Below are positions 1-64,000 of a stretch of 64,000 bases of DNA, one piece after another. This DNA comes from Desulfobacterales bacterium. Its GTDB lineage: Bacteria > Desulfobacterota > Desulfobacteria > Desulfobacterales > Desulfosalsimonadaceae. The stretch's first letter is position 1; each line of letters opens with the position of its first letter. Location: assembly GCA_034520365.1 (NCBI GenBank), contig JAXHNP010000003.1, forward strand, positions 124,001-188,000, written 5' to 3'. The notes under the pieces are model-generated. The model was not told the DNA's origin. It made no database searches and saw only the letters and a list, made by a program, of their open reading frames with translations. The position numbers and the translations under genes are program-made.

Positions 1-2
1 AT

Positions 3-836
3 TTTCTGGAAATCGGCGTGGTGGAAAAAATCCATGATCCGGCGGCCGCCGACGTCTTCGGCCTGGCCGAAGGATTGGTCACGGTGCTCCTGCATACCGG
101 CTCCCGGGGGTTTGGCCACCAAACCTGCGACGATTTCCTGGCCACCATGACGAAAAACCGAACAATTGACGGCATGGAGCTGCCGGACCGCCAGCTGGCC
201 TGTGCCAGGATTCAATCCGCGGCCGGGCAAAGGTATTACCGGGCCATGGCCTGTGCCGCCAATTTCGCCTGGGCCAACCGGCAGATCCTGATCCACAATA
301 CCCGGGAGACGTTTGAGCAGGTCCTGGGGATCGGCCCGCGGCAGTTGGGTATGCGACAGGTCTATGACATCTGCCATAATATCGCCAAATTTGAACAACA
401 CACGGTGGACGGACAATCCCGGCGCATCTGCGTGCACCGAAAGGGGGCCACACGGGCCTTTCCCCCAAATCATCCGGATCTCTGCGCAGAATACCAAAAA
501 ACCGGTCAGCCGATCCTGATTCCCGGGGATATGGGCACCGCATCCTATGTGCTTACCGGTACGCCAAATGCCATGGAAGAGACCTTCGGTTCCACCTGCC
601 ATGGAGCGGGGCGCGTCATGAGCCGAAAGGCGGCGAAAAAATCCGCCAGGGGCCGTTCACTTGAAAAAGAGCTTGCCGAAAAAGGCGTGATTACCCGGTG
701 GACCGGTAGATCCACACTGGCTGAGGAAATGCCTGAAGCCTACAAGAATGTCACCGAAGTTGTGGATGTGGTGGCGGGCTCCGGGATATCGAAAATTGTG
801 GCCAAGCTTCGGCCCATTGCGGTCATTAAGGGCTAA
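3..836 (+). CDS. rtcB: RNA-splicing ligase RtcB, C-terminal part (cut by window edge)
   Basis: GTP- and Mn-dependent RNA ligase that joins 2',3'-cyclic-phosphate ends to 5'-OH ends. The reading frame is open from base 3, so the N-terminus lies outside the window. Family motifs appear in order: HTGSRGFGHQ, an ANR helix, HNIAKFEQH, CVHRKGATRAFPP, PGDMGTASYVLTG and STCHGAGR, whose His is the guanylylated residue in characterised RtcB. The end (EAYKNVTEVVDVV) is also typical. An internal GTG at 18 is not the real start because conserved RtcB sequence (FLEIG) precedes it. No partner gene such as archease or rtcA follows; the next gene starts 36 bp downstream. Confidence 0.93.
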   Translation, partial: FLEIGVVEKIHDPAAADVFGLAEGLVTVLLHTGSRGFGHQTCDDFLATMTKNRTIDGMELPDRQLACARIQSAAGQRYYRAMACAANFAWANRQILIHNTRETFEQVLGIGPRQLGMRQVYDICHNIAKFEQHTVDGQSRRICVHRKGATRAFPPNHPDLCAEYQKTGQPILIPGDMGTASYVLTGTPNAMEETFGSTCHGAGRVMSRKAAKKSARGRSLEKELAEKGVITRWTGRSTLAEEMPEAYKNVTEVVDVVAGSGISKIVAKLRPIAVIKG

Positions 837-872
837 GGCGAAACAACCGAAAGACATACAAAGGAGGCATCA

Positions 873-2225
873 ATGACACCGGAAATTTTCAGGGAGTATG
901 ATATCAGGGGCGTTGTGGACGAGCAGATCACGGATTCGGATGTTTTTCTGCTGGGCCGGGGCATTGGCACCTATCTGGCGGAACACGGCTGCCGGCATTT
1001 AACCCTGGGCCGGGACTGCCGGTTGAGTTCCGATCGATTCAATGAACAGATGATCAGAGGGCTTATTGCCAGCGGCTGCCACATCACTGATATCGGCGTC
1101 TGCCCCACACCGGTGCTCTATTTTTCAATCAGCCATTTCCAGCAGGAAGGCGGCGTGATGATCACGGCCAGCCATAATCCGCCGGAATACAACGGCTTCA
1201 AAGTATGCCTGGGCACAGACTCCGTGCACGGCCAGGAAATTCAGAAAATCCGGGAAATCATCGAAAAAGAAGCCTTTACAGACGGGGAAGGCAGCCGCAG
1301 CGAGGCGGATGCCATTACCCCCTATAAGCAGTATTTGACAGAGAACATCGAAGTGCCCAATACCATGCGCATCGGGGTGGATGCCGGCAACGGAACCGCC
1401 GGTGTTATAGCGGTCCCGATTTTAAAGGCGCTTAACTGTGAAGTGCATGACCTCTACTGTGAAATGGACGGCAATTTCCCCAACCATGAGGCCGATCCCA
1501 CCGTGGCCGCCAATCTGGAAGACTTGATTGCCCTTGTCAAAGAGAAAAAACTCGACATCGGCATCGGCTATGACGGCGACGGGGACCGGATCGGGGTCAT
1601 TGATGAAAACGGCGATATTATCTACGGCGATCAGCTAATGATTATCTTTTCGCGGGAAATCCTGACCCGCAAACCCGGCGCCACGTTTATCTCCGAGGTG
1701 AAATGCTCCAAAACCATGTATGATGATATTGAAAAAAACGGCGGCCGGGCGATTATGTGGAAAACCGGGCATTCGCTGATTAAAGAGAAGATGAAGGCTG
1801 AAAATGCCGAACTTGCCGGGGAAATGAGCGGCCATATGTTCTTTGCCGACCGGTATTTGGGGTATGATGACGCCATTTATGCCTCCGGCCGGCTCATCGA
1901 GATTCTCTCCCGCACCGGCCGGACCGTCTCCGACCTGCTCGCCGACGTGCCGCCGACTTTCAGCACCCCGGAAATCCGGGTGGAATGTCCGGACCATATC
2001 AAATTCAAAGTGGTCGAAAAACTCACCGAGGCGTTTCGAAAGGATTATAACGTGATTGATATTGACGGGGTGAGGGTCGTATTTGACGACGGCTGGGGCC
2101 TGGTGCGCGCGTCCAATACCCAGCCGGCGCTGGTGCTCCGGTTTGAAGCGCTGTCCCGGGAGCGGCTCGAAGAGATCAAGGATATGGTCGAAAAACGTCT
2201 CGCAGAGATTCAGGAATCTTTATAA
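873..2225 (+). CDS. phosphomannomutase/phosphoglucomutase
   Basis: Alpha-D-phosphohexomutase of 450 aa that interconverts hexose 1- and 6-phosphates for glycan precursors. The phosphoserine loop TASHNPPEYNGFK lies near residue 100, the metal-binding loop DGDGDR near 240, the sugar-binding GEMSGH near 325, and the phosphate-binding RASNTQPALVLR near 415. Length and motif order fit the bifunctional PMM/PGM (AlgC-like) group better than GlmM. The start has a strong AAAGGAGG Shine-Dalgarno sequence 6 bp upstream. Mannose versus glucose preference cannot be read from sequence. Confidence 0.9.
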   Translation: MTPEIFREYDIRGVVDEQITDSDVFLLGRGIGTYLAEHGCRHLTLGRDCRLSSDRFNEQMIRGLIASGCHITDIGVCPTPVLYFSISHFQQEGGVMITASHNPPEYNGFKVCLGTDSVHGQEIQKIREIIEKEAFTDGEGSRSEADAITPYKQYLTENIEVPNTMRIGVDAGNGTAGVIAVPILKALNCEVHDLYCEMDGNFPNHEADPTVAANLEDLIALVKEKKLDIGIGYDGDGDRIGVIDENGDIIYGDQLMIIFSREILTRKPGATFISEVKCSKTMYDDIEKNGGRAIMWKTGHSLIKEKMKAENAELAGEMSGHMFFADRYLGYDDAIYASGRLIEILSRTGRTVSDLLADVPPTFSTPEIRVECPDHIKFKVVEKLTEAFRKDYNVIDIDGVRVVFDDGWGLVRASNTQPALVLRFEALSRERLEEIKDMVEKRLAEIQESL

Positions 2226-2353
2226 ATATATTTGATTATTACCATATTTATTTCTTGACGGCCTTTTGGAATTGAGGCAGAAAAATTGCTTTAAACATTA
2301 TTCCATGAATGGACGATCTTTTATTTTGACAGGCAATTAACAGGAGAGGCCGG

Positions 2354-3937
2354 ATGAAAGTCTTAATCAGCGACAATCTGGGACAGGCGGGAATTGATAT
2401 CTTTGAAAACGAAAGCGGCATCGATGTGGATGTAAAAACCGGCTTGTCCCCTGAACAACTGCAATCGATCATCCCGGACTATGATGCCCTGGTGATCCGA
2501 AGCGCCACCAAAGTCACCGAAGATCTGCTGAGCGCTGCAACAAATCTTAAGGTGGTCGGCCGCGCGGGCATCGGGCTGGATAATGTGGATATCCCGGCAG
2601 CCACCAAAAAGGGCGTGGTGGTGATGAATACCCCCGGCGGCAATGTGGTGACCACGGCCGAACATACCCTCGCCCTCATGATGAGCCTGACCCGAAACAT
2701 TCCCCAGGGAACGGCATCGCTTAAAGACGGCCGCTGGGACAAGAAAAAGCTTCAGGGCCGGGAAATCATGAACAAGGCCATGGGGGTCATCGGCTACGGT
2801 AAAATCGGCTCTGTGGTGGCGGACCGCGCCCGCGGGCTTAAAATGCGGGTCATGGTTTATGACCCGGTGGTCTCGCCGGAAACCATTGAGAAAAAAGGGT
2901 TTGAAGCGGTCACGCTGGACACCCTGTATCAGGAAGCCGACTATATCAGCCTGCATGTCCCCAAAAGCAAAAACACCACGGGCATGATCGATGCAGCGGC
3001 ATTTGAAAAAATGAAGTCCGGGGTGATGCTTATTAACTGCGCCCGCGGCGGGATTGTGGACGAGGCCGCCTTAAAGGACGCGCTGGAGTCCGGCAAAGTC
3101 GCCGGCGCTGCCCTGGATGTGTTTGAAACCGAACCACCGCCCCCGGATCACCCGCTGCTCGGGTTTGACAATGTGGTGGTCACGCCCCATCTCGGCGCCT
3201 CGACCATTGAGGCCCAGACCAATGTGGCGGTGGCCGTGGCCCAGCAGATTATTGAATACCTGAAAAACAACAACATCCTCAATGCGGTGAATGTTCCGTC
3301 GATTCCGGGCAAGCTCCTGGAAAGACTCCAGCCCTTCCTCTACCTCGCCGACCGCATGGGCTGCATGGTGGCCCAGTTCACCAGCGGACAGCTAAAAGAG
3401 GTCCGGGTGGACTACACCGGGGATTTCAAAGATCTGGACATGTCGCCGGTGACCACCGGATTTTTAAAAGGGCTCCTGGATCCCATGGTGCCGGATGAGG
3501 TAAATGCTATCAATGCGCCCATGCTGGCCAAAGAAAAGGGGATCAAGGTATCGGAAACCAGCACCGCCGAGTCTCATGAGTTTACCAACCTGATCTCTGC
3601 GGAGGTGGTGACCACAGCCGAGACCTATCGGGTGGCCGGCACGGTATTCGGCAAATTGGATTCCCGGATTGTGCTGATCAATGATTTCCGGATTGAAATC
3701 GTGCCCCAGGGTAATCTGGCGTTGATCCACAATATCGACGAGCCCGGGGCCATCGGCAGCATCGGCAACACCCTGGGTGAAAACGGCGTCAACATATCCC
3801 GGATGCAGGTCGGCCGGGAGGCCAACGGGGAAAACAACATCATCCTGATCCGAACCGATACCCCGATCAATGCCTCGGTGATCGAAAAAATCCAGGCATT
3901 GCCAAAGGTCAAAAATATTCGCGTATTTGAATTATAA
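2354..3937 (+). CDS. serA: D-3-phosphoglycerate dehydrogenase
   Basis: First step of serine synthesis, oxidising 3-phosphoglycerate with NAD. The 527-aa length matches the long form with catalytic, NAD-binding, intervening and C-terminal ACT domains. Visible motifs are GRAGIGLDNVDIPAAT, the nucleotide-binding GVIGYGKIGSVVADRA near residue 145, NCARGGIVDEAAL, and the catalytic HLGAST near 280. The last 75 residues (LALIHNIDEPGAIGSIG) are the ACT domain that usually gives serine feedback control. The start has AGGAGAGG upstream. A 128-bp gap precedes it and the DUF1844 gene follows closely, so the two are probably co-transcribed. Confidence 0.95.
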   Translation: MKVLISDNLGQAGIDIFENESGIDVDVKTGLSPEQLQSIIPDYDALVIRSATKVTEDLLSAATNLKVVGRAGIGLDNVDIPAATKKGVVVMNTPGGNVVTTAEHTLALMMSLTRNIPQGTASLKDGRWDKKKLQGREIMNKAMGVIGYGKIGSVVADRARGLKMRVMVYDPVVSPETIEKKGFEAVTLDTLYQEADYISLHVPKSKNTTGMIDAAAFEKMKSGVMLINCARGGIVDEAALKDALESGKVAGAALDVFETEPPPPDHPLLGFDNVVVTPHLGASTIEAQTNVAVAVAQQIIEYLKNNNILNAVNVPSIPGKLLERLQPFLYLADRMGCMVAQFTSGQLKEVRVDYTGDFKDLDMSPVTTGFLKGLLDPMVPDEVNAINAPMLAKEKGIKVSETSTAESHEFTNLISAEVVTTAETYRVAGTVFGKLDSRIVLINDFRIEIVPQGNLALIHNIDEPGAIGSIGNTLGENGVNISRMQVGREANGENNIILIRTDTPINASVIEKIQALPKVKNIRVFEL

Positions 3938-3955
3938 TGATTCATGAGGTACATT

Positions 3956-4285
3956 ATGTCAGAAGAACAGCGTCCGGACAAAAATTCCGCCGAGGACAAA
4001 AATTCCGCCGGTGGCGCCTCGATTGAATTGCCTCAGATTAATTTCTCCACTTTTATACTTTCGCTAAATTCCTCTGCCCTGGTCCATCTCGGACTGGAAA
4101 CGGATCCGTCCACCGGCAGCCGGATGGCCAACCTGCCGCTGGCCAAACAGACCATTGATATTCTGGCCATGCTGGCGGAAAAGACCAGCGGGAATCTGAC
4201 CCATGATGAACAGCGCCTCTTGACAAACATCGTTTACGAATTACGTCTTATGTATGTGAAACAAAAAGAGGCATCGACGTCTTAA
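3956..4285 (+). CDS. DUF1844 family protein
   Basis: Small conserved protein (109 aa from this start) of unknown function. The core INFSTFILSLNSSALVHLGL followed by a helical NLPLAKQTIDILAMLAEKT segment is the DUF1844 signature. The N-terminus is charged and has a short internal repeat (DKNSAEDKNSA). I chose the ATG at 3956 because GAGG lies 6 bp upstream; the ATG at 3944 has no ribosome site. It sits 18 bp after serA and 15 bp before the DegP-like gene, so it is probably in their operon. I infer no function. Confidence 0.8.
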   Translation: MSEEQRPDKNSAEDKNSAGGASIELPQINFSTFILSLNSSALVHLGLETDPSTGSRMANLPLAKQTIDILAMLAEKTSGNLTHDEQRLLTNIVYELRLMYVKQKEASTS

Positions 4286-4300
4286 AAGGAGAACAAATTT

Positions 4301-5761
4301 ATGACAAAGTTTACATTTCCAACCGGATCGTTAATTAAGGCCATATTCGGCGTCCTGATCATTACCGGTTTGATGATGATGGGCTCGAGCCCGTATGTGA
4401 CGTCAGCCGCCGGGGCCAAACCCGGCAAGGCCGGACTTGTTCCGGAAAGTTTTACCGAACTGGCCGAGAATGCGAGCCCGGCAGTGGTTAATATCCGGAC
4501 GGTTAAAACCATTGAAGGCGGCGGCCGGGTGTTCCGCCATTTCTTCCAGGGCCCCCGCGGCCGCGGGGATATGTTTGATGAGTTCTTTAAAAAATTCTTC
4601 GACGAGGACCCCCGGGAATTCAAGCAGAAAAGCCTGGGCTCCGGCTTTATCCTTGACAAAAGCGGCTATATCGTCACCAACCATCATGTAATCAAGGATG
4701 CCGAGGAAATCCAGGTCAAACTCAAAAACGGCAATGAATATGATGCGGAAATCAAAGGGGCGGACTCTTCGACCGATCTCGCCCTGATCAAAATTAAGGC
4801 GGAGGAAGAACTGCCGACCCTTAAGCTCGGAAGCTCCGAAAACCTCAAAATCGGACAATGGATCATTGCCATCGGCAACCCCTTCGGCCTTGAGCACACC
4901 GTCACCGCCGGCATTGTCAGCGCCAAGGGACGCGTTATCGGGGCCGGCCCCTATGATGACTTTATTCAGACCGATGCCTCCATTAACCCGGGCAACTCCG
5001 GCGGCCCCCTGATCAACATGGACGGGGAAGTGGTGGGCATCAGCACCGCCATTGTGGCCGGCGGGGACGGCATCGGATTTGCGATCCCCATTTCAATGGC
5101 CAAGGACATCGTCAGCCAGCTCAAAAAAACCGGAGAAGTTACCCGGGGATGGCTGGGCGTCGGGATTCAGGACCTCGATTCCGAACTCAAGGAGTATTAT
5201 AACGTCGATGAAGGTGTTCTGGTCACCCAGGTATTTCCCGGCGACCCGGCTGACAAGGCGGGCATTAAACCCCGGGATGTCATTCTTTCCGTAAACGGCC
5301 AATCCGTGGATTCTGCCAGGGAATTGTCCAAAGTGGTGGCTGATCTTTCTGTGGGCGAAGCAGCCAAAATCAAGATTAACCGCAAAGGCGACATCAAAAC
5401 GATTAAGGTCGACATCGCCAAGCGGGATGAGGACAAAATTGCCGCCTCCATGCAGGGCGAGCCTTACGGAAAAGCCGAGGACGAGCTGGGCATCGAGGTC
5501 TCCAATATTTCCCCGAATATGGCGGAACGATTCAACCTGGACAGCCGGGCCGGGGTCATCGTGGTCAACGTGGCCGCAGACAGCAAAGCCGGGCAAGCCG
5601 GTATCCGCAAAGGCGATATTATTAAAGAGATAAATCATCAGCCGGTTGAATCGGTTTCGGATTATGAGGCCATAGTCGAAGAAGTGGCAAAAGGCGAGAC
5701 CTTACAGTTCTATATCAAGCGCGCCCAGCGCGGCTATATCGTGATCAAAATGGCCAAATAA
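4301..5761 (+). CDS. DegP/HtrA-type periplasmic serine protease
   Basis: Do-family envelope quality-control protease, 486 aa. A basic N-terminus and hydrophobic stretch (about residues 12-28) form a signal peptide ending near TSAAGA. The trypsin-like domain shows the triad His129 (TNHHVI), Asp159 (STDLAL) and Ser233 (GNSGGPL). Two PDZ domains follow (about 275-365 and 390-480), as in DegP/DegQ. A basic, Gly-Arg-rich loop around residues 72-92 resembles the LA loop. Ribosome site AAAAGGAG. DegP and DegQ cannot be separated here. No sigma-E-like site was recognised. Confidence 0.92.
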   Translation: MTKFTFPTGSLIKAIFGVLIITGLMMMGSSPYVTSAAGAKPGKAGLVPESFTELAENASPAVVNIRTVKTIEGGGRVFRHFFQGPRGRGDMFDEFFKKFFDEDPREFKQKSLGSGFILDKSGYIVTNHHVIKDAEEIQVKLKNGNEYDAEIKGADSSTDLALIKIKAEEELPTLKLGSSENLKIGQWIIAIGNPFGLEHTVTAGIVSAKGRVIGAGPYDDFIQTDASINPGNSGGPLINMDGEVVGISTAIVAGGDGIGFAIPISMAKDIVSQLKKTGEVTRGWLGVGIQDLDSELKEYYNVDEGVLVTQVFPGDPADKAGIKPRDVILSVNGQSVDSARELSKVVADLSVGEAAKIKINRKGDIKTIKVDIAKRDEDKIAASMQGEPYGKAEDELGIEVSNISPNMAERFNLDSRAGVIVVNVAADSKAGQAGIRKGDIIKEINHQPVESVSDYEAIVEEVAKGETLQFYIKRAQRGYIVIKMAK

Positions 5762-5792
5762 AAATTGTTTCAACGCTACGGTATAGGCCCCC

Positions 5793-6641
5793 ATGGAGAT
5801 CAAATCCTTTGCAAAGGTGAACCTATACCTTGAAATAACCGGAAAACGACCGGACGGGTATCATGAACTGATCACAGTCATGTGCCTGATTGATCTGCAT
5901 GATACCCTCCGGATCGAATTTCAACCCCCCGTCACCCGACTTAGCTGCAATCATGCGGATGTGCCGTCAGATGAGGCCAACCTCGTCTTAAAAGCCGCCC
6001 GGACATTTTTTCAGGCCATCGGCCGAACCGACGCCCTTACCGTTTCTATCGATAAGAAAATCCCCGTGGGCGCCGGATTAGGCGGCGGCAGCAGCAATGC
6101 GGCCGCCATGTTAACGGCCCTAAATAATCACTATCAACAACCACTGGATAAGGCGGCGCTAATGACTCTGGCCGGCCGCATCGGGGCGGATGTGCCCTTT
6201 TTCATTTATGGCCGACCGGCACTGGCCATGGGCATCGGGGAGGATTTAACCCCGTTTGATAATTTATCCGAAAGCCCGGTCGTCCTGATCTATCCGGGCA
6301 AACCGCTTTCAACCGGTGAGGTGTATCAAAGGTTGAATTTTGGATTGACAAAATCCAAAAAAATCAATACACAAATTATTTTTAGGCATATCCGGAAAAA
6401 GGAAATTCCGGCGCTCCTTCACAATGATCTGGAGCCGCCGGCATTTGCCATGAACCCGGAAATCGCCCATGCAAAAACGGTTTTGCTGGGCGAGGGAGCC
6501 GCCGGCGCATTGATGTCCGGCAGCGGGTCGTCGGTATTCGGCATTTACCCTAACCCGGAAGATGCCCATAAGGCCTGCGCCGACATTAAGGCCGGGTACG
6601 CACATTGGGATGTCTTTCTTACGAAGCTGCGGACCGGCTGA
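5793..6641 (+). CDS. ispE: 4-diphosphocytidyl-2-C-methyl-D-erythritol kinase
   Basis: ATP-dependent kinase of the MEP isoprenoid pathway; a GHMP-kinase fold of 282 aa, normal length. The N-terminal [21 protein letters not shown] and the ATP-binding [15 protein letters not shown] near residue 95 are diagnostic. The C-terminal [12 protein letters not shown] is the third GHMP motif. The ribosome-binding site is weak. Gene order ispE / tRNA-Gln / prs / rplY / pth is, as I recall, conserved in many Gram-negative bacteria and supports the call. Confidence 0.94.
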
Positions 6642-6669
6642 AATGCCAATTTATCACAAACGGGCTTGC

Positions 6670-6744
6670 TGGGGCGTCGTCAAGCGGCAAGACACAGGAT
6701 TTTGGTTCCTGCATTCGGAGGTTCGAATCCTCCCGCCCCAGCCA
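6670..6744 (+). tRNA. tRNA-Gln (UUG anticodon)
   Basis: A full cloverleaf can be drawn. Acceptor stem TGGGGCG (6670-6676) pairs with CGCCCCA (6734-6740). The anticodon stem CAGGA/TCCTG encloses loop TTTTGGT with anticodon TTG at 6702-6704. The T arm contains GGTTCGAATCC. Discriminator G6741 is followed by an encoded CCA (6742-6744). It lies between ispE and prs on the same strand and is likely processed from their transcript. Confidence 0.95.
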
Positions 6745-6769
6745 AATCAGAGGACAGGCAATCGAGAAA

Positions 6770-7717
6770 ATGACAGTGGAAAACGATTACATTATATTTG
6801 CCGGAAACTCCAATCCGTTACTTTCCAAAGCCATTGCCAAATATCTGAACCGCACCCTTGGCGGAGCCGAGGTCAAACGCTTCAGCGACGGGGAGATTCA
6901 GATTGAGATCAATGAAAATGTCCGGGCCAAGGATGTCTTTGTCATTCAATCCACCAGCACCCCGGTCAATGACAACCTGGTTGAACTGCTGCTGATGATT
7001 GACGCGCTCAAACGCTCCTCGGCCAGGCGAATCACCGCAGTCATTCCCTATTTCGGCTACGCCCGCCAGGACAAAAAGGTCGCGCCCCGGGTGCCGATCA
7101 GCGCCAAGCTGGTGGCGGATTTACTCACTACCGCCGGGGCGAACCGGATTATTACCATGGATCTGCATGCCGGCCAGATTCAGGGCTTTTTCAACACCCC
7201 GGTGGACAACCTCTTTGCCGCGCCGGTGCTGATTGATTACATGAACAACCATTTTCAAGACGATATGGTGATTATATCGCCGGACGCTGGCGGCGTGGAA
7301 CGGGCCAGAGCCTTTGCCAAACGGCTTGAAGCCGAACTGGCCATTATCGACAAGCGCCGGGATGCCCCGAACAAGGCCAAAGCCATGGCGGTGATCGGCC
7401 ATGTGGAAGGCAAAAAGGCCATCATTTTAGACGATATGGTGGATACCGCGGGCACCCTGACTGAGGCCGCCAATGCCGTCAAAGAATTCGGGGCGTGCGA
7501 AGTCCATGCCTGCTGTACTCACGCGGTGCTCTCAGGGCCGGCGATTGATCGGATCAATGAATGCGCGCTTTCCTCGGTGGTGGTGACGGATACCATCGCG
7601 CGCTCGGATCAGGGGATTGCCTGCGATAAGATTAAAGTCCTCTCCATTGCCAACCTTTTCGGAGAGGCCATCATCCGCAGTCATACCGGCGACTCTGTCA
7701 CATCCCTGTTTGTTTAA
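6770..7717 (+). CDS. prs: ribose-phosphate pyrophosphokinase
   Basis: Makes PRPP from ribose 5-phosphate and ATP for nucleotide, His and Trp synthesis. From the ATG at 6770 the product is 315 aa, the usual Prs length; longer upstream frames would run through the tRNA. Motifs: [17 protein letters not shown] at the N-terminus, [10 protein letters not shown] near residue 100, the flexible-loop region DKRRDAPN and the PRPP-binding loop [10 protein letters not shown] near 220. Followed 31 bp later by rplY. Confidence 0.96.
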
Positions 7718-7748
7718 GACGAATAACTTTTAATGGAGGCGATAAATA

Positions 7749-8417
7749 TTGGATCGACATCAAATAACCGCAAAACGACGTGAAAAAACCGGGAAAGGCA
7801 TTGCCCGGACCCTTCGCCGGGAGGGTAACATACCGGCCGTGCTGTATGGGGCAAACATTGACAACAGCGTGCCTTTATCCGTGAACATCCATGAAATGGA
7901 AGTTCTGCTGAATAAAGTCAGCCCTAGCCAGGCCCTGCTGGATCTTAATATCGAAAACGGCAGCCGGGACAAAAAGACGGTCATGATCAAAGAGCTGCAG
8001 ATCGACCCGGTTAAGTTCAAGTACCTGCACCTCGACTTTTATGAGGTCAAAATGGACCAGCAAATCACCACCACGGTGCCGGTGGTGACCACAGGGACCT
8101 CAAAGGGAGTTGAAGAAGGCGGCATCGTACAGATCATCCGCCGTGAACTCGAAGTCTCCTGTCTGCCCGGTGATATCCCTGAACAGGTGGAAATCGACAT
8201 CACCGATCTGGATGTGGGGGACTCGGTTCATGTGGAAGATATCGACCTGGGCGAAAAAATTGAAATCCCCTATGATACGAACTTCACCATCCTGACCGTG
8301 GTCAGCCCGGCCATGGAACGTGAGGAAGAGCCCGAGGCCGAGGGTGAAGAACTTGAAGAAGGCGAAGAAGGTGAAGCAGGTGAAGCGGAAGCCGGCGGCG
8401 AAGTTGAAGAGGAATAG
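7749..8417 (+). CDS. rplY: 50S ribosomal protein L25/Ctc
   Basis: 5S rRNA-binding protein of the long (TL5/Ctc) form, 222 aa, with an L25 domain (about 1-92), a C-terminal beta domain (about 95-185) and an acidic, Glu/Gly-rich tail. The start is TTG at 7749, set by GGAGG at 7735-7739 and by the canonical opening ITAKRREKTGKGIARTLRREG. Between prs and pth, as often seen. The 30-residue acidic tail is longer than needed for rRNA binding. Confidence 0.92.
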   Translation: MDRHQITAKRREKTGKGIARTLRREGNIPAVLYGANIDNSVPLSVNIHEMEVLLNKVSPSQALLDLNIENGSRDKKTVMIKELQIDPVKFKYLHLDFYEVKMDQQITTTVPVVTTGTSKGVEEGGIVQIIRRELEVSCLPGDIPEQVEIDITDLDVGDSVHVEDIDLGEKIEIPYDTNFTILTVVSPAMEREEEPEAEGEELEEGEEGEAGEAEAGGEVEEE

Positions 8418-8436
8418 CCACTTGCCGGCTTTTTTT
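8389..8436 (+). terminator. possible weak terminator or attenuator after rplY
   Basis: AAGCCGGC (8389-8396) can pair with GCCGGCTT (8424-8431), followed by a run of T to 8436. The loop is 27 nt and the upstream arm lies inside the rplY coding end, so it may attenuate rather than stop transcription into pth. Confidence 0.35.
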
Positions 8437-8462
8437 GCGGACGCCGGTTACTTTTTCGGAAA

Positions 8463-9038
8463 ATGACACCCATTCGCCCATGGTTAATCGCCGGCCTGGG
8501 CAATCCCGGCCGAAAATATGGGTGGTCCCGCCACAATGCGGGGTTCATGGTCATTGATCATTTGGCCGGGGCCAACCATGTGGCGTTGAGCCGGCAAAAA
8601 AAATTTGACGCGGAATACGGCCGTGGAAAAATCGGCCCAATGGAGGTCATCCTGTTAAAGCCCATGGCGTATATGAACCGCAGCGGACTGCCAATAAGCC
8701 GGACCGCCAATTTTTTTCAAATAGATTTGGGTCATCTGCTGGTGATCCATGATGATATTGATATGGGTTACGGAAACATTAAAATCAAAGCGAAAGGAGG
8801 GCATGGAGGACATAATGGCTTAAGGTCTATCATCGATGCCGTTGGAAGCGGGGATTTTCCCCGGATGAAAATCGGTATCGGCCGCCCCGAGGGACCGGTG
8901 GACGTCAGTGACTATGTCCTCGGAAACTTTACCGCTCAAGAACGGCGGGGGCTTGAACCGATACTGGATAAAGCAGCGGAAGCTGTGAGGACAATTCTAA
9001 TGTATGACGTCAACGAAGGTATGAACCGCTTCAATTAA
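8463..9038 (+). CDS. pth: peptidyl-tRNA hydrolase
   Basis: Recycles peptidyl-tRNA released from stalled ribosomes. The 191-aa length is normal. AGLGNPGRKYGWSRHNAGF contains the catalytic His. KPMAYMNRSG, the HDDIDMGYGNIKIKAKGGHGGHNGLRSI block and GRPEGPVDVSDYVLG complete the family pattern. The ribosome site is weak (CGGAAA). It closes the ispE-prs-rplY block and hppA starts 49 bp downstream. Confidence 0.95.
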   Translation: MTPIRPWLIAGLGNPGRKYGWSRHNAGFMVIDHLAGANHVALSRQKKFDAEYGRGKIGPMEVILLKPMAYMNRSGLPISRTANFFQIDLGHLLVIHDDIDMGYGNIKIKAKGGHGGHNGLRSIIDAVGSGDFPRMKIGIGRPEGPVDVSDYVLGNFTAQERRGLEPILDKAAEAVRTILMYDVNEGMNRFN

Positions 9039-9059
9039 CGTTTAACTTTGTTTTATTTA

Positions 9060-9075
9060 TTAACTAATTAGTTAA
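9060..9075. promoter_or_regulatory. 16-bp perfect palindrome upstream of hppA
   Basis: TTAACTAATTAGTTAA is a perfect inverted repeat ending just before the GGGAGGG ribosome site of hppA. It could be an operator or a mRNA hairpin near the start. I see no matching copy elsewhere in the window. Confidence 0.3.
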
Positions 9076-9087
9076 GGGAGGGTTAAC

Positions 9088-11157
9088 ATGGAATGGATAT
9101 TGAGTAATATTCCGCTAACTTGCACAATCGTCGGAGTTATTGGCATTCTTTATTCGCTGATTGTGGCGGGCGCGATCAAAGGCGCCCCCACCGGTGATGC
9201 CAAGATGGGCGAAATCGCCAGCGCCATTCAGGAAGGCTCGGTTGCCTACCTGAACCGGCAGCTCAAAAGCATGGCGATTGTTGGTATTGTTATTTTTATT
9301 GTTATTTTCTTCGGCCTGGGCGCCAAAACCGGTGTTGGTTTTTTGGTGGGCGCGGTGGCCTCATTTTTAGCCGGCTATATCGGCATGCGGGTATCGGTTC
9401 TGGCAAATGTCCGGGTGGCCGAGGCCTGCAAAACCGGACTGGCCGCAGGCCTCAGCCTGGCCTTCAAGGGCGGCTCTGTGACCGGCATGCTGGTGGCAGG
9501 CCTGGCGCTGACCTCGATTGCCGGTTTTTTCACCTATATGACCGCTGCCATGCCCCCTGACACAGCCCTGGTCGACCTGGTCGTACCCCTGGTTGCCCTG
9601 GGTTTCGGCGGCAGCCTGGTCTCCATCTTTGCCCGTCTCGGCGGCGGTATCTTCACCAAGGGTGCGGATGTTGGCGCTGATCTGGTGGGCAAGGTCGAAG
9701 CCGGCATTCCCGAAGACGACCCCCGGAACCCGGCCACCATCGCTGACAACGTGGGCGACAACGTGGGCGACTGCGCCGGTATGGCCGCAGACCTTTTTGA
9801 AACCTACGCGGTTACCGTTGTGGCCGCTATGCTGCTGGGTGCGCTGCTTTTCTCAGACAACGTCATGGCGGTTCATTTCCCGCTGGTCCTGGGCGCGGTC
9901 TCCATTATCGCCTCCATTATCGCCACCTTCTTTGTCCGCCTGGGCAAGAGCGAATACATCATGGGCGCGCTTTATAAGGGAATGTTCGGGGCCGCCATTC
10001 TGGCTGCCATCGCGTTCTACTTTGTCACCACCCGACTGTTGACTGACATGAACGGCATCCCGGCCATTAACCTGTACTATTCCGCGCTGGTCGGCCTGGC
10101 ACTGACCGTTATCATCGTTATTATCACCGAATACTATACGGGTACATACAAACCGGTTAAGGGCATTGCGGAAGCTTCAACCACCGGCCACGGCACCAAC
10201 ATCATTGCCGGCCTGGCGGTCAGCCTGCAGTCCACCGCAGCACCGGTTCTGACCATCTGCCTGGCTATCGGCATCTCCTATGGATTCGCCGGCCTATACG
10301 GCATCGCGATCGCCACCGTGGCCATGCTCTCCATGACCGGTATGGTTATCGCCATTGATGCCTATGGCCCGATCACGGATAACGCCGGCGGCATTGCCGA
10401 AATGGCCGGGCTCGATGACAGCGTGCGCGCGGTCACCGACCCCTTGGACGCGGTGGGCAACACCACCAAGGCCGTGACCAAAGGCTATGCTATCGGATCT
10501 GCCGGACTGGCGGCCCTGGTGCTGTTTGCCGCCTACACCCAGGAGTTTGTCCTGCGTGCCAAGCATGCGGCGGAAATCTCCGGTGAAGCGGTACAAAATA
10601 TCGCTTTTGATTTAAGCGATGTGAACGTGATCATCGGCCTGTTCATCGGCGGTCTGCTGCCGTTCCTGTTTGCCTCCATGGCCATGCAGGCGGTGGGACG
10701 CGCCGGCAGCGCGGTGGTTGACGAAGTTCGCCGCCAGTTCCGGGAAATCCCGGGCATTATGGAAGGCACTTCCAAACCGGATTATAGCAACTGCGTGGAC
10801 ATTGTGACCAAGCACGCATTGAAGGAAATGATGATTCCCGCGCTGCTGCCGGTTGTGGCCCCGCTCCTGGTCGGCTTCCTGCTGGGCAAAGTGGCGCTGG
10901 GCGGTCTTCTGATCGGCTCCATCGTCACCGGGATCTTTGTGGCTATCTCCATGACTACCGGTGGTGCGGCATGGGACAATGCCAAGAAATACATCGAAGA
11001 TGGCTTCTTCGGCGGCAAGGGCAGTGATGCCCATAAGGCCGCGGTCACCGGTGACACCGTCGGCGACCCGTACAAAGATACCGCCGGTCCGGCCATTAAC
11101 CCGATGATCAAGATCCTGAATGTTGTGGCCCTGCTGATGGTGCCCTTCCTTCTGTAA
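9088..11157 (+). CDS. hppA: membrane-bound H+-translocating pyrophosphatase, K+-independent type
   Basis: Hydrolyses pyrophosphate and pumps protons across the cytoplasmic membrane. 689 aa with many membrane segments, the usual size. The pyrophosphate/Mg site appears as [45 protein letters not shown] split by short gaps in family alignments; only its core [19 protein letters not shown] is needed for recognition. [10 protein letters not shown] has Lys461, whereas K+-dependent enzymes have Ala at this position. This predicts a K+-independent proton pump. A strong GGGAGGG ribosome site precedes the ATG. Pyrophosphate from sulfate activation or biosynthesis would be its fuel. Confidence 0.95.
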
Positions 11158-11194
11158 TTGATTCTTCGGGTCCCTGGACCCTGTATAAATGCTG

Positions 11195-11236
11195 AAAAAG
11201 GGATTGGCGAAGGTTTTTCGTCAATCCCTTTTTTTG
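11195..11236 (+). terminator. rho-independent terminator after hppA
   Basis: AAAAAGGGATTG (11195-11206) pairs with CAATCCCTTTTT (from 11222) over a GC-containing loop and is followed by a T tract. This is a clear intrinsic terminator separating hppA from carD. Confidence 0.8.
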
Positions 11237-11265
11237 TTGAATGCCTGCCTGAAAAATGGTATATA
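11237..11265 (+). promoter_or_regulatory. sigma-70-type promoter of carD
   Basis: TTGAAT (11237-11242), a 17-bp spacer and TATATA (11260-11265) lie directly after the hppA terminator and about 50 bp upstream of the carD ATG, in AT-rich DNA. Confidence 0.5.
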
Positions 11266-11316
11266 TATTTTTTATGTTCCAGAATGATAAAATATTAAAT
11301 ATATATTGGTGATATT

Positions 11317-11853
11317 ATGGCGAAAAAAGCGGAAGTACAAAAAGAAACGTTTAAATCAAAATCTTTTCAAGTGGGGGATCTGGCGGTATATCCGGCCCAT
11401 GGCGTCGGCCGGATCGAATCCATCGAGAGCCGAACCATCAACGGGGCCAAACATGATTTCTACATCATGAAGATCCTGGATAATGGCATGGTGATCATGA
11501 TCCCGACCATGAATGTCGATTCCGTCGGACTCCGGGAAGTCATTCCGGAAGACAAAATCCATGAAATCTATTCGATTCTGCAGCAGAAAAAGGATGACAT
11601 CTTTGACAACCAGACATGGAACCGTCGCTACAAAGAGTACATGGACAAAATCAAGACCGGTTCGCTCTATGACGTGGCCGAAGTCTTCAGGGACTTGTTT
11701 TTGTTAAAATTGATCAAGGACCTCTCGTTTGGGGAGCGCAAACTGCTGGATACGGCCAAGGGCCTGCTTTTGCGGGAACTCTGCACAGCCAAAAACAGCG
11801 ATGAAAATATTGTTTGGGATGAAATCGAGTCTTTGTTTAAAGCAGTGCACTAA
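11317..11853 (+). CDS. CarD family transcription regulator
   Basis: RNA-polymerase-binding protein of 178 aa that stabilises open promoter complexes in characterised homologues. The N-terminal RNAP-interacting domain reads VGDLAVYPAHGVGRIESIESRTING, and PTMNVDSVGLREVI follows. The C-terminal helical half (NRRYKEYMDKIKTGSLYDVAEVFRDLF) is the DNA-contacting domain. It has its own promoter and a preceding terminator, so it is likely expressed independently of hppA. The ribosome site is weak (GGTGAT). Confidence 0.9.
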   Translation: MAKKAEVQKETFKSKSFQVGDLAVYPAHGVGRIESIESRTINGAKHDFYIMKILDNGMVIMIPTMNVDSVGLREVIPEDKIHEIYSILQQKKDDIFDNQTWNRRYKEYMDKIKTGSLYDVAEVFRDLFLLKLIKDLSFGERKLLDTAKGLLLRELCTAKNSDENIVWDEIESLFKAVH

Positions 11854-11871
11854 CTTTCTTTGACCCCTTTT

Positions 11872-12855
11872 ATGGCCAAGTCATGGTCAATTGATTTTAC
11901 CATCACCTTATCGGAAGTCGGCATTCGCCTGGATACGCTTATTTCCGACAGACACCCTGAACTTTCCCGAAATGCCGTCAGCCGGCTGATCCGGGAAGGC
12001 GCCATCCAGGTCAATAACCAGCCGCGCAAACCGGCTTTTAAACCGGCTTCAGGCGATCATGTGACCGGAATGATCCCGGTAGTCCCTGACCCAGCCGCCG
12101 AAATCCTGCTGCCGGAAGCCATTTCCTTAGATATTCTTTTTGAAGATGCCGCCTGCCTCGCCCTTAATAAGCCCCCGGGCGTAGTCGTCCATCCGGCTCC
12201 CGGCCATTACCGGCAGACACTTGCCAATGCGCTCATCCACTATCGGCCGGAACTTGCCGGCATCGGGGACACTCCCGGCCGGCCGGGCATTGTGCACAGG
12301 CTGGATAAAGACACCTCCGGCATCCTCATTGTCGCCAAAACAAAGAGCGCATTTCGCCACCTCGCCGCCCAGTTTAAGGCGCGCAGCATTGAAAAAAAAT
12401 ATCTCGGTTTGGTCTACGGGCAACCGGAAACCGAGGCCGGGCGCATTGATCTGCCCATCGGGCGGCACACAGTAAACCGGAAAAAGATGTCTGCTACCCG
12501 ATACAGCCGGGCCCGATCCGCGGAAACCAGCTGGCGGGTCAAAACCCGCTTTGAACGGACAGCGCTTATGGAATACGTCATAAAGACCGGGCGAACCCAT
12601 CAGATCCGGGTTCATAGCGCGGCGATCAAATGCCCGATCATCGGGGATGCGGTTTACGGAATAAAACGGCCGCATAAATTTCTGCAGGGAGATCCAATGC
12701 TAAGACAGGTAATCGCCGGGGTTCACCGCCAGATGCTCCATGCATGGCAGATGACGTTTGCGCATCCGGATACCGGCGCGCCGGTTTTTATCGAGGCGCC
12801 TCTGGCACCGGACATGGCCTGGGCGATTCGGCAGCTGCACGCTATTGCCATTTAG
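11872..12855 (+). CDS. RluD-type 23S rRNA/tRNA pseudouridine synthase
   Basis: RluA-family pseudouridine synthase with an N-terminal S4 RNA-binding domain (RLDTLISDRHPELSRNAVSRLIREG) and the catalytic motif GIVHRLDKDTSG, whose Asp attacks the uridine. TGRTHQIRVH is the conserved third motif. The length of 327 aa fits RluD. I prefer the ATG at 11872 over a TTG at 11860; neither has a good ribosome site. It follows carD by 18 bp. The exact target uridines cannot be read from sequence. Confidence 0.88.
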   Translation: MAKSWSIDFTITLSEVGIRLDTLISDRHPELSRNAVSRLIREGAIQVNNQPRKPAFKPASGDHVTGMIPVVPDPAAEILLPEAISLDILFEDAACLALNKPPGVVVHPAPGHYRQTLANALIHYRPELAGIGDTPGRPGIVHRLDKDTSGILIVAKTKSAFRHLAAQFKARSIEKKYLGLVYGQPETEAGRIDLPIGRHTVNRKKMSATRYSRARSAETSWRVKTRFERTALMEYVIKTGRTHQIRVHSAAIKCPIIGDAVYGIKRPHKFLQGDPMLRQVIAGVHRQMLHAWQMTFAHPDTGAPVFIEAPLAPDMAWAIRQLHAIAI

Positions 12856-12912
12856 GTCCGGGTGACAGCCAATTCAATGATCTACCCTGATACAGAGGCG
12901 ATGTCACTTACT

Positions 12913-13479
12913 TTAACCCTTCCGCTTGAGTTCAAGGGTACATTTCTTCTTGTTTTTATCAAAGGTCAGGACGATATCCTGGTCATCGCCCTTGCTTCGC
13001 GATAGTTCCTGGTAGCGGTTTTTAATCCGTTTTTCAAATTCCGCTTCAGACTCCTGGATGCCGGCGCCCAGTTCATTTAGCTTCTGCTGCTGAAGTTCAT
13101 AGTAGGAATGCAGGGAAGATCGGGATGATTTGCCGGATTCAGCCGCATGGGCCGGCTCCCCGGGTGTGGTGCTGCCAAATGCCCGGCCCTGACGATAGGC
13201 GGCCTCCGCGTTTTCCCACAGCTGCTGCCAGGCCTTTCTATGATAAAAGACCTTCCACTGCAGATTATCCAGCAGGGTTTCCAGGTGCTTGGTTGAAATC
13301 GCCGGCGGAATCCGGTAGAGCTGAATTTTCTCGACCAAATCATGATGGCGCGGATGGGGCTTGTTCTGACGATCCGCCAGATAGGCCCGAAGTTTCGCGT
13401 CCATGGCATGCACCTCGCGGTCCAGTCGACTGAGCTCATTTTCCACTTTTTTCCGCTCTTGTTCGGTTGATTCGGCCAT
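12913..13479 (-). CDS. coiled-coil protein of unknown function, last gene of rnf operon
   Basis: 188-aa soluble, highly charged protein that I do not recognise. Two helical, coiled-coil-like stretches (about 1-40 and 125-160) flank a middle part rich in aromatic residues (YRIPPAISTKHLETLLDNL, WKVFYHRKAWQQLW). No signal peptide, cysteines or membrane segment suggest a redox role. It starts 11 bp after the rnfB stop with an AGAGGT ribosome site, so it is likely co-transcribed with rnf. It converges on rluD. Confidence 0.7.
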   Translation of the reverse strand: MAESTEQERKKVENELSRLDREVHAMDAKLRAYLADRQNKPHPRHHDLVEKIQLYRIPPAISTKHLETLLDNLQWKVFYHRKAWQQLWENAEAAYRQGRAFGSTTPGEPAHAAESGKSSRSSLHSYYELQQQKLNELGAGIQESEAEFEKRIKNRYQELSRSKGDDQDIVLTFDKNKKKCTLELKRKG

Positions 13480-13490
13480 AGATCATACCT

Positions 13491-15566
13491 CTAGGCGGCC
13501 TGATGATCCGGATTATAGCAGAGACGGCAGCAGTTCAAACACCGGCCGGCTTCGGACAGCGCATTCGCCTCGCTGATGACCAGATCCACTTCTTCAAAAG
13601 TTTTAATCCGCTCAGCCACCGGCAGTTCCTGCATTTCCACCCGCTTTGACTTTTCCACCCCGGGAACCGAATCAAAAAGCGTCTCTTGGATATGCTTATT
13701 CAAAATCGCCTTAGGCTGAGGCGCCACCGGCTTGCCCCTTAGAAACAGGTCGATGGAGCGGGCGGCTTTCCGGCCGCCGCCGATGGCATCCACCACCAGC
13801 GCCGGCCCGGTGGCGGCATCGCCGGCAGCGAAAATATACGGGACATTGGTCTGATGGGTGGCCGGATCCACCTCAAAGGTATTCCACCGGGTCCAGGAAA
13901 TATCATCCAGCCGGTCCCCTTTCCCCCGGAATTCGGCTGAGGGGGACTGCCCAATGGCGGTAATGATCATATCCACATCCAAAACCGTCTCTGAGCCTTC
14001 AATGGCGACCGGCCGGCGCCGGCCGCTGGCATCCGGCTCTCCCAGCTCCATTTTCAAATATTCAAGGCCGGTTACCCGTTCTTCATCATCATCACCCACC
14101 ACCCGGTTGGGCGAGGCCAGAAAGACAAACTCGATCCCCTCTTCTTCCGCTGCGACAATCTCAACCTCATTGGCCGGCATTTCATTTCTTGTCCGCCGGT
14201 ACACCAGGTAAACCTTTTCACATCCCGCGCGCACAAGGGTGCGCACACAATCGATGGCGGTATTGCCCCCGCCGATGACTGCGGCCCGCTTACCAATCGG
14301 AACCGGCTCATCGTTTCCGATACGGGCAAGAAAATCAATGCCGGTATAACAGCCGGCCAAATTCTCGCCGGGGATATTCAGCTGATAATCGTTCCAAGCG
14401 CCGATGCTGAAGAATACGGCGTCAAACCCGGCCGCAATCAGGGCGCCGAATTCAAAATCCCGCCCCAGGCGGACATTGGTATGGTATTCCACGCCCAGAT
14501 TCAGGATGCCGTCAATCTCCCAATCAAGCACTTTTTTGGGCAGCCGGTACTCCGGGATGCCGTATCGCAGCATACCGCCCATCTTGGGCATGGCCTCAAA
14601 AATGCTGGCGTAATGGCCGGCCCTGCGCAGGAAGTAGGCGCAGCTCAACCCGGCCGGCCCGCCGCCGATAACCGCCACCCGTTTTCCGGTATCCGGGGCC
14701 TTATCAATGGGAATCCGCTTGCCGGAGTTCATTTCATAATCGGCGGCAAACCGCTTCAAATGGTTAATGGCCACCGGATTGTCTTCAATCCCGCGGCGGC
14801 ACCAGGATTCACAGGGATGCGGACATACCCGGCCGCAGGCCAAAAGCAGGGGGTTTCGCTCACGGATGGTATTGACCGCCGCTTCATATTCGCCGTTTTT
14901 AATATGCTGAATGTATAGGGGAATATCGATTTCAGCAGGGCAGGTCTGGGTGCAGGGGGCAAGCGCATCATCTGCGGCATTTAAATGCAGCAGCCGCTGG
15001 CTCATGGTGCGCACTTCCAGAATCGGCTTCGGGCAGACCCTCTCACAGGCGCCGCAGCCCACGCATTTTTCCTTGTCCACGACCGGATAGCCGTTTTTTT
15101 CGCCCATATGAATCGCATCAAATTTGCAGGCCCGAATGCAGTCGCCAAACCCGAGGCACCCTATGCTGCAGTCCCGTTTGCCCCCATACATGGCTGCCAC
15201 GGCCCTGCAGCGGTTTAGGCCGTCATAATAGAACCGGTCGGTGGCCCGAGCTCCGCCGTCACAATCATTAAAGGATTTCAAGGGTTCGGCGGACCCGGCC
15301 TCAAGGCCCATAGTTGATGCAATTTCGTAAATATTTTCCGAGCTCGTCAGCATACATACCGTAGGCGGGGCTTCGCCGTTGACAATCGCCTCTGCCGCCG
15401 CGGAGCATCCGGTATACCCGCACCCCCCGCAGTTAGCCCCGGCCAAAAGATTCTCGACCTTGGCAATTCGGGGGTCTTCATAGACATAAAAAATACGGGA
15501 AGCAAAGCTTAATGCCAGCCCGATGATTAAACCGAGTCCCAGGGTAAAAAGAACGGATTCAAGCAC
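13491..15566 (-). CDS. rnfB: RnfB fused to a GltD-like NADPH oxidoreductase
   Basis: 691-aa fusion. Residues 1-80 are typical RnfB: one membrane anchor (VLFTLGLGLIIGLALSFASRI) and the CGGCGYTGC cluster domain. Two [4Fe-4S] ferredoxin motifs follow (about 133-180; CVGCGACERVCP). From about residue 200 the protein resembles the glutamate synthase small subunit/NfnB: CTQTCPAEIDIPLYI and CGRVCPHPCESWC for Fe-S clusters, GGGPAGLSCAYFLRRAGH for FAD, GGGNTAIDCVRTLVRAG with VYRRTR for NADPH, and AAGDAATGPALVVDAI for FAD. A further Cys cluster ends it (CLNCCRLC). GTG start with GAGGTAA upstream. Standard RnfB has about 190-300 aa. The fusion suggests pyridine nucleotide entry directly at RnfB; this is inference. 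Confidence 0.9.
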   Translation of the reverse strand: MLESVLFTLGLGLIIGLALSFASRIFYVYEDPRIAKVENLLAGANCGGCGYTGCSAAAEAIVNGEAPPTVCMLTSSENIYEIASTMGLEAGSAEPLKSFNDCDGGARATDRFYYDGLNRCRAVAAMYGGKRDCSIGCLGFGDCIRACKFDAIHMGEKNGYPVVDKEKCVGCGACERVCPKPILEVRTMSQRLLHLNAADDALAPCTQTCPAEIDIPLYIQHIKNGEYEAAVNTIRERNPLLLACGRVCPHPCESWCRRGIEDNPVAINHLKRFAADYEMNSGKRIPIDKAPDTGKRVAVIGGGPAGLSCAYFLRRAGHYASIFEAMPKMGGMLRYGIPEYRLPKKVLDWEIDGILNLGVEYHTNVRLGRDFEFGALIAAGFDAVFFSIGAWNDYQLNIPGENLAGCYTGIDFLARIGNDEPVPIGKRAAVIGGGNTAIDCVRTLVRAGCEKVYLVYRRTRNEMPANEVEIVAAEEEGIEFVFLASPNRVVGDDDEERVTGLEYLKMELGEPDASGRRRPVAIEGSETVLDVDMIITAIGQSPSAEFRGKGDRLDDISWTRWNTFEVDPATHQTNVPYIFAAGDAATGPALVVDAIGGGRKAARSIDLFLRGKPVAPQPKAILNKHIQETLFDSVPGVEKSKRVEMQELPVAERIKTFEEVDLVISEANALSEAGRCLNCCRLCYNPDHQAA

Positions 15567-15664
15567 AACTTACCTCTTTATATTTAGAAACATTGAAGTC
15601 TGATCTTAACAGAATCTTAATTAGTAATTATTCAAAATAACCCGGTCAGGATAGTAGCGGCCCG

Positions 15665-16240
15665 TTACACCATTCCCTTGAAGGCAAAAAAGGCCAGGGA
15701 AATGATACCCGCTGTCACCAATCCAATAGAGGTATCCTGCAAAGGTTTGGGCACCCTTCCCAGCATAACGCGCTCTCGCACGCCGGCAAACAGGATCAGC
15801 GCCAGCCCGAAGCCAATGGCATAGGCAATTGCGGAAATAAGGGCTTGTACAAATGTATTTTCCTCCTGAATATTGATGAGACAAACGCCCATAACCGAAC
15901 AATTGGTGGTGATCAATGGCAGAAATATGCCAAGGCCGGCATAAAGGGCGGGAATGCTTTTTTTGAGAAACATCTCCACAAACTGGACAAGTGAGGCAAT
16001 GACCAGAATAAATGCAATGGTGCGTAAAAATTCAATACCAAGGGTGACCAGAAAATAGGTGTTGATAATCCAGGTGATGACCGCTGCCAGCACCATTACA
16101 AATATCACCGCCATGGCCATGCCTGCCGCTGTCTCCATTTTTTTGGAGGTCCCCATAAAGGGGCAGACGCCCAGATACTGAGCCAGCAGGATGTTGTTGA
16201 TAAAGATACAACTGATAATCAGAACAAAAATATCGCCCAT
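15665..16240 (-). CDS. rnfA: Rnf complex membrane subunit RnfA
   Basis: 191-aa integral membrane subunit of the ion-translocating ferredoxin:NAD+ oxidoreductase, with about six membrane segments. NNILLAQYLGVCPFMGTSKK and LITTNCSVMGV contain the conserved cysteines that bind an intramembrane Fe-S cluster with RnfE in studied Rnf/Nqr complexes. Ribosome site AGGAG/GAGG. 34 bp after rnfE and 98 bp before rnfB. Confidence 0.95.
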   Translation of the reverse strand: MGDIFVLIISCIFINNILLAQYLGVCPFMGTSKKMETAAGMAMAVIFVMVLAAVITWIINTYFLVTLGIEFLRTIAFILVIASLVQFVEMFLKKSIPALYAGLGIFLPLITTNCSVMGVCLINIQEENTFVQALISAIAYAIGFGLALILFAGVRERVMLGRVPKPLQDTSIGLVTAGIISLAFFAFKGMV

Positions 16241-16274
16241 AACCTCGACTCCTGTTTGTACTTATGCAACCGGT

Positions 16275-16868
16275 TTATCGACTGCCGGCAAGATTCATCA
16301 AGCAGAGCAACAGGCCTAAGCAGACAAACGCCCCCGGCGCCTCGACCATAAAGGTAAAGGGTTCAAAGGACGATCCAAAAACCTGCATACCGTAAAAGGT
16401 TCCCTCGCCCAGGACTTCCCGGACCGCTCCCAGAACGCCCAGAGACAGGGTGAAGCCAACGCCGATGCCAAGGCCGTCTGCGATGGCGTACACCGGCTTA
16501 TTCTTTGAGGCAAATGCCTCGGACCGGCCGAGCACGATGCAGTTGACAACGATCAGGGGAATAAAGATTCCCAGCTGAAGATAGAGCGGATAGGCAAAGG
16601 CCTGCATCAAGAGTTCGACGACAGTTACAAAGGTCGCAATAATAATGATAAAACAGGCAATGCGTATCTTTGAGGGAATAACATCCCGCAGGAGTGAAAC
16701 CAGTAAATTAGAAAAAACCAGCACAAATGTGGTAGCTATTCCCATTCCTATGCCGTTTTGAACGGATTTGGTGACCGCCAGCGTCGGGCACAGCCCGAGC
16801 ACCAGTCGAAACGGCGGGATCTCTTCCCATAAGCCTTTGGTAAATTCCTGAGCCAGTGTTTTTGCCAT
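16275..16868 (-). CDS. rnfE: Rnf complex membrane subunit RnfE
   Basis: 197 aa, six predicted membrane segments, paralogous to RnfA in inverted topology. LVLGLCPTLAVTKSVQNGIGMG and IVVNCIVLGRSEAFASKN carry the paired cysteines. Normal length. In operon order between rnfG and rnfA; the short gaps support a single transcript. Confidence 0.95.
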   Translation of the reverse strand: MAKTLAQEFTKGLWEEIPPFRLVLGLCPTLAVTKSVQNGIGMGIATTFVLVFSNLLVSLLRDVIPSKIRIACFIIIIATFVTVVELLMQAFAYPLYLQLGIFIPLIVVNCIVLGRSEAFASKNKPVYAIADGLGIGVGFTLSLGVLGAVREVLGEGTFYGMQVFGSSFEPFTFMVEAPGAFVCLGLLLCLMNLAGSR

Positions 16869-16883
16869 AATTTTTGCTTTCCT

Positions 16884-17477
16884 TTATCCGGAAAAAGTTG
16901 ACAGCTTTTCTGAAATTTTCGGCTTCACCCTCTCAAAAAGCTCCCCCGCCCGGCTAACCGCCTTGCATACCGCACGGGAAGTAACGGTGGCGCCGGATAA
17001 GGCCGTGATATTGCCGCCGTCCGGTTTGACCTTGGGTTGAGACCCAATGGGCACGCCCTGGAACTGGCTTTTGAAATCCTCATCCGTTTCCACCCGAGCC
17101 CCGAGACCCGGCGTCTCATTATGCGTGGTGACGCTGACCCCGCGTATTTTTCCGGTTTCAACATTTACGGCCACCATAACACCCACATCGCCGCCATAAC
17201 CGCTGCCCTTGGTCTCAAACGCCACAACTTTGGGCTCGCCGTCAAATACCCCCACGAAAAAGTTTTTTTTCGTATCATCGATTTGGATCGCGAATCGATC
17301 CGCAATGGGGTTATTAGCGGCACCTTCCATTATTCTTTGAATGGCCGGGCCCTTTACAAACTTCAGCACCTGACTGTCGATCCGGTCCTGCGTATTATTG
17401 CGGATGGCCGCCAGCAGGCCGCCGGATAAACTGCTGAGCAACGTCAGCACGATGACCATTTTTACCATTTCACGCAT
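16884..17477 (-). CDS. rnfG: Rnf complex FMN-binding subunit RnfG
   Basis: 197-aa periplasmic subunit with one N-terminal membrane anchor (MVIVLTLLSSLSGGLLAAI) and an FMN-binding domain. The flavinylation motif SGAT is present at residues 161-164, followed by VTSRAV, so Thr164 is the expected covalent FMN site. GLGARVETDEDFKSQF is the other conserved block. Its start overlaps the rnfD end by 8 bp. ApbE, which attaches the flavin, is not encoded in this window. Confidence 0.94.
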   Translation of the reverse strand: MREMVKMVIVLTLLSSLSGGLLAAIRNNTQDRIDSQVLKFVKGPAIQRIMEGAANNPIADRFAIQIDDTKKNFFVGVFDGEPKVVAFETKGSGYGGDVGVMVAVNVETGKIRGVSVTTHNETPGLGARVETDEDFKSQFQGVPIGSQPKVKPDGGNITALSGATVTSRAVCKAVSRAGELFERVKPKISEKLSTFSG

Positions 17478-18438
17478 AATTGATCACCTTTCGGGAGGTC
17501 TTGGGTCTGATTTTATCGATTAATGGATTGGCCAGGTTGATGACCAGGATGGCAAAAATTACCCCGTCAACATGGGTACCGATATTGCGGATCAGCACCG
17601 TCAAAAACCCGCCAAGCGCTCCATAAATCAACATGGGAATAAAATTGACCGGTGAGGAGGAATCCTCGGTGGCCAGGAAAAAAGCCCCGAACAGGGAATA
17701 GCCCGTCAGCAGATGAAAGCTGCCGCTGGCATAGACATCCGGATTGGCCTGATGGAAGCAAAAAGCGGTGACAAACATCCCGGCAATAAATGAAATGGCA
17801 ATTTCCCAGCGGATATAGCCCCGCAGCATCAGATAGATGCCGGCGATAACAAGGCCCAGCCCAAAGGAGGTGCCGATGCCGCCGACCTGGCGGCCGAGCA
17901 GCAGATCAGCGTTACTGAATCCGTCCACAGCCCCGGCGCCAAAAGATTTAACCAGAACCAGCGGATAGATTGGGTTGAAGTCAAACTGATAATTGACCAG
18001 CGCCTCGTTAAAATCAAAATAGCCGCCCCAGGACAGCATCAGCACGGCCGCGGCCAGCACAGCGGGATGAAAGGGGTTGCCGCCAAGGCCGCCGTATATC
18101 TGCTTGCCGATGACAATGGTAAAAAAGGTCCCCACAATTACAACCCACCAGGGGGTGGTGGCCGGCAGCATCATGGCAAACAGCATCCCCAAAAGCGCGG
18201 CGTTTCCATCACCGATTGAAACGGGCCGGCGGGTCAAATAGTTCATGGCCAGCTCCCATAACATGGCCGAGGAAATCGATAAGGCCACCACGGACAAGGC
18301 AGGGAGGCCGTATTGCAAGAGGCCGGGAATCACTGCCAGGAGGGTGACTGCCAGAATATTATAATTCTTAACGGAAATCTGACTGCCATTATGCCAGAAC
18401 GGGGCATGGGAAACGGTCAGTTTGATGGACTCAGCCAT
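17470..18438 (-). CDS. rnfD: Rnf complex membrane subunit RnfD, lacking the usual flavinylation Thr
   Basis: 322-aa membrane subunit related to NqrB. GGLGGNPFHPA and the C-terminal LFGAFFLATEDSSSPV are typical family blocks. In studied RnfD/NqrB, FMN is bound to Thr in the pattern Dxx(S/T)GAT. Here the aligned segment is DGFSNAD (172-178), with Asp178 in place of Thr and Asn for Gly. No other GAT motif exists in the protein. The start has GGAGG 6 bp upstream and overlaps rnfC by 8 bp. Confidence 0.92.
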   Translation of the reverse strand: MAESIKLTVSHAPFWHNGSQISVKNYNILAVTLLAVIPGLLQYGLPALSVVALSISSAMLWELAMNYLTRRPVSIGDGNAALLGMLFAMMLPATTPWWVVIVGTFFTIVIGKQIYGGLGGNPFHPAVLAAAVLMLSWGGYFDFNEALVNYQFDFNPIYPLVLVKSFGAGAVDGFSNADLLLGRQVGGIGTSFGLGLVIAGIYLMLRGYIRWEIAISFIAGMFVTAFCFHQANPDVYASGSFHLLTGYSLFGAFFLATEDSSSPVNFIPMLIYGALGGFLTVLIRNIGTHVDGVIFAILVINLANPLIDKIRPKTSRKVINYA

Positions 18439-19714
18439 GGCTTTCCTCCGCTTTCATCTGCTCCAACGTATGTTTGGCCAGTTTAATGTGTTGAAAAATG
18501 GGAATCCGGGTTTCACAGACAAACGCACACAGGCCGCATTCAATGCACGCATCCAGATCGGCCTGCGCTGCTGCCGCCTCATACTGTTCGGCTTCCAGCA
18601 GCCGGACTAAAATGTTGACCGGAATGTTGACCGGACAGACGCGGACGCATTCCCCGCAGTTAATGCAGGCCACATCGGCTGTCTCGGGGATCAAAGCCCC
18701 GTCCTGAACCATGATCGTATCCGTATCCGCCTGAACCGGATGCGCCGTTGAATAGACCGCAACCCCGGTCATAGGGCCGCCGAAAATGATCCGGTCGCCT
18801 TCCCGGACCGATTCGTTAAAGGTCTCCAGGACATCCTTGAGCGGGGTGCCGATGGGCGCGGACACCAGACGTTTAGTCCCGTTTTTGGGAATAAATGTGA
18901 ACAGTTTCTCCATGGGCAGCTCGCCCGTGTTAAACGCCGCACCGATGGCGGCTACCGCCTCCGCCGAAAAAAACGCCGCATCCGCCTGGGGGGCCGCATC
19001 CCCGCCTTTTAACTCACCAGCCAGCATATGTCTTATGATCAGTTCGGGGTTGGCGGCCGGGTATTCCGAATCCACGGTTTTCACCCCTGCTCCGGCGGCG
19101 CCGGCCACCTGCACCAAATGTTCGGGGGCGGCCAGGATAACATTCTGGATGCCGGTCATTTTGCGCAGAATATCAATGCCGGTTTTTATGGATTCAATGC
19201 GGGTTTTGACAAAATACTGGTTGGTAATTGAAGGCAGATCCTGATCCGTGCCCAGCACCACAATGGCCTTGATTCGCCGGTCAGGATCAAAAAATGGGGA
19301 AAAATCCGGTTTTCCGGGAAGTCCATGCAGAAACCGGGTCGCATTCTCAAGTGTGGGCATTTTGCTGATTTGCTTGAATTCATCATCGGCCACCTGATGC
19401 GCCTCTGAATCCACAGTAATCGATACGGCGGCCATCTCTGCCTGCATCATGCCCAAAAAAGGCGTTATTTCGGAGACTTGGCCGGAAAGACTGGCCAGGG
19501 CATAGTCTTCGGCCGTCTGGGTGACCTGGATGCGCTGGCCGGCTTTCACCTGTTCCCCGACAGAGAGCATCAAATCCTGTGCCCTTTCAAGCGGTGTGTC
19601 CAGAAGCAGCTGGATTTCCCTGGATGCCGGCACGGCGGCCGGTTCAGCTGCTGCATCCGTAATGGCCGAATATGTCAGTTTCGGTTTAATAAAGCCAAAA
19701 AACGATCTTTTCAT
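18431..19714 (-). CDS. rnfC: Rnf complex Fe-S subunit RnfC
   Basis: 427-aa peripheral subunit, the NADH-side component in other Rnf complexes. Order: an N-terminal barrel-sandwich region, an FMN/NADH-binding domain (VVLGTDQDLPSITNQ), an SLBB-like part (GTPLKDVLETF, GGPMTGVAV), then two [4Fe-4S] motifs CINCGECVRVCPVNIP and CIECGLCAFVCETRIP. In this organism RnfB also has an NAD(P)H-type domain, so RnfC may not be the only nicotinamide site. It follows the cytochrome gene by 66 bp. Confidence 0.94.
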   Translation of the reverse strand: MKRSFFGFIKPKLTYSAITDAAAEPAAVPASREIQLLLDTPLERAQDLMLSVGEQVKAGQRIQVTQTAEDYALASLSGQVSEITPFLGMMQAEMAAVSITVDSEAHQVADDEFKQISKMPTLENATRFLHGLPGKPDFSPFFDPDRRIKAIVVLGTDQDLPSITNQYFVKTRIESIKTGIDILRKMTGIQNVILAAPEHLVQVAGAAGAGVKTVDSEYPAANPELIIRHMLAGELKGGDAAPQADAAFFSAEAVAAIGAAFNTGELPMEKLFTFIPKNGTKRLVSAPIGTPLKDVLETFNESVREGDRIIFGGPMTGVAVYSTAHPVQADTDTIMVQDGALIPETADVACINCGECVRVCPVNIPVNILVRLLEAEQYEAAAAQADLDACIECGLCAFVCETRIPIFQHIKLAKHTLEQMKAEESHG

Positions 19715-19780
19715 GGATTACCCTTTAACCGTGTTATGCGGTTTGCAGATATATGGAGCGTTCGCGGCAAGCTCTACCGG

Positions 19781-20416
19781 CTAATACCCGTGACACTGAT
19801 TACAATCCGACTGGGTCGGGCCGACGCCGAAATCCTCATGGCAGTTCATGCATTGATCATGAAATGCCTCGGTCCGGTTTCTGGGCGCGTGGCAGCCGGC
19901 ACAATCGGTTTTCCCCGGCATCACCCCAAAATCCTCATGGCATCCGATACACTGCTGATGGAAGGCATCCTTCCGGCCGGGCATCATGTCATCGCCCATC
20001 CCCCGCTGATGGCACGCGGTACAGTGCTGGGGCGGTTCCGGATCGCCCTGCTGATAGTTATGGTGGCAGTCATTGCAGTACAGGCCGTATTCCTGGGCAT
20101 GGGCGTCGTGCTTGAACATGCCCTTGTCGCCCAATGCCGGCTGATATTTGCCATCCGGCTGATGGCACCGGCCGCATGAATCCGGCATCTCTTTTTCTAA
20201 TTCCCGGTAGGCATGGTGGCAGTCTTCGCAATAAAGCCCGTAGTTGTCGCTGTGGCTTTGATGGTCAAACAGCACATCCCCGCCTGTCGTCTTATACATT
20301 TTACGGATCGGAGATTCCGGTGATTTCGCCGGAAGTACGCTATACCCCAACAATCCGACCACCAAACAGGCGACAAGAATCCCATACGCCAATTTCAATT
20401 CTTTTTTCGAAGTCAT
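19781..20416 (-). CDS. membrane-anchored octahaem cytochrome c of the Rnf operon
   Basis: 211 aa. An uncleaved N-terminal anchor (about 9-28) is followed by eight CxxCH haem sites: CEDCH, CGRCH, CNDCH, CTACH, CIGCH, CAGCH, CMNCH and CNQCH. Extra His residues (DHQSH, KHDAH) are likely distal ligands, giving a class III-like (cytochrome c7/c3) pattern. It is the first gene of the rnf operon. Rnf operons of sulfate reducers and Methanosarcina also start with or contain a multihaem cytochrome, so it probably exchanges electrons between Rnf and the periplasmic cytochrome pool. Confidence 0.92.
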   Translation of the reverse strand: MTSKKELKLAYGILVACLVVGLLGYSVLPAKSPESPIRKMYKTTGGDVLFDHQSHSDNYGLYCEDCHHAYRELEKEMPDSCGRCHQPDGKYQPALGDKGMFKHDAHAQEYGLYCNDCHHNYQQGDPEPPQHCTACHQRGMGDDMMPGRKDAFHQQCIGCHEDFGVMPGKTDCAGCHAPRNRTEAFHDQCMNCHEDFGVGPTQSDCNQCHGY

Positions 20417-20998
20417 GCGATTTGATTCCTTTCAACAGCCCAAAACCGACTTTTCATCCGTCTATTTATATTTTATATTTATCCGGTATATCTATCTGAT
20501 TTATCAGTATGGCTGATTCATCCGTATGGCGGGCGGCCAGCTCCATCAACATTTGCTCATTTCACGGCATTTGAAGGTTGATTAGACGCCGAACCTGCCA
20601 GTCGTTCAATTGCAAAAAATTAAGGTACCCTTCCTATTAAGTTAGGAGGTGTTTGTCAAGGACTTTTGTCCCTTTTTAATGAGCCGGACCTGTCGCAATG
20701 GCCAAGATCCCAAGATCGGGCAGGCCGGATGGGCTTGGGCGGCACACGCGAAAAATCGCCCGATTTAAATGGAATGAAGCCTTTCGGAGGGATATGCGGC
20801 AACACAAAACAGCCGCCCCATGACCGACCGACGGCTTCAGGTTTCAGATGGTCGGAAAAAGACCGGTTAGAGTCCGCCGTCTGAACACTGAAACCGCCGG
20901 GGCATGGTCATCTTTAAACCCGGAACCCGCAAAAGTGCATCTAAATATAGAAATGAACCAGTAAAACAGAGCGCCGCGCCTTTATATCATACTAGTCG
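20417..20998. other. 582-bp spacer between ftsZ end and rnf operon start
   Basis: Both flanking operons run on the minus strand, so this holds the ftsZ end and the rnf leader. The 60 bp nearest the cytochrome gene are very AT-rich. A minus-strand TTGACA at 20659-20654 is a possible but unconvincing -35 because no good -10 follows. The repeat-like segments TTCAGGTTTCAGA (20836-20848) and CTGAACACTGAAACC (20881-20895) recur near 39.1 kb. No credible gene and no strong terminator were found. Confidence 0.5.
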
Positions 20999-22261
20999 TT
21001 AATCCGCCTTCCGGCGCAGAAATGTGGGGATATCCAAATCCGTATCATAGTTGAAGCTGCTGTTATGGGTACCGTCCTTTTTGGCCTTTCGGCCGATTTT
21101 TTCGCCAAAACCGGATTTCTGACCATCGCCGTTGCCATTGCCGTTGCCGCCTTTCTGCCGGCTGGCCTCGTTGCGGATGACCGTTGGAATATCGTAATCA
21201 TCCAGTTTCAATTCTTCATCGGTCAAATCCCGGACCTTGCCGCGCGGTTTGAAGCCGTCTGACGGAAACCTGTGGATGTTGTCCTTTACATGCTGCATGT
21301 CCCGATCCCCGATGCCGGTGGCGATAACGGTAACCCGCATCTCATCGCCCAGAGAATCGTCCACCGCGGTTCCCCAGATAAGCTCCACATCCTCATTGTT
21401 AATCTCATTATAGATCCGGTCGGACGCCTCCATGGTCTCTTCCATGGTCAGCTCGGAGCTGCACGTGATGTTCATTAACACCCCGCGGGCGCCCACAATG
21501 GAATTGTCCTCTAAGAGGGGATGGGAAATGGCCCGCTCGGCCGCCTCCAGGGCCCGGTTCTCTCCACTCGCCCGGCCGATGCCCATGATGGCCATACCCG
21601 CCTTGGACATGGTGGTCTTTACATCCGCGAAATCCAGGTTGATCAGGCCGGGATGCATAATGAGATCCGTGATCCCTTTTACCGAATGATGCAGGATTTC
21701 ATCGGCCTTCTTAAACATCTCGATCAGGGTGGCTTTCTTGGACGCAAGCCCCCGCAGTCGATCGTTAGGAATGGTAATGACCGTATCCGCCACCTCCTTT
21801 AACTTGGCAATCCCCTCATCGGCGTGGCGGGTGCGCTTTCTGGCCTCAAAAGCAAACGGTCTGGTGACCACGGCCACGGTTAATGCGCCGAGTTCCTTGC
21901 ATATCTCGGCAATCACCGGTGCGGCGCCGGTGCCTGTGCCGCCGCCTAAGCCGGCGGCGATAAACACCATATGACTGTCGCCCAGCGCCTCCCGGATCAG
22001 TTCGGTGGATTCGATGGCCGCCTCCCGGCCGATGTTGGGATCCGCCCCGGCACCGAGTCCCTGGGTCAGGGCCTCGCCCAACTGAATCTTGGTGTTGGCC
22101 TTGGCATTGGCCAGGGCCTGGGCGTCGGTATTGGCCGCAATGAATTTGATCCCTTCAAGGCTTGCGTCGATCATGTTGTTAATGGCGTTGTTGCCGCCAC
22201 CGCCGACCCCGATTACTTTGATTTTGGCTGAATTGTCATTGTCCACATAGGTAAAGTTCAT
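20999..22261 (-). CDS. ftsZ: cell division protein FtsZ
   Basis: Tubulin-like GTPase that forms the division ring. 420 aa. The tubulin signature GLGGGTGTGAAPVIA and the T7-loop region (NLDFADVKTTMSKAGMAIMGIG) are intact. A variable linker with a Gly/Asn run (GGNGNGNGDG) leads to the conserved C-terminal peptide DLDIPTFLRRKAD that binds FtsA. A near-perfect AAGGAGGTGA Shine-Dalgarno lies upstream. Last gene of the dcw cluster. Confidence 0.97.
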   Translation of the reverse strand: MNFTYVDNDNSAKIKVIGVGGGGNNAINNMIDASLEGIKFIAANTDAQALANAKANTKIQLGEALTQGLGAGADPNIGREAAIESTELIREALGDSHMVFIAAGLGGGTGTGAAPVIAEICKELGALTVAVVTRPFAFEARKRTRHADEGIAKLKEVADTVITIPNDRLRGLASKKATLIEMFKKADEILHHSVKGITDLIMHPGLINLDFADVKTTMSKAGMAIMGIGRASGENRALEAAERAISHPLLEDNSIVGARGVLMNITCSSELTMEETMEASDRIYNEINNEDVELIWGTAVDDSLGDEMRVTVIATGIGDRDMQHVKDNIHRFPSDGFKPRGKVRDLTDEELKLDDYDIPTVIRNEASRQKGGNGNGNGDGQKSGFGEKIGRKAKKDGTHNSSFNYDTDLDIPTFLRRKAD

Positions 22262-22309
22262 GGGTTCACCTCCTTATGCTGTTTCGGGTTTGAAATATTT
22301 TCATATGGA

Positions 22310-23536
22310 TTAAATGATTTCCTTAAACCAGGTTTTCATGCGCTTCATGATCCGATTAAATATATTGTTGTCCCGAATCCGGAATTTCTTCTTTTCTTGA
22401 TTTTTGGCCCCATAGAGCACCAGGCCGACGCCCGTGGCATACATGGGATTGTTCACCACATCCACCAGCCCGGCAACACCCTGGGGCCGGCCGATGCGCA
22501 CCGGCAGTTCGAAAACGGATTCCGCAATATCGGTGATCCCTTCCAAAAGGGATGCCCCGCCTGTCAGCACCAGCCCGGAGGAGACGGCATTCTTCATGCC
22601 AGCCCGGTAAAGCTCGCGCTTTATAAGGGTAAAAATCTCCTCCACCCGGGGCTCCAGGATTTCCGCCAGTATCTGACGCGGCAGTTTCCGGCCGCCCCGG
22701 CCGGAAAGATCGGAAATCTCGATGGTTTCATCATTTCCGACCTGGTCCGCGATACAGGTGCCGTATTTGAGTTTTATCCGTTCGGCCTCGGCCATCGGGG
22801 TGCGCAGGCCCACGGAGATATCATTGGTCATATTGTTGCCGCCCAGTGAGAGGACAAAGGTATGCTTGATGTTGTTTCCGTTAAAAACCGCCAGATCTGT
22901 GGTGCCGCCGCCAATATCCACCAGTGCGGCGCCCACCTCTTTTTCCTCAGCGGTTAGTACCGACTCGCAGGAGGCAATCGGCTCCAGGATGATATCGCAG
23001 ACATCCAGCCCGGCCTTATTGGCGCATTTAACGATGTTCTGGGCCGAGGTCACGGCGCCGGTCACGATATGGATTTTGGCCTCAAGCCGGACGCCCGCCA
23101 TACCCACAGGATTATGAATACCGCCCTCGCCGTCCACGATAAATTCCTGAGGCAGCACGTGGATTACCTCCCGGTCCATGGGAATCGCAACCGCCCGGGC
23201 CGCCTCGATCACGCGATCCACATCCGACTGGGTAATCTCATCGCCCTTGATGGCGATGATGCCGTTACTGTTAAACCCTGTCATGTGTCCGCCGGCAATG
23301 CCCGCATATACGGCGGAGATTTCACAGCCGGCCATGAGTTCGGCTTCCTCCACCGCCTTTTTGATCGAATCCACGGTGGATTCGATATTGACCACAACCC
23401 CTTTGCGCAAACCGACTGACGGATGGCTCCCGATACCGATGATATTAAATGTGCCGCCGCTCATCTCCGCCACCACCGCGCAGATTTTGGTGGTGCCGAT
23501 ATCTAAACCGACGACAATCTCTTCCTTTCCCTTCAC
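22310..23536 (-). CDS. ftsA: cell division protein FtsA
   Basis: Actin-like ATPase that tethers FtsZ to the membrane. I place the start at the GTG at 23536 (408 aa), one base after the ftsQ stop, because GGAGG lies 6 bp upstream and the actin phosphate-1 motif VVGLDIGTTKICAVV follows at once. DIGGGTTDLAVF is phosphate 2, and VLTGGASLLEGI is the adenosine motif. The C-terminal amphipathic helix (NRIMKRMKTWFKEII) is the membrane-targeting end. A longer frame to 23611 would overlap ftsQ and is unlikely. Confidence 0.95.
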   Translation of the reverse strand: MKGKEEIVVGLDIGTTKICAVVAEMSGGTFNIIGIGSHPSVGLRKGVVVNIESTVDSIKKAVEEAELMAGCEISAVYAGIAGGHMTGFNSNGIIAIKGDEITQSDVDRVIEAARAVAIPMDREVIHVLPQEFIVDGEGGIHNPVGMAGVRLEAKIHIVTGAVTSAQNIVKCANKAGLDVCDIILEPIASCESVLTAEEKEVGAALVDIGGGTTDLAVFNGNNIKHTFVLSLGGNNMTNDISVGLRTPMAEAERIKLKYGTCIADQVGNDETIEISDLSGRGGRKLPRQILAEILEPRVEEIFTLIKRELYRAGMKNAVSSGLVLTGGASLLEGITDIAESVFELPVRIGRPQGVAGLVDVVNNPMYATGVGLVLYGAKNQEKKKFRIRDNNIFNRIMKRMKTWFKEII

Positions 23537-23537
23537 C

Positions 23538-24389
23538 TTAGACCTCCTTTTCTTCTTCGCTGGTATTCCGGGCAATTGGGGTTGCGACCATCCGATTCGG
23601 GTTATGCGCATCCATTGACTTAATCTCCGGAAGATCGGGATCTGTCTCTATCCGGGCAAAAACCCGGCCGAGCCGCTCGAATTTCTTTTCATATGCACCG
23701 TATCCCATATGGACGGATGCCACCGGCGTGCTGACAAGAAGCGTGAGCCCCGTCTCCGTATCCACTGAAATCTCATGAACGCCCGGGCTGCCAAAAATGC
23801 CGGCATGTTTATCAAGCGCCGCCAGTATGGCCATGACCGCCCTATAGGTTTTGGTTTCCGGGCTCTCCGGGGACTTCCAATCCGCATAATCAATGCCCGC
23901 GATAATCGGCAGGCCGCTCATCTCAGCCGGGGCGGCTTCTTTGAAAATATCGCCGCCGTAATCGATTAAAAAGCATCTCCCCACATCCAGCACGGCCAGC
24001 GGCTTGTGCTCATCAATCCGGATACTTATCCGGGACGGCAGCTCGCGCCGGAGCCCGGCATTTTTGATCCAGGGCTCTGCCACCAGGCGCTTTCTCACCC
24101 GGCCAAGGTTAACGGCCAAAATATTGTCCCCGCATTCAAGCTCGGCCGCGTCAAGGATCGCCTGCTCCGAAAGGCGGTGTTCGCCGGTTACCGTAATGAC
24201 CTCCGCCCGGAAATAATCGCACTGGGTCAGGGCGTCATAGCCGAAGATAAAAACCACACCGGTCAGGCAGAAGCCGGCGGCCCCAATCAGGGCCTTGGCC
24301 CATATCCCGGCCTTCCCCCGGGCAGATGCCTTTTGGGCGGCCTTTTTCTTTTTATACCGGTTCTTACGAGCGGGCTTAATCGCCGACAA
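23538..24389 (-). CDS. ftsQ: cell division protein FtsQ
   Basis: Bitopic divisome protein. A very basic cytoplasmic N-terminus (KPARKNRYKKKKAAQKASARGK), one membrane segment, then the POTRA domain (YFRAEVITVTGEHRLSEQAILDAA) and the beta domain. I favour the TTG at 24389 (283 aa), which has GGAGG 6 bp upstream. An alternative TTG at 24407 lacks a ribosome site. The start overlaps the end of murB, so translation may be coupled. Confidence 0.88.
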   Translation of the reverse strand: MSAIKPARKNRYKKKKAAQKASARGKAGIWAKALIGAAGFCLTGVVFIFGYDALTQCDYFRAEVITVTGEHRLSEQAILDAAELECGDNILAVNLGRVRKRLVAEPWIKNAGLRRELPSRISIRIDEHKPLAVLDVGRCFLIDYGGDIFKEAAPAEMSGLPIIAGIDYADWKSPESPETKTYRAVMAILAALDKHAGIFGSPGVHEISVDTETGLTLLVSTPVASVHMGYGAYEKKFERLGRVFARIETDPDLPEIKSMDAHNPNRMVATPIARNTSEEEKEV

Positions 24390-25320
24390 TTCTGACCTCC
24401 GGGTCAAGCAAAACCTGAAACTTCTCGTAGACCGCAGCCTGAACCTTTTCCATAAGCTGCAGGATATCCGCTGCCGAGGCCCTGCCCCGGTTTAAAATGA
24501 AATTGGCATGCACTTCCGATACCTGGGCATCCCCGTAGGACACGCCCTTCATCCCGGCCCTATCAATCAGGGCCCCGGCCGGCTCACCGGTTTCCGGATT
24601 CTTAAAGAAACAGCCCGCACTCGCCCCGCCTTTGGGCTGCCCCGCCTGCCGCTGTTTAAGCAAAGCCTCTGCTTCGGCCGCCAGTTTATCACGGTTTGCG
24701 GGATACAACTGAAAGCTGGCGTCCAGAATTATTGGGGAAGGGCTCGCCGCTTTATGTTCAGGAAGTTTTAACCCCCGGTATTCGAATTCAAGCAAGGCTT
24801 CTGTGAGCGCCCCCACGCGGCCGTCCGGGAACAACACCGTGACCTGGACCAGTACGTTTTCCATAGCGCCGCGAGCGGTACCCGCGTTCATCATGACCGC
24901 TCCGCCCACGGTTCCGGGAATTCCTATGGCGAAATTCAAGCCGGAAAGCCCCCTGTCAATGGCAAACCGGCAGAGCCGGTTTAAGTGCTCGCCGGCCATG
25001 GCCCGGACCCCCGTGGAAGCTGCTCCCTCGTCGCTCACTGATACCCCCTTAATACCGGCCGACGTATCAATCACCACCCCGCGGACCCCTTTGTCCCTGA
25101 CCAGAAGGTTTGAGCCCCCGCCGATCACCACATAGAAAACATTTTCCGCAGCCAGCCACTTAACCAGGGAAACCAGCTCATCGGCGCTTTCCGGGGCCAC
25201 ATAGACATCTGCCGGTCCGCCCACGCGAAACCAGGTATGCGCGGCCATAGGCTCGTCAAAGGCAAGCTTTCCCTTGACCCGCTCTCTGATCGCCGCTCTG
25301 AATGCCTGCTGGTTATCCAT
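24376..25320 (-). CDS. murB: UDP-N-acetylenolpyruvoylglucosamine reductase
   Basis: FAD enzyme that reduces UDP-GlcNAc-enolpyruvate to UDP-MurNAc. 314 aa. HTWFRVGGPADVYVAPES and VIGGGSNLLVRDKG bind FAD; IGIPGTVGGAVMMNAG and the active-site segment KGGASAGCFFKNPETG, with its proton-donor Ser, are intact. Length and the GCFFKNP pattern fit the type II MurB form. It sits in the usual murC-murB-ftsQ order. Confidence 0.95.
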   Translation of the reverse strand: MDNQQAFRAAIRERVKGKLAFDEPMAAHTWFRVGGPADVYVAPESADELVSLVKWLAAENVFYVVIGGGSNLLVRDKGVRGVVIDTSAGIKGVSVSDEGAASTGVRAMAGEHLNRLCRFAIDRGLSGLNFAIGIPGTVGGAVMMNAGTARGAMENVLVQVTVLFPDGRVGALTEALLEFEYRGLKLPEHKAASPSPIILDASFQLYPANRDKLAAEAEALLKQRQAGQPKGGASAGCFFKNPETGEPAGALIDRAGMKGVSYGDAQVSEVHANFILNRGRASAADILQLMEKVQAAVYEKFQVLLDPEVRIVGD

Positions 25321-25331
25321 GAACCGCCTTA

Positions 25332-26726
25332 CTACCCCTTATCTCTTGCATTCGATTGCCCCAATTGCTCAAGCAGCGTCTGGCCCACCTGCCAGACGTT
25401 GCCCGCGCCAAGGGTCAGGATGATATCACCTGCTTTGGCATTTTCCTTAAGGTATGAAACCGCCGCTGCTTTTTCATCAAAGCAGAGCACATCCTTATGC
25501 CCGTGATGGCGCACCCCGTCAGCCAGCCGGTGATGATCCACCCCCTCGATTTCCGGCTCCCCGGCCGAATAGATCGGCAGCAGCATCAGCAGGTCCGACT
25601 GATAGAAGGACCGGGTAAAGTCATCAAACAAAACCTTTGTCCGGGTGTAGCGATGGGGCTGAAAAACGACCTTCAGGCGGCGGCCGGGCCAGCTTTTCCG
25701 CACCGCATCCAGGGTGGTCTTGATTTCTGTGGGATGATGGCCGTAGTCATCTATGATCTGGATACCTTTTGCCTCTCCCCTAATTTCAAGCCGCCGCTGC
25801 ACGCCAGCCAAATTTTCCAGGGCCGCCTGAATCCTCTCAAACGGTATTTCAAGCTCCATACCCACGGCAATGCTGGCCAGGGCATTATAGATATTGTGCA
25901 GACCGGGCAGGTTCAGAATCACCTGGCCGGCCAATTGGCCCTGGCTATAAACGGAAAATCGGCTCCGGACCGTTTCATACCGGATATCCGAGGCCTGGAT
26001 ATCGGCCTGGGCGCTTAGCCCATAGGTAACATAGCGTTTCTTGAGCTTCGGAATAATCTCCTGAATATGCTCATTATCCAGGCAAAGCACCGCCAGTCCG
26101 TAAAACGGCACCCGATCGATGAAATCCAGAAAAACGGATTTGATAGTATCCAGATCTTTGTAAAAATCGAGATGCTCCAGATCGATATTGGTGACCACCG
26201 CCATGGTCGGGCTAAACTTTAAAAACGAGCCGTCGCTTTCATCCGCTTCCGCCACGATAAATTCGCCCTGACCCAGGACCGCATTGGTGTTTATCTGCTT
26301 TAACTTTCCGCCGATCACCACCGTGGGATCAAGCCCGCCCTCGGCAAGCACACTTGCCAGGATCGAGGTGGTGGTGGTTTTGCCATGGGCACCGGCCACA
26401 GCAATGCTGTATTTTAACCGCATGAGCTCAGCCAGCATCTCCGCCCTCGGGATCACCGGGATACCGGCATCGAGTGCGGCCTTGACCTCGGGATTATCCT
26501 TTCCAATGGCCGATGAAGTGACCACCACATCCGCACCATCCACTTGCGCCGGTTCATGGCCCTTATATATTTTGCCGCCCAGACCGGTCAGCCGTTCGGT
26601 AGCATCAGAGGCTGCAATGTCCGAGCCGGACACGGCATAGCCCAGGTTTAACAGGAGCTCTGCAATCCCGCTCATGCCGATGCCGCCGATGCCGATAAAA
26701 TAAATATGGTATTTTTTTTGATACAT
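25332..26726 (-). CDS. murC: UDP-N-acetylmuramate--L-alanine ligase
   Basis: First Mur ligase, adding L-Ala to UDP-MurNAc. 464 aa with the N-terminal HIYFIGIGGIGMSGIAELLL UDP-binding motif, the ATP loop GAHGKTTTTSI near residue 115, the DDYGHHPTE motif near 330 that distinguishes MurC, and FQPHRYTRT. 11 bp separate it from murB. No ddl follows, unlike in several proteobacterial clusters. Confidence 0.96.
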   Translation of the reverse strand: MYQKKYHIYFIGIGGIGMSGIAELLLNLGYAVSGSDIAASDATERLTGLGGKIYKGHEPAQVDGADVVVTSSAIGKDNPEVKAALDAGIPVIPRAEMLAELMRLKYSIAVAGAHGKTTTTSILASVLAEGGLDPTVVIGGKLKQINTNAVLGQGEFIVAEADESDGSFLKFSPTMAVVTNIDLEHLDFYKDLDTIKSVFLDFIDRVPFYGLAVLCLDNEHIQEIIPKLKKRYVTYGLSAQADIQASDIRYETVRSRFSVYSQGQLAGQVILNLPGLHNIYNALASIAVGMELEIPFERIQAALENLAGVQRRLEIRGEAKGIQIIDDYGHHPTEIKTTLDAVRKSWPGRRLKVVFQPHRYTRTKVLFDDFTRSFYQSDLLMLLPIYSAGEPEIEGVDHHRLADGVRHHGHKDVLCFDEKAAAVSYLKENAKAGDIILTLGAGNVWQVGQTLLEQLGQSNARDKG

Positions 26727-26735
26727 GGATGCCCG

Positions 26736-27914
26736 TCAGTTTATTGACAGGACCGTGCGCCGGCCCCTGGGTTTAGACTTTCGGCTCTCCAATGCCCCGG
26801 AAATATCCGCCGCTATTTCCGCCGCCGCCTGAGGCATGGCAAAGGCGCCTATTTTGGCCTGCATTTCCCGGCGAACCGATTCATGTCTGGCATAATAGTT
26901 GACTCTCTCCGCCAGGTGCGCTCCATCCAGCGCCTTCTGTTCGATCAGTTCGGCAGCCCCGGACTCCGACAGACTTTTGGCATTAAAATACTGATGGTTG
27001 TCCGCCGCATAGGGGTATGGGATAAAGATGGCCGGCAGACCGGCAGCCGCCACTTCAGCCACGGACGTAGCACCCGCCCGGCATACGGTCAGATCCGCCG
27101 ATGCATAGCAGGCGGCCATATCATCAAAAAATGCGGACACCCGGGCTTTTATGCCGGCTTTTTCATAGCCTGCCTGGACTGTCTCCACATCCGCCTCACC
27201 GGTTTGATGGATAAACCGGAACGTATCGGCCCCGGCTAAACGGGAAAGCGCCTCTAAAACCGCCATGTTGATCGCATGGGCGCCCTGGCTGCCGCCCAGA
27301 ATCAGCACGGTAAAGCCGCCGGCGGATCCGGATGTTTTTTCTTGTGACAGTTGATCGGCGATTTCGGTGCGGATGGGGTTTCCGGTAAGCCGCACCTTGT
27401 CCGCGTATCCCCCCATGTCCGTATCTGCAAACGACACATAGATGCGATGGGCATATTTGGCCAGAAACCGGTTGGTCATCCCGGGAATCCGGTTCTGTTC
27501 ATGGATGACCCGGAAAATACGCATCATCCACGCAGCCAGAATAACCGGTGCAGCGGAATAGCCGCCCATACCGATCACCACATCCGGCCGGAAACGGATA
27601 AAAAGGGCCAATGCGGCTAAAATCCCGGCAGGAACCTTAACCAGGGCGCCCAGTTTTCCGGACACCCCTTTGCCCTTGACCCCGGCCGCGGGAATCCGGG
27701 CCGTCCGATAATCCGTGCGGGAAAGCACGCGGGCTTCAATCGGCCGGCCGGTGGTGATAAACAACACCCGGCTGTCTGCGGCCCGCTGCCTGAAGGCCTC
27801 GGCAATGGCAAGTCCTGGAAACAGATGCCCGCCGGTGCCGCCGCCGGCAATAACAATGCGCAGCCTACGTCCGCTGGTCCCGCTGTTTTTTGCTATGTGC
27901 CGCCCTTTGCTCAT
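26736..27914 (-). CDS. murG: UDP-GlcNAc:lipid I N-acetylglucosaminyltransferase
   Basis: Peripheral membrane GT-B glycosyltransferase that converts lipid I to lipid II. 392 aa. G-loops GGGTGGHLFPGLAIAEAF and GGYSAAPVILAAW, the C-domain LGGSQGAHAIN and the UDP-GlcNAc site CRAGATSVAEVAAAGLPAIFIPYPYA are intact. The N-terminus has about 20 extra basic residues before the first strand. Its ATG overlaps the ftsW stop by 4 bp. Confidence 0.96.
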   Translation of the reverse strand: MSKGRHIAKNSGTSGRRLRIVIAGGGTGGHLFPGLAIAEAFRQRAADSRVLFITTGRPIEARVLSRTDYRTARIPAAGVKGKGVSGKLGALVKVPAGILAALALFIRFRPDVVIGMGGYSAAPVILAAWMMRIFRVIHEQNRIPGMTNRFLAKYAHRIYVSFADTDMGGYADKVRLTGNPIRTEIADQLSQEKTSGSAGGFTVLILGGSQGAHAINMAVLEALSRLAGADTFRFIHQTGEADVETVQAGYEKAGIKARVSAFFDDMAACYASADLTVCRAGATSVAEVAAAGLPAIFIPYPYAADNHQYFNAKSLSESGAAELIEQKALDGAHLAERVNYYARHESVRREMQAKIGAFAMPQAAAEIAADISGALESRKSKPRGRRTVLSIN

Positions 27915-29041
27915 TTGGCCCTTGTCATCCCGATGTTCATCAAAATTCCGATCAAAACCATATTGATCAAAAGCGAAGTGCCGCCGTAACTCAAAAACGG
28001 AAGCGTCAGCCCCTTGGTCGGAAGCAGACTCAAATTGACCCCCATGTTGACTACCGCCTGCAGGGCAATGGCCGCGCTGATCCCCAGGGCCAGAAGCGAG
28101 CCGAAAAAATCCGTCCGTGCGCGGGCGATTTCAATGCCCCGCCACAAAATGATCAGGTAAAGGCCCAGTACGATCAGAATCCACAACCATCCGCCCTCTT
28201 CGCCGATCACCGACAAGATAAAATCCGTATGCGGGGTGGGCAGGTAAAACAGTTTCTGATACCCTTGGCCGAACCCTTTTCCCAAAAGCCCGCCGGAGCC
28301 GAAGGCCATAAGGGAGTGAATTATCTGATAGCCCTCATCCAGCGGATAGCGCCATGGATCCAGAAACACGAGGAACCGCTTCAGCCGGTATTCCGAGGAA
28401 ACAATCAGGTAGGTCGCCACCGGCAGGATCATCAGAATCGTCACCGTAAGATGCAGCACCCGCACCCGGCCGGCAAACATGACCACCCAGGCCAGCATCC
28501 ACATAATGGCGATGGAGCCGAAATCCGGCTGCAAGATGATAAGGCCGGATAGCAGACACAGGATCAAAACATGCGGCAGAAAACCGATATTTAATTCTTC
28601 AATCCGATCCTGTTTTTTGCTCAGGGAATAGGCCATAAAGATAATCAGCGCGAGTTTGGCAAATTCCGTCGGCTGAAAAGAGACCCATTTCAACTTGAGC
28701 CAGCGGGTGGCCCCGCCCGATGCGTGCCCGACCCCGTTGATCAAAAGCACGGAGAGCAAAACAATGGCCGTGATAAAAATTAAATAGGTGAGCGGCCGAT
28801 AGACTCTGTAGGGGATAAACCGGATCATCAGCATGACCATCACCCCGAGGCCGGCAAATATGAGCTGCTTTTTAAAAAAGTAGTATTCATTGCCGAACTG
28901 TTTTAACGCGATTTCACAGCTTGCACTGTAAATCATGGCCACCCCGATGCCCACAAGAAGCAGCACCGGCACCAGCAGGGTATAGTCACAAACAAAACAC
29001 GGCCCGGCCGCTTTTTTTCTGCTCTGTTCGCTTCTACCCAT
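27911..29041 (-). CDS. ftsW: SEDS peptidoglycan glycosyltransferase FtsW
   Basis: Polytopic lipid II polymerase of the divisome. 376 aa with about ten membrane segments. Conserved SEDS blocks are HASGGATRWLKLKWVSFQPTEFAKLA split over a loop, the active-site region LQPDFGSIAIMWMLA with its Asp, and the C-terminal LPTKGLTLPFLSYGGTSLL. It overlaps murD by 8 bp and murG by 4 bp. Works with FtsI, encoded upstream in the same operon. Confidence 0.95.
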   Translation of the reverse strand: MGRSEQSRKKAAGPCFVCDYTLLVPVLLLVGIGVAMIYSASCEIALKQFGNEYYFFKKQLIFAGLGVMVMLMIRFIPYRVYRPLTYLIFITAIVLLSVLLINGVGHASGGATRWLKLKWVSFQPTEFAKLALIIFMAYSLSKKQDRIEELNIGFLPHVLILCLLSGLIILQPDFGSIAIMWMLAWVVMFAGRVRVLHLTVTILMILPVATYLIVSSEYRLKRFLVFLDPWRYPLDEGYQIIHSLMAFGSGGLLGKGFGQGYQKLFYLPTPHTDFILSVIGEEGGWLWILIVLGLYLIILWRGIEIARARTDFFGSLLALGISAAIALQAVVNMGVNLSLLPTKGLTLPFLSYGGTSLLINMVLIGILMNIGMTRAK

Positions 29042-30401
29042 TGCCGCCTGCTCCTAATTGCCGTACCTGTTCCGCAAAATCCTCGCCTCGATGGGCATAG
29101 CTCTCATACATGTCAAAACTGGCGCATGCCGGGGAAAGCAGCACCGTATCCCCGGATTTTGCCGTCTCCCAGGCCGCACGGACCGCCTCCGTCATGGAAA
29201 AAACATGGCTTATCATCGGCGCCGCATCCCCAAGTTCGGCCTTGATCGTGTCCGCCGCCTCGCCCATAACGATCAAATGCTTGACCCGATCAGCTAAAAC
29301 CGATTTTAAGGCAAAATAGCCGCCCATTTTATCCCGGCCGCCTAAAATCAGGATCACGGGTGTGTAAAATGAAGCAAGCGCGCGCACCACGGCGTCTACG
29401 TTGGTAGCTTTGGAATCATCGATAAACTGCACCCCGTTGATCGCGGCCACCGGGCTCATCCGGTGGGAAAGCCCGCGGAAATGGCTGATGGTTTCCTGGA
29501 TACTGAAAATGGGCGCGCCCGCAGCAGCGGCCGCCAGTGCCGCAGCAGCGATGTTTTCCCGGTTGTGCGCCCCCAAAAGGGGAATATTCCGGCAGTCCAG
29601 CCATACCGCATCCGCTCCCGGCAGCTTAAGCCGGATACTGTCATCTGCCGGCCATGCCCCATGGACAGCCGTATCATCGGCATTAAACGGCAGCACAGTC
29701 GCCCGGATATCCGGCAGCAATTCTTTTATGGCCGGGTCGGCCGCATTTAACACCGCGGTATCCGCCGGTCCCTGGTTTTCAAAAATCCGGGCCTTGGAGC
29801 GGACATATCCGGCAAAATCGTCATACCGGTCCAGGTGATCGGCCGTAATATTTAAAAGTACCGCCACACTTGGCTGAAACGTCTCAATGGTATCCAGCTG
29901 AAAGCTGCTGATTTCAACCACGGCGAAATCCGCAGTCCCGCCCTGATCCGCAAACTCGATGAGCGGGGTGCCAAGGTTTCCCCCGACAAACACTTCATAG
30001 CCGGCATCCTTTAACATCTCGCCCGCAAGAAGCGTGGTGGTCGATTTTCCATTGGTGCCGGTGATGGCAATGATCGGGGTTTTTAAAAACCGGTAGGCCA
30101 GCTCAATCTCGCCGGTTACCGGTATATTTTTCGCCTGTGCCTGCCGCACCGGTTCAATGGTATGAGGCACCCCCGGACTTAAGACAATCAAATCCGCGGA
30201 TAAAAATGTTTCGATCCGGTGCCCGCCGAGCTCAAGCGCCACATCCATGTCGCCCAGGGCCGCCAATACGCCCGCGAGCCTTTCCGCATCCGCCTCGTCT
30301 GTCGCCGTCACATGGGCGCCCCGGCGATGCAAAAACCGGACAAGCGCGCCCCCCGTCTTTCCGAGGCCGACCACCAGGATATGTCTGTCCTTAATCTCCA
30401 C
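29034..30401 (-). CDS. murD: UDP-N-acetylmuramoyl-L-alanine--D-glutamate ligase
   Basis: Adds D-Glu to UDP-MurNAc-L-Ala. 455 aa, normal. ILVVGLGKTGGALVRFL at the N-terminus, ATP loop ITGTNGKSTTTLL near residue 112, NITADHLDRY near 185, DDSKATNVDAV near 330 and the C-terminal LLSPACASFDMY are all present. Ends 8 bp inside ftsW. Confidence 0.96.
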   Translation of the reverse strand: MEIKDRHILVVGLGKTGGALVRFLHRRGAHVTATDEADAERLAGVLAALGDMDVALELGGHRIETFLSADLIVLSPGVPHTIEPVRQAQAKNIPVTGEIELAYRFLKTPIIAITGTNGKSTTTLLAGEMLKDAGYEVFVGGNLGTPLIEFADQGGTADFAVVEISSFQLDTIETFQPSVAVLLNITADHLDRYDDFAGYVRSKARIFENQGPADTAVLNAADPAIKELLPDIRATVLPFNADDTAVHGAWPADDSIRLKLPGADAVWLDCRNIPLLGAHNRENIAAAALAAAAAGAPIFSIQETISHFRGLSHRMSPVAAINGVQFIDDSKATNVDAVVRALASFYTPVILILGGRDKMGGYFALKSVLADRVKHLIVMGEAADTIKAELGDAAPMISHVFSMTEAVRAAWETAKSGDTVLLSPACASFDMYESYAHRGEDFAEQVRQLGAGGNG

Positions 30402-30408
30402 GGTTTGT

Positions 30409-31488
30409 TTATCTCAGCTTTAGCGTGCTAACGGCAATCAGGGCCAAAAGAATCGAAATAATCCAGAATCTTACGATTACCTTGGATTCCGCCCAGCCTT
30501 TTAATTCAAAATGATGATGGAGCGGGGCCATCAAAAAAATCCGCCGCCCGTGGGTCAGCTTGAAATAAGCCACCTGAATAATCACGGAAAGCGCTTCTAT
30601 AAGAAAAATCCCGCCCACGATCATCATCAAAATTTCCTGTTTGGTAATAACCGCTATGGTGCCAAGCGCCCCGCCCAGGGGCAGGGATCCCACATCGCCC
30701 ATAAAGATCTGCGCCGGATAGGCATTAAACCACAAAAATCCGAGTCCGGCCCCGGCCATGGTTCCGCACACGATGGTGACCTCGCTGCTGCCGTAAACAA
30801 AGGGAATCTGGAGATACTCGGCGATGCGGCTGTGCCCGGCTACGTAGGCAAACAGCATATACGTGGCCGCCGTGATGATCACCGGCCCGATGGCCAGACC
30901 ATCCAGCCCGTCCGTCAGATTGACCGCATTCGAAGTTCCGACAATCACCACTGCGGCAAAAAGGATGTATCCGATCCCGAGATCCGGGCGTAACCCCTTG
31001 AAAAAAGGTACGGTCACCCGAGTGTCGAATTCCGGGGAAATATAAATCAGAACGCCGGCCGCCAGGGCAATCACCACCTGAAGCAGAAATTTCTCCCGGC
31101 CGGTGAGCCCGCGGTTTCGCTTCTTGATCTGCTTGAGAAAGTCATCGATAAACCCGATGGCGAAATAGCCGGCTGTTACCAAAAGGATAATCCAAATATA
31201 GGGGTTTCTTAAGTCCACCCACAGCATGGCCCCCGCAAAAATGGCAGCCATGATCAACACCCCGCCCATGGTGGGCGTGCCGGCCTTATCCTGATGGGCG
31301 GCCGGGCCGACCCGGCGGATATACTGGCCGATCTGCTTTTCACTCAGCTTTCCGATGACCCAGGGGCCCAGCAGAAAACAAATCAAAAACGCGGTGAGGC
31401 TCGCGTAGATGGTCCGAAACGTGACGTAGCGGAACACGTTGAAAAATGAAATGTCCGCATGCAGGGCGTAGAGTAAATGATAGAGCAT
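30409..31488 (-). CDS. mraY: phospho-N-acetylmuramoyl-pentapeptide transferase
   Basis: Integral membrane enzyme that makes lipid I from UDP-MurNAc-pentapeptide and undecaprenyl phosphate. 359 aa with about ten membrane segments. [25 protein letters not shown] (Asp-Asp) and [12 protein letters not shown] hold the catalytic Asp residues; the [12 protein letters not shown] motif is the His-rich loop. 2 bp from murF and 7 bp from murD. Confidence 0.97.
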
Positions 31489-31490
31489 AA

Positions 31491-32927
31491 TCAGATCCCT
31501 CCCTGCCCGGATTGCGACGCTCCCGGATGAAGCAGCATTTGAACGATCTGCTCCATGCCGGTGGTTCGCGAGCCCTTTACCAGCACCCAGTCGCCGGGAG
31601 AAACCGCTTCTGAGAGTTTCTCCAGGATTTCAGACTTGCTGCCCACAAATACCGCTTGCTCCGGCATCCCCCCGGAAACCGCGCCGTTTGCCGTATATCG
31701 GGCAAAGCTGCCGGTCAGGTACAATTGATCAATGCCGTCCGCTGCCGCTGCCCGGCCGATTTCCTCATGCATTTCAGCCGAGGCTTCGCCAAGCTCCAGC
31801 ATATCGCCTGCCACAAGAATGGCCCCGTGCCCGCCCTTTAATGTGGAAAGCGCATCAATGGCCGCCTTCATGGATCCGGGATTGGCATTATACGCGTCAT
31901 CTATAACATGAACCCCGCTTCGGGTTTCCGTGTGGGCCATGCGGCCGGCCACGGGCCGGAAAGCCTCGATGCCCGCTTTTATGGCCTCTATTGAAACCCC
32001 CATGGTAAAACTTGCAGCCGCCGCCGCCAGGGCATTGGCCAGCATGTATCTGCCCGGAACGTGCAGGGTAACCGGGATTTGCGCGTCCGGCAGAACCAGA
32101 TTGAATTCGGTCATCATGCCCGCCTGCCGGATCGCTTCAGCCCGCACATCTGCGTGATCCGCCTGTCCGAAACAGACGACCCGGCTGCTCGCCATTTCCG
32201 CCAGCCGGCGGCCGAATGCATCATCCGCATTTAAAACCACGGCGCCGTCAGCGGAAATATACTCCAAAAGTTCCGCTTTTGCGGCCATCACATGTTCGAT
32301 ATCTTGCAACCCTTCCAAATGGGCCGCCCCGATATTGGTGATCACCCCGATATCCGGCCGGCTGATTTTGGCAAGCCTCCGGATTTCCCCCGGCTGATTC
32401 ATCCCGAGCTCCACCACCGCCGCCTCATGGGCCCGGCTCAGCCGGAACAGCGTCAGCGGCAGGCCGATTTCGTTGTTCAGATTGCCCTGGGTCGCCAGGA
32501 TGGTTTTTTCCTGGCTGACAATCGATGCGGTCAGCTCTTTGGTGGTGGTTTTTCCGTTGGAGCCGGTAATGGCGACAACCGGAATGCCCGCCCGCTGCCG
32601 CTGGAATGCAGCCAGATCGCCGAGCGCCCGGGTGGTGTCTGCCACCATAATGCAGCATCCGCCGGCCTCGGACCAGTCAATCAGCTGATCGCAATCGGGC
32701 AGAGGCTGATGGATCATAATCCCCTTGATGCCCCCGGCCATAAGTTCCGGGACAAATGCATGGCCGTCATATTTAGCGCCCCGAATGGCCACGAACAAAT
32801 GGTCTTTGGGAATGATCCGGGAATCGATCCCAATGCCGGCAAATTCGGCGGACATGGGGCCGGCCACCAGGGTTCCCCCCGTGGCTTGCAGTAGATCCTC
32901 TATATGCCATGTCATTGGCGTGTGCAT
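31491..32927 (-). CDS. murF: UDP-N-acetylmuramoyl-tripeptide--D-Ala-D-Ala ligase
   Basis: Last cytoplasmic Mur ligase. 478 aa. [22 protein letters not shown] is the N-terminal substrate domain, [13 protein letters not shown] the ATP loop near residue 122, [10 protein letters not shown] and [16 protein letters not shown] the family-specific blocks. The D-Ala-D-Ala ligase needed for its substrate is not encoded here. Start and murE stop overlap by one base. Confidence 0.96.
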
Positions 32928-34471
32928 CAGTTTAGCGACAGTCCCTGTTTGGCAATTTGGCGATCATCAAAATCCAAAACCCTGTTGCCGACGATCTGAT
33001 AGGTTTCATGCCCCTTGCCGGCGATCAAAACCGTATCTCCGGGTTTTGCCGCCCGGAGCCCCAGATAAATGGCCCGTTTACGGTCCGGCTCCACCACATA
33101 CCCTGTTTGCGTCCATCCCTGCTCAAGCGCATCAGCTGCCATCTGTCTGGGCAATACCGCCTGCGTGCCGCGGCGGATGGCCTCAATAATCTCCAACGGC
33201 GCCTCGGTCCGCGGGTTATCCGATGTGATAACCACCAGATCGCTGAGCCGCCCGGCGATCTCGCCCATCTTGGGCCGCTTGTCCGGATCCCGGTCCCCGC
33301 CGCAGCCGAAAATGCAGATCAGGCGGCCGGGGTTTGCCGCGCGCAGGGTTTCCAGCACATTTTCCAAGGCCTTGGGGGTATGGGCATAATCCACAAACAC
33401 ATGGCGCCCGCTCGCATCGGAAATCCGCTCCAGGCGGCCGGGAACATTTTTAAACGCCGAGATACCATCAGCGATCCGGGCAAGCGGCAGAGAAAGCGCA
33501 AGCCCCGCGCCGACCGCGCACAAAATATTTTCCAGATTAAACCCGCCCACCAGCTCTGAATTTATGGCCGCTACCCCGGCCGGCGTTTGAATTTCGGCCT
33601 GAATGCCGGTTTGATCAAATGCGGTTTGGATGGGATAAACCTTCTCCTCCGAGCCCGCGCCGACAGTTATCACCGGGCAGTGATAAATCTGTTCGGCCAC
33701 TTCCCGACCCTTGGGATCCATGGTGTTAATGACCGCGCACGCACTTGCCTGATTTTTTCCGGGCCGGAGATAATCGGTGAACAAGCGCTTTTTGGTCTGC
33801 CAATAGGCCGCCATGCTCTGGTGAAAATCCAGGTGGTCCTGGCTCAGGTTGGTAAACACCCCGACATCAAAAAGACAGCCATAGATCCGATCCAGCGCAA
33901 TGCCGTGCGAGGAGACCTCCATTACCACATGGGTCACCCCGGCATCCCGCATATTCGAAAGAATCTGCTGAAGCTCCGGGGCCTCCGGCGTAGTAAGCGG
34001 ATTGGCGAACACCTCGCCCCCATAGCGGTAATTGATGGTACCGATTACGCCAGCGGACATATGCTGACTTTCCAGGATCTTCTCAATCAAAAAGGCCACC
34101 GTGGTTTTTCCGTTGGTCCCGGTGATGCCGATCATGACCAGCTGCTCCGCGGGATTGCCATAAAAATGCGCGGCGGAAAGCGCCAATGCCTTTCGGGCAT
34201 TTTTTACCCGAATAACCGGAAAATCCGACGCGGCCGGCACATCTTCCTCAGCCACAACAGCGGCCGCGCCCCGGGCAATGGCATCTGCGACATACTGATG
34301 GCCGTCGGTGCGAAGCCCCTTTATCGCCACAAACATCCCGCCGGGCCCCACCGCATCCGAGCGGTAATGGATGGCCGAAATCTCCGCATCCGCCTCAGGC
34401 GGAAAATCCGGACAATCCTTGGCCAGGTCAAGCACCGGCTCCATGGCATCTATAAGCACAGACAGCTTCAT
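32927..34471 (-). CDS. murE: UDP-MurNAc-L-Ala-D-Glu--meso-DAP ligase
   Basis: Adds the third residue of the stem peptide. 514 aa. ITGTNGKTTVAFLIEKIL is the ATP loop near residue 115, SSHGIALDR and FTNLSQDHLDFH are conserved, and GCGGDRDPDKRPKMG follows. The substrate motif SDNPRTEAP has the DNPR signature of meso-diaminopimelate-specific enzymes, so the wall is predicted to be meso-DAP type. Overlaps ftsI by 4 bp. Confidence 0.96.
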   Translation of the reverse strand: MKLSVLIDAMEPVLDLAKDCPDFPPEADAEISAIHYRSDAVGPGGMFVAIKGLRTDGHQYVADAIARGAAAVVAEEDVPAASDFPVIRVKNARKALALSAAHFYGNPAEQLVMIGITGTNGKTTVAFLIEKILESQHMSAGVIGTINYRYGGEVFANPLTTPEAPELQQILSNMRDAGVTHVVMEVSSHGIALDRIYGCLFDVGVFTNLSQDHLDFHQSMAAYWQTKKRLFTDYLRPGKNQASACAVINTMDPKGREVAEQIYHCPVITVGAGSEEKVYPIQTAFDQTGIQAEIQTPAGVAAINSELVGGFNLENILCAVGAGLALSLPLARIADGISAFKNVPGRLERISDASGRHVFVDYAHTPKALENVLETLRAANPGRLICIFGCGGDRDPDKRPKMGEIAGRLSDLVVITSDNPRTEAPLEIIEAIRRGTQAVLPRQMAADALEQGWTQTGYVVEPDRKRAIYLGLRAAKPGDTVLIAGKGHETYQIVGNRVLDFDDRQIAKQGLSLN

Positions 34472-36222
34472 GCGCCCTTCTTCTCGGGTTTGACTGACAC
34501 ATTATAATTTTTTCTTTCCGAATACGGCGCGATATCCATATAATTAAACGATTCCAGCATAATCTGCCTAAATGCCGGGGCTGCCACCACACCGCCGTAA
34601 TGATGCTTCTGCGGCTCATCAATCACCACCACGGCCGCCAGCTTTGGGGCATCCTTAGGGGAGAATCCCACAAACACCGCATTATACTCGCAGTTTTCGT
34701 AGGTTCCCCGGGCATTTATCTTCTGCGCGGTCCCGGTTTTGCCGCAGACCGTATATCCGGCCGGCACCGCCCGGCTGCCGGTGCCCTCCTCCGAGGTTAC
34801 CGAGAACATGATATTTTTAAGCATCTTTGCGGTTCGGGCGGAAATCGCCCGCCCCCGGGTTTCCGGCCCATGGGTTTCAATAATTTTTCCGTTTTCGTCG
34901 CTGATAGCCTTGACGATGCGTGGCTTCATGACCACGCCCTGATTGGCAATGGCCGATATCGCCGAAATCAGCTGAACCGCGGTAACGGACACACCCTGAC
35001 CAAATGCGATGGTGGCATGATCAATCTTCCGCCATCCCTGATAGTGCCGCAGCCGGCCGGATGTTTCACCGGGGCAGTCAATGCCCGTCTTTTCCCCGAA
35101 GCCAAAGGCGCGCAGCGTCTCATAGAGTCTTTCGGGGCCCACGCGTTCGGCGATTTTCGTGGCGCCGATGTTGCTTGAGAACTGAATCACTTCCTTGAGG
35201 GTCAGATGCTCGTGCGGATGGGTGTCATGGATGACATGGCCGCCCGTGTAGTAACTGCCGTTCTCGCAGTCCACCATGGTATAGGGGGAACAAATGCCCG
35301 ACTCCAATGCGGCGGCGGCCATAAAAACTTTCATCACAGAACCCGGCTCAAACGAATCGGTAATCGCCCGGTTTCGCCATCGGTCCTGTGAATAGGATCC
35401 GAATTTATTGGGATCAAATGACGGATAATGGGCAATTGCGCGGATAGAGCCGGTCTGCGGCTCCATCACAACGGCCATCCCGGATTTGGCCCCGTACTCT
35501 TTCACGGCTGCCGAAACCGCCCGCTGGGCGATAAACTGAACATTGGCATCAATGGTAAGAATGAGATTTTTTCCCGCAGAATCCGGACTGGCGCCGGACT
35601 CGGTATGAAAAATCCGGCCCAGGGCGTCTTTGATAATGGTGGACTGCCGCTGGTTACCCCGCAGATAATCATCATAAAAATATTCCAGCCCTTCCAGACC
35701 ATTGCCGTCCACCCCGGCAAAGCCGAGGACCTGGGCCGCCAGCTTTTTATTGGGATAGACCCGGCAGAATCCGGGGATAAATTCCAAACCTTTAATATCA
35801 AGGCTTTTAAGGGTCTTCGCCTGAAGGGGAGAGGCATCCCGGTCAATCCATACAAATTTGGCATCCCTTGACAGCCGATTGCGCACCGCTGATTCGGAAA
35901 GATCCAGATGCTTGGAAATACTTCTGGCCTCGCGTTGCGGTGCCTCGATCTTCTGGGGATGGGCGCCGACAGAAGTTATCCGGGTGCTTACCACCAGTTC
36001 CTTCATGTTGACGTCATAGATTATCCCCCGCCGTCCCGTGCTTTTGACGGCTTTTGTATATTCGCCGGAAGCCTGCTTAGACAGATCCGCATCCTGGATG
36101 ATCTGCACGTAAAAGGCTTTTACGCCGATAATGAGATAAAGGACCGAAAACACCCATCCGATGACCAGGATCCGGCGGTTTCGGCGCTTAATGCGATCTT
36201 TTGCGGTTGCCGTCCGGTTCAT
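34468..36222 (-). CDS. ftsI: division transpeptidase FtsI (PBP3/PBP2b class)
   Basis: Class B penicillin-binding protein of 584 aa with one N-terminal membrane anchor (ILVIGWVFSVLYLIIGVKAF). A PBP dimerisation domain is followed by the transpeptidase domain with the three active-site motifs SVMK (nucleophile Ser), SSN and KTGT. No C-terminal PASTA repeat is present; the protein ends in a short basic tail. It shares 4-bp overlaps with ftsL and murE. Confidence 0.95.
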   Translation of the reverse strand: MNRTATAKDRIKRRNRRILVIGWVFSVLYLIIGVKAFYVQIIQDADLSKQASGEYTKAVKSTGRRGIIYDVNMKELVVSTRITSVGAHPQKIEAPQREARSISKHLDLSESAVRNRLSRDAKFVWIDRDASPLQAKTLKSLDIKGLEFIPGFCRVYPNKKLAAQVLGFAGVDGNGLEGLEYFYDDYLRGNQRQSTIIKDALGRIFHTESGASPDSAGKNLILTIDANVQFIAQRAVSAAVKEYGAKSGMAVVMEPQTGSIRAIAHYPSFDPNKFGSYSQDRWRNRAITDSFEPGSVMKVFMAAAALESGICSPYTMVDCENGSYYTGGHVIHDTHPHEHLTLKEVIQFSSNIGATKIAERVGPERLYETLRAFGFGEKTGIDCPGETSGRLRHYQGWRKIDHATIAFGQGVSVTAVQLISAISAIANQGVVMKPRIVKAISDENGKIIETHGPETRGRAISARTAKMLKNIMFSVTSEEGTGSRAVPAGYTVCGKTGTAQKINARGTYENCEYNAVFVGFSPKDAPKLAAVVVIDEPQKHHYGGVVAAPAFRQIMLESFNYMDIAPYSERKNYNVSVKPEKKGA

Positions 36223-36536
36223 GGCATCACCACCACCTGCTCGGGACTCGGGGTCTCAAGACCGAAACGGGCCTCGGCAATCCGGCCGAGATTCTGGGGC
36301 GAGGTCAGCCGGGCCAGTTCGATTTTTAAATTCTTTTTCATATCAAGCAGGGCTTCCTGATGTTCCATGGCGTCCGTAATTTCATAGCCGGTGCGGATAC
36401 ACTGAACGCCGCACCAGGTCCGGAAGAAGAATTCAAAAATAAAAATAAACAGCAGCAGCAGACAAATCCCGATGACCCGGGAAGTTAAGCCCCCACTTGC
36501 TGCGCTTTTGCCGTTTTTGCGTCCGCTAGTGCCCAA
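36219..36536 (-). CDS. ftsL: cell division protein FtsL
   Basis: 105-aa bitopic protein. It has a basic N-terminus, one membrane segment (VIGICLLLLFIFIFEFFF), then a heptad-rich coil (ALLDMKKNLKIELARLTSPQNLGRIAEARFGL). The coil end with IAEARFGLETP is typical of FtsL, which pairs with DivIC/FtsB. Sequence is poorly conserved in this family, so position between rsmH and ftsI is a main argument. Confidence 0.85.
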   Translation of the reverse strand: MGTSGRKNGKSAASGGLTSRVIGICLLLLFIFIFEFFFRTWCGVQCIRTGYEITDAMEHQEALLDMKKNLKIELARLTSPQNLGRIAEARFGLETPSPEQVVVMP

Positions 36537-36564
36537 AAGGTTTTCACTCCCTGCAAACTCGGGC

Positions 36565-37503
36565 TTAAAGTTTCTCCGCTGCCCTCAGACGGGTGCTTCT
36601 GGCCATTGGATTGTTTTCAATCTCTGCATCGCCCGGCCGCCGGACTTTCCGGGTCAACACGCGCACCACGGGTTTTTTGCCGCAAACACACTGCGGAAAA
36701 TCCCGCGGGCAGGTGCATGGGTTCGCGAGCGCCTTCAGCCGATGCTTAACAATACGGTCCTCGAGCGAATGAAAGGACAGGATACAAAGGCGGCCACCGG
36801 GCTTTAACGCATCAACGGCCGCGGAGAGAAACTGCTCAAGCCGCTCCAGCTCGCTGTTGACCGCAATTCGCAGCGCCATAAACACCTTGGTGGCCGGGTG
36901 GATTTTCCGCTTGCCGAGCACGCGGGCCGGGATGGCCGCATAAACCAGATCCACCAGCTCCCGGGTGGTCCGGATTTGCTGATGCTTTCGGCGCTCGACA
37001 ATTTTTCCGGCAATGGCGCCAGCCCATTTTTCTTCACCGTAGGATTTAAAAATATGTTTCAGTGTTTCATGTGATGCTGAATTAATAATATCTTCAGCCG
37101 TGTTGGAATAATCGGTATTCATTCGCATATCCAGCGGCTCCTCGCCTTGAAAGGAAAACCCCCGGCCGCTGGATTCAAGTTGATACAGGGACAGCCCCAG
37201 GTCGGCAAGAATGCCGTCCGCGGCGCTGATATTCAAACGCATTAGAATTTCAGGAAGATTGACAAAATTGTCATGAATAAGATGAACATTATGTTTATGA
37301 GCAGAGAGTTCCCTGGATGCCGCCTCGATCGCCGCCGCATCCTGGTCGATGCCGATCAGCAGTCCATCCGGCATGATGGTTTCGATAATGGCCTTTGCGT
37401 GCCCCGCCCCGCCAACTGTGCAGTCGACGCAGATTTGTCCCGGCTTGCAGTTCAAAAAGCCAAGGATCTCTTCGACCATCACGGGGATATGGCGGTATTG
37501 CAT
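36565..37503 (-). CDS. rsmH: 16S rRNA (cytosine-1402-N4)-methyltransferase
   Basis: S-adenosylmethionine-dependent methyltransferase, 312 aa (former MraW). HIPVMVEEILGFLNCKPG at the N-terminus, the SAM-binding DCTVGGAGHAKAI, ILADLGLSLYQLES and the C-terminal ILSFHSLEDRIVKHRLK are all conserved. It follows mraZ by 4 bp and precedes ftsL by 28 bp. Confidence 0.97.
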   Translation of the reverse strand: MQYRHIPVMVEEILGFLNCKPGQICVDCTVGGAGHAKAIIETIMPDGLLIGIDQDAAAIEAASRELSAHKHNVHLIHDNFVNLPEILMRLNISAADGILADLGLSLYQLESSGRGFSFQGEEPLDMRMNTDYSNTAEDIINSASHETLKHIFKSYGEEKWAGAIAGKIVERRKHQQIRTTRELVDLVYAAIPARVLGKRKIHPATKVFMALRIAVNSELERLEQFLSAAVDALKPGGRLCILSFHSLEDRIVKHRLKALANPCTCPRDFPQCVCGKKPVVRVLTRKVRRPGDAEIENNPMARSTRLRAAEKL

Positions 37504-37507
37504 AAGA

Positions 37508-37957
37508 TCAGAGCCCTAGTTTGGCAATTTCGCTTTGTACCTCCTCATTCTGCATATCCTCTTCTTCCAGCTTGAGATTCTCATCATCCCATCGCTGTCT
37601 TGACCAGATTTCAAAATGGTCCAGCACGCCGACCAGAACGATTTCTTTTTCAAGTTTCGCGTAATTTCTTAATTCAGGCGGAATCAGAATCCGACCCTGC
37701 TTATCCAGCGGGCAGTGCTGGACCGCACCGATGAAAACCCGTCTGAAACGGCGCATGGCCTCGCTCTTTTCAGCCAGCGAATGGATTCGTTCTTCAATTT
37801 TCTCCCACTCATCAAGCGGATATGCAAACAGGGCATTGTCCAACCGGGAAATCATGAGGGCCTGGGCGGTTTTTTCCTGAAGGGGCTCCCGGAATCTGAC
37901 CGGAATAATTATCCGCCCCTTGCTATCGATTGTATGATAAGAACTTCCCCGGAACAA
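37508..37957 (-). CDS. mraZ: transcription regulator MraZ
   Basis: 149-aa protein with two SpoVT/AbrB-like swapped-hairpin domains: HTIDSKGRIIIPVRFRE and LDKQGRILIPPELRNYAKL. In studied bacteria it forms rings, binds repeats upstream of itself and represses dcw. The start is TTG at 37957, supported by the canonical MFRG opening. First gene of the dcw cluster. A C-terminal extension after about residue 125 is Glu-rich. Confidence 0.95.
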   Translation of the reverse strand: MFRGSSYHTIDSKGRIIIPVRFREPLQEKTAQALMISRLDNALFAYPLDEWEKIEERIHSLAEKSEAMRRFRRVFIGAVQHCPLDKQGRILIPPELRNYAKLEKEIVLVGVLDHFEIWSRQRWDDENLKLEEEDMQNEEVQSEIAKLGL

Positions 37958-37968
37958 TGGCCCTAAGC

Positions 37969-37992
37969 TCCATTTATATCCATTTTACTCCA
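37969..37992 (-). promoter_or_regulatory. MraZ operator, three direct repeats
   Basis: On the minus strand TGGA occurs three times at exact 10-bp spacing (plus-strand TCCA at 37969, 37979 and 37989). MraZ boxes in other bacteria are three or four TGGGN repeats with the same 10-bp period. They lie between the promoter and the mraZ start, the expected place for autorepression. Confidence 0.7.
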
Positions 37993-38003
37993 CTTTTAGG
38001 GTC

Positions 38004-38031
38004 ATGATATCTGAAAATTGCTTCATGTCAA
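38004..38031 (-). promoter_or_regulatory. sigma-70-type promoter of the dcw cluster
   Basis: On the minus strand a perfect TTGACA (plus 38031-38026), a 16-bp spacer and TATCAT (plus 38009-38004) lie about 50 bp upstream of mraZ. A start site near 37997 would put the MraZ boxes at the beginning of the mRNA. Confidence 0.7.
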
Positions 38032-38188
38032 TAAAAAAACTAAATTTTTATATTTTTTTTTCTAATGATTATTAAGAGTTAATTTTAATCCAGCCCGCCT
38101 CAAGCCGATGTGGATATTTGTGGAGGGCATTAATATTGAAGGTTTCATAAAAAATCGAGTTTGGGATGGCAAAGCAAAAAGCATGGAT

Positions 38189-38284
38189 GGTCGGCACAGT
38201 GGCCGACCCTGCAAAAGGCCGGTATTGCCCTCCTCTGGCAGGCCACCGGCCTGCCAGAAAAACAGATAGAACAAATTTGCCGTG
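38189..38284 (-). repeat. hairpin repeat element A with one terminal repeat
   Basis: Read on the minus strand it starts with the terminal repeat CACGGCAAATTTGTTCT (plus 38284-38268). A hairpin with GGCAGGC and GCCTGCC arms (38237-38255) and a second with GGTCGGC and GCCGACC arms (38189-38208) follow. The same order occurs at 55373-55468 in the opposite orientation. No second terminal repeat is visible beyond 38189, so this copy is probably truncated. Confidence 0.75.
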
Positions 38285-38367
38285 TCCGTTTATCCGCCGG
38301 CCTTGACGATAGGTGAAGGGGCCGTTAATTTATTACAGATATGGATCGATCGGCGGAATTTTTGTTG

Positions 38368-38413
38368 AACCTAACTTGAGCGATTTTCAAGTTTGAAACG
38401 TTCAATTTAGGTT
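38368..38413. repeat. nested inverted repeat upstream of the kinase-like gene
   Basis: AACCTAACTTG (38368-38378) and CAATTTAGGTT (38403-38413) are complementary with one mismatch. Inside them CTTGA and TCAAG form a second small inverted repeat. Could be an operator or an old element end. Confidence 0.35.
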
Positions 38414-38497
38414 GAAATGGGGCGGGACACTGAGGTATGGAAAGCGACAGCCGAACAAAGGAATTCTAAATCTTTAATAGACAGGGCGGAGGCAAAC

Positions 38498-39121
38498 ATG
38501 GCCGTTATTACAATAAGCAATGAATTCGCAACACAAAGCCAAAAGGTGGCGGCCGGGGTGGCAGAAAAACTCGGCTATGAATATATCGGCGATCAGCTGC
38601 TGGCACAAATCGCCAGAGAACTCAACCTTTCCAAACATGAGGCCGAAGCCTTTGTTCAGACATCCAAATCGTCCATACTGCGTTTTGTGGACCGCTACAC
38701 CTGCTCGATTGTTCAACGGGTGGTGGATGGCGAGCACGGATGTCTCGATGACCGAACCTATTATGAAAAAACCCGCGAACTGGTCGAGCAGATCTATGAG
38801 ACGGGCAATGCCATTATTCTCGGCTGGGGCGGACAGTGTATCCTAAAGGACAAGCCGCACACACTGCATGTGCGGCTGAAAAAGGATCCTGCGCTAAAAA
38901 CGAAGGAACTGATGGAAAAATACGAATACAGCGAGAAAGCGGCTGAAAAAAAGGTAAAACAGGCAGAAGCCGATCTAAAGGCCTATCTCAAGGAATATTT
39001 TCATCAGGACTGGAACGATGCGCGCCTTTATGATCTGGTCATCGATATGGGCAAAACCTCGGTGGACCAGGCGGTTGAAATTATTTGCGAGCACTTAAAG
39101 CATCGCGAGCTGCTCGCTTAA
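38498..39121 (+). CDS. cytidylate-kinase-like family protein
   Basis: 207 aa from the ATG at 38498, chosen because GGAGG lies 5 bp upstream and the family opening VITISNEFATQSQKVAAGVAEKLGYEYI follows. The fold resembles the AAA_26/cytidylate-kinase-like group. The nucleotide loop lacks the usual glycines (family SREFGSGG, here SNEFATQS), so kinase activity is doubtful. RGWGG-like IILGWGGQCIL is the second conserved block. It stands alone, diverging from dcw and converging on mrp. Function is unknown. Confidence 0.75.
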   Translation: MAVITISNEFATQSQKVAAGVAEKLGYEYIGDQLLAQIARELNLSKHEAEAFVQTSKSSILRFVDRYTCSIVQRVVDGEHGCLDDRTYYEKTRELVEQIYETGNAIILGWGGQCILKDKPHTLHVRLKKDPALKTKELMEKYEYSEKAAEKKVKQAEADLKAYLKEYFHQDWNDARLYDLVIDMGKTSVDQAVEIICEHLKHRELLA

Positions 39122-39139
39122 CCGACACCCAAACAACAA

Positions 39140-39191
39140 GGTTTCAGTGTTCAGGTTTCAGGATACCGATGCCGGCCTGAACACTGAAACC
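39140..39191. terminator. perfect 16-bp inverted repeat between convergent genes
   Basis: GGTTTCAGTGTTCAGG (39140-39155) is exactly complementary to CCTGAACACTGAAACC (39176-39191), with a 20-nt loop. It separates the kinase-like gene from mrpG, whose ends face each other, and may stop transcription from both sides, although T tracts are short. The left arm is part of a 7-bp periodic repeat (AGGTTTC AGTGTTC AGGTTTC). CTGAACACTGAAACC recurs at 20881. Confidence 0.5.
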
Positions 39192-39207
39192 CGAAACCTT
39201 TCCCGGC

Positions 39208-39588
39208 TCATTTCTCTTCGATTTCGCATTCAGAGGCCCCCTCCCCCGTTGACGTTTCACACCAGTCGCAGACATTGGCGAACTCGTCGATCCAGGTTTT
39301 ATGCCACAGATTCACCCGGCTGCAGTAGGCCGCCCGGCCGATCAGGTGGGCGGCCACGGGGGCGGTTAGCAGCAGAAAAAACACTGTGGCCAGCGCCCGA
39401 AGGGTAGTGCTCAACTCCAGATAATAACAGGCCAGGGCAATAAAGATCAGGCCGGAGCCCAGCGCGCCCGCCTTCGTGGCCGCGTGCATCCGGATAATGG
39501 TGTCGGGCAGGCGAAGCATGCCCACCGACGCGATAAAGGCGAAAATGCCGCCCGCAAGCAGGATCAAAGCGGTAATAATTTCAACCAT
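39208..39588 (-). CDS. mrpG: Mrp Na+/H+ antiporter subunit G
   Basis: 126-aa small membrane subunit of the Mrp/Mnh complex with three membrane segments. LLAGGIFAFIASVGMLRLPDTIIRMHAATKAGALG is the PhaG/MnhG signature, split here by short loops. The C-terminal tail after AHLIGRAAY is longer than usual and contains Cys residues. Last gene of the operon. Confidence 0.93.
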   Translation of the reverse strand: MVEIITALILLAGGIFAFIASVGMLRLPDTIIRMHAATKAGALGSGLIFIALACYYLELSTTLRALATVFFLLLTAPVAAHLIGRAAYCSRVNLWHKTWIDEFANVCDWCETSTGEGASECEIEEK

Positions 39589-39591
39589 ACA

Positions 39592-39906
39592 CTAATCCCT
39601 CTCTTCGGATTTTTGGCTGTCAGTGCGTTTTGCCAGTCGTTCGCGGAACCGGGCCAGCGCCACAGTTCCCAGAAAGGCGATCAAGGCATAGGCAATAGCC
39701 ACATCCAGAAAGGCCTTTTCCCCGGTATAGATGGAAACCGCCCCCAGGTAGGCGACAATCAAAACGGAAATTAAATCCAGGGCCACAATCCGGTCCGCCG
39801 GGTCCGGCCCGATTGCCAGCCGGATAAAGGCGAAGAGAATGGCCAGTGTCAAAAGAACAAGCACCAGTTCGGTGGTAAATTTTAAAAACATGCTTTCCAT
39901 ATCCAT
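39592..39906 (-). CDS. mrpF: Mrp Na+/H+ antiporter subunit F
   Basis: 104-aa subunit with three membrane segments. RLAIGPDPADRIVALDLISVL is the MnhF signature with conserved Asp-Arg, and FLDVAIAYALIAFLGTVALARF closes the family domain. Starts one base into the mrpE stop region and is followed 3 bp later by mrpG. Confidence 0.92.
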   Translation of the reverse strand: MDMESMFLKFTTELVLVLLTLAILFAFIRLAIGPDPADRIVALDLISVLIVAYLGAVSIYTGEKAFLDVAIAYALIAFLGTVALARFRERLAKRTDSQKSEERD

Positions 39907-40382
39907 CAGCGAATCGCCTCCAGAACCCGCTTTTCAATCCCCTGTTTAATCTCGCGGCGGGCTGCTTCAACATCATCCAGAAACATCATATGTACAAAAA
40001 GGGTTTTTCTATCATCCGAGACATCCAGGCTGAGGCTCCCCGGGGTCAGGGAAACCAGGTTGGCCACCATCATGATTTCAAAATCGGTTTCCGCATCCAA
40101 AGGCACTGCAATCACCCCGGGCTTGCTGATATGTTTGGGGGTAATCACATCCCAGAGCACCCGCAGGTTGGACACCAGCAGCTGCCAGATAAAATAGCCC
40201 GCTAATTGCAGAATCCTGGCTACCCGCATAAAATAGGTACTCGGCCCATAGAGGGGCCGCGTAACCCATAGGGCCAGATACCCGATGGCATAACCGGCCA
40301 GAAAACCGGTCAGATTCACCTGTCCGAGGATCGCGCAGAACCCCGCAGCCAGAAAAATATTTAACAGAAAAAGATTGCTCAT
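39906..40382 (-). CDS. mrpE: Mrp Na+/H+ antiporter subunit E
   Basis: 158 aa with two or three N-terminal membrane segments and a cytoplasmic C-terminal domain. LLVSNLRVLWDVITPK and the motif MVANLVSLTPGSLSLDVSDDRKTLFVHMMF are diagnostic of MnhE. It overlaps mrpD by 4 bp and mrpF by one base. Confidence 0.92.
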   Translation of the reverse strand: MSNLFLLNIFLAAGFCAILGQVNLTGFLAGYAIGYLALWVTRPLYGPSTYFMRVARILQLAGYFIWQLLVSNLRVLWDVITPKHISKPGVIAVPLDAETDFEIMMVANLVSLTPGSLSLDVSDDRKTLFVHMMFLDDVEAARREIKQGIEKRVLEAIR

Positions 40383-41881
40383 GCGCCCCCCAGCACCGCC
40401 TTGACATATATATCCGGATTAAGCAGCTCATGGGCCGCCTGCTCCGCCAGGGCCAGAAACGGGCCGGGCACCAGGCCGAGGACCATGGTAATGATGGCCA
40501 GCACGGTAATCGGCAAAAGAAGCCAGATTTCGCCTTCAGACCGGGCGGGCGGCAAGCTTTTTCCAGCCTCGGCGGAAGGCCGGGGCTTCCAGAACGCCTC
40601 CCCCCAGATTTTGGTCATGGAATAGACTGTGAGCAGCCCCACGCCGGCCGCGGCCCCGGCCACTGCATAGGCCTGGACCTCAAGGCTTGCCCGGATCAGG
40701 ATCATCTTGGCCCAGAACCCGGAAAGGGGCGGAAACCCGGCCAGAGAAAACGCCGGGATGAAAAACAACAGCGCCAAAAACCCACGATGACGGTAAAGAC
40801 CGCCTATCCGGGAGAGTTCAAATGACCCGGCGGCATTGCGGGAGACGCCGGAAATCAAAAAAAGATTGGCTTTGACGATCATATGATGCAGCAGATAAAA
40901 TACCGCCCCGCTAATGGCCAGGGGCGTAAACAGGGCCAGCCCGAGGACCATATAGCCCACCTGGCTGATAATATGAAATGAGAGAATCCGCCGGAATTCG
41001 TTGTAGGCGGCCGCCCCCAGCACCCCCGTAATCATGGTAAGCACCGCGGCAATCAAGAGCAGCCCGTGCGTGTAGGCCACATCAAAGGTAAAAATCAGAG
41101 TAAACATCCGAATCAGCGCATACACCCCGACTTTGGTCAGCAGCCCGGCCAGAATGGCGGAAACCGCCACCGGCGGCGTATGATAGGAAACCGGCAGCCA
41201 GGAGAACAGGGGAAAGAGGCCCGCCTTAATCCCGAAAGCGGTCATGAAAATGGCGGCCACGGCGGTGAGCAGGGCTTTATCCTGCACCTTCTGGATCTCC
41301 AGGTGCAGATCCGCCATATTGAGCGTGCCGGTCATGCCGTATAAAAGCCCCAGCCCGCTGATAAACAGCAATGTTGAGAACAGGTTGATCATCACATACT
41401 TTACGCCGCCGTCCAGCTGTTCTTTTTCCTGACCCAGCACCAGCAGGCCGAAGGAGGCCATCAGCATGACTTCAAACCAGACATAGAGGTTGAACAAATC
41501 CCCGGTGAGAAATGCCCCGCAGACGCCGCCCAAAAGAATATGCATCAGGGAATAATAGCCGGCCGCCAGCATGCCGGGCCTGATCTCGGCTTTGGAATAG
41601 ACGATACTGGAAAGCCCTAAAATGCCGGTCACCGCCACCAGAATAACGCTTAGATGGTCGGCCACCAGGGTGATGCCGAAGGGTGCCGGCCAGCCGGCGA
41701 CCTGCATGGTGATCAAACCGGTTTTATAAACATGGGCCAGCAAAGCAAGGCAGGCTGCCAAATGCAGCAGGCCGCCCAATATGCCAAGCTGCTGCTGCAT
41801 CCCCGCATCCCGCCGGAACAGCAGGCAAAGTGCGGCAAAGGCAAACGGAATAAGAATCGGCAGCACCAGCAGCCAGTTCAT
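40379..41881 (-). CDS. mrpD: Mrp Na+/H+ antiporter subunit D
   Basis: 500-aa proton-channel-type membrane subunit homologous to NuoN/NuoL of complex I, with about 14 membrane segments. YVWFEVMLMASFGLLVLG contains the conserved Glu of TM5; KAGLFPLFSWLPVSYHTPPVAVSAILAGLLTKVG carries the conserved Lys residues. Normal length. Overlaps its neighbours by 4 bp. Confidence 0.93.
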   Translation of the reverse strand: MNWLLVLPILIPFAFAALCLLFRRDAGMQQQLGILGGLLHLAACLALLAHVYKTGLITMQVAGWPAPFGITLVADHLSVILVAVTGILGLSSIVYSKAEIRPGMLAAGYYSLMHILLGGVCGAFLTGDLFNLYVWFEVMLMASFGLLVLGQEKEQLDGGVKYVMINLFSTLLFISGLGLLYGMTGTLNMADLHLEIQKVQDKALLTAVAAIFMTAFGIKAGLFPLFSWLPVSYHTPPVAVSAILAGLLTKVGVYALIRMFTLIFTFDVAYTHGLLLIAAVLTMITGVLGAAAYNEFRRILSFHIISQVGYMVLGLALFTPLAISGAVFYLLHHMIVKANLFLISGVSRNAAGSFELSRIGGLYRHRGFLALLFFIPAFSLAGFPPLSGFWAKMILIRASLEVQAYAVAGAAAGVGLLTVYSMTKIWGEAFWKPRPSAEAGKSLPPARSEGEIWLLLPITVLAIITMVLGLVPGPFLALAEQAAHELLNPDIYVKAVLGGA

Positions 41882-42270
41882 TTGCCGTCCCCCTTTCGGG
41901 CCGCCTCATCCGAATTTTCACCATCCGGTTCTGCAAACCGCATCTTTTCGGTATCCACCGTGCCCAGGGACTGGTATGTCCGGTAAAACAGAATAAAGAC
42001 AAAGGTTAAAAGCGCAAACCCGATCACAATGGCGGTCAGAATAAGCGCCTGGGGCAGCGCATTGGCCAACGTCTCAGACGGAATTGATACATCATCCGGA
42101 ATCAGCGGCGGCCGGTGACTGGAAAGCCGGCCGGAAACAAAAATCAGAAGATTGACCGCATTGGTGGCAATCACCAGGCCGAAGATAAACCGGATGATAT
42201 TGCCGGAAAGCATCAGATAAATGCTGGCCGCGGTCATAATCCCGCATAAAAAGGCCAAAACGGTTTCCAT
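41878..42270 (-). CDS. mrpC: Mrp Na+/H+ antiporter subunit C
   Basis: 130-aa NuoK-like subunit with three membrane segments. SGNIIRFIFGLVIATNAVNLLIFVSG and DALPQALILTAIVIGFA-type sequence (here ANALPQALILTAIVIGFALL) are the MnhC signature. Short, charged C-terminal tail. Starts directly after mrpB. Confidence 0.92.
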   Translation of the reverse strand: METVLAFLCGIMTAASIYLMLSGNIIRFIFGLVIATNAVNLLIFVSGRLSSHRPPLIPDDVSIPSETLANALPQALILTAIVIGFALLTFVFILFYRTYQSLGTVDTEKMRFAEPDGENSDEAARKGDGK

Positions 42271-42271
42271 A

Positions 42272-42688
42272 TCAACTCTCTTCCAACGCCAGGATAAGGG
42301 TCAGAATCGTTCCCAGCACAATGGCATATACGCCCACGTCAAAGAAAAACGGGGTCCCCAGCACCAGTCTGTAGTCCGGCAGTTCGGCCACCGTCCACCA
42401 CAGGCCGGTTAAAAAGGGTTTTTCCGAAAATGCGGCCGGCAAACCGGAGGCAAGCGCCAGACCCATGCCAAAGACGATCAAATCCCGGGGATCAATGCGG
42501 ATGGCCCGCCGAACGGAGGCCGCGCCTTCGGCAATGGCATAAAGGGCAAAGCCCGTCCCCGCCACCAGGGCCCCGGAAAATCCGCCGCCCGGCGAGTTAT
42601 GGCCGCGAAACAGCAGATAGACGGAAAACACCAGTATCAAACTGGCCAAAAGCCGTGTGGCGGTTCGCAATATCAGGGACTGCATCAT
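42272..42688 (-). CDS. mrpB: Mrp Na+/H+ antiporter subunit B
   Basis: 138-aa MnhB-domain membrane subunit with four membrane segments. [28 protein letters not shown] is the family signature, here broken by short variable positions. In many Mrp systems a further MrpB-like domain is part of MrpA; the MrpA here also ends with that type of sequence. Separated from mrpA by 1 bp. Confidence 0.92.
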
Positions 42689-42689
42689 A

Positions 42690-44945
42690 TCATTTGTCCC
42701 GCTTTTTCTGTATTAAGGCGTATCCGGCCAGTCCGGCGGTCGCCACCACAATGATCTCACCCAATGTATCCATGCTGCGGAAATCCACCAGGATCACATT
42801 GACGATATTCTTGCCGTGCGCGGCCAGATAGCTGTTTTGCTCAAAAAAGGCCGTGATGGAGCGATCCAGATCGGTTGACAGAACCGCCAGCAAAAGTGTC
42901 GTCACCAGCACGCCGGCGCCCACGGCTAACAGCGCATCCAGCAGACCTCTGCCCGGGTGCTGCCGGGTTTGGGACCCGAGCCCGGGCAGCCGGAGCAGAA
43001 TAATGGAGACAATCACCACCGTAAGGGTTTCCACCAGGAGCTGTGTAAGGGCGAGATCCGGGGCGCCGTAGCTTAAAAAAATGATGGCCAGCCCCGCCCC
43101 GACAACCCCTAAGGCGCAAACCGCCAGCAGCAGAATCCGGGTGGCCAGCACAGTTAGCACGGCGGCTGTAATCGCAATAATCAGCAGCCACTCCCGCAAT
43201 GCCAGAAGCGGCAGCCCGGGCAGCGGAAGCGCCCCGGCCCGGCTGAAAAAACTGTACCCCGTGACCAGCACAAAGGTTGCGGCCACAATAAAAAAATACC
43301 GATGCAGGGATCCGTTCTGAATCAGGCGGGTCTGGAGTTTGCCAAGTCCCGCCACCCCTTCTAAACACCACTCATAGATTTGGGATGCGGTGACCGGCAT
43401 TTTATTGGTCGCTTTAGCCACAAAGTCGTGGATTCTTCGGTGGGTGAGATAAAAACAAACCCCCAGGGTCAGCGTAATGATACTTAGCAAAAGCGGCATA
43501 TTGATACCGTGATACAGATGAAGCTTGATATCTTCCGGTGAAAAATGAAATGCCCTTACCGCCGGGGCCACCAGCCAGTGCCCCACCCATTCCGGAAAAA
43601 TACCGAAGAGAATATCCAGTCCGCCCAGAAACACCGGGCCGCACCACATGAAAAACGTCGCCTCCCGAACCGGTGACGGGTAATGGCCCGGGCCTTTTAA
43701 AAAGGGGCGGATGATCAAAACCCCGCCCACAGCCGTCATCAGGGCATTGGCCAGGACTGCCGTCCCGGCGGCCAGCTCCGGGCACATGACTTCAGCCAGG
43801 GCCCCCTTGTACATGATCTCCTTTCCGATAAACCCGAAAAACAACGGAAACCCGGCCATGGACAGGCAGGCGGCGGCGGCGGCGAAGGCGGTAAACGGCA
43901 TAAACCGCAAAAGCCCCCCCAGTTTTTCCAGTTGGCGGGTACCGGTTTGATGGTCGATAATGCCTGCCACCAAAAACAGGGCGGATTTATACAGGGCATG
44001 CACCAGCAGAAAGGTCATGGCCGCGGTCAAAGACGGCGTTGCGCTGCCGCCCAGAAACATGGTCATGATCCCCAGGGCGGTGATGGTCGTGTAGGCCAGG
44101 ATCTTTTTCAAATCCGACTGGCCCATGGCGATTATGGCCCCGCCCACGGCCGTAATCGCCCCGATGATCATCAGCGGGCACATCCAGGCATTTGTTCCGC
44201 CCAAAATCGGATAAAACCGGGCCAGCAGATAGATCCCGCCCTTGACCATGGTGGCGGAATGCAGAAACGCGCTGATCGGCGCCGGTGCGGCCATGGCGTT
44301 CGGCAGCCAGAAATGAAACGGGAACTGGGCGGACTTGGTGAATGCCCCGAGAAAAATTAAGACCAGGACCGCCCCGTAAAGCGGATGCGCCTTTAAATGC
44401 GCGGCAAAATCTACCATCTCGGATATTTCGTAAGTCCCGGTAATAATTCCAAGCAGCAGAAACCCGGCAAGCAGGGCAAGCCCCCCGGCACCGGTAACCA
44501 AAAGGGCCTGGCGGGCGCTTTTCCGCGAAGCCGACGCTTCATGCTCAAACCCGATCAAAAGGTAGGAGAAAATCGTGGTGAGCTCCCAGAACACAAAAAG
44601 CGCCAGTACGTTATCCGCAGTGACCAAGCCCAGCATGGACAGCATAAATGCATGCAGGAAGACAAAAAACCGGCCGATCTGCGAGTGGCCATGCAGGTAA
44701 TCCACGGCGTAAATGGTGACAAAAAAACCGACGACGCTGATGATCAAGGCAAAAAGAAGGCTCAGGCCGTCAATCATAAAAGAGAGCTCAACGCCCAGGG
44801 CGGGCACCCATGACAGGGAAAACCGGTAGGCTTCGCCGGCTGCGGTTTTCGGCAGCAAGCCACAGACGGCCAAGACCACCAGCAGCGGGAGAACCGCGGT
44901 GGCGCGGCCGATCCATTCAGTAAGCGGGTTGCCGGAGCGGGTCAT
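42690..44945 (-). CDS. mrpA: Mrp Na+/H+ antiporter subunit A
   Basis: 751-aa NuoL-like main subunit with about 20 membrane segments. [19 protein letters not shown] has the TM5 Glu; [34 protein letters not shown] holds the channel Lys/His residues. The C-terminal third ([18 protein letters not shown], then [21 protein letters not shown]) is the DUF4040/MbhE-like part typical of MrpA. With B-G this is a complete seven-subunit antiporter that exports Na+ in exchange for H+. The preceding lipoprotein ends 2 bp upstream. Confidence 0.94.
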
Positions 44946-44947
44946 AG

Positions 44948-45442
44948 TTAGATGTAGATTTCCTTCTTGTCTGTGCTTTCCATGGATTTTTTAAGTGCCT
45001 CGTAACTTTCCTGCAAATCTTTTTTCATTTTTTCCCAGGCCTCAGCAGAATTCTTTTTCATTTGCGAAAGTTTTTCCTTCAGGACCTCGCGTTTTTCCTT
45101 CATTGTTTTCAGGGTTTCCTCCGCCTTCTCACGCGCCTGCTTATCCATTTCATCCCACCTGGACTGCATCTCCTGCCTGAACGATGAAATCCGTTGATCC
45201 GCCTCGTCAAGCGCTGTTTTGGCCTTATGCATGAATTCATCCTTCTGCTGACCGGCATAATTTTTCACGGCTTCCGCCGCCTCATTCGCCTCCTTCTCCA
45301 CATCCTTCAGGCTGGTTTCAGGGGCGGCTCCCTTGCTGGTTTGTTTCTCGGATTCGGCATTGCTGCACCCTGAAAAACCAACCCATAAAACCAAAAAAAC
45401 AATAACGCCTGCCAAAAACGTACGCCTCCATTGCCTGCCCAT
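44948..45442 (-). CDS. coiled-coil lipoprotein leading the mrp operon
   Basis: 164 aa. A basic N-terminus, hydrophobic stretch and lipobox-like VGFSGC (Cys26) predict a lipidated protein. The rest is almost wholly helical and rich in Lys, Glu and Ala (DEADQRISSFRQEMQSRW, KTMKEKREVLKEKLSQMKK), like a long coiled coil. It resembles no enzyme I know. It has an AGGAGA ribosome site and its own promoter, and ends 2 bp before mrpA. It may be an envelope partner of Mrp or simply the operon leader. Confidence 0.75.
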   Translation of the reverse strand: MGRQWRRTFLAGVIVFLVLWVGFSGCSNAESEKQTSKGAAPETSLKDVEKEANEAAEAVKNYAGQQKDEFMHKAKTALDEADQRISSFRQEMQSRWDEMDKQAREKAEETLKTMKEKREVLKEKLSQMKKNSAEAWEKMKKDLQESYEALKKSMESTDKKEIYI

Positions 45443-45487
45443 TTTCAGTCTCCTGTCAAATTGTGGATTTAAATTTAATTGCCCTAT

Positions 45488-45516
45488 AAGATATCCTCAA
45501 AATACAAACTTTTCAA
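45488..45516 (-). promoter_or_regulatory. sigma-70-type promoter of the lipoprotein-mrp operon
   Basis: Minus-strand TTGAAA (plus 45516-45511), a 17-bp spacer and TATCTT (plus 45493-45488), about 45 bp upstream of the lipoprotein ATG. The mobile element described at 45536-46104 starts only 20 bp upstream of the -35. Confidence 0.55.
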
Positions 45517-45525
45517 GAAATCGGC

Positions 45526-45535
45526 GGCTTGTTTC
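45526..45535. repeat. left 10-bp target-site duplication
   Basis: GGCTTGTTTC directly abuts the left terminal inverted repeat and is repeated exactly at 46105-46114. Confidence 0.85.
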
Positions 45536-45585
45536 CACGGCTAATTTGTTCTAACGCCAAATCCATACCCCCGGTCCTGTTAACG

Positions 45586-46038
45586 CTAAGGTTGGGATTC
45601 GTTTTCTTCGCTATCGGGATCGAAATCGGGATCGAAATCGCTATCGGGATCGAAATCGACGCTGTAGACTTCCTGATCCTCTCGAACTTGGTATCCTCTT
45701 CCGCCGAGACGGCTGAGCATCGCGGCCATACGGTCGAGTTCATCCTTGCGGTTCCGGCTTTCCATCTTGTCCAGCGCCTTGCCGACAACCAGCACATCTT
45801 GAATCGCCGCGCACTCAAGCGCGGAGCCACGAGCGATTTCGAAATAACGCCTTCGGTCGGCTTCCGCGGTCTTGCCATTACCTTCGGCGATATTGAGCGG
45901 TATCGACTGGCTGGCCCGAAGCCATTGATCCCGGGCGGGCCGATGGACTCCGTTCAGGCTGTCGGCCTTCTCGTAAACCCATGCAACATAGCCTATTGAA
46001 AGGCGATAGACGTCCAGTTTTTCGTGTCCAAGGGTCAT
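45586..46038 (-). CDS. four-helix-bundle protein, S23/IVP family (copy 1)
   Basis: 150 aa. The core (MTLGHEKLDVYRLSIGYVAW, then QSIPLNIAEGNGKTAEADRRRYFEIARGSALE) is the signature of the S23 family, first seen in intervening sequences of 23S rRNA genes and related to retroelement accessory proteins (Avd). Function is unknown; the fold is thought to bind nucleic acid. The C-terminal tail from about residue 128 is an Asp-x repeat (DFDPDSDFDPDFDPDS) encoded by the GATNNN hexamer array. 113 of the first 121 residues match the copy at 52396. It is the sole cargo of the surrounding element and reads towards mrp. Confidence 0.88.
   Translation of the reverse strand: MTLGHEKLDVYRLSIGYVAWVYEKADSLNGVHRPARDQWLRASQSIPLNIAEGNGKTAEADRRRYFEIARGSALECAAIQDVLVVGKALDKMESRNRKDELDRMAAMLSRLGGRGYQVREDQEVYSVDFDPDSDFDPDFDPDSEENESQP
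45608..45655. repeat. hexamer array at the 3' end of S23 copy 1
   Basis: Eight tandem TCGNNN units on the plus strand (TCGCTA, TCGGGA, TCGAAA in mixed order), which on the gene strand read GATNNN and encode the Asp-x tail. The array at 46045-46086 has the opposite orientation, so the two can pair around the gene. Confidence 0.9.
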
Positions 46039-46044
46039 ATTTTT

Positions 46045-46086
46045 TCGATTTCGATCCCGATCCCGATAGCGATTTCGATTTGGATA
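46045..46086. repeat. hexamer array upstream of S23 copy 1
   Basis: About seven 6-bp units on the plus strand (TCGATT, TCGATC, CCGATC, CCGATA, GCGATT, TCGATT, TGGATA), starting 7 bp upstream of the gene. They are the reverse complement type of the 45608-45655 array. Confidence 0.88.
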
Positions 46087-46104
46087 CAGAACAAATTAGC
46101 CGTG

Positions 46105-46114
46105 GGCTTGTTTC
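46105..46114. repeat. right 10-bp target-site duplication
   Basis: GGCTTGTTTC directly after the right terminal inverted repeat; exact copy of 45526-45535. Confidence 0.85.
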
Positions 46115-46225
46115 TTTGCTTGCCGGTAATAGGCAAACAATGATAATTTAGATTGAGGGATAAGGTTTTTAAAGATTTGAAACGCCCCACCTGGGCAGGA
46201 TTTTCTCAGACAGGATTTTTTTTTG

Positions 46226-47641
46226 ATGGGCACTTCACAGCAACCTGAGACCTTTGATGTGGTTATCGTTGGCGGCGGACCGGCCGGCCTGTTTGCCGCC
46301 TATTACCTGTCCATCCATTCAGACTCAAGCGTTCTGCTTCTGGAAAAGGGCAAACCGCCCCGAAACCGGAAATGCCCCATGGAAAAATCCGGCGAATGCC
46401 TGAAATGCGAGCCGTGCCAGATCCTCTCCGGTATCGGCGGCGCCGGGCTGTTTTCGGACGGAAAACTCAATTTTATCGCCAAACTCGGCAAAACCGATCT
46501 GACCCAGTTTCTCCCGGTCAGCCAGGCGGATGAACTGATCCGGGAAACGGAGACGATTTTTAACATCTTTGGCATGGACGGGCCGGTTTTTCCATCAAAC
46601 ATGGACGCCGCCCGGGTTATCCGGCGGGATGCCAAAAAACTCGGGATGGATCTCTTGATTATCAAGCAGAAGCACCTGGGCAGCGACTGTCTGCCGGGCT
46701 ATATCAGCCGAATGATGGCGGAACTGGAAAACCGGGTGACGATACATACCGCAGAGGCGGTAACAGAGATCGGGATTTTAGCGGACGGGAAAAAACAGGT
46801 CAGCACGGACAAAAATGAATATATTGCAGACAATGTAATTCTTGCCCCCGGCCGGGTGGGGGCGGAATGGATGGGAGAGACGGCCCGGAAATTCAGCCTG
46901 GGCATGAGCCAGCGCGGTATCGAGGTGGGGGTCCGCGTGGAGGTGCACGGGGACATCACCCGGGACCTCTGCAGCATTATCTATGATCCGGTCTTTTTTG
47001 TTCAGACCGGCAAATACGACGATCAAACCCGGACCTTCTGCACCAATCAGGGCGGCTATGTGACCCAGGAATTCTACCGGGACTTTGTGTGCGTAAACGG
47101 CCATGCCTATTCGGATAAAAAGTCGGAAAACGCCAATTTTGCCTTTCTCTCCAAGGTGGTGCTGACCGATCCGGTAACAGACAACCAATCCTATGGGGAA
47201 TCCATCGGCCGCCTGGCCACCCTGATCGGCGGCGGCAAACCCCTGCTTCAGCGGTTCGGGGATCTAAAACGCGGCCGCCGGAGCACCTGGCCGCGGATTC
47301 GGAAAAGCTACATCGAGCCGACCCTTAAAAATGTGGTTTGCGGTGATATCGCCATGGCCCTGCCGGAGCGGCTCCTCACCAATGTCATAGAAGGGTTGGA
47401 GAAGCTTAACCAGGTGGTGCCCGGGGTGTCAAATGACGAGACCCTGCTCTATGCGCCGGAAATCAAGTTCTTTGCCACCCAGATTGAAACCTCCAGGGAA
47501 CTTGAAACCCGCATTCCCGGACTTTTTGTGGCCGGCGACGGCCCGGGGGTCGCCGGAAACATCGTATCTGCGGCCGCCACAGGGCTTATTCCGGCCAAAG
47601 CGATCACCCGGCGGATGTCAGATAACCCAGAATCCCGTTGA
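46226..47641 (+). CDS. FAD-dependent oxidoreductase, COG2509-like
   Basis: 471 aa from the ATG at 46226. FDVVIVGGGPAGLFAAYYLS binds the FAD ADP moiety. A cysteine-rich segment follows (KCPMEKSGECLKCEPCQILSGIGGAG), typical of this uncharacterised dehydrogenase group and perhaps an Fe-S or redox site. GVRVEVHGDITRD is a conserved middle block and LFVAGDGPGVAGNIVSAAATG closes the FAD domain. Substrate unknown. The ribosome site is poor (AGGA 10 bp upstream followed by T9). The 3' end overlaps the convergent MBL gene by 38 bp. Confidence 0.85.
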   Translation: MGTSQQPETFDVVIVGGGPAGLFAAYYLSIHSDSSVLLLEKGKPPRNRKCPMEKSGECLKCEPCQILSGIGGAGLFSDGKLNFIAKLGKTDLTQFLPVSQADELIRETETIFNIFGMDGPVFPSNMDAARVIRRDAKKLGMDLLIIKQKHLGSDCLPGYISRMMAELENRVTIHTAEAVTEIGILADGKKQVSTDKNEYIADNVILAPGRVGAEWMGETARKFSLGMSQRGIEVGVRVEVHGDITRDLCSIIYDPVFFVQTGKYDDQTRTFCTNQGGYVTQEFYRDFVCVNGHAYSDKKSENANFAFLSKVVLTDPVTDNQSYGESIGRLATLIGGGKPLLQRFGDLKRGRRSTWPRIRKSYIEPTLKNVVCGDIAMALPERLLTNVIEGLEKLNQVVPGVSNDETLLYAPEIKFFATQIETSRELETRIPGLFVAGDGPGVAGNIVSAAATGLIPAKAITRRMSDNPESR

Positions 47642-48473
47642 TGGAATTCCGGGTAAAGTGACGCTCGCGGTCATAAATGGCCGGCGGCAGTTCATGGATT
47701 TGATGATAAATGGGATCCCGCGCCGTCAGGTCCTCGATAATGGCCTCCATATCCGGATTTTGCGCGTGCCCGCGGATAATATCGATCCATAATTGGAGCT
47801 GATCCCGGGCCAGGCACAAAATTTGCATGCCGTCCGGGTGGTTCCCGTAATGGGCGAACCGGAGGGTGCGGTGAATGTGCGGCGTAATTTCATCCATGGA
47901 TCTAAAAAAGGCATCCGCGACAAACCGGGGCGGGGTGGCCGGCCGCAGATAAATCCGGCCGCCCAGATCCTGGAAAATCCCGAACAGCTCGCCGCAGAAA
48001 AGCTCGTCGTCAAACACGAAACAAAGATGGTGCGGGGCATGGCCGGGGGTGTCAACGGCCCGGATGCCGCCGGCGAAATCAATCTGGTAATCCGACGAAA
48101 CCCGATCCTCGGGCACCGGCTTGATCTCGCCGTAAACTTCCGCCACATGGCCCAGGGTTTTAAGTGAGCCTTCCCACAGACGGGCCGGATCGATCAGGTG
48201 CGGCACCGCCTTTTCATGGCAGACGATCGTTGCCTCCGGAAACCGCTCTGCCATATGCCCGATGCTTCCCGCATGATCCATATGGATGTGGGTTAAAAGG
48301 ATCAGATCCAGTTTGTTTACGCCCCGCGCCGCCAGAGCCTCGCACAGACGGTCAACGGTGCAGGTCGGACCGGGATCGACCAGAAAGGCGCCCGCCCCGC
48401 CCTGATAGACCCAGGCGGAAATAAACCGGGTATAGCCCAGGGACGGTATGTCGAGATCAATTAAATTAAGCAT
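47604..48473 (-). CDS. MBL-fold metallo-hydrolase
   Basis: 289 aa from the ATG at 48473. The metal site LTHIHMDHAGS (HxHxDH) lies near residue 65, a later His in DTPGHAPHHLCFVFDD and the final His in RFAHYGNH complete the dinuclear ligands, as in glyoxalase II-like hydrolases. The C-terminal part is helical and may bind a partner. The start lies within the stop codon region of the upstream thioredoxin-like gene (ATGCTTAA), so the two are translationally coupled. Substrate unknown. Confidence 0.87.
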   Translation of the reverse strand: MLNLIDLDIPSLGYTRFISAWVYQGGAGAFLVDPGPTCTVDRLCEALAARGVNKLDLILLTHIHMDHAGSIGHMAERFPEATIVCHEKAVPHLIDPARLWEGSLKTLGHVAEVYGEIKPVPEDRVSSDYQIDFAGGIRAVDTPGHAPHHLCFVFDDELFCGELFGIFQDLGGRIYLRPATPPRFVADAFFRSMDEITPHIHRTLRFAHYGNHPDGMQILCLARDQLQLWIDIIRGHAQNPDMEAIIEDLTARDPIYHQIHELPPAIYDRERHFTRNSINGILGYLTSAG

Positions 48474-49425
48474 AAGCCGCCATGGCCTCCTTGGCCGCCT
48501 CCTTGACCAGATCCGAGTAATCACCCGCCAGCACGGCTTCTATCTTCGGCCGGGCTTCCGGATGGGCGGTTTCGCCAAAAAGATAAAGGATATCCGCCTT
48601 AACCGGTTCATCAAGCTCTTCAAACTCCTCCCACAGGGCGTTTACCACCTCAGCGATCAAATCCTGCCGGTGTTCACCCAGATATTCCACCGTGGCCATG
48701 GCCCCCAGCCGTACCGGCCACTCCGTATGGGTAAGGAGGCTGTATATGCCGGGAAACACCTTGCCCCAGTCCGCCATCATTTTGGCCAGATCCGAGGCTT
48801 TGCCGTCATAGAGGATCTGCTTGAGCGTCTCGCTGCTAAGCTGGGCCGGATCCCGGTTGACCAGAATATCGATGAGTTCCGGCAGCTCCACATTGCCGGC
48901 CCAGCGGAACTGATCATCCAGAAACACCGTGGGCACGGAACTGACTTTATCTGCAGCCGCTTTTTCCGGGAACATGGTCCCGTCAATTATCACCAAATGG
49001 ATCATTTCCTGATGCATGGCCAGGGAAGCCAGCGATTGGACGGTCTGGGGACAGAAGTGACATTCCGGGCTGATATAGACTTTTAAGATCGCCGGCATGC
49101 TGATTTTTTCCAGAACATCCGTGTCCGCGAGATGCCGGGCCTGGGCTTCTTTGGTAAGGCCGGAAAGAATTTCAAGAAACGGCTTTAGTTCATGGCCCTG
49201 CGGCACGGCCTGATAGGTAATATTCGGCTGTATCCGGATTTCGGGCAGTGAATCATCCGCCTCATATTCGGTCCCGATCCGGACCGCCGGGGCCAGGGTT
49301 TCCATCCGGTCCGCAAACTCCCGAAAATCCTCGCTCCGGTTGTCCTGGCTTAAAAATATCCGTATGGAGCGGGGATTTTCCGTTTGCCGGGCCCATTCCG
49401 AAATGACTGTCTCATCGTTTGCCAT
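48466..49425 (-). CDS. thioredoxin-like protein with tandem Trx folds and helical repeats
   Basis: 319 aa. The first about 100 residues resemble a Trx-like fold without a CxxC, the second (about 110-195) has CHFC in VYISPECHFCPQTVQSLA and SSVPTVFLDD with the cis-Pro. This tandem pattern resembles the AhpF N-terminal domain or protein disulfide oxidoreductase. The C-terminal 110 residues look like HEAT-type helices (WPVRLGAMATVEYLGEH, EPVKADILYLFGET). Coupled to the MBL gene. Role probably thiol redox; partner unknown. Confidence 0.8.
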   Translation of the reverse strand: MANDETVISEWARQTENPRSIRIFLSQDNRSEDFREFADRMETLAPAVRIGTEYEADDSLPEIRIQPNITYQAVPQGHELKPFLEILSGLTKEAQARHLADTDVLEKISMPAILKVYISPECHFCPQTVQSLASLAMHQEMIHLVIIDGTMFPEKAAADKVSSVPTVFLDDQFRWAGNVELPELIDILVNRDPAQLSSETLKQILYDGKASDLAKMMADWGKVFPGIYSLLTHTEWPVRLGAMATVEYLGEHRQDLIAEVVNALWEEFEELDEPVKADILYLFGETAHPEARPKIEAVLAGDYSDLVKEAAKEAMAAYA

Positions 49426-49463
49426 TAATTATATTCCTTGTTTTATTCCAAAATATTACGCCC

Positions 49464-49502
49464 CTGTCATTCCGAGGAGCGTAAGCGACGAGGAATCTTA
49501 AG
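49464..49502. repeat. dispersed REP-like sequence
   Basis: Contains TGTCATTCCGAGGAGCG and CGACGAGGAATCTTAAG. From memory, close relatives of this sequence occur as intergenic repeats in many unrelated bacteria. Only one copy is in this window. Confidence 0.45.
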
Positions 49503-49601
49503 GTTTCTCGCTGCCGCTGTTCCCGGTAGCTGTAACGAATTTCCGGACAAATGACAACATGAATGTTTCGCAGCCACCCGGTTAACAAGCTATTTTATAG
49601 T

Positions 49602-49629
49602 TTTACATCGCCGGCATAAATGTTATTAT
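49602..49629 (+). promoter_or_regulatory. sigma-70-type promoter of speD-speE
   Basis: TTTACA (49602-49607), a 16-bp spacer and TATTAT (49624-49629), about 40 bp upstream of the GTG start of the SAM decarboxylase gene. Confidence 0.5.
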
Positions 49630-49670
49630 ATAAAAATTTAGCAAGGATTTATCTATAAGGAATCTAAAAA

Positions 49671-50615
49671 GTGACTGCCCAGTTTGAAGGACCGGAAAAA
49701 AAACTCGAAATCATCCTGTCCCGGCCTATCGCGGGGCTGCGCAGCAATGCGGACGGCCGATGGGATCGGATCGTCAGGGCGAGCGGCTCCTGGATTATCA
49801 GCACCGCCGCCACACCGGTGATGGATGCCTATCTGCTGTCCGAATCCAGCCTGTTCGTCTGGGAAGACCGGATTCTTTTGATCACCTGCGGCCAGACCAG
49901 CCTGATTGACACCATCCCGGAAATTTTACAGATGGTGGACAAATCGGATATGGCCTTTGTCTTCTATGAGCGCAAGAACCTGATGTATCCGGAATCCCAG
50001 CTCTCGGATTTTGAAATCGAGGCCGCCTGGATTTCCAAGTTTTTTCCCGGTAAAAGCTATCGGCTGGGACCGGCCAATGATGATCACGTGCATATATTTT
50101 ACTCATCCCATGCATCGATCACCACAGATGAGGATATTACCCTGGAACTTTTGATGCATGATCTTAATCCGGATGCCATGCGGGTTTATACACCGGAAAA
50201 CGGACAGACCGCTGATGGGGTTGTCAGGCAGACCGGAATGGACACCCTTTATCCGGACATGAGCATTGACGCCTATCTGTTTGACCCCTTCGGCTATTCT
50301 TTAAACGCGATTGCCGGCAACTCATACTTTACGATACATGTCACGCCACAGTCCACGGGCTCTTACGCAAGCTTTGAGGCCAACCGGGTGGAGGGCGACT
50401 ATATGGAGCTGGTCAAGCGGGTGCTGGACATCTTTCAGCCCGCTAAATTCAGCTTTGTACTGACCAGTTCGGTAACGGACCAGCATCTGTCCGCAGCCGC
50501 CCCGCTGCCCGACCGCATCAACGGGTTCCGCCCGACAGAGAAGAGCATATATGAACTGGACTGCGGGTATCAGGTCAGATATTCAAACTTCATCCGTTCA
50601 CAGGAACAGGTATAA
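49671..50615 (+). CDS. speD: S-adenosylmethionine decarboxylase, eukaryotic type
   Basis: Makes decarboxylated SAM, the aminopropyl donor for spermidine. 314 aa, the length of the eukaryotic (class 2) single-chain proenzyme, not the 115-265-aa bacterial forms. FEGPEKKLEI has Glu6 and Glu9, matching human Glu8 and Glu11. LSESSLFV holds the predicted self-cleavage site Glu58-Ser59, which gives the pyruvoyl cofactor. Cys73 (ITCGQT), Ser210 and His223 (TIHVTP) match the remaining catalytic residues. GTG start. Followed directly by spermidine synthase. Confidence 0.92.
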   Translation: MTAQFEGPEKKLEIILSRPIAGLRSNADGRWDRIVRASGSWIISTAATPVMDAYLLSESSLFVWEDRILLITCGQTSLIDTIPEILQMVDKSDMAFVFYERKNLMYPESQLSDFEIEAAWISKFFPGKSYRLGPANDDHVHIFYSSHASITTDEDITLELLMHDLNPDAMRVYTPENGQTADGVVRQTGMDTLYPDMSIDAYLFDPFGYSLNAIAGNSYFTIHVTPQSTGSYASFEANRVEGDYMELVKRVLDIFQPAKFSFVLTSSVTDQHLSAAAPLPDRINGFRPTEKSIYELDCGYQVRYSNFIRSQEQV

Positions 50616-51502
50616 TGGACACACTTGATTTATGGGTCAGGGAGACCCATCAGGACGCGGTGGCACTTAGTTTTAAGGTGGAGGAAACGCTTTTTTCCGG
50701 CAAAAGCCCCTTTCAGCAGGTCGATATTGTCAAAACCAAAGACCACGGGGCCATGCTTCTAAATGACGGCATCATCATGGTCTCGGAGCGGGATGAGTAC
50801 GTTTATCACGAAATGATCGCCCATGTCCCGCTGTTTGTCCATCCAGACCCCGCCCGCGTGCTGGTCATCGGCGGCGGTGACGGCGGAACGGTCCGCGAGG
50901 CGGTCAAGCACGATGCGGTCTCCCGGGTGGTCATGGTGGAAATTGATGAGATGGTGGTTAATGCCTGCCGGCAGCACATGCCGTCGATCAGCCATGCCCT
51001 GGATGACCCGCGGGTGGAGCTCATCATCGGCGACGGGGTAAAATTCGTGGCATCCACGGATGAAACATTCGATGTGGTGCTGATCGATTCCACCGACCCC
51101 ATCGGCCCGGCCGCGCCCCTGTTTGACCGCCAGTTCTATCAGAATGTGGCCGCGCTGCTGTCAGATAACGGCATCATGATCTCACAGGCGGAATCACCGT
51201 TTTACGATTTTAATATCCAGTCTTCCATGCTGGCCAATCAGCGGCCGTTTTTCAACCGGCTGCACATGTACACCTTTACCAACCTGACCTATCCCGGCGG
51301 TCTCTGGAGCTTTGGATTCGGGTCCAAAACCCTTTGCCCGCTGGCGGATTTCGATCCGGCCCGAACCGGGAACACCGCCATCCAAACGCAATACTATACG
51401 CCGGAAATTCATATTGCCGCATTCATGCTGCCCCGATTTGTGCAGCAGCATCTATCCGGGCGGCTGGATCCGCTGCCCCCGATTCAAGCGGCCGCTATTT
51501 AA
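50615..51502 (+). CDS. speE: spermidine synthase
   Basis: Transfers the aminopropyl group from decarboxylated SAM to putrescine. 295 aa. VLVIGGGDGGTVREAVKH is the SAM-binding loop, VEIDEMVVNACRQHMP follows, and VVLIDSTDPIGPAAPLF contains the gate-keeper Asp. EYVYHEMIAHVPLF is conserved. The ATG overlaps the speD stop by one base, so the two enzymes are co-translated. Confidence 0.95.
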   Translation: MDTLDLWVRETHQDAVALSFKVEETLFSGKSPFQQVDIVKTKDHGAMLLNDGIIMVSERDEYVYHEMIAHVPLFVHPDPARVLVIGGGDGGTVREAVKHDAVSRVVMVEIDEMVVNACRQHMPSISHALDDPRVELIIGDGVKFVASTDETFDVVLIDSTDPIGPAAPLFDRQFYQNVAALLSDNGIMISQAESPFYDFNIQSSMLANQRPFFNRLHMYTFTNLTYPGGLWSFGFGSKTLCPLADFDPARTGNTAIQTQYYTPEIHIAAFMLPRFVQQHLSGRLDPLPPIQAAAI

Positions 51503-51548
51503 AAACCCCAAATTTAAGGAGGCCACCGCCTGACGGTGAGATAATTTT

Positions 51549-52232
51549 ATGAGCATTAACACGGTGCGTACCATCGACAACCTAGTGCCGGTTAGGCACA
51601 TACTGGTCAGCGTATCAGACAAAAACGGCCTGGACACCCTGATCCCCGAACTTCTCCGGCTCTGTCCGGAAGTAAAAATCCTGTCAACCGGCGGCACTTA
51701 CAAAAAAATCGCGGCCCTGCTGGATGATTCCGCTGCCGGCACCCTGATTCCGGTGTCCGAGTATACCGGCCAGCCCGAAACCCAGGGCGGTCTGGTAAAG
51801 ACCCTGGATTTTAAAATCTATCTGGGCCTTTTGACTGAAACTTACAATGATGCGCATCAGGGCGATCTGGCCCGAACGGGCGCCGTGCCTGTTGACATGG
51901 TGATCGTCAACCTCTATCCCTTTCAGCAGACCGTCGCCCAGCCGGATGTCACGGTGGAATCCGCCCGGGGCAACATTGATATCGGCGGTCCCTGCATGAT
52001 CCGGGCAACTGCCAAAAATTTTATCCGGGCGGCGCCGGTGGTGGACCCGGCGGACTACCCCATGATTCTGGATGAACTCCGGAGCACCCGGGGCCAGACG
52101 ACTCTTGAGACCCGCGCCATGCTGGCCAAAAAGGCGTTTTCCCATACGGCCGAGTATGACCACGCGATCACCGAATACCTGCGAAGCTGCTCCATTGATG
52201 AAATCAGGCAGGCGTATCCGGATATTCGATGA
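51549..52232 (+). CDS. purH: IMP cyclohydrolase domain of PurH as a separate protein
   Basis: Cyclises FAICAR to IMP, the last step of purine synthesis. 227 aa. It covers only the N-terminal MGS-like domain of the usual 510-530-aa bifunctional PurH: HILVSVSDKNGLDTL, LSTGGTYKKIAA, PETQGGLVKTLDFKIYLG and VDMVIVNLYPF, GGPCMIRATAKNF. The protein ends with a natural-looking helix and stop. The formyltransferase half is encoded by a separate gene 724 bp downstream, after the S23 gene. Confidence 0.9.
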   Translation: MSINTVRTIDNLVPVRHILVSVSDKNGLDTLIPELLRLCPEVKILSTGGTYKKIAALLDDSAAGTLIPVSEYTGQPETQGGLVKTLDFKIYLGLLTETYNDAHQGDLARTGAVPVDMVIVNLYPFQQTVAQPDVTVESARGNIDIGGPCMIRATAKNFIRAAPVVDPADYPMILDELRSTRGQTTLETRAMLAKKAFSHTAEYDHAITEYLRSCSIDEIRQAYPDIR

Positions 52233-52354
52233 TAATAGAGGCACTAAGGCACTAATATTTGGCAGCCTTGCGACAAACACCCAATGGAAGGCTAAAGCCT
52301 TCCGCTACATAGTTTCCGGCAATAAACAAAATCTGTATAATAATTGTTGGGGCC

Positions 52355-52390
52355 ATCGAAATCGAAATCGGGATCGCTATCGGAATCGAC
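52355..52390. repeat. hexamer array upstream of S23 copy 2
   Basis: Six ATCGNN units (ATCGAA twice, ATCGGG, ATCGCT, ATCGGA, ATCGAC) ending 5 bp before the gene. Complementary in type to the array at 52789-52824. Confidence 0.88.
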
Positions 52391-52395
52391 GCATC

Positions 52396-52842
52396 ATGAC
52401 GCTAGGACACGAGAGACTTGACGTTTACCGTCTATCGATCAGCTACGTGGCCTGGGTATACGAAAAGGCCAAGGGGTTGAACGGCGTCCATCGTCCCGCA
52501 CGGGACCAATGGCTTCGCGCGAGCCAGTCGATCCCGCTGAACATCGCCGAGGGCGACGGCAAGACCGCCGACGCGGACAGGCGGCGCTATTTTGAGATTG
52601 CGAGGGGCTCCGCGCTAGAATGCGCCGCCATTCAGGATGTTCTGGTTGTCGGCAAGGCGCTGGACAAGACCGAGAGCCGGAGCCGCAAAGACGAACTCGA
52701 CCGCATGGCGGCGATGCTCAGCCGACTGGGCGGAAGAGGATACCAGGTTCGGGAGGATCATACATTCTATGGCCAGGAGGCTACAGGCGATTTCGATCCC
52801 GATAGCGATAGCGATTTCGATTTGGACGGAGAAGGAAAGTAG
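52396..52842 (+). CDS. four-helix-bundle protein, S23/IVP family (copy 2)
   Basis: 148 aa from the ATG at 52396 (MTLGHERLDVYRLSISYVAW). Same family and same layout as the copy at 45586: 113 of the first 121 residues are identical, then a diverged tail ending in Asp-x repeats (DFDPDSDSDFDLD). In the first 20 codons 15 differ from copy 1 but only two change the amino acid, so both are old copies under protein-level selection. It lies between the two purH genes on their strand. I found no terminal inverted repeats of the element C type around it. Confidence 0.87.
   Translation: MTLGHERLDVYRLSISYVAWVYEKAKGLNGVHRPARDQWLRASQSIPLNIAEGDGKTADADRRRYFEIARGSALECAAIQDVLVVGKALDKTESRSRKDELDRMAAMLSRLGGRGYQVREDHTFYGQEATGDFDPDSDSDFDLDGEGK
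52789..52824. repeat. hexamer array at the 3' end of S23 copy 2
   Basis: Six GATNNN units (GATTTC, GATCCC, GATAGC twice, GATTTC, GATTTG) translated as Asp-x pairs. Confidence 0.9.
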
Positions 52843-52846
52843 TCCC

Positions 52847-52895
52847 AACCAAGCGTTCCAGGCGACGCTTGACAGCGCGCCTGAACGCATAGGTT
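52847..52895 (+). other. attC-like imperfect hairpin after S23 copy 2
   Basis: AACC (52847-52850) and GGTT (52892-52895) form an outer pair. A short unpaired spacer follows, then GCGTTCCAGGCG (52853-52864) pairs with CGCCTGAACGC (52878-52888) with one bulged C, and CGC/GCG extend it. Outer box, spacer, inner stem and extrahelical bases are the plan of integron attC sites, but the outer boxes do not match RYYYAAC and GTTRRRY. Confidence 0.35.
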
Positions 52896-52900
52896 CTAAC

Positions 52901-52942
52901 GGTGAACGGTGAACTGTGAACTGTGAAGTATGAACGATAAAC
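52901..52942. repeat. 7-bp tandem repeat before the AICAR formyltransferase gene
   Basis: Six units: GGTGAAC, GGTGAAC, TGTGAAC, TGTGAAG, TATGAAC, GATAAAC, ending at the AGGAG ribosome site of the next gene. Confidence 0.8.
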
Positions 52943-52956
52943 AGGAGTGAATAGAT

Positions 52957-54207
52957 ATGACTAACGATATCAAACAGATGTATAAAACCATCATGGATGA
53001 TCATTTTCCGCCCCGGATGGAGATCAGTTTTGTGGACGACAATAACCGGCAGACCCTTTATTACGAAAAGGTGGACTGGGTAATCGAAAACGTCCGGAAA
53101 GGGCTGCGCTACGGGGAAAACCCGGGCCAGGAGGCCGCCCTGTACCGGCTGATAAACGGCAATCTGGTTCTGGGCGAAACCCGGAGCATTGCCCCGGGAA
53201 AGCATCTGGTATCTGATGCCGAGCTTCTGCAGTCCGGCAAGCATCCGGGAAAGACCAACCTCACGGATGCGGATAATGCCTTAAACATCCTGCGGTATCT
53301 CACGGACAAGCCCGCGGTGATTATCGTCAAGCACAACAACCCCTGCGGCGCGGCCACATCCGGGAATCTGGCGGATGCCTATCACAAGGCCTACATGGCC
53401 GACCGGGTGGCGGCATTTGGCGGCTGTATCGCCGTTAACCGGGCTCTGGATACGGAAACCGCCGCAGCCATCGCCGATCAGTATGCCGAAGTAGTGGTGG
53501 CCCCGGAATTCGAGGACGGCGTAATCGACATCCTCGCCCGGCGCAAAAACCTGCGGGTGATCCAGATTCAAAACATCGAACAGCTCCAATCCTTTGCCGC
53601 CCAGCGGGTGGTGGAGTTTAAAAGCCTGATTGACGGGGGGCTCATTACCCAGTGGTCCTTTGTCCCGAATGCCCGCTCCAAAGCTGACATGCAGCTGGCC
53701 CAATGCGAATACAAGGGCACGCATTACAAAATTTCGCGGGAACCCACGGAACAGGAATATGCGGATATTCTTTTCGGCTGGCTGCTTGAGTCCGGGGTGA
53801 CTTCCAATTCCGTGATTTATGTAAAAAACGGGGTCTCGGTCGGCATCGGCACCGGCGAGCAGGACCGGGTGGGGGTAGCGGAAATCGCCCGCGACAAGGC
53901 CTACCGGAAACTGGCGGACCGCTATTGCTTTGAGACCCACGGGCTTGCCTACAACAACCTGTCAGATCCGGATAAAAAGGCGGAGATTGACGCCCGCGTA
54001 AAAGACGAAAACGGCGGATTGATCGGGGCGACCATGATCAGCGATGCCTTTTTCCCCTTCCGGGACGGGGTGGATGTGGGCCTGCGGGAAGGGATAACCG
54101 CCGTTGCCCAGCCGGGCGGCTCCTTAAATGATTACCAGTCCATCGAGGCCTGTAACGAGGCCGATGCCACCATGGTCTTTACCGGACAGCGAAGCTTTAA
54201 ACACTGA
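52957..54207 (+). CDS. purH: AICAR formyltransferase domain of PurH as a separate protein
   Basis: Formylates AICAR to FAICAR using 10-formyl-THF. 416 aa, corresponding to the C-terminal domain of bifunctional PurH plus about 50 extra N-terminal residues (from MTNDIKQMYKTIMDDHFPP). LRYGENPGQEAALYRL, VIIVKHNNPCGAATS with the catalytic Lys-His, DRVAAFGGCIAVNR, and DAFFPFRDGVDVG are intact. It has its own AGGAG site, so it is an independent gene, not an insertional remnant. The PQQ-propeller gene overlaps its stop. Confidence 0.92.
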   Translation: MTNDIKQMYKTIMDDHFPPRMEISFVDDNNRQTLYYEKVDWVIENVRKGLRYGENPGQEAALYRLINGNLVLGETRSIAPGKHLVSDAELLQSGKHPGKTNLTDADNALNILRYLTDKPAVIIVKHNNPCGAATSGNLADAYHKAYMADRVAAFGGCIAVNRALDTETAAAIADQYAEVVVAPEFEDGVIDILARRKNLRVIQIQNIEQLQSFAAQRVVEFKSLIDGGLITQWSFVPNARSKADMQLAQCEYKGTHYKISREPTEQEYADILFGWLLESGVTSNSVIYVKNGVSVGIGTGEQDRVGVAEIARDKAYRKLADRYCFETHGLAYNNLSDPDKKAEIDARVKDENGGLIGATMISDAFFPFRDGVDVGLREGITAVAQPGGSLNDYQSIEACNEADATMVFTGQRSFKH

Positions 54208-55325
54208 TGGCCTGGCAGAAAGCTAAAAAATTATTTATTCCTTTTTACCTGCTCCTTATCCTGCTGCCGTCCGCCTGCAACCAAAACGACATCGTGGGCA
54301 CCAAGCAGTGGATGTTCCAGACCGGCGGCGCGATCCGGTCGTCCCCGGCGGTCGGCACGGACGGCAGCATCTATGTGGGCTCAGACGACAAACATCTGTA
54401 TGCACTAAATCCCGACGGCACACTGAAATGGACGTTTCAAACAGGCGGCCAAATCCGCTCCTCGCCGGCTGTCGCCGATGACGGCACCATCTACTTCGGC
54501 TCCCGGGATCAGTTGCTTTACGCGGTAACGCCAAGGGGCCAAAAGAAATGGACGTTTCAAACCGGCGGCTTCATCCACTCCACACCCGCGATTGCAGCGG
54601 ACGGGGCCATCTATTTCGGCTCCACTGACAAAAACCTATACGCCCTGGGCCCGGACGGCGAGAAAAAATGGATGTTTCAAACCCAGAGCGGCATCGTCAG
54701 TTCACCGGCCATTGACCGGGATGGCACCATCTATATCGGTTCCATGGGCGGCAGCCTTTATGCCATTGAACCGGACGGGCGCCAAAAATGGGCGCTGCAG
54801 ACCCGGGGGATGCTTATTTCAAAGCCCGCCATCGCCTCAGACGGCACGATCTATGTGGTATCCGAGAATGGCCGGCTTTTTTCCGTCACACCGGACGGCA
54901 CCCTGAAATGGCAATACCGGCCCAGCGGATTTATTGAGCCCGGCCCTGTTATCGGGCCGGATGGGACCATTTATGCCGGCGCCGCAGACGGCAAGCTGTT
55001 TGCCCTGAGCCCGTCAGGTAAAGAAAAATGGCTCTTTCCGACAGACGGCATCATGGCCTCTTCGCCGGCAATCGCTGAAAACGGGACCATCTATATCGCC
55101 TCTGTCCAAAGAATATACGCCCTGGGCCCGAATGGCCAGGAAAAATGGCGGTCCGAAACCATTGGCCCGATCCGCTACTCATCCCCTGCGCTAACCCCGG
55201 CCGGCACCATTCTCATCGGCACCATGGAGGGCCGGGTTTATTCGATAAACGGGGCTTCACGCGGACTTGCCGGATCCCAGTGGCCCATGTATGGATGCGA
55301 TCTCCGGCATACATCAAGGCATTAG
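54207..55325 (+). CDS. PQQ-type beta-propeller lipoprotein
   Basis: 372 aa. Signal peptide with lipobox LPSAC (Cys24), then eight blades of the pattern GTIYxGSxDxxLYALxPDGxxKW, about 36 residues each, filling nearly the whole protein. This resembles BamB-like and PQQ-repeat proteins, though no quinone enzyme residues are evident, so a structural or binding role at the outer membrane is more likely than dehydrogenase activity. Its ATG overlaps the purH stop (TGATG). It ends 37 bp before the target-site duplication of element B. Confidence 0.87.
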   Translation: MAWQKAKKLFIPFYLLLILLPSACNQNDIVGTKQWMFQTGGAIRSSPAVGTDGSIYVGSDDKHLYALNPDGTLKWTFQTGGQIRSSPAVADDGTIYFGSRDQLLYAVTPRGQKKWTFQTGGFIHSTPAIAADGAIYFGSTDKNLYALGPDGEKKWMFQTQSGIVSSPAIDRDGTIYIGSMGGSLYAIEPDGRQKWALQTRGMLISKPAIASDGTIYVVSENGRLFSVTPDGTLKWQYRPSGFIEPGPVIGPDGTIYAGAADGKLFALSPSGKEKWLFPTDGIMASSPAIAENGTIYIASVQRIYALGPNGQEKWRSETIGPIRYSSPALTPAGTILIGTMEGRVYSINGASRGLAGSQWPMYGCDLRHTSRH

Positions 55326-55372
55326 GCGCCATTTCCTTTCCAAAGGGGCGCCATCCCCATGAACGCGTCCCC

Positions 55373-55524
55373 CACGGTAAATTTGTTCTATCTATTTTTC
55401 AGGCGGGCACGGTGGCCCGCCCTACGCGACAATGCCGACATTTTGTAGGGTCGGCCACCGTGCCGACCTCACATGCGAGAAACCCCATGGTTATGGGGTT
55501 GTTCGCCAGAACAAATTCACCGTG
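55373..55524. mobile_element. MITE-like hairpin element (element B)
   Basis: 152 bp bounded by CACGGTAAATTTGTTCT (55373-55389) and AGAACAAATTCACCGTG (55508-55524), inverted repeats with one mismatch. The 10 bp outside are ACGCGTCCCC (55363-55372) and GCGCGTCCCC (55525-55534), a direct repeat with one mismatch. Inside are three hairpins: GGCGGGC/GCCCGCC (55402-55421), GGTCGGC/GCCGACC (55449-55468) and AACCCCAT/ATGGGGTT (55481-55500). The first two recur in the element at 38189-38284. No gene. Confidence 0.8.
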
Positions 55525-55630
55525 GCGCGTCCCCAAAATCACATTGACAACCCCGGCCGAATCAAGTACCTCAATCACTTATCTGTAACCTCAATTTAGG
55601 TGTAAATTCAGGACAGGTATATACATCTGT

Positions 55631-55658
55631 TTGACAAAAAACCATCCGGCCCTAAAAT
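55631..55658 (+). promoter_or_regulatory. sigma-70-type promoter
   Basis: Perfect TTGACA (55631-55636), a 16-bp spacer and TAAAAT (55653-55658), about 50 bp before the ATG of the membrane protein gene. Confidence 0.6.
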
Positions 55659-55708
55659 AAGACAATCGTTGGGATGAACAACCAAAAGGCCGGCTGTGGA
55701 GGCATAAT

Positions 55709-56494
55709 ATGGAGGAAAAAACCGCGCAAGCCGCTGAAAAACAAGGCAAAAGGGGCGTTGCCGACCTGTTTCACAAGGATGAACTGAAAAAATTATTCGT
55801 TCGATACCTGGTGCTGATCGGGTGTCTGGAAGTGTTGATTTTCTTTATCTGCTTTTTGACTCAGCTGGAGCCTTTTGACATTCCCTTTCCCTGGAAAGAG
55901 TACTTCTTTGCCGCCTTTACCATTCCGATTGCCATTACCTTTCTTTTGGGAATCATTATCATCGCCTTTAACACCTATTATTTTAAGGACGGGGGCAATT
56001 CCGAAGCCTTTCTCGCCGATGAGAGCATCTCGGGCTATGATGCGCCGTCTGCCAGAAACAAATTTTTTAAGCTTTCCTGGCAATTCCAGTTTCTGGGCCT
56101 GCTGCTGGCGCTTGGCGTGGGGGCCATCATCTTTTACAAACTGGGGGATATTTTCCGGATGATCGGGTATGCGGGCGAGCGGGCAGTGAATATCTTTCTG
56201 ATTATTTTAGGTATTCTGCTGGTTGGGGCGATTCTGCTGGGCTCGGTCTTTCTGGTGCTGAACTACTTGCTGCGCAAGAAGCGCATGGAGTATGCGTTTG
56301 AGTTCAAGCGGGAAATGATCAGCCAGACCGGCATGCTCCTCCTTGATGACAACACCATTGTCAACAGCGAGGGCAAGGTGATACATACCGCGCATCCGGA
56401 AAACCGGGAAGCCCTCAAGGAACTTGACACGGAAAAATTCTCCCTGCTCCCCCCGGCCGCCGAAGGTCTGAAAAATACCGACGCCAAAAGCTGA
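55709..56494 (+). CDS. four-TM membrane protein of unknown function
   Basis: 261 aa. Charged N-terminus, then membrane segments at about 33-51, 66-88, 126-144 and 161-187, and a 70-residue hydrophilic C-terminus. The C-terminal segment ISQTGMLLLDDNTIVNSEGKVIHTA looks like a small beta domain. No catalytic motif recognised. It has its own promoter and a GGAGG ribosome site. It ends one base before the pyruvate kinase stop on the other strand. Confidence 0.75.
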   Translation: MEEKTAQAAEKQGKRGVADLFHKDELKKLFVRYLVLIGCLEVLIFFICFLTQLEPFDIPFPWKEYFFAAFTIPIAITFLLGIIIIAFNTYYFKDGGNSEAFLADESISGYDAPSARNKFFKLSWQFQFLGLLLALGVGAIIFYKLGDIFRMIGYAGERAVNIFLIILGILLVGAILLGSVFLVLNYLLRKKRMEYAFEFKREMISQTGMLLLDDNTIVNSEGKVIHTAHPENREALKELDTEKFSLLPPAAEGLKNTDAKS

Positions 56495-56495
56495 T

Positions 56496-57899
56496 TTAAA
56501 GCTCGCGCACTTTAATCATGTTTGTGGTGCCGGACTGCCATAGGGGGTGACCGGCGGTAATCACCAGCAAATCCCCTTCTTTTACGTGGCCGATATCCCG
56601 GGCAGTCTCAACGGCGGTCTCCAGCATGGCATCCACGTCCTCGGCCCGGGCTACCTCACTGGACAAACATCCCCAGTACAGGCACAACCTGCGGACAGTA
56701 TGCGCATCCGGGGATAAGGCGATAATATGGCTTTTCGGCCGGAACCGGGAAAGCTGGGCTGCGGTAAAGCCCGACTGCGTGGAGGCAATAATGGCGCCCG
56801 CATTCAGGTGATCCGCCAGAATGCAGGCGGCATGGGCCACGGATTCAGATACCTTGATGTCCGTGATCATGGAGAATGATTTTTCATAAACATATGAAGA
56901 CTCGGCATTTTCCGCAATCCGCGTCATATACTCCACGGATTTTACCGGATAATTGCCGATAGCGGTTTCCTCGGACAGCATCAGGGCATCGGTGCCGTCC
57001 AATACGGCATTGGCCACATCCGCGGCCTCGGCCCGGGTCGGCCGCGGGGCATCCACCATGGAGCGCAGCATCTGCGTCGCAATGATTACCGGTTTGCCCG
57101 CGGCATTGGCCTTTCGCACCAGCTCCTTCTGGATGGCCGGCACGGTTTCCAGGGGTATTTCCACCCCCAAATCCCCGCGCGCCACCATTATGCCGTCTGC
57201 CACGGCAATAATGGCATCGATGTTGTTAACCGCCTCGTGCTTTTCGATTTTTGCCACCACCGGGGTACTTTTGCCCGCCCTGGCAATGATCTGCTTGGCC
57301 TCTTCAATATCTTCGGGGGTGCGCACAAAGGACAGGGCCACATAATCCACATCATGGGACAGCCCGAACGCCAGATCCGTTTTATCCTTTTCCGTTAAGG
57401 CGGGCACCCGGATACTACCGGAGGGAAGATTGATCCCCTTATGCGATGTCAGCACCCCGCCGATAATCACCCGGCATTCGATATCCGTCTCAGAGGTACC
57501 CACCACTTCGAGCTCCATCATGCCGTCGGCCAAAAGAATCTCGTCACCGGGGGTCACATCCCGGGCAAGCCCCGGATAACTCACGGACACCCGGTTTTCC
57601 GAACCTGTGATCGGCTTGCTGGTCAGCGTAAGGGTGTCGCCGGGCTCCAGGCGGATGCCCGGCGGTTCAATTTCTCCGACCCGGATCTTGGGGCCGCAGA
57701 GATCCTGGAGACTCGCCACCGGTTTGCCGATCGCCGCGGAGCCTTTGCGAATCCGCTCAATCACCGCTGCATGATCCGCATGGGTCCCATGGGAAAAATT
57801 AAGCCGGGCCACGTTCATGCCCTGCCTGATCATGGCTTCCAGCGTATGCTGATGCTGACTGGCCGGCCCGATGGTGCAGACAATCTTTGTTTTTGCCAT
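56496..57899 (-). CDS. pyk: pyruvate kinase
   Basis: Converts phosphoenolpyruvate and ADP to pyruvate and ATP. From the ATG at 57899 it has 467 aa, normal for the short bacterial form without an extra C-terminal domain. KTKIVCTIGPASQHQHTLEAM opens the barrel, VARLNFSHGTH and the active-site VVAKIEKHEAVNNIDAI (catalytic Lys), GDLGVEIPLETVP and NAVLDGTDALMLSEETAIGNYPV-type sequences are intact. An upstream start at 57914 adds five residues and is less likely. Confidence 0.95.
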   Translation of the reverse strand: MAKTKIVCTIGPASQHQHTLEAMIRQGMNVARLNFSHGTHADHAAVIERIRKGSAAIGKPVASLQDLCGPKIRVGEIEPPGIRLEPGDTLTLTSKPITGSENRVSVSYPGLARDVTPGDEILLADGMMELEVVGTSETDIECRVIIGGVLTSHKGINLPSGSIRVPALTEKDKTDLAFGLSHDVDYVALSFVRTPEDIEEAKQIIARAGKSTPVVAKIEKHEAVNNIDAIIAVADGIMVARGDLGVEIPLETVPAIQKELVRKANAAGKPVIIATQMLRSMVDAPRPTRAEAADVANAVLDGTDALMLSEETAIGNYPVKSVEYMTRIAENAESSYVYEKSFSMITDIKVSESVAHAACILADHLNAGAIIASTQSGFTAAQLSRFRPKSHIIALSPDAHTVRRLCLYWGCLSSEVARAEDVDAMLETAVETARDIGHVKEGDLLVITAGHPLWQSGTTNMIKVREL

Positions 57900-57901
57900 C
57901 A

Positions 57902-57975
57902 CCCTATACCTCACACCTTATACCCTGCACCCTAAACCTTATACCCTGCTCACACCTTATACCTTGCGCTCTATA
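57902..57975. repeat. degenerate heptamer-like repeat upstream of pyk
   Basis: The plus strand repeats TATACC and ACACC/GCACC elements (CCTATACC, CCTTATACC, CCTGCACC, CCTTATACC, CCTTATACC) with a rough 7- or 14-bp period. It fills the 81-bp gap between pyk and the RNB gene and overlaps the pyk ribosome-binding region. Confidence 0.6.
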
Positions 57976-57980
57976 CGCTT

Positions 57981-59969
57981 TCATCCCAGTATCACCGAAA
58001 TCTTGTCCTGCCGGGCATTTACATGCTGAATGGTGATCTGGATCAGATCCCCGGGTTTCAACTCCCAGCCGCCGGAGACCGGCATCCGGCACTCCACCAG
58101 ATAGGCGGTTAACAGAATGGTATACTTGTCCCAGCGTTTGTCCAGGACAATGGCCTCTTCCTTCTGCCCGATCCGGCCCGCCAGATATTTCAGCATCCAG
58201 TAACGAAACCGCCGGGTCTGGGTGATGGCCGCATGGGTCATGGGCTGCTGAACCTGCTGGATGATTTGCTCGATCTGCTCGGCACTGTAGCCCTTTTCAA
58301 GATCAAAACAGGCCCGGAGCTGGCGCTGGGTGATCAGATCAAAATATTTTCGGATCGGGGAGGTGGCGGTGACATAGGCATCCAGACCCAGGCCGGAGTG
58401 GTATTCGGGCGTGGGCAATAAGACCGCCCGGCTTAACATGCGCCGCTGCATCCAGTTCTGAAAAAGCGTGGCATTATCCGGATTCTGGTATAAGCGCCCC
58501 CGGGGCTCCGGCTGGGAGCGAAAAACCGCAGGCATTTGCTTATTATATAAAAATTTGGCCATCTGCCAATTGGCCATGATCATCATCTCGGAGACCAAAA
58601 GTCTGGACGGGCTGTTCCGGTCAAGCTTTTTAATACTGATTTCGCCGTGCTCAAATACCCGAAGGCTTATATCGGGCAGAGAAATCAACACTGCGCCGTC
58701 AGCCAGCCGCTGATCTCTGAAATCCACCGCCAGCTTATGCAGCTGCCGGATGGCCGGATCGGATTCAGCCATCAAATCCGCATCATTGTAACTAAGCTGG
58801 CGTTTCACCGAAATATAGGAGGGAAAAATATCCGAATCAGCGATCCCGCCGGTGGGGGTAACGGTGAAAAATATGCTGATCGCCGGCCGGATCTCACCGG
58901 CGCGCAAACTGCAAAGATCCTCAGCCAGACGGGGCGGCAGCATGGGAATTTTCATATCCGGCATATAAATGGAAGTTCCCCGGCTGATGATTTCCCGGTC
59001 AATCACCCCGTCCACAGGCACATACGCGCAAACATCCGCGATATGCACCCCGATCCGATGGCCGTTGGCAGCGGGCTCGATACTCAAGGCATCATCGAAA
59101 TCAAGCGTGCCCTGGCCGTCAATGGTCATCAATTCAAGATCGGTCAGGTCCCTGCGGCTGGATTCCTCGATATCCGTATGATCCGTGCGCGGCAAGTGGG
59201 AGGCGGTTTCACTCACCGGTCCGGAAAAATCAATGGAGATCTCTAAGCGATCCAGCTCCAGATTCTGGTTCAGGGTCCAGACGCCCAAGCGCACCAGGGC
59301 ATCGAAAATTTTATCCGAACTCTCCACTCCGGCGCGATTCAGTATGGCTTTGGCCAGGGAATAGGAATTGCTCTCTTTGCCGAACAGGTAATAGGACTTT
59401 AATGCCCCGACAATCTGCTGGAATGCTGCCGGGGGATGCGGTGCCTGGCCGGCCACCAGCTGTTTCAGCCACTCCCCCCCGTCTTCAATCAACTGCTCGC
59501 GGCGGGCCTTCTCCTGCTCCCGCGCCATATTTCTCTCCACCTCTTCGGCGGCGTGGGGGAAAAACCACTGGTAATTAAACTTGAAATAAATCCGGTTGTT
59601 AAAACAGGCCCGGATTAAGGCGGCCTCGTGATCTCCGTTGGAATTTTCCGGAAAGCAAAGGCCGGTCATGGTTTTAAGATCCACCCATTCGCCCATGGGG
59701 CTTAAAACTTCCCAGAGTTCGCGCACATCAATATGGCTTCGGATGGCCTCCCGGCGGGCCGAGGTTTCCTTCAGAAACTCGATAATCCGGTCCCGGCCCC
59801 GGTTCACGTTGATCCGGGTTTCAGAGGCATGCGAGAGGCGGCTTACTTTCTGATTCACCTCCCCGCCGTTTTCATTCAACAGCCGAACCCGTTCCGACTG
59901 GCCGGTTAATACCACGGCGCAGAGAATCCGCTGCTGCTCGATATATTCAACAATAATTCCAGGTTCCAT
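57981..59969 (-). CDS. RNB-domain exoribonuclease (RNase II family)
   Basis: 3'-5' exoribonuclease, 662 aa. The catalytic domain starts near residue 275: DLTDLELMTIDGQGTLDFDDALS carries the conserved Asp residues that bind Mg, followed by GVHIADVCAYVPVDGVIDREI and SIYMPDMKIPMLPPRLAEDLCSLRAG, split by loops in the family. YVTATSPIRKYFDLITQRQL is the late RNB motif. The N-terminal 250 residues are divergent and helical; the C-terminal end is a short S1-like strand set. It is neither clear RNase R nor RNase II. Confidence 0.88.
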   Translation of the reverse strand: MEPGIIVEYIEQQRILCAVVLTGQSERVRLLNENGGEVNQKVSRLSHASETRINVNRGRDRIIEFLKETSARREAIRSHIDVRELWEVLSPMGEWVDLKTMTGLCFPENSNGDHEAALIRACFNNRIYFKFNYQWFFPHAAEEVERNMAREQEKARREQLIEDGGEWLKQLVAGQAPHPPAAFQQIVGALKSYYLFGKESNSYSLAKAILNRAGVESSDKIFDALVRLGVWTLNQNLELDRLEISIDFSGPVSETASHLPRTDHTDIEESSRRDLTDLELMTIDGQGTLDFDDALSIEPAANGHRIGVHIADVCAYVPVDGVIDREIISRGTSIYMPDMKIPMLPPRLAEDLCSLRAGEIRPAISIFFTVTPTGGIADSDIFPSYISVKRQLSYNDADLMAESDPAIRQLHKLAVDFRDQRLADGAVLISLPDISLRVFEHGEISIKKLDRNSPSRLLVSEMMIMANWQMAKFLYNKQMPAVFRSQPEPRGRLYQNPDNATLFQNWMQRRMLSRAVLLPTPEYHSGLGLDAYVTATSPIRKYFDLITQRQLRACFDLEKGYSAEQIEQIIQQVQQPMTHAAITQTRRFRYWMLKYLAGRIGQKEEAIVLDKRWDKYTILLTAYLVECRMPVSGGWELKPGDLIQITIQHVNARQDKISVILG

Positions 59970-60027
59970 AAACTGCCTGACTATCAGGGGGGTTGCGCAA
60001 AGTCAATGAGAGGACTGAAGATGCCGA

Positions 60028-61275
60028 TTATTTTCGCTTGACAATCAGGGTCTTGATCCGGTGGCCTTCCATTTCCTTGACGGTAATAATATGCTTATCG
60101 ATCACAATCTGTTCTTTTTCCCTCGGGATTCGGCCGATCTGCTCGAGGATATAGCCGGAGAAGGTCTCATAATCCGAGGATTCCGGGATATTCATACCAA
60201 TCTTGGCATTGACCGTGGCGACATCGGCCGCGCCCAGCACCAGCCACTCCTTGTTCCGGATTTTCACCACCGGCGGCTTGACAATGTCGGTTTCATCCAC
60301 AATATCGCCCACAATGGCTTCAAGCACATCCTCCAGGGTGACAATGCCCGAGACCTCGCCGTATTCATCCACCACAATGGCGGCATGGTCCTTTCGCTTT
60401 TTGAACTGATTCAGCAATTGATCCAGTTTCTTGTTCTCAGGTACAAAATAAGGCTCCCGCATGATACGTGCAATCTCCAGATGATCCGGGTGCATGGTAT
60501 GCTCCCGGAACAGGTCCTTGATATTGACAATGCCGGCCACATGATCGATATCGCCCACAATCACGGGAATCCGGGTATATCCGGACTTGAGGATGCGGTC
60601 GATCTCCAGCTCCCCGGCCTTATCCAGGACAAACATATCCGCGCTCGGGGTCATGATCTCTGAGACGCTGATATCATCGAGCTTTACAACGTTGTTGATA
60701 AGCTCTTTTTCATCCGGGTTGATCTGGCCCTCGTCATGCACGAATTCCACAAAGGTCATCAATTCTTCCTCGGTCACATGCGGCGCGCTTGAGACCATCC
60801 CGGCGACTTTGGGGATAAAATTTAAAAACAGGATCAGGGGATAGAACAGAAAAGACAACCAGTAAAGCGGCAGAATAACAACCTTTGCCACCATGACATT
60901 GTTTCTGGTGGCCACGGTCTTGGGGAATATCTCGCCGAATACCAGGATCAGAAACGTCATAATCCCGGTGGCCACGCCCACGGCATTGCCAAAGGCCTGA
61001 TCCGGGGCAATGGTTGCCATAAAATTGATGGTAATGGCGGTGGCCAGCGAGGAGGCGGCAATATTGACCAGGTTGTTGCCGATCAGAATAGTGGTCAAAA
61101 GCGTATGGGGCCGGTCCTTCATATAAAGGATTAAATCGTTCATCCGGCCGCCCTCCTTGGCCAGGTGCTTGGCTTTGGCCGTGCTGATGGAGAAAAGCGC
61201 GGTTTCGGAAGAGGAAAAAAAACCGGACAGCACAAGCAGCACCCCCAGAAAAACAAACTGCGTGGTCATTCCCAA
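60028..61275 (-). CDS. CNNM/CorC-family membrane protein with CBS domains
   Basis: 415 aa. An N-terminal DUF21 domain with about four membrane segments (GVLLVLSGFFSSSETALFSIS, LIGNNLVNIAASSLATAI, LVFGEIFPKTVATRN), then a CBS pair (ISVSEIMTPSADM, FVPENKKLDQLLNQFKKRKDHAAIVVDEYGEVSGIVTLEDVLEAIVGDI broken by short loops) and a C-terminal CorC/HlyC domain. The family includes Mg2+/Na+ transport proteins (CorC, MpfA); the old name hemolysin is misleading. Stands between the RNB gene and the MscS channel on the same strand. Confidence 0.88.
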   Translation of the reverse strand: MGMTTQFVFLGVLLVLSGFFSSSETALFSISTAKAKHLAKEGGRMNDLILYMKDRPHTLLTTILIGNNLVNIAASSLATAITINFMATIAPDQAFGNAVGVATGIMTFLILVFGEIFPKTVATRNNVMVAKVVILPLYWLSFLFYPLILFLNFIPKVAGMVSSAPHVTEEELMTFVEFVHDEGQINPDEKELINNVVKLDDISVSEIMTPSADMFVLDKAGELEIDRILKSGYTRIPVIVGDIDHVAGIVNIKDLFREHTMHPDHLEIARIMREPYFVPENKKLDQLLNQFKKRKDHAAIVVDEYGEVSGIVTLEDVLEAIVGDIVDETDIVKPPVVKIRNKEWLVLGAADVATVNAKIGMNIPESSDYETFSGYILEQIGRIPREKEQIVIDKHIITVKEMEGHRIKTLIVKRK

Positions 61276-61370
61276 ACACTCCTGTCTCCCCTGCCAGCAT
61301 CGATTTCAGCAGGGGCGTAAAATATCAGATGATTGTCTATTTTGAAAAAATTCATTCAGGTGTCCGCCGC

Positions 61371-63989
61371 TTAGGCTTCAGGCCCCTCCGGTTCGGCCTT
61401 GGGCGGCGTCGGTGCGGTGTAATAGCCGCTTTTAAGATAAATGTCTCGCTGGGGGATCGGGATATGAATACCCAGCTCGGCAAACTCCTTATTGATCTCA
61501 AACCGAAGGTCTGTCTCAACAGATAGAAAATAGTTGATATGGACCCATACCCGCAACTTAAAAATCAGCGCGTTTTCACCAAAATCCGAAAACAGCACCT
61601 CAGGCTGGGGCCGGCGATAGATCTGGGGGTGTTTCAGGGCGATAGTGTTCAGCGTGTCGCTTACCAGCCGGGCATCCGACCCATAGGCCACCCCCACGGT
61701 AATCGTCCGCCTGACCCGGGCGTCCTTGAAACTCCAGTTGGTCAACTGCTGGCTGATCATGTCCGCATTCGGGATGATCAGATCCGCATTGTCGTAGGTT
61801 TTGACCTGGGTGGCGCGCACATTGATCTTTGCCACCGTTCCCCAGATGCCATTGACCTCCACCACATCGCCCACCTGGATGGGCCGCTCAAACAAAAGGA
61901 TAATGCCGCTTAAAAAATTATTGAAGATATTCTGCAGGCCGAAACCGATTCCGATACCCACGGCACCGAACAAGATCGCCAGCGAGGCCGCGCTGATGCC
62001 GATCACCCGAAAGACGATCACAACGCCGATCACCCAGCCCACATAGCCGGTGATGGTGGTGATGGAATCCTTAAGCCCCGGCTCAAGCTCCCGATGGGCC
62101 AGAACCTGCTCTTTTAAGACCGCCTTCCAGACAGTTATAACGGTATGGGTCAATAAAATGACCAGTACCGCAATCGTCAGATCCAGCAGGCTGATCTGGA
62201 AGCCGCCGAGTTTAATCTTATAATTGACCGTATAGAAAAAATCCGCCAGGTAACCGCCCCGGGCGCCCCACGCCATGGGAACGCCCAGTATAAGCAGCAC
62301 AAACAGGCCGACCTTGCTCAGCCGAATCAGAAACTTGCGGATGGGCATGGGTTTTTCCGCGCCCGGCTCCAGATCCTCTTCCGCTGCTCTGGATTCCCCG
62401 TCGGGAGAAACCTCCTTGACCACCATATAAAGCACGCCGATCCAGAATAATGTGGCAGCCGATTTGATGAGCGAGCCATACCAGAAGGTGGCCATGGCCC
62501 CATAGCCGAAAAGCTCGAAGAAAAGCCCCACCAGCACGATTAGATAGCCAAGCGCCGGCAGCAGGGGTTTGATATAGTGGAACCACGGGTATTCGTAAAG
62601 CTGAGAGTCTTTTGAATAGAACCGGAATCGGTGCCAGAAGAAAAGACTCCATACCAGCAGGGCCAGTTCAAACACAATCCGGATTAACAACAGCAGTACG
62701 CAGTTCATGCACAAGCCGGCCGCCAACAGGTAATAGGCCACCCCGAAACCCAGAATCCCATAGAGGAGAATCCTCAGATAAAAGCATAGAAACCGTAAAA
62801 ACGGGGATTCTGTATCCGACCAGAGCACTTTCAGGAAATTGATCCCCCATCGGATAAACAGCAGCAATACCAGTAAACCCGCTAAAATGCGCAAAAACCC
62901 GAATAAGGGGGTAAACTCATAGGCCGGCTTGACCGGAAAAAACCAGATAAACAGGATGGCGCCCAAAAGAAATAATGACCGGCGGATCAGGCGGATAGTC
63001 AGATACTGCCAGAACCTGCCGGCCTCCTGCAGGCTGTCCCGCAATCGGGTAAAAAACCGGCGGCAGAACCACAGGATAAGCTCAAGGGCGGCCAGGAGAA
63101 AAAAATAGGTCAGCACAAACAGGGTATAAGCCTTCTTATCCCCGACCCGAAGATCCAGCCAGTAGTCAAAAGAAACAAACTCTTTAAGCTTTCCCCTGAT
63201 CTGGTCAACTTCAAAGCGAATCTGCTCCATCCCGAGCTGGGCAATGGGATTGACGCTTCGCTGTAACAGGCGCTGCTGCTGGCGTTTAGCTATCCGCTTT
63301 TCAAACTCCTCGGCCACTGTTTGATACTCTGATCTGATCTGCCGGGTTCGCTCCAGCAGGCCGTCATAGATCAATTCAATATCATTTAGGATTTCTATTT
63401 GTGCGGACACTGCCTCTGTCAGCTCGGCTATTTGCTGCCGGATTCTGTCCAGAAGCTCAGAGCGCTTTTCCTCCTTCTGGATTTCGGCTTTTTGATTTTC
63501 ATAAGAGGCCAATTTATCCCGGGTTTTGGAAAGGATTGCCCGGATTTGGGCCAGCCGGTCCTCAATCTCGCCCACCCGCTCCGTGAGACGACTCAGTGTC
63601 ACCTGATGCTGATTGTTCGCCTCCCAAAAGTCATACGATTCAATTGTGGGCAAAGCCAGGATGTTGCGATGGGCGCTTAACTGAATACGGTAGGCATCCA
63701 GCTGCTCGCGGCAGAGCTGTTCAAACTCCTTGGCCCCGGAGAGCCGATTCAAGTACTGATTGAGCTGCTTTTTTTCGGCTTCCAGGCTCTCACTGATGGA
63801 CTTATCCAGCAGCTGATACGGATCAGCCGCTCCGGAGGGCACTTCCCCCGCGGGATGGCTCTCCTGGGCGCCGGCCGCCGGAAGCATGGCCATCTGGATG
63901 AGAAAAAACAGACATAGAAGCCGAATCAGCCCCTTAAGATGCACCGATCTTTGATCTACTCCGCGCCGGGCGCCGCTGTATGCCGCCAT
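61371..63989 (-). CDS. large mechanosensitive channel, MscS/MscK type
   Basis: Up to 872 aa. A signal peptide (GLIRLLCLFFLIQMAMLPAAGAQ), a long periplasmic coiled-coil region (about 55-270), about ten membrane segments, and a C-terminal MscS domain: the pore helix LAILFGAVGIGIGFGLQNIFNNFLSG, then GDVVEVNGIWGTVAKINVRAT and NADLIIPNADMISQQLTNWS. The plan matches MscK/YbiO-like channels that release solutes on osmotic downshock. A GTG at 63944 gives a better-placed signal peptide than the ATG at 63989 and may be the real start. Confidence 0.87.
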   Translation of the reverse strand: MAAYSGARRGVDQRSVHLKGLIRLLCLFFLIQMAMLPAAGAQESHPAGEVPSGAADPYQLLDKSISESLEAEKKQLNQYLNRLSGAKEFEQLCREQLDAYRIQLSAHRNILALPTIESYDFWEANNQHQVTLSRLTERVGEIEDRLAQIRAILSKTRDKLASYENQKAEIQKEEKRSELLDRIRQQIAELTEAVSAQIEILNDIELIYDGLLERTRQIRSEYQTVAEEFEKRIAKRQQQRLLQRSVNPIAQLGMEQIRFEVDQIRGKLKEFVSFDYWLDLRVGDKKAYTLFVLTYFFLLAALELILWFCRRFFTRLRDSLQEAGRFWQYLTIRLIRRSLFLLGAILFIWFFPVKPAYEFTPLFGFLRILAGLLVLLLFIRWGINFLKVLWSDTESPFLRFLCFYLRILLYGILGFGVAYYLLAAGLCMNCVLLLLIRIVFELALLVWSLFFWHRFRFYSKDSQLYEYPWFHYIKPLLPALGYLIVLVGLFFELFGYGAMATFWYGSLIKSAATLFWIGVLYMVVKEVSPDGESRAAEEDLEPGAEKPMPIRKFLIRLSKVGLFVLLILGVPMAWGARGGYLADFFYTVNYKIKLGGFQISLLDLTIAVLVILLTHTVITVWKAVLKEQVLAHRELEPGLKDSITTITGYVGWVIGVVIVFRVIGISAASLAILFGAVGIGIGFGLQNIFNNFLSGIILLFERPIQVGDVVEVNGIWGTVAKINVRATQVKTYDNADLIIPNADMISQQLTNWSFKDARVRRTITVGVAYGSDARLVSDTLNTIALKHPQIYRRPQPEVLFSDFGENALIFKLRVWVHINYFLSVETDLRFEINKEFAELGIHIPIPQRDIYLKSGYYTAPTPPKAEPEGPEA

Positions 63990-64000
63990 ATTTTTCGGAT

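Follow-up and report, generated by a model that had tools for sequence, protein, structure and literature searches.

In a 64,000-nucleotide stretch of a Desulfobacterales genome (hereafter the window), two genes encoding S23 proteins each lie between short tandem arrays that are inverted relative to one another. What are such arrays, and do they belong with the gene? An earlier sequence-only reading of this DNA had proposed that gene and arrays form a single functional unit, kept together although the genes are old. We followed up this proposal starting from the second locus, copy 2, which has three parts:

52355..52390, + strand: 5' array of copy 2, six ATCGNN hexamers before the start codon (direct reading, Tandem Repeats Finder, periodicity scan)
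52396..52842, + strand: S23 gene of copy 2 (23S_rRNA_IVP, four helix bundle), 148 aa, PF05635 and TIGR02436
52788..52823, + strand: 3' array of copy 2, six units, the inverse of the 5' array, inside the open reading frame

Direct reading confirmed six units upstream (in order, ATCGAA, ATCGAA, ATCGGG, ATCGCT, ATCGGA and ATCGAC) and six inverted units within the 3' end of the gene (CGATTT, CGATCC, CGATAG, CGATAG, CGATTT and CGATTT), the latter encoding, in frame, the protein's acidic D-x tail, ...DFDPDSDSDFDLD.... The protein matches PF05635 (E=9e-19; 68.1 bits, cut-off 33.8) and TIGR02436 (E=1e-17; 63.9 bits, cut-off 24), which places it in the S23 family; PF05635 was its only Pfam match, with no Y1 (HUH) transposase domain, and no Rfam family matched window positions 45000-54000. 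When the whole 64 kb was scanned for periodicities of 6-8 bp, all arrays found were located at one of the two S23 copies or next to it. Genome-wide there are 341 occurrences of the 22-base pattern (ATCGNN)3ATCG but none of its reversed control, so chance is excluded, and every one among the roughly 100 matches listed lies at an S23 copy.

The first locus, copy 1, has a similar layout within a larger element, whose 17-bp ends lie at 45536-45552 and 46088-46104:

45536..46104, unstranded: ISAs1-type non-autonomous element carrying copy 1, with 17-bp terminal inverted repeats and a 10-bp target duplication
45586..46038, - strand: S23 gene of copy 1
45613..45659, - strand: 3' (coding) array of copy 1
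46043..46085, - strand: 5' array of copy 1 (also found by the periodicity scan)

As the sequence-only reading had noted, the two proteins are identical at 113 of 121 core residues, 15 of their first 20 codons differ with only two of these differences altering the residue, and the array units come in a different order. By the NG86 method, dS between the copies is 1.40 and dN 0.041, giving a dN/dS of 0.029, far from one. The differing unit orders also indicate that neither copy's array is a recent duplicate of the other's, and the idea of a single functional unit thus survives both of these challenges.

Array length varies by whole units between the genomic copies, from 4-7 in the 5' array and from 3-12 in the 3' array, which answers a check proposed in the sequence-only reading. 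Such variation is what one would expect if the arrays were ordinary microsatellites, made by slippage beside a mobile gene. That explanation was already disfavoured and we consider it very improbable, as slippage yields no mirror-image partner 350 bp away and would neither tie the unit to a protein lineage nor spare particular positions within the unit, both of which we describe below.

We then looked at how the S23 genes are distributed in the 4.33-Mb genome, which holds about 43 S23 copies and a further 5 that are truncated. Some 40 copies lie within elements that measure about 550-610 bp (dimers are longer), end in CA(C/G)GGCTAATTTGTTCT...AGAACAAATTAGCCGTG and are bounded at nearly every site by 10-bp target duplications, within the 8-10 bp expected of ISAs1-family miniature elements (MITEs). 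S23-less elements of about 150 bp with identical 17-bp ends occur at many genomic places, and a frameshifted gene for an ISAs1-family (PF13808-type) transposase (L072:1465-2676, on contig C8 of G000) carries the same 17-bp repeat at its right end. Copy 1 and its kind therefore share their ends with an ISAs1 transposase element, as ISAs1-family MITEs do, although such MITEs normally have no S23 gene. It was likely the L072 transposase that formerly drove the elements carrying S23. Another ISAs1-type transposase gene, at L071, is intact, and the window itself contains, at 55373-55524, an S23-less element that has 17-bp ends of the ISAs1 type and is bounded by a nearly perfect target duplication of 10 bp. 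Elsewhere, an inverted pair of ATCGNN-type arrays has only a few bases and no S23 gene between its members (L078:3184-3272). The S23-carrying element also occurs as a tandem dimer at three loci (L022, L023 and L025), which have one identical junction, and as a truncated dimer at five others (L003, L026, L027, L038 and L044), which share another; as the junctions are identical at several places, it seems that the dimers were copied as such.

The 17-bp ends that had been attributed to an "element C" are thus present at copy 1, but their occurrence on S23-less elements and at a transposase gene identifies them as ISAs1-type terminal repeats, with the S23 unit as cargo. For the high copy number in this one genome, it is almost certain that S23 and its arrays are passenger DNA in ISAs1-family non-autonomous elements, given the shared ends and target duplications, the S23-less elements, the frameshifted transposase gene and the near-neutral evolution of the element copies. 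The same account explains neither copy 2 nor the two other genomic copies without 17-bp ends (L002 and L042), nor any homologue elsewhere. Copy 2 lacks both the 17-bp ends and any visible target duplication, and with these three copies and almost all homologues in other genomes, the claim that the S23 unit can exist without such ends held up well.

The conservation of the gene needed a finer distinction. Among the ISAs1-type elements, S23 differs from the consensus at a median of 3 of 363 bases, replacement is near-neutral (0.72-0.74; p=0.29 against neutrality), and three copies have a common stop at codon 80. Between the ISAs1-borne kind and the kind without 17-bp ends, S23 is strongly conserved (mean dN/dS 0.046), and pairs of S23 lineages give values of 0.04-0.36. 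Purifying selection thus acts on long-lived S23 lineages and not on every copy, since the roughly 40 ISAs1-borne copies evolve near-neutrally among themselves.

If copy 2 did not arrive with an ISAs1-type element, what does its site look like? The gene and its arrays lie between the two parts of a purH-type function, with the following features around them:

51549..52232, + strand: upstream flanking gene, MGS plus first part of AICARFT/IMPCHase, purH type (Pfam)
52346..52354, + strand: left border GTTGGGGCC, common to the three copies without 17-bp ends (copy 2, L002, L042)
52843..52887, + strand: right border TCCCAACCAAGCGTTCC...CCTGAACG, common to copy 2 and L042, an imperfect inverted repeat
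52898..52942, + strand: heptamer array GGTGAAC/TGTGAAC beside copy 2, downstream, with no inverted partner (Tandem Repeats Finder, periodicity scan)
52957..54207, + strand: downstream flanking gene, rest of AICARFT/IMPCHase (Pfam), with orthologues in 28 genomes, G000 included

In 25 relatives from the same family the site is empty, with the two purH-type genes adjoining across a gap of 13-262 bp and no S23. On sequence comparison, copy 2 is an insert between two purH-type genes. In two relatives (L299 and L300) this gap holds short gene-less arrays of other units, and the heptamer array downstream of copy 2 is possibly the scar of another S23 unit. The right border shared by copy 2 and L042 looks attC-like, by eye only, and in a check for integron cassettes at copies L001 and L042 the genome yielded no integron integrase above the TIGR02249 cut-off. 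Copy 2 does not lie in a 23S rRNA helix; its neighbours are the purH-type genes and genes for a spermidine synthase and a beta-propeller protein, with no reverse transcriptase among them. Searches of phages and plasmids found no S23 close to those of the window.

We next asked how general the layout is. In an array test, we aligned two segments at each gene, the 200 bp upstream and the reverse-complemented gene end together with the 200 bp that follow it, and counted a score of at least 14 as positive; control open reading frames were called mechanically, and many loci came from metagenome assemblies. PF05635 genes are found in 80 of 148 genomes of the window's phylum, where inverted arrays flank 81% of 79 non-redundant S23 genes and 0% of 178 other open reading frames at the same loci. 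Exchanging array partners among loci gave a rate of 3%, and direct instead of inverted orientation gave 15%. Named genomes from many phyla (Bacteroidota, Planctomycetota, Clostridia, Acidobacteria, Proteobacteria, an archaeon and others) gave 71% of 83 S23 genes against 2% of 331 controls, and viral contigs 78% of 23 S23 genes against 3% of controls; the surveys together gave 2-4% with swapped partners and 12-17% in direct orientation. On named plasmids, eight of nine S23 genes had inverted arrays, seven of the eight being cyanobacterial. With search windows that miss arrays more than 200 bp out or deep within the reading frame, no inverted array could be detected at roughly one fifth to one quarter of the S23 genes. 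The unit has a period of 7 bp in 109 of 141 loci, 8 bp in 23 and 6 bp in 4, which makes the window's S23 family a six-base branch among mostly 7-bp units. We conclude that an S23 gene between inverted 6-8 bp arrays is the general layout, found at about three quarters of relatives across bacteria. Among open-licence papers we found no general link between S23 and arrays; as the search covered these papers only, an earlier description is possible.

The unit itself varies between loci but matches on both sides of each S23 gene. Restricting the comparison to loci without flank homology, we found a common unit in 84% of locus pairs with at least 70% S23 identity, in 58% of those at 60-70% identity, and in 3-6% of those at 30-60%; none of 999 Mantel permutations reached the observed correlation between unit and protein. 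The array unit therefore belongs to the S23 lineage, as a cognate sequence, at loci that are otherwise unrelated. This recurrence across phyla, with units specific to lineages, bears out the proposal that gene and arrays work together. Within the unit some positions are fixed and others free (heterogeneity 853, against 557 +/- 31 under the null), with AG and GG the commonest invariant pairs, and 124 of 137 loci have a G-rich upstream strand. The median number of units per array is 4.4-4.6. Solved S23 homologues (2gsc and 2rld) have five chains, and XCC0516 is described as a toroidal homopentamer (PMC4990558), making it tempting to think, by analogy, that there may be one array unit per S23 subunit.

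S23 units occupy intergenic slots, mostly within operons and in the sense direction. In one genus, a cheY-like and a cheA-like gene (both named from their translations) enclose a slot in which two species (L132 and L144) have one S23 unit and a third (L156) has another. The S23 proteins are 39% identical and the array units differ, the flanks are about 90-96% identical, and the difference runs from the upstream stop codon to just before the next start codon. Genomes of that family showed no empty version of this slot; only the three filled loci were found. Upstream of argB, three genera have different S23 genes. In two species of another genus (L108 and L112) the S23 unit is apparently inverted in place, although the L112 assembly has a gap of Ns on one side of the unit.

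Arrays also occur without the gene. One genome (G079) has a single S23 gene above threshold, with the unit AGTCCAA, and AGTCCAA arrays at about a dozen further places, several of them as inverted pairs with no S23 between; another (G196) has a similar S23-less set of AGGTTAA arrays. In both, the pairs are cognate to the gene, as in non-autonomous derivatives of the RAYT/REPIN type. The S23-less inverted pairs of G079 are 200-400 bp long and scattered over contigs C3, C7, C9, C11 and C37 (L342-L371). Comparisons among loci showed insertion into slots, evolutionary exchange of units between slots, and S23-less derivatives.

S23 genes in cas loci have been noted in the literature. On two cyanobacterial plasmids (L336 and L338), S23 lies between cas6 and cas4 with its own matched arrays, and because it carries these arrays it looks like an insert; these S23 genes may be inserts and not CRISPR partners, and the published association with cas may have come about through insertion. 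On plasmid pNe_5 of Nostoc edaphicum (L334), an S23 unit lies between nrdB and nrdA-type genes, antisense to both.

The reading we favour, to which we assign a probability of roughly 0.5, is that the S23 gene and its arrays form a small selfish element in which the arrays would be the cis ends recognized by a ring-shaped S23 protein. To our knowledge, S23 has no nuclease, recombinase or reverse transcriptase domain. A ring-shaped S23 pentamer would bind units of its own lineage, perhaps one per subunit, and bring both array ends of this mobile-like element together; as S23 has no known catalytic domain, the unit would be moved, inverted or exchanged by machinery borrowed from the host. Array pairs without a gene would be non-autonomous derivatives. 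In the window's genome the S23 unit also hitched onto an ISAs1-type element and was amplified about 40-fold. Several points speak against this reading: no excision or transposition was seen, copy 2 has no visible target duplication, S23 has none of the domains just named, a fraction of S23 genes showed no arrays, the L108/L112 inversion borders on an assembly gap, and the difference between L132/L144 and L156 could reflect homologous replacement through the flanks.

The main rival is that the element acts at the level of RNA. The arrays would pair in the operon transcript with the S23 open reading frame in the loop, RNase III would cut the stem and leave the host operon unharmed, and the arrays would be kept as an RNA stem with S23 as an RNA-binding protein. 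The Coxiella intervening sequence, with an S23 open reading frame in the loop of a 28-bp stem that RNase III cuts in vitro and heptamers (GACAGAT) upstream of the S23 start codon, offers a precedent (PMC4990558). Where neighbouring genes are codirectional, S23 runs in the same direction in 84 cases and in the opposite one in 12, which favours an RNA-level element, but sense may simply be the less harmful orientation. Selection for RNA pairing would also predict an excess of G-U-compatible mismatches between the arrays, and because there is none (138 versus 155, p=0.35), this result counts against it. With S23-less pairs and the apparently inverted unit needing some other explanation, we regard this account as rather unlikely on its own, and it and the selfish-element reading could both be true of one element.

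The fixed and free positions of the units are also what binding sites have, and S23 might be a sequence-specific regulator of itself or of its operon, with the scattered arrays as its regulon. Paired octamer and heptamer arrays on opposite strands in Geobacter metallireducens were proposed as sites of a global regulator (PMC2700814). Units differ between S23 genes of one genome, however, the neighbouring genes are unrelated (purH, cheY/cheA, argB, cas and nrd), and slots are empty or otherwise filled in sister species, all of which makes a regulatory role improbable.

The selfish-element reading can be set against several known systems. S23 proteins (PF05635) are very common, and we know of no function for them although their ring structure has been solved. 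The closest known kind of element is the intervening sequence in 23S rRNA of Leptospira, Coxiella, Brucella and Xanthomonas, which has a PF05635 protein in common with the units described here and, like them, an open reading frame between complementary ends. The units here differ in lying between protein-coding genes instead of in rRNA, in having tandem arrays as ends with a unit that follows the S23 lineage, and in the S23-less pairs scattered in the genome. RAYT/REPIN systems combine a gene, short inverted repeats on either side of it that are cognate to the encoded protein, and non-autonomous repeat pairs elsewhere in the genome, and S23 units resemble them in these respects; RAYT is a tyrosine transposase, whereas S23 has no transposase domain, and its tandem 6-8 bp arrays contrast with the single palindromes of RAYT/REPIN. 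Copy 1 and about 40 others are alike with ISAs1-family MITEs in their ends and duplications, and copy 2 has neither. Avd of diversity-generating retroelements is homologous to S23, likewise a four-helix bundle, and acts together with nucleic acid (PMC10053308), but copy 2 has no adjoining reverse transcriptase and the retroelement layout does not include flanking inverted arrays. In the Coxiella intervening sequence, the number of heptamers upstream of the open reading frame varies between strains (PMC4990558).

Heptameric repeats are known from Xanthomonas and Nostoc (GGGAATC, GGGGAYT), Beggiatoaceae (TAACTGA) and the Geobacter metallireducens sites, and excerpts of these reports give 186 heptamer arrays in Xanthomonas Xcc, mostly of four units, with 70 inverted pairs (PMC4692102, PMC4679880, PMC2700814). 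In the same excerpts they are intergenic and tandem like the S23 arrays, often forming inverted pairs in Xanthomonas, and are not linked to an S23 gene. By analogy, we propose that the heptameric repeats of Xanthomonas, Nostoc, Geobacter and Beggiatoaceae may originate from S23 units. A broader reading, which we rate at slightly less than even odds, is that S23 genes constitute a separate and nearly ubiquitous class of bacterial selfish elements, with archaeal and viral-contig members, defined by a ring protein without a catalytic domain, two inverted cognate arrays of 4-5 heptamers, and non-autonomous pairs. This class could be the source of many over-represented prokaryotic heptamers, and 23S rRNA intervening sequences would be members that landed in rRNA.

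The correspondence between gene and repeat, with each S23 lineage having a unit of its own, makes the function of S23 testable by binding, and the link between S23 and arrays offers an origin for heptamers that were reported separately in four groups of bacteria. Intervening sequences in 23S rRNA can be viewed as one special case of S23 units. Where an S23 gene lies within an operon, as between cas6 and cas4, it should not be read as a functional partner of that operon. Taken as a whole, the S23 layout suggests a genetic element that has been overlooked and is probably mobile.
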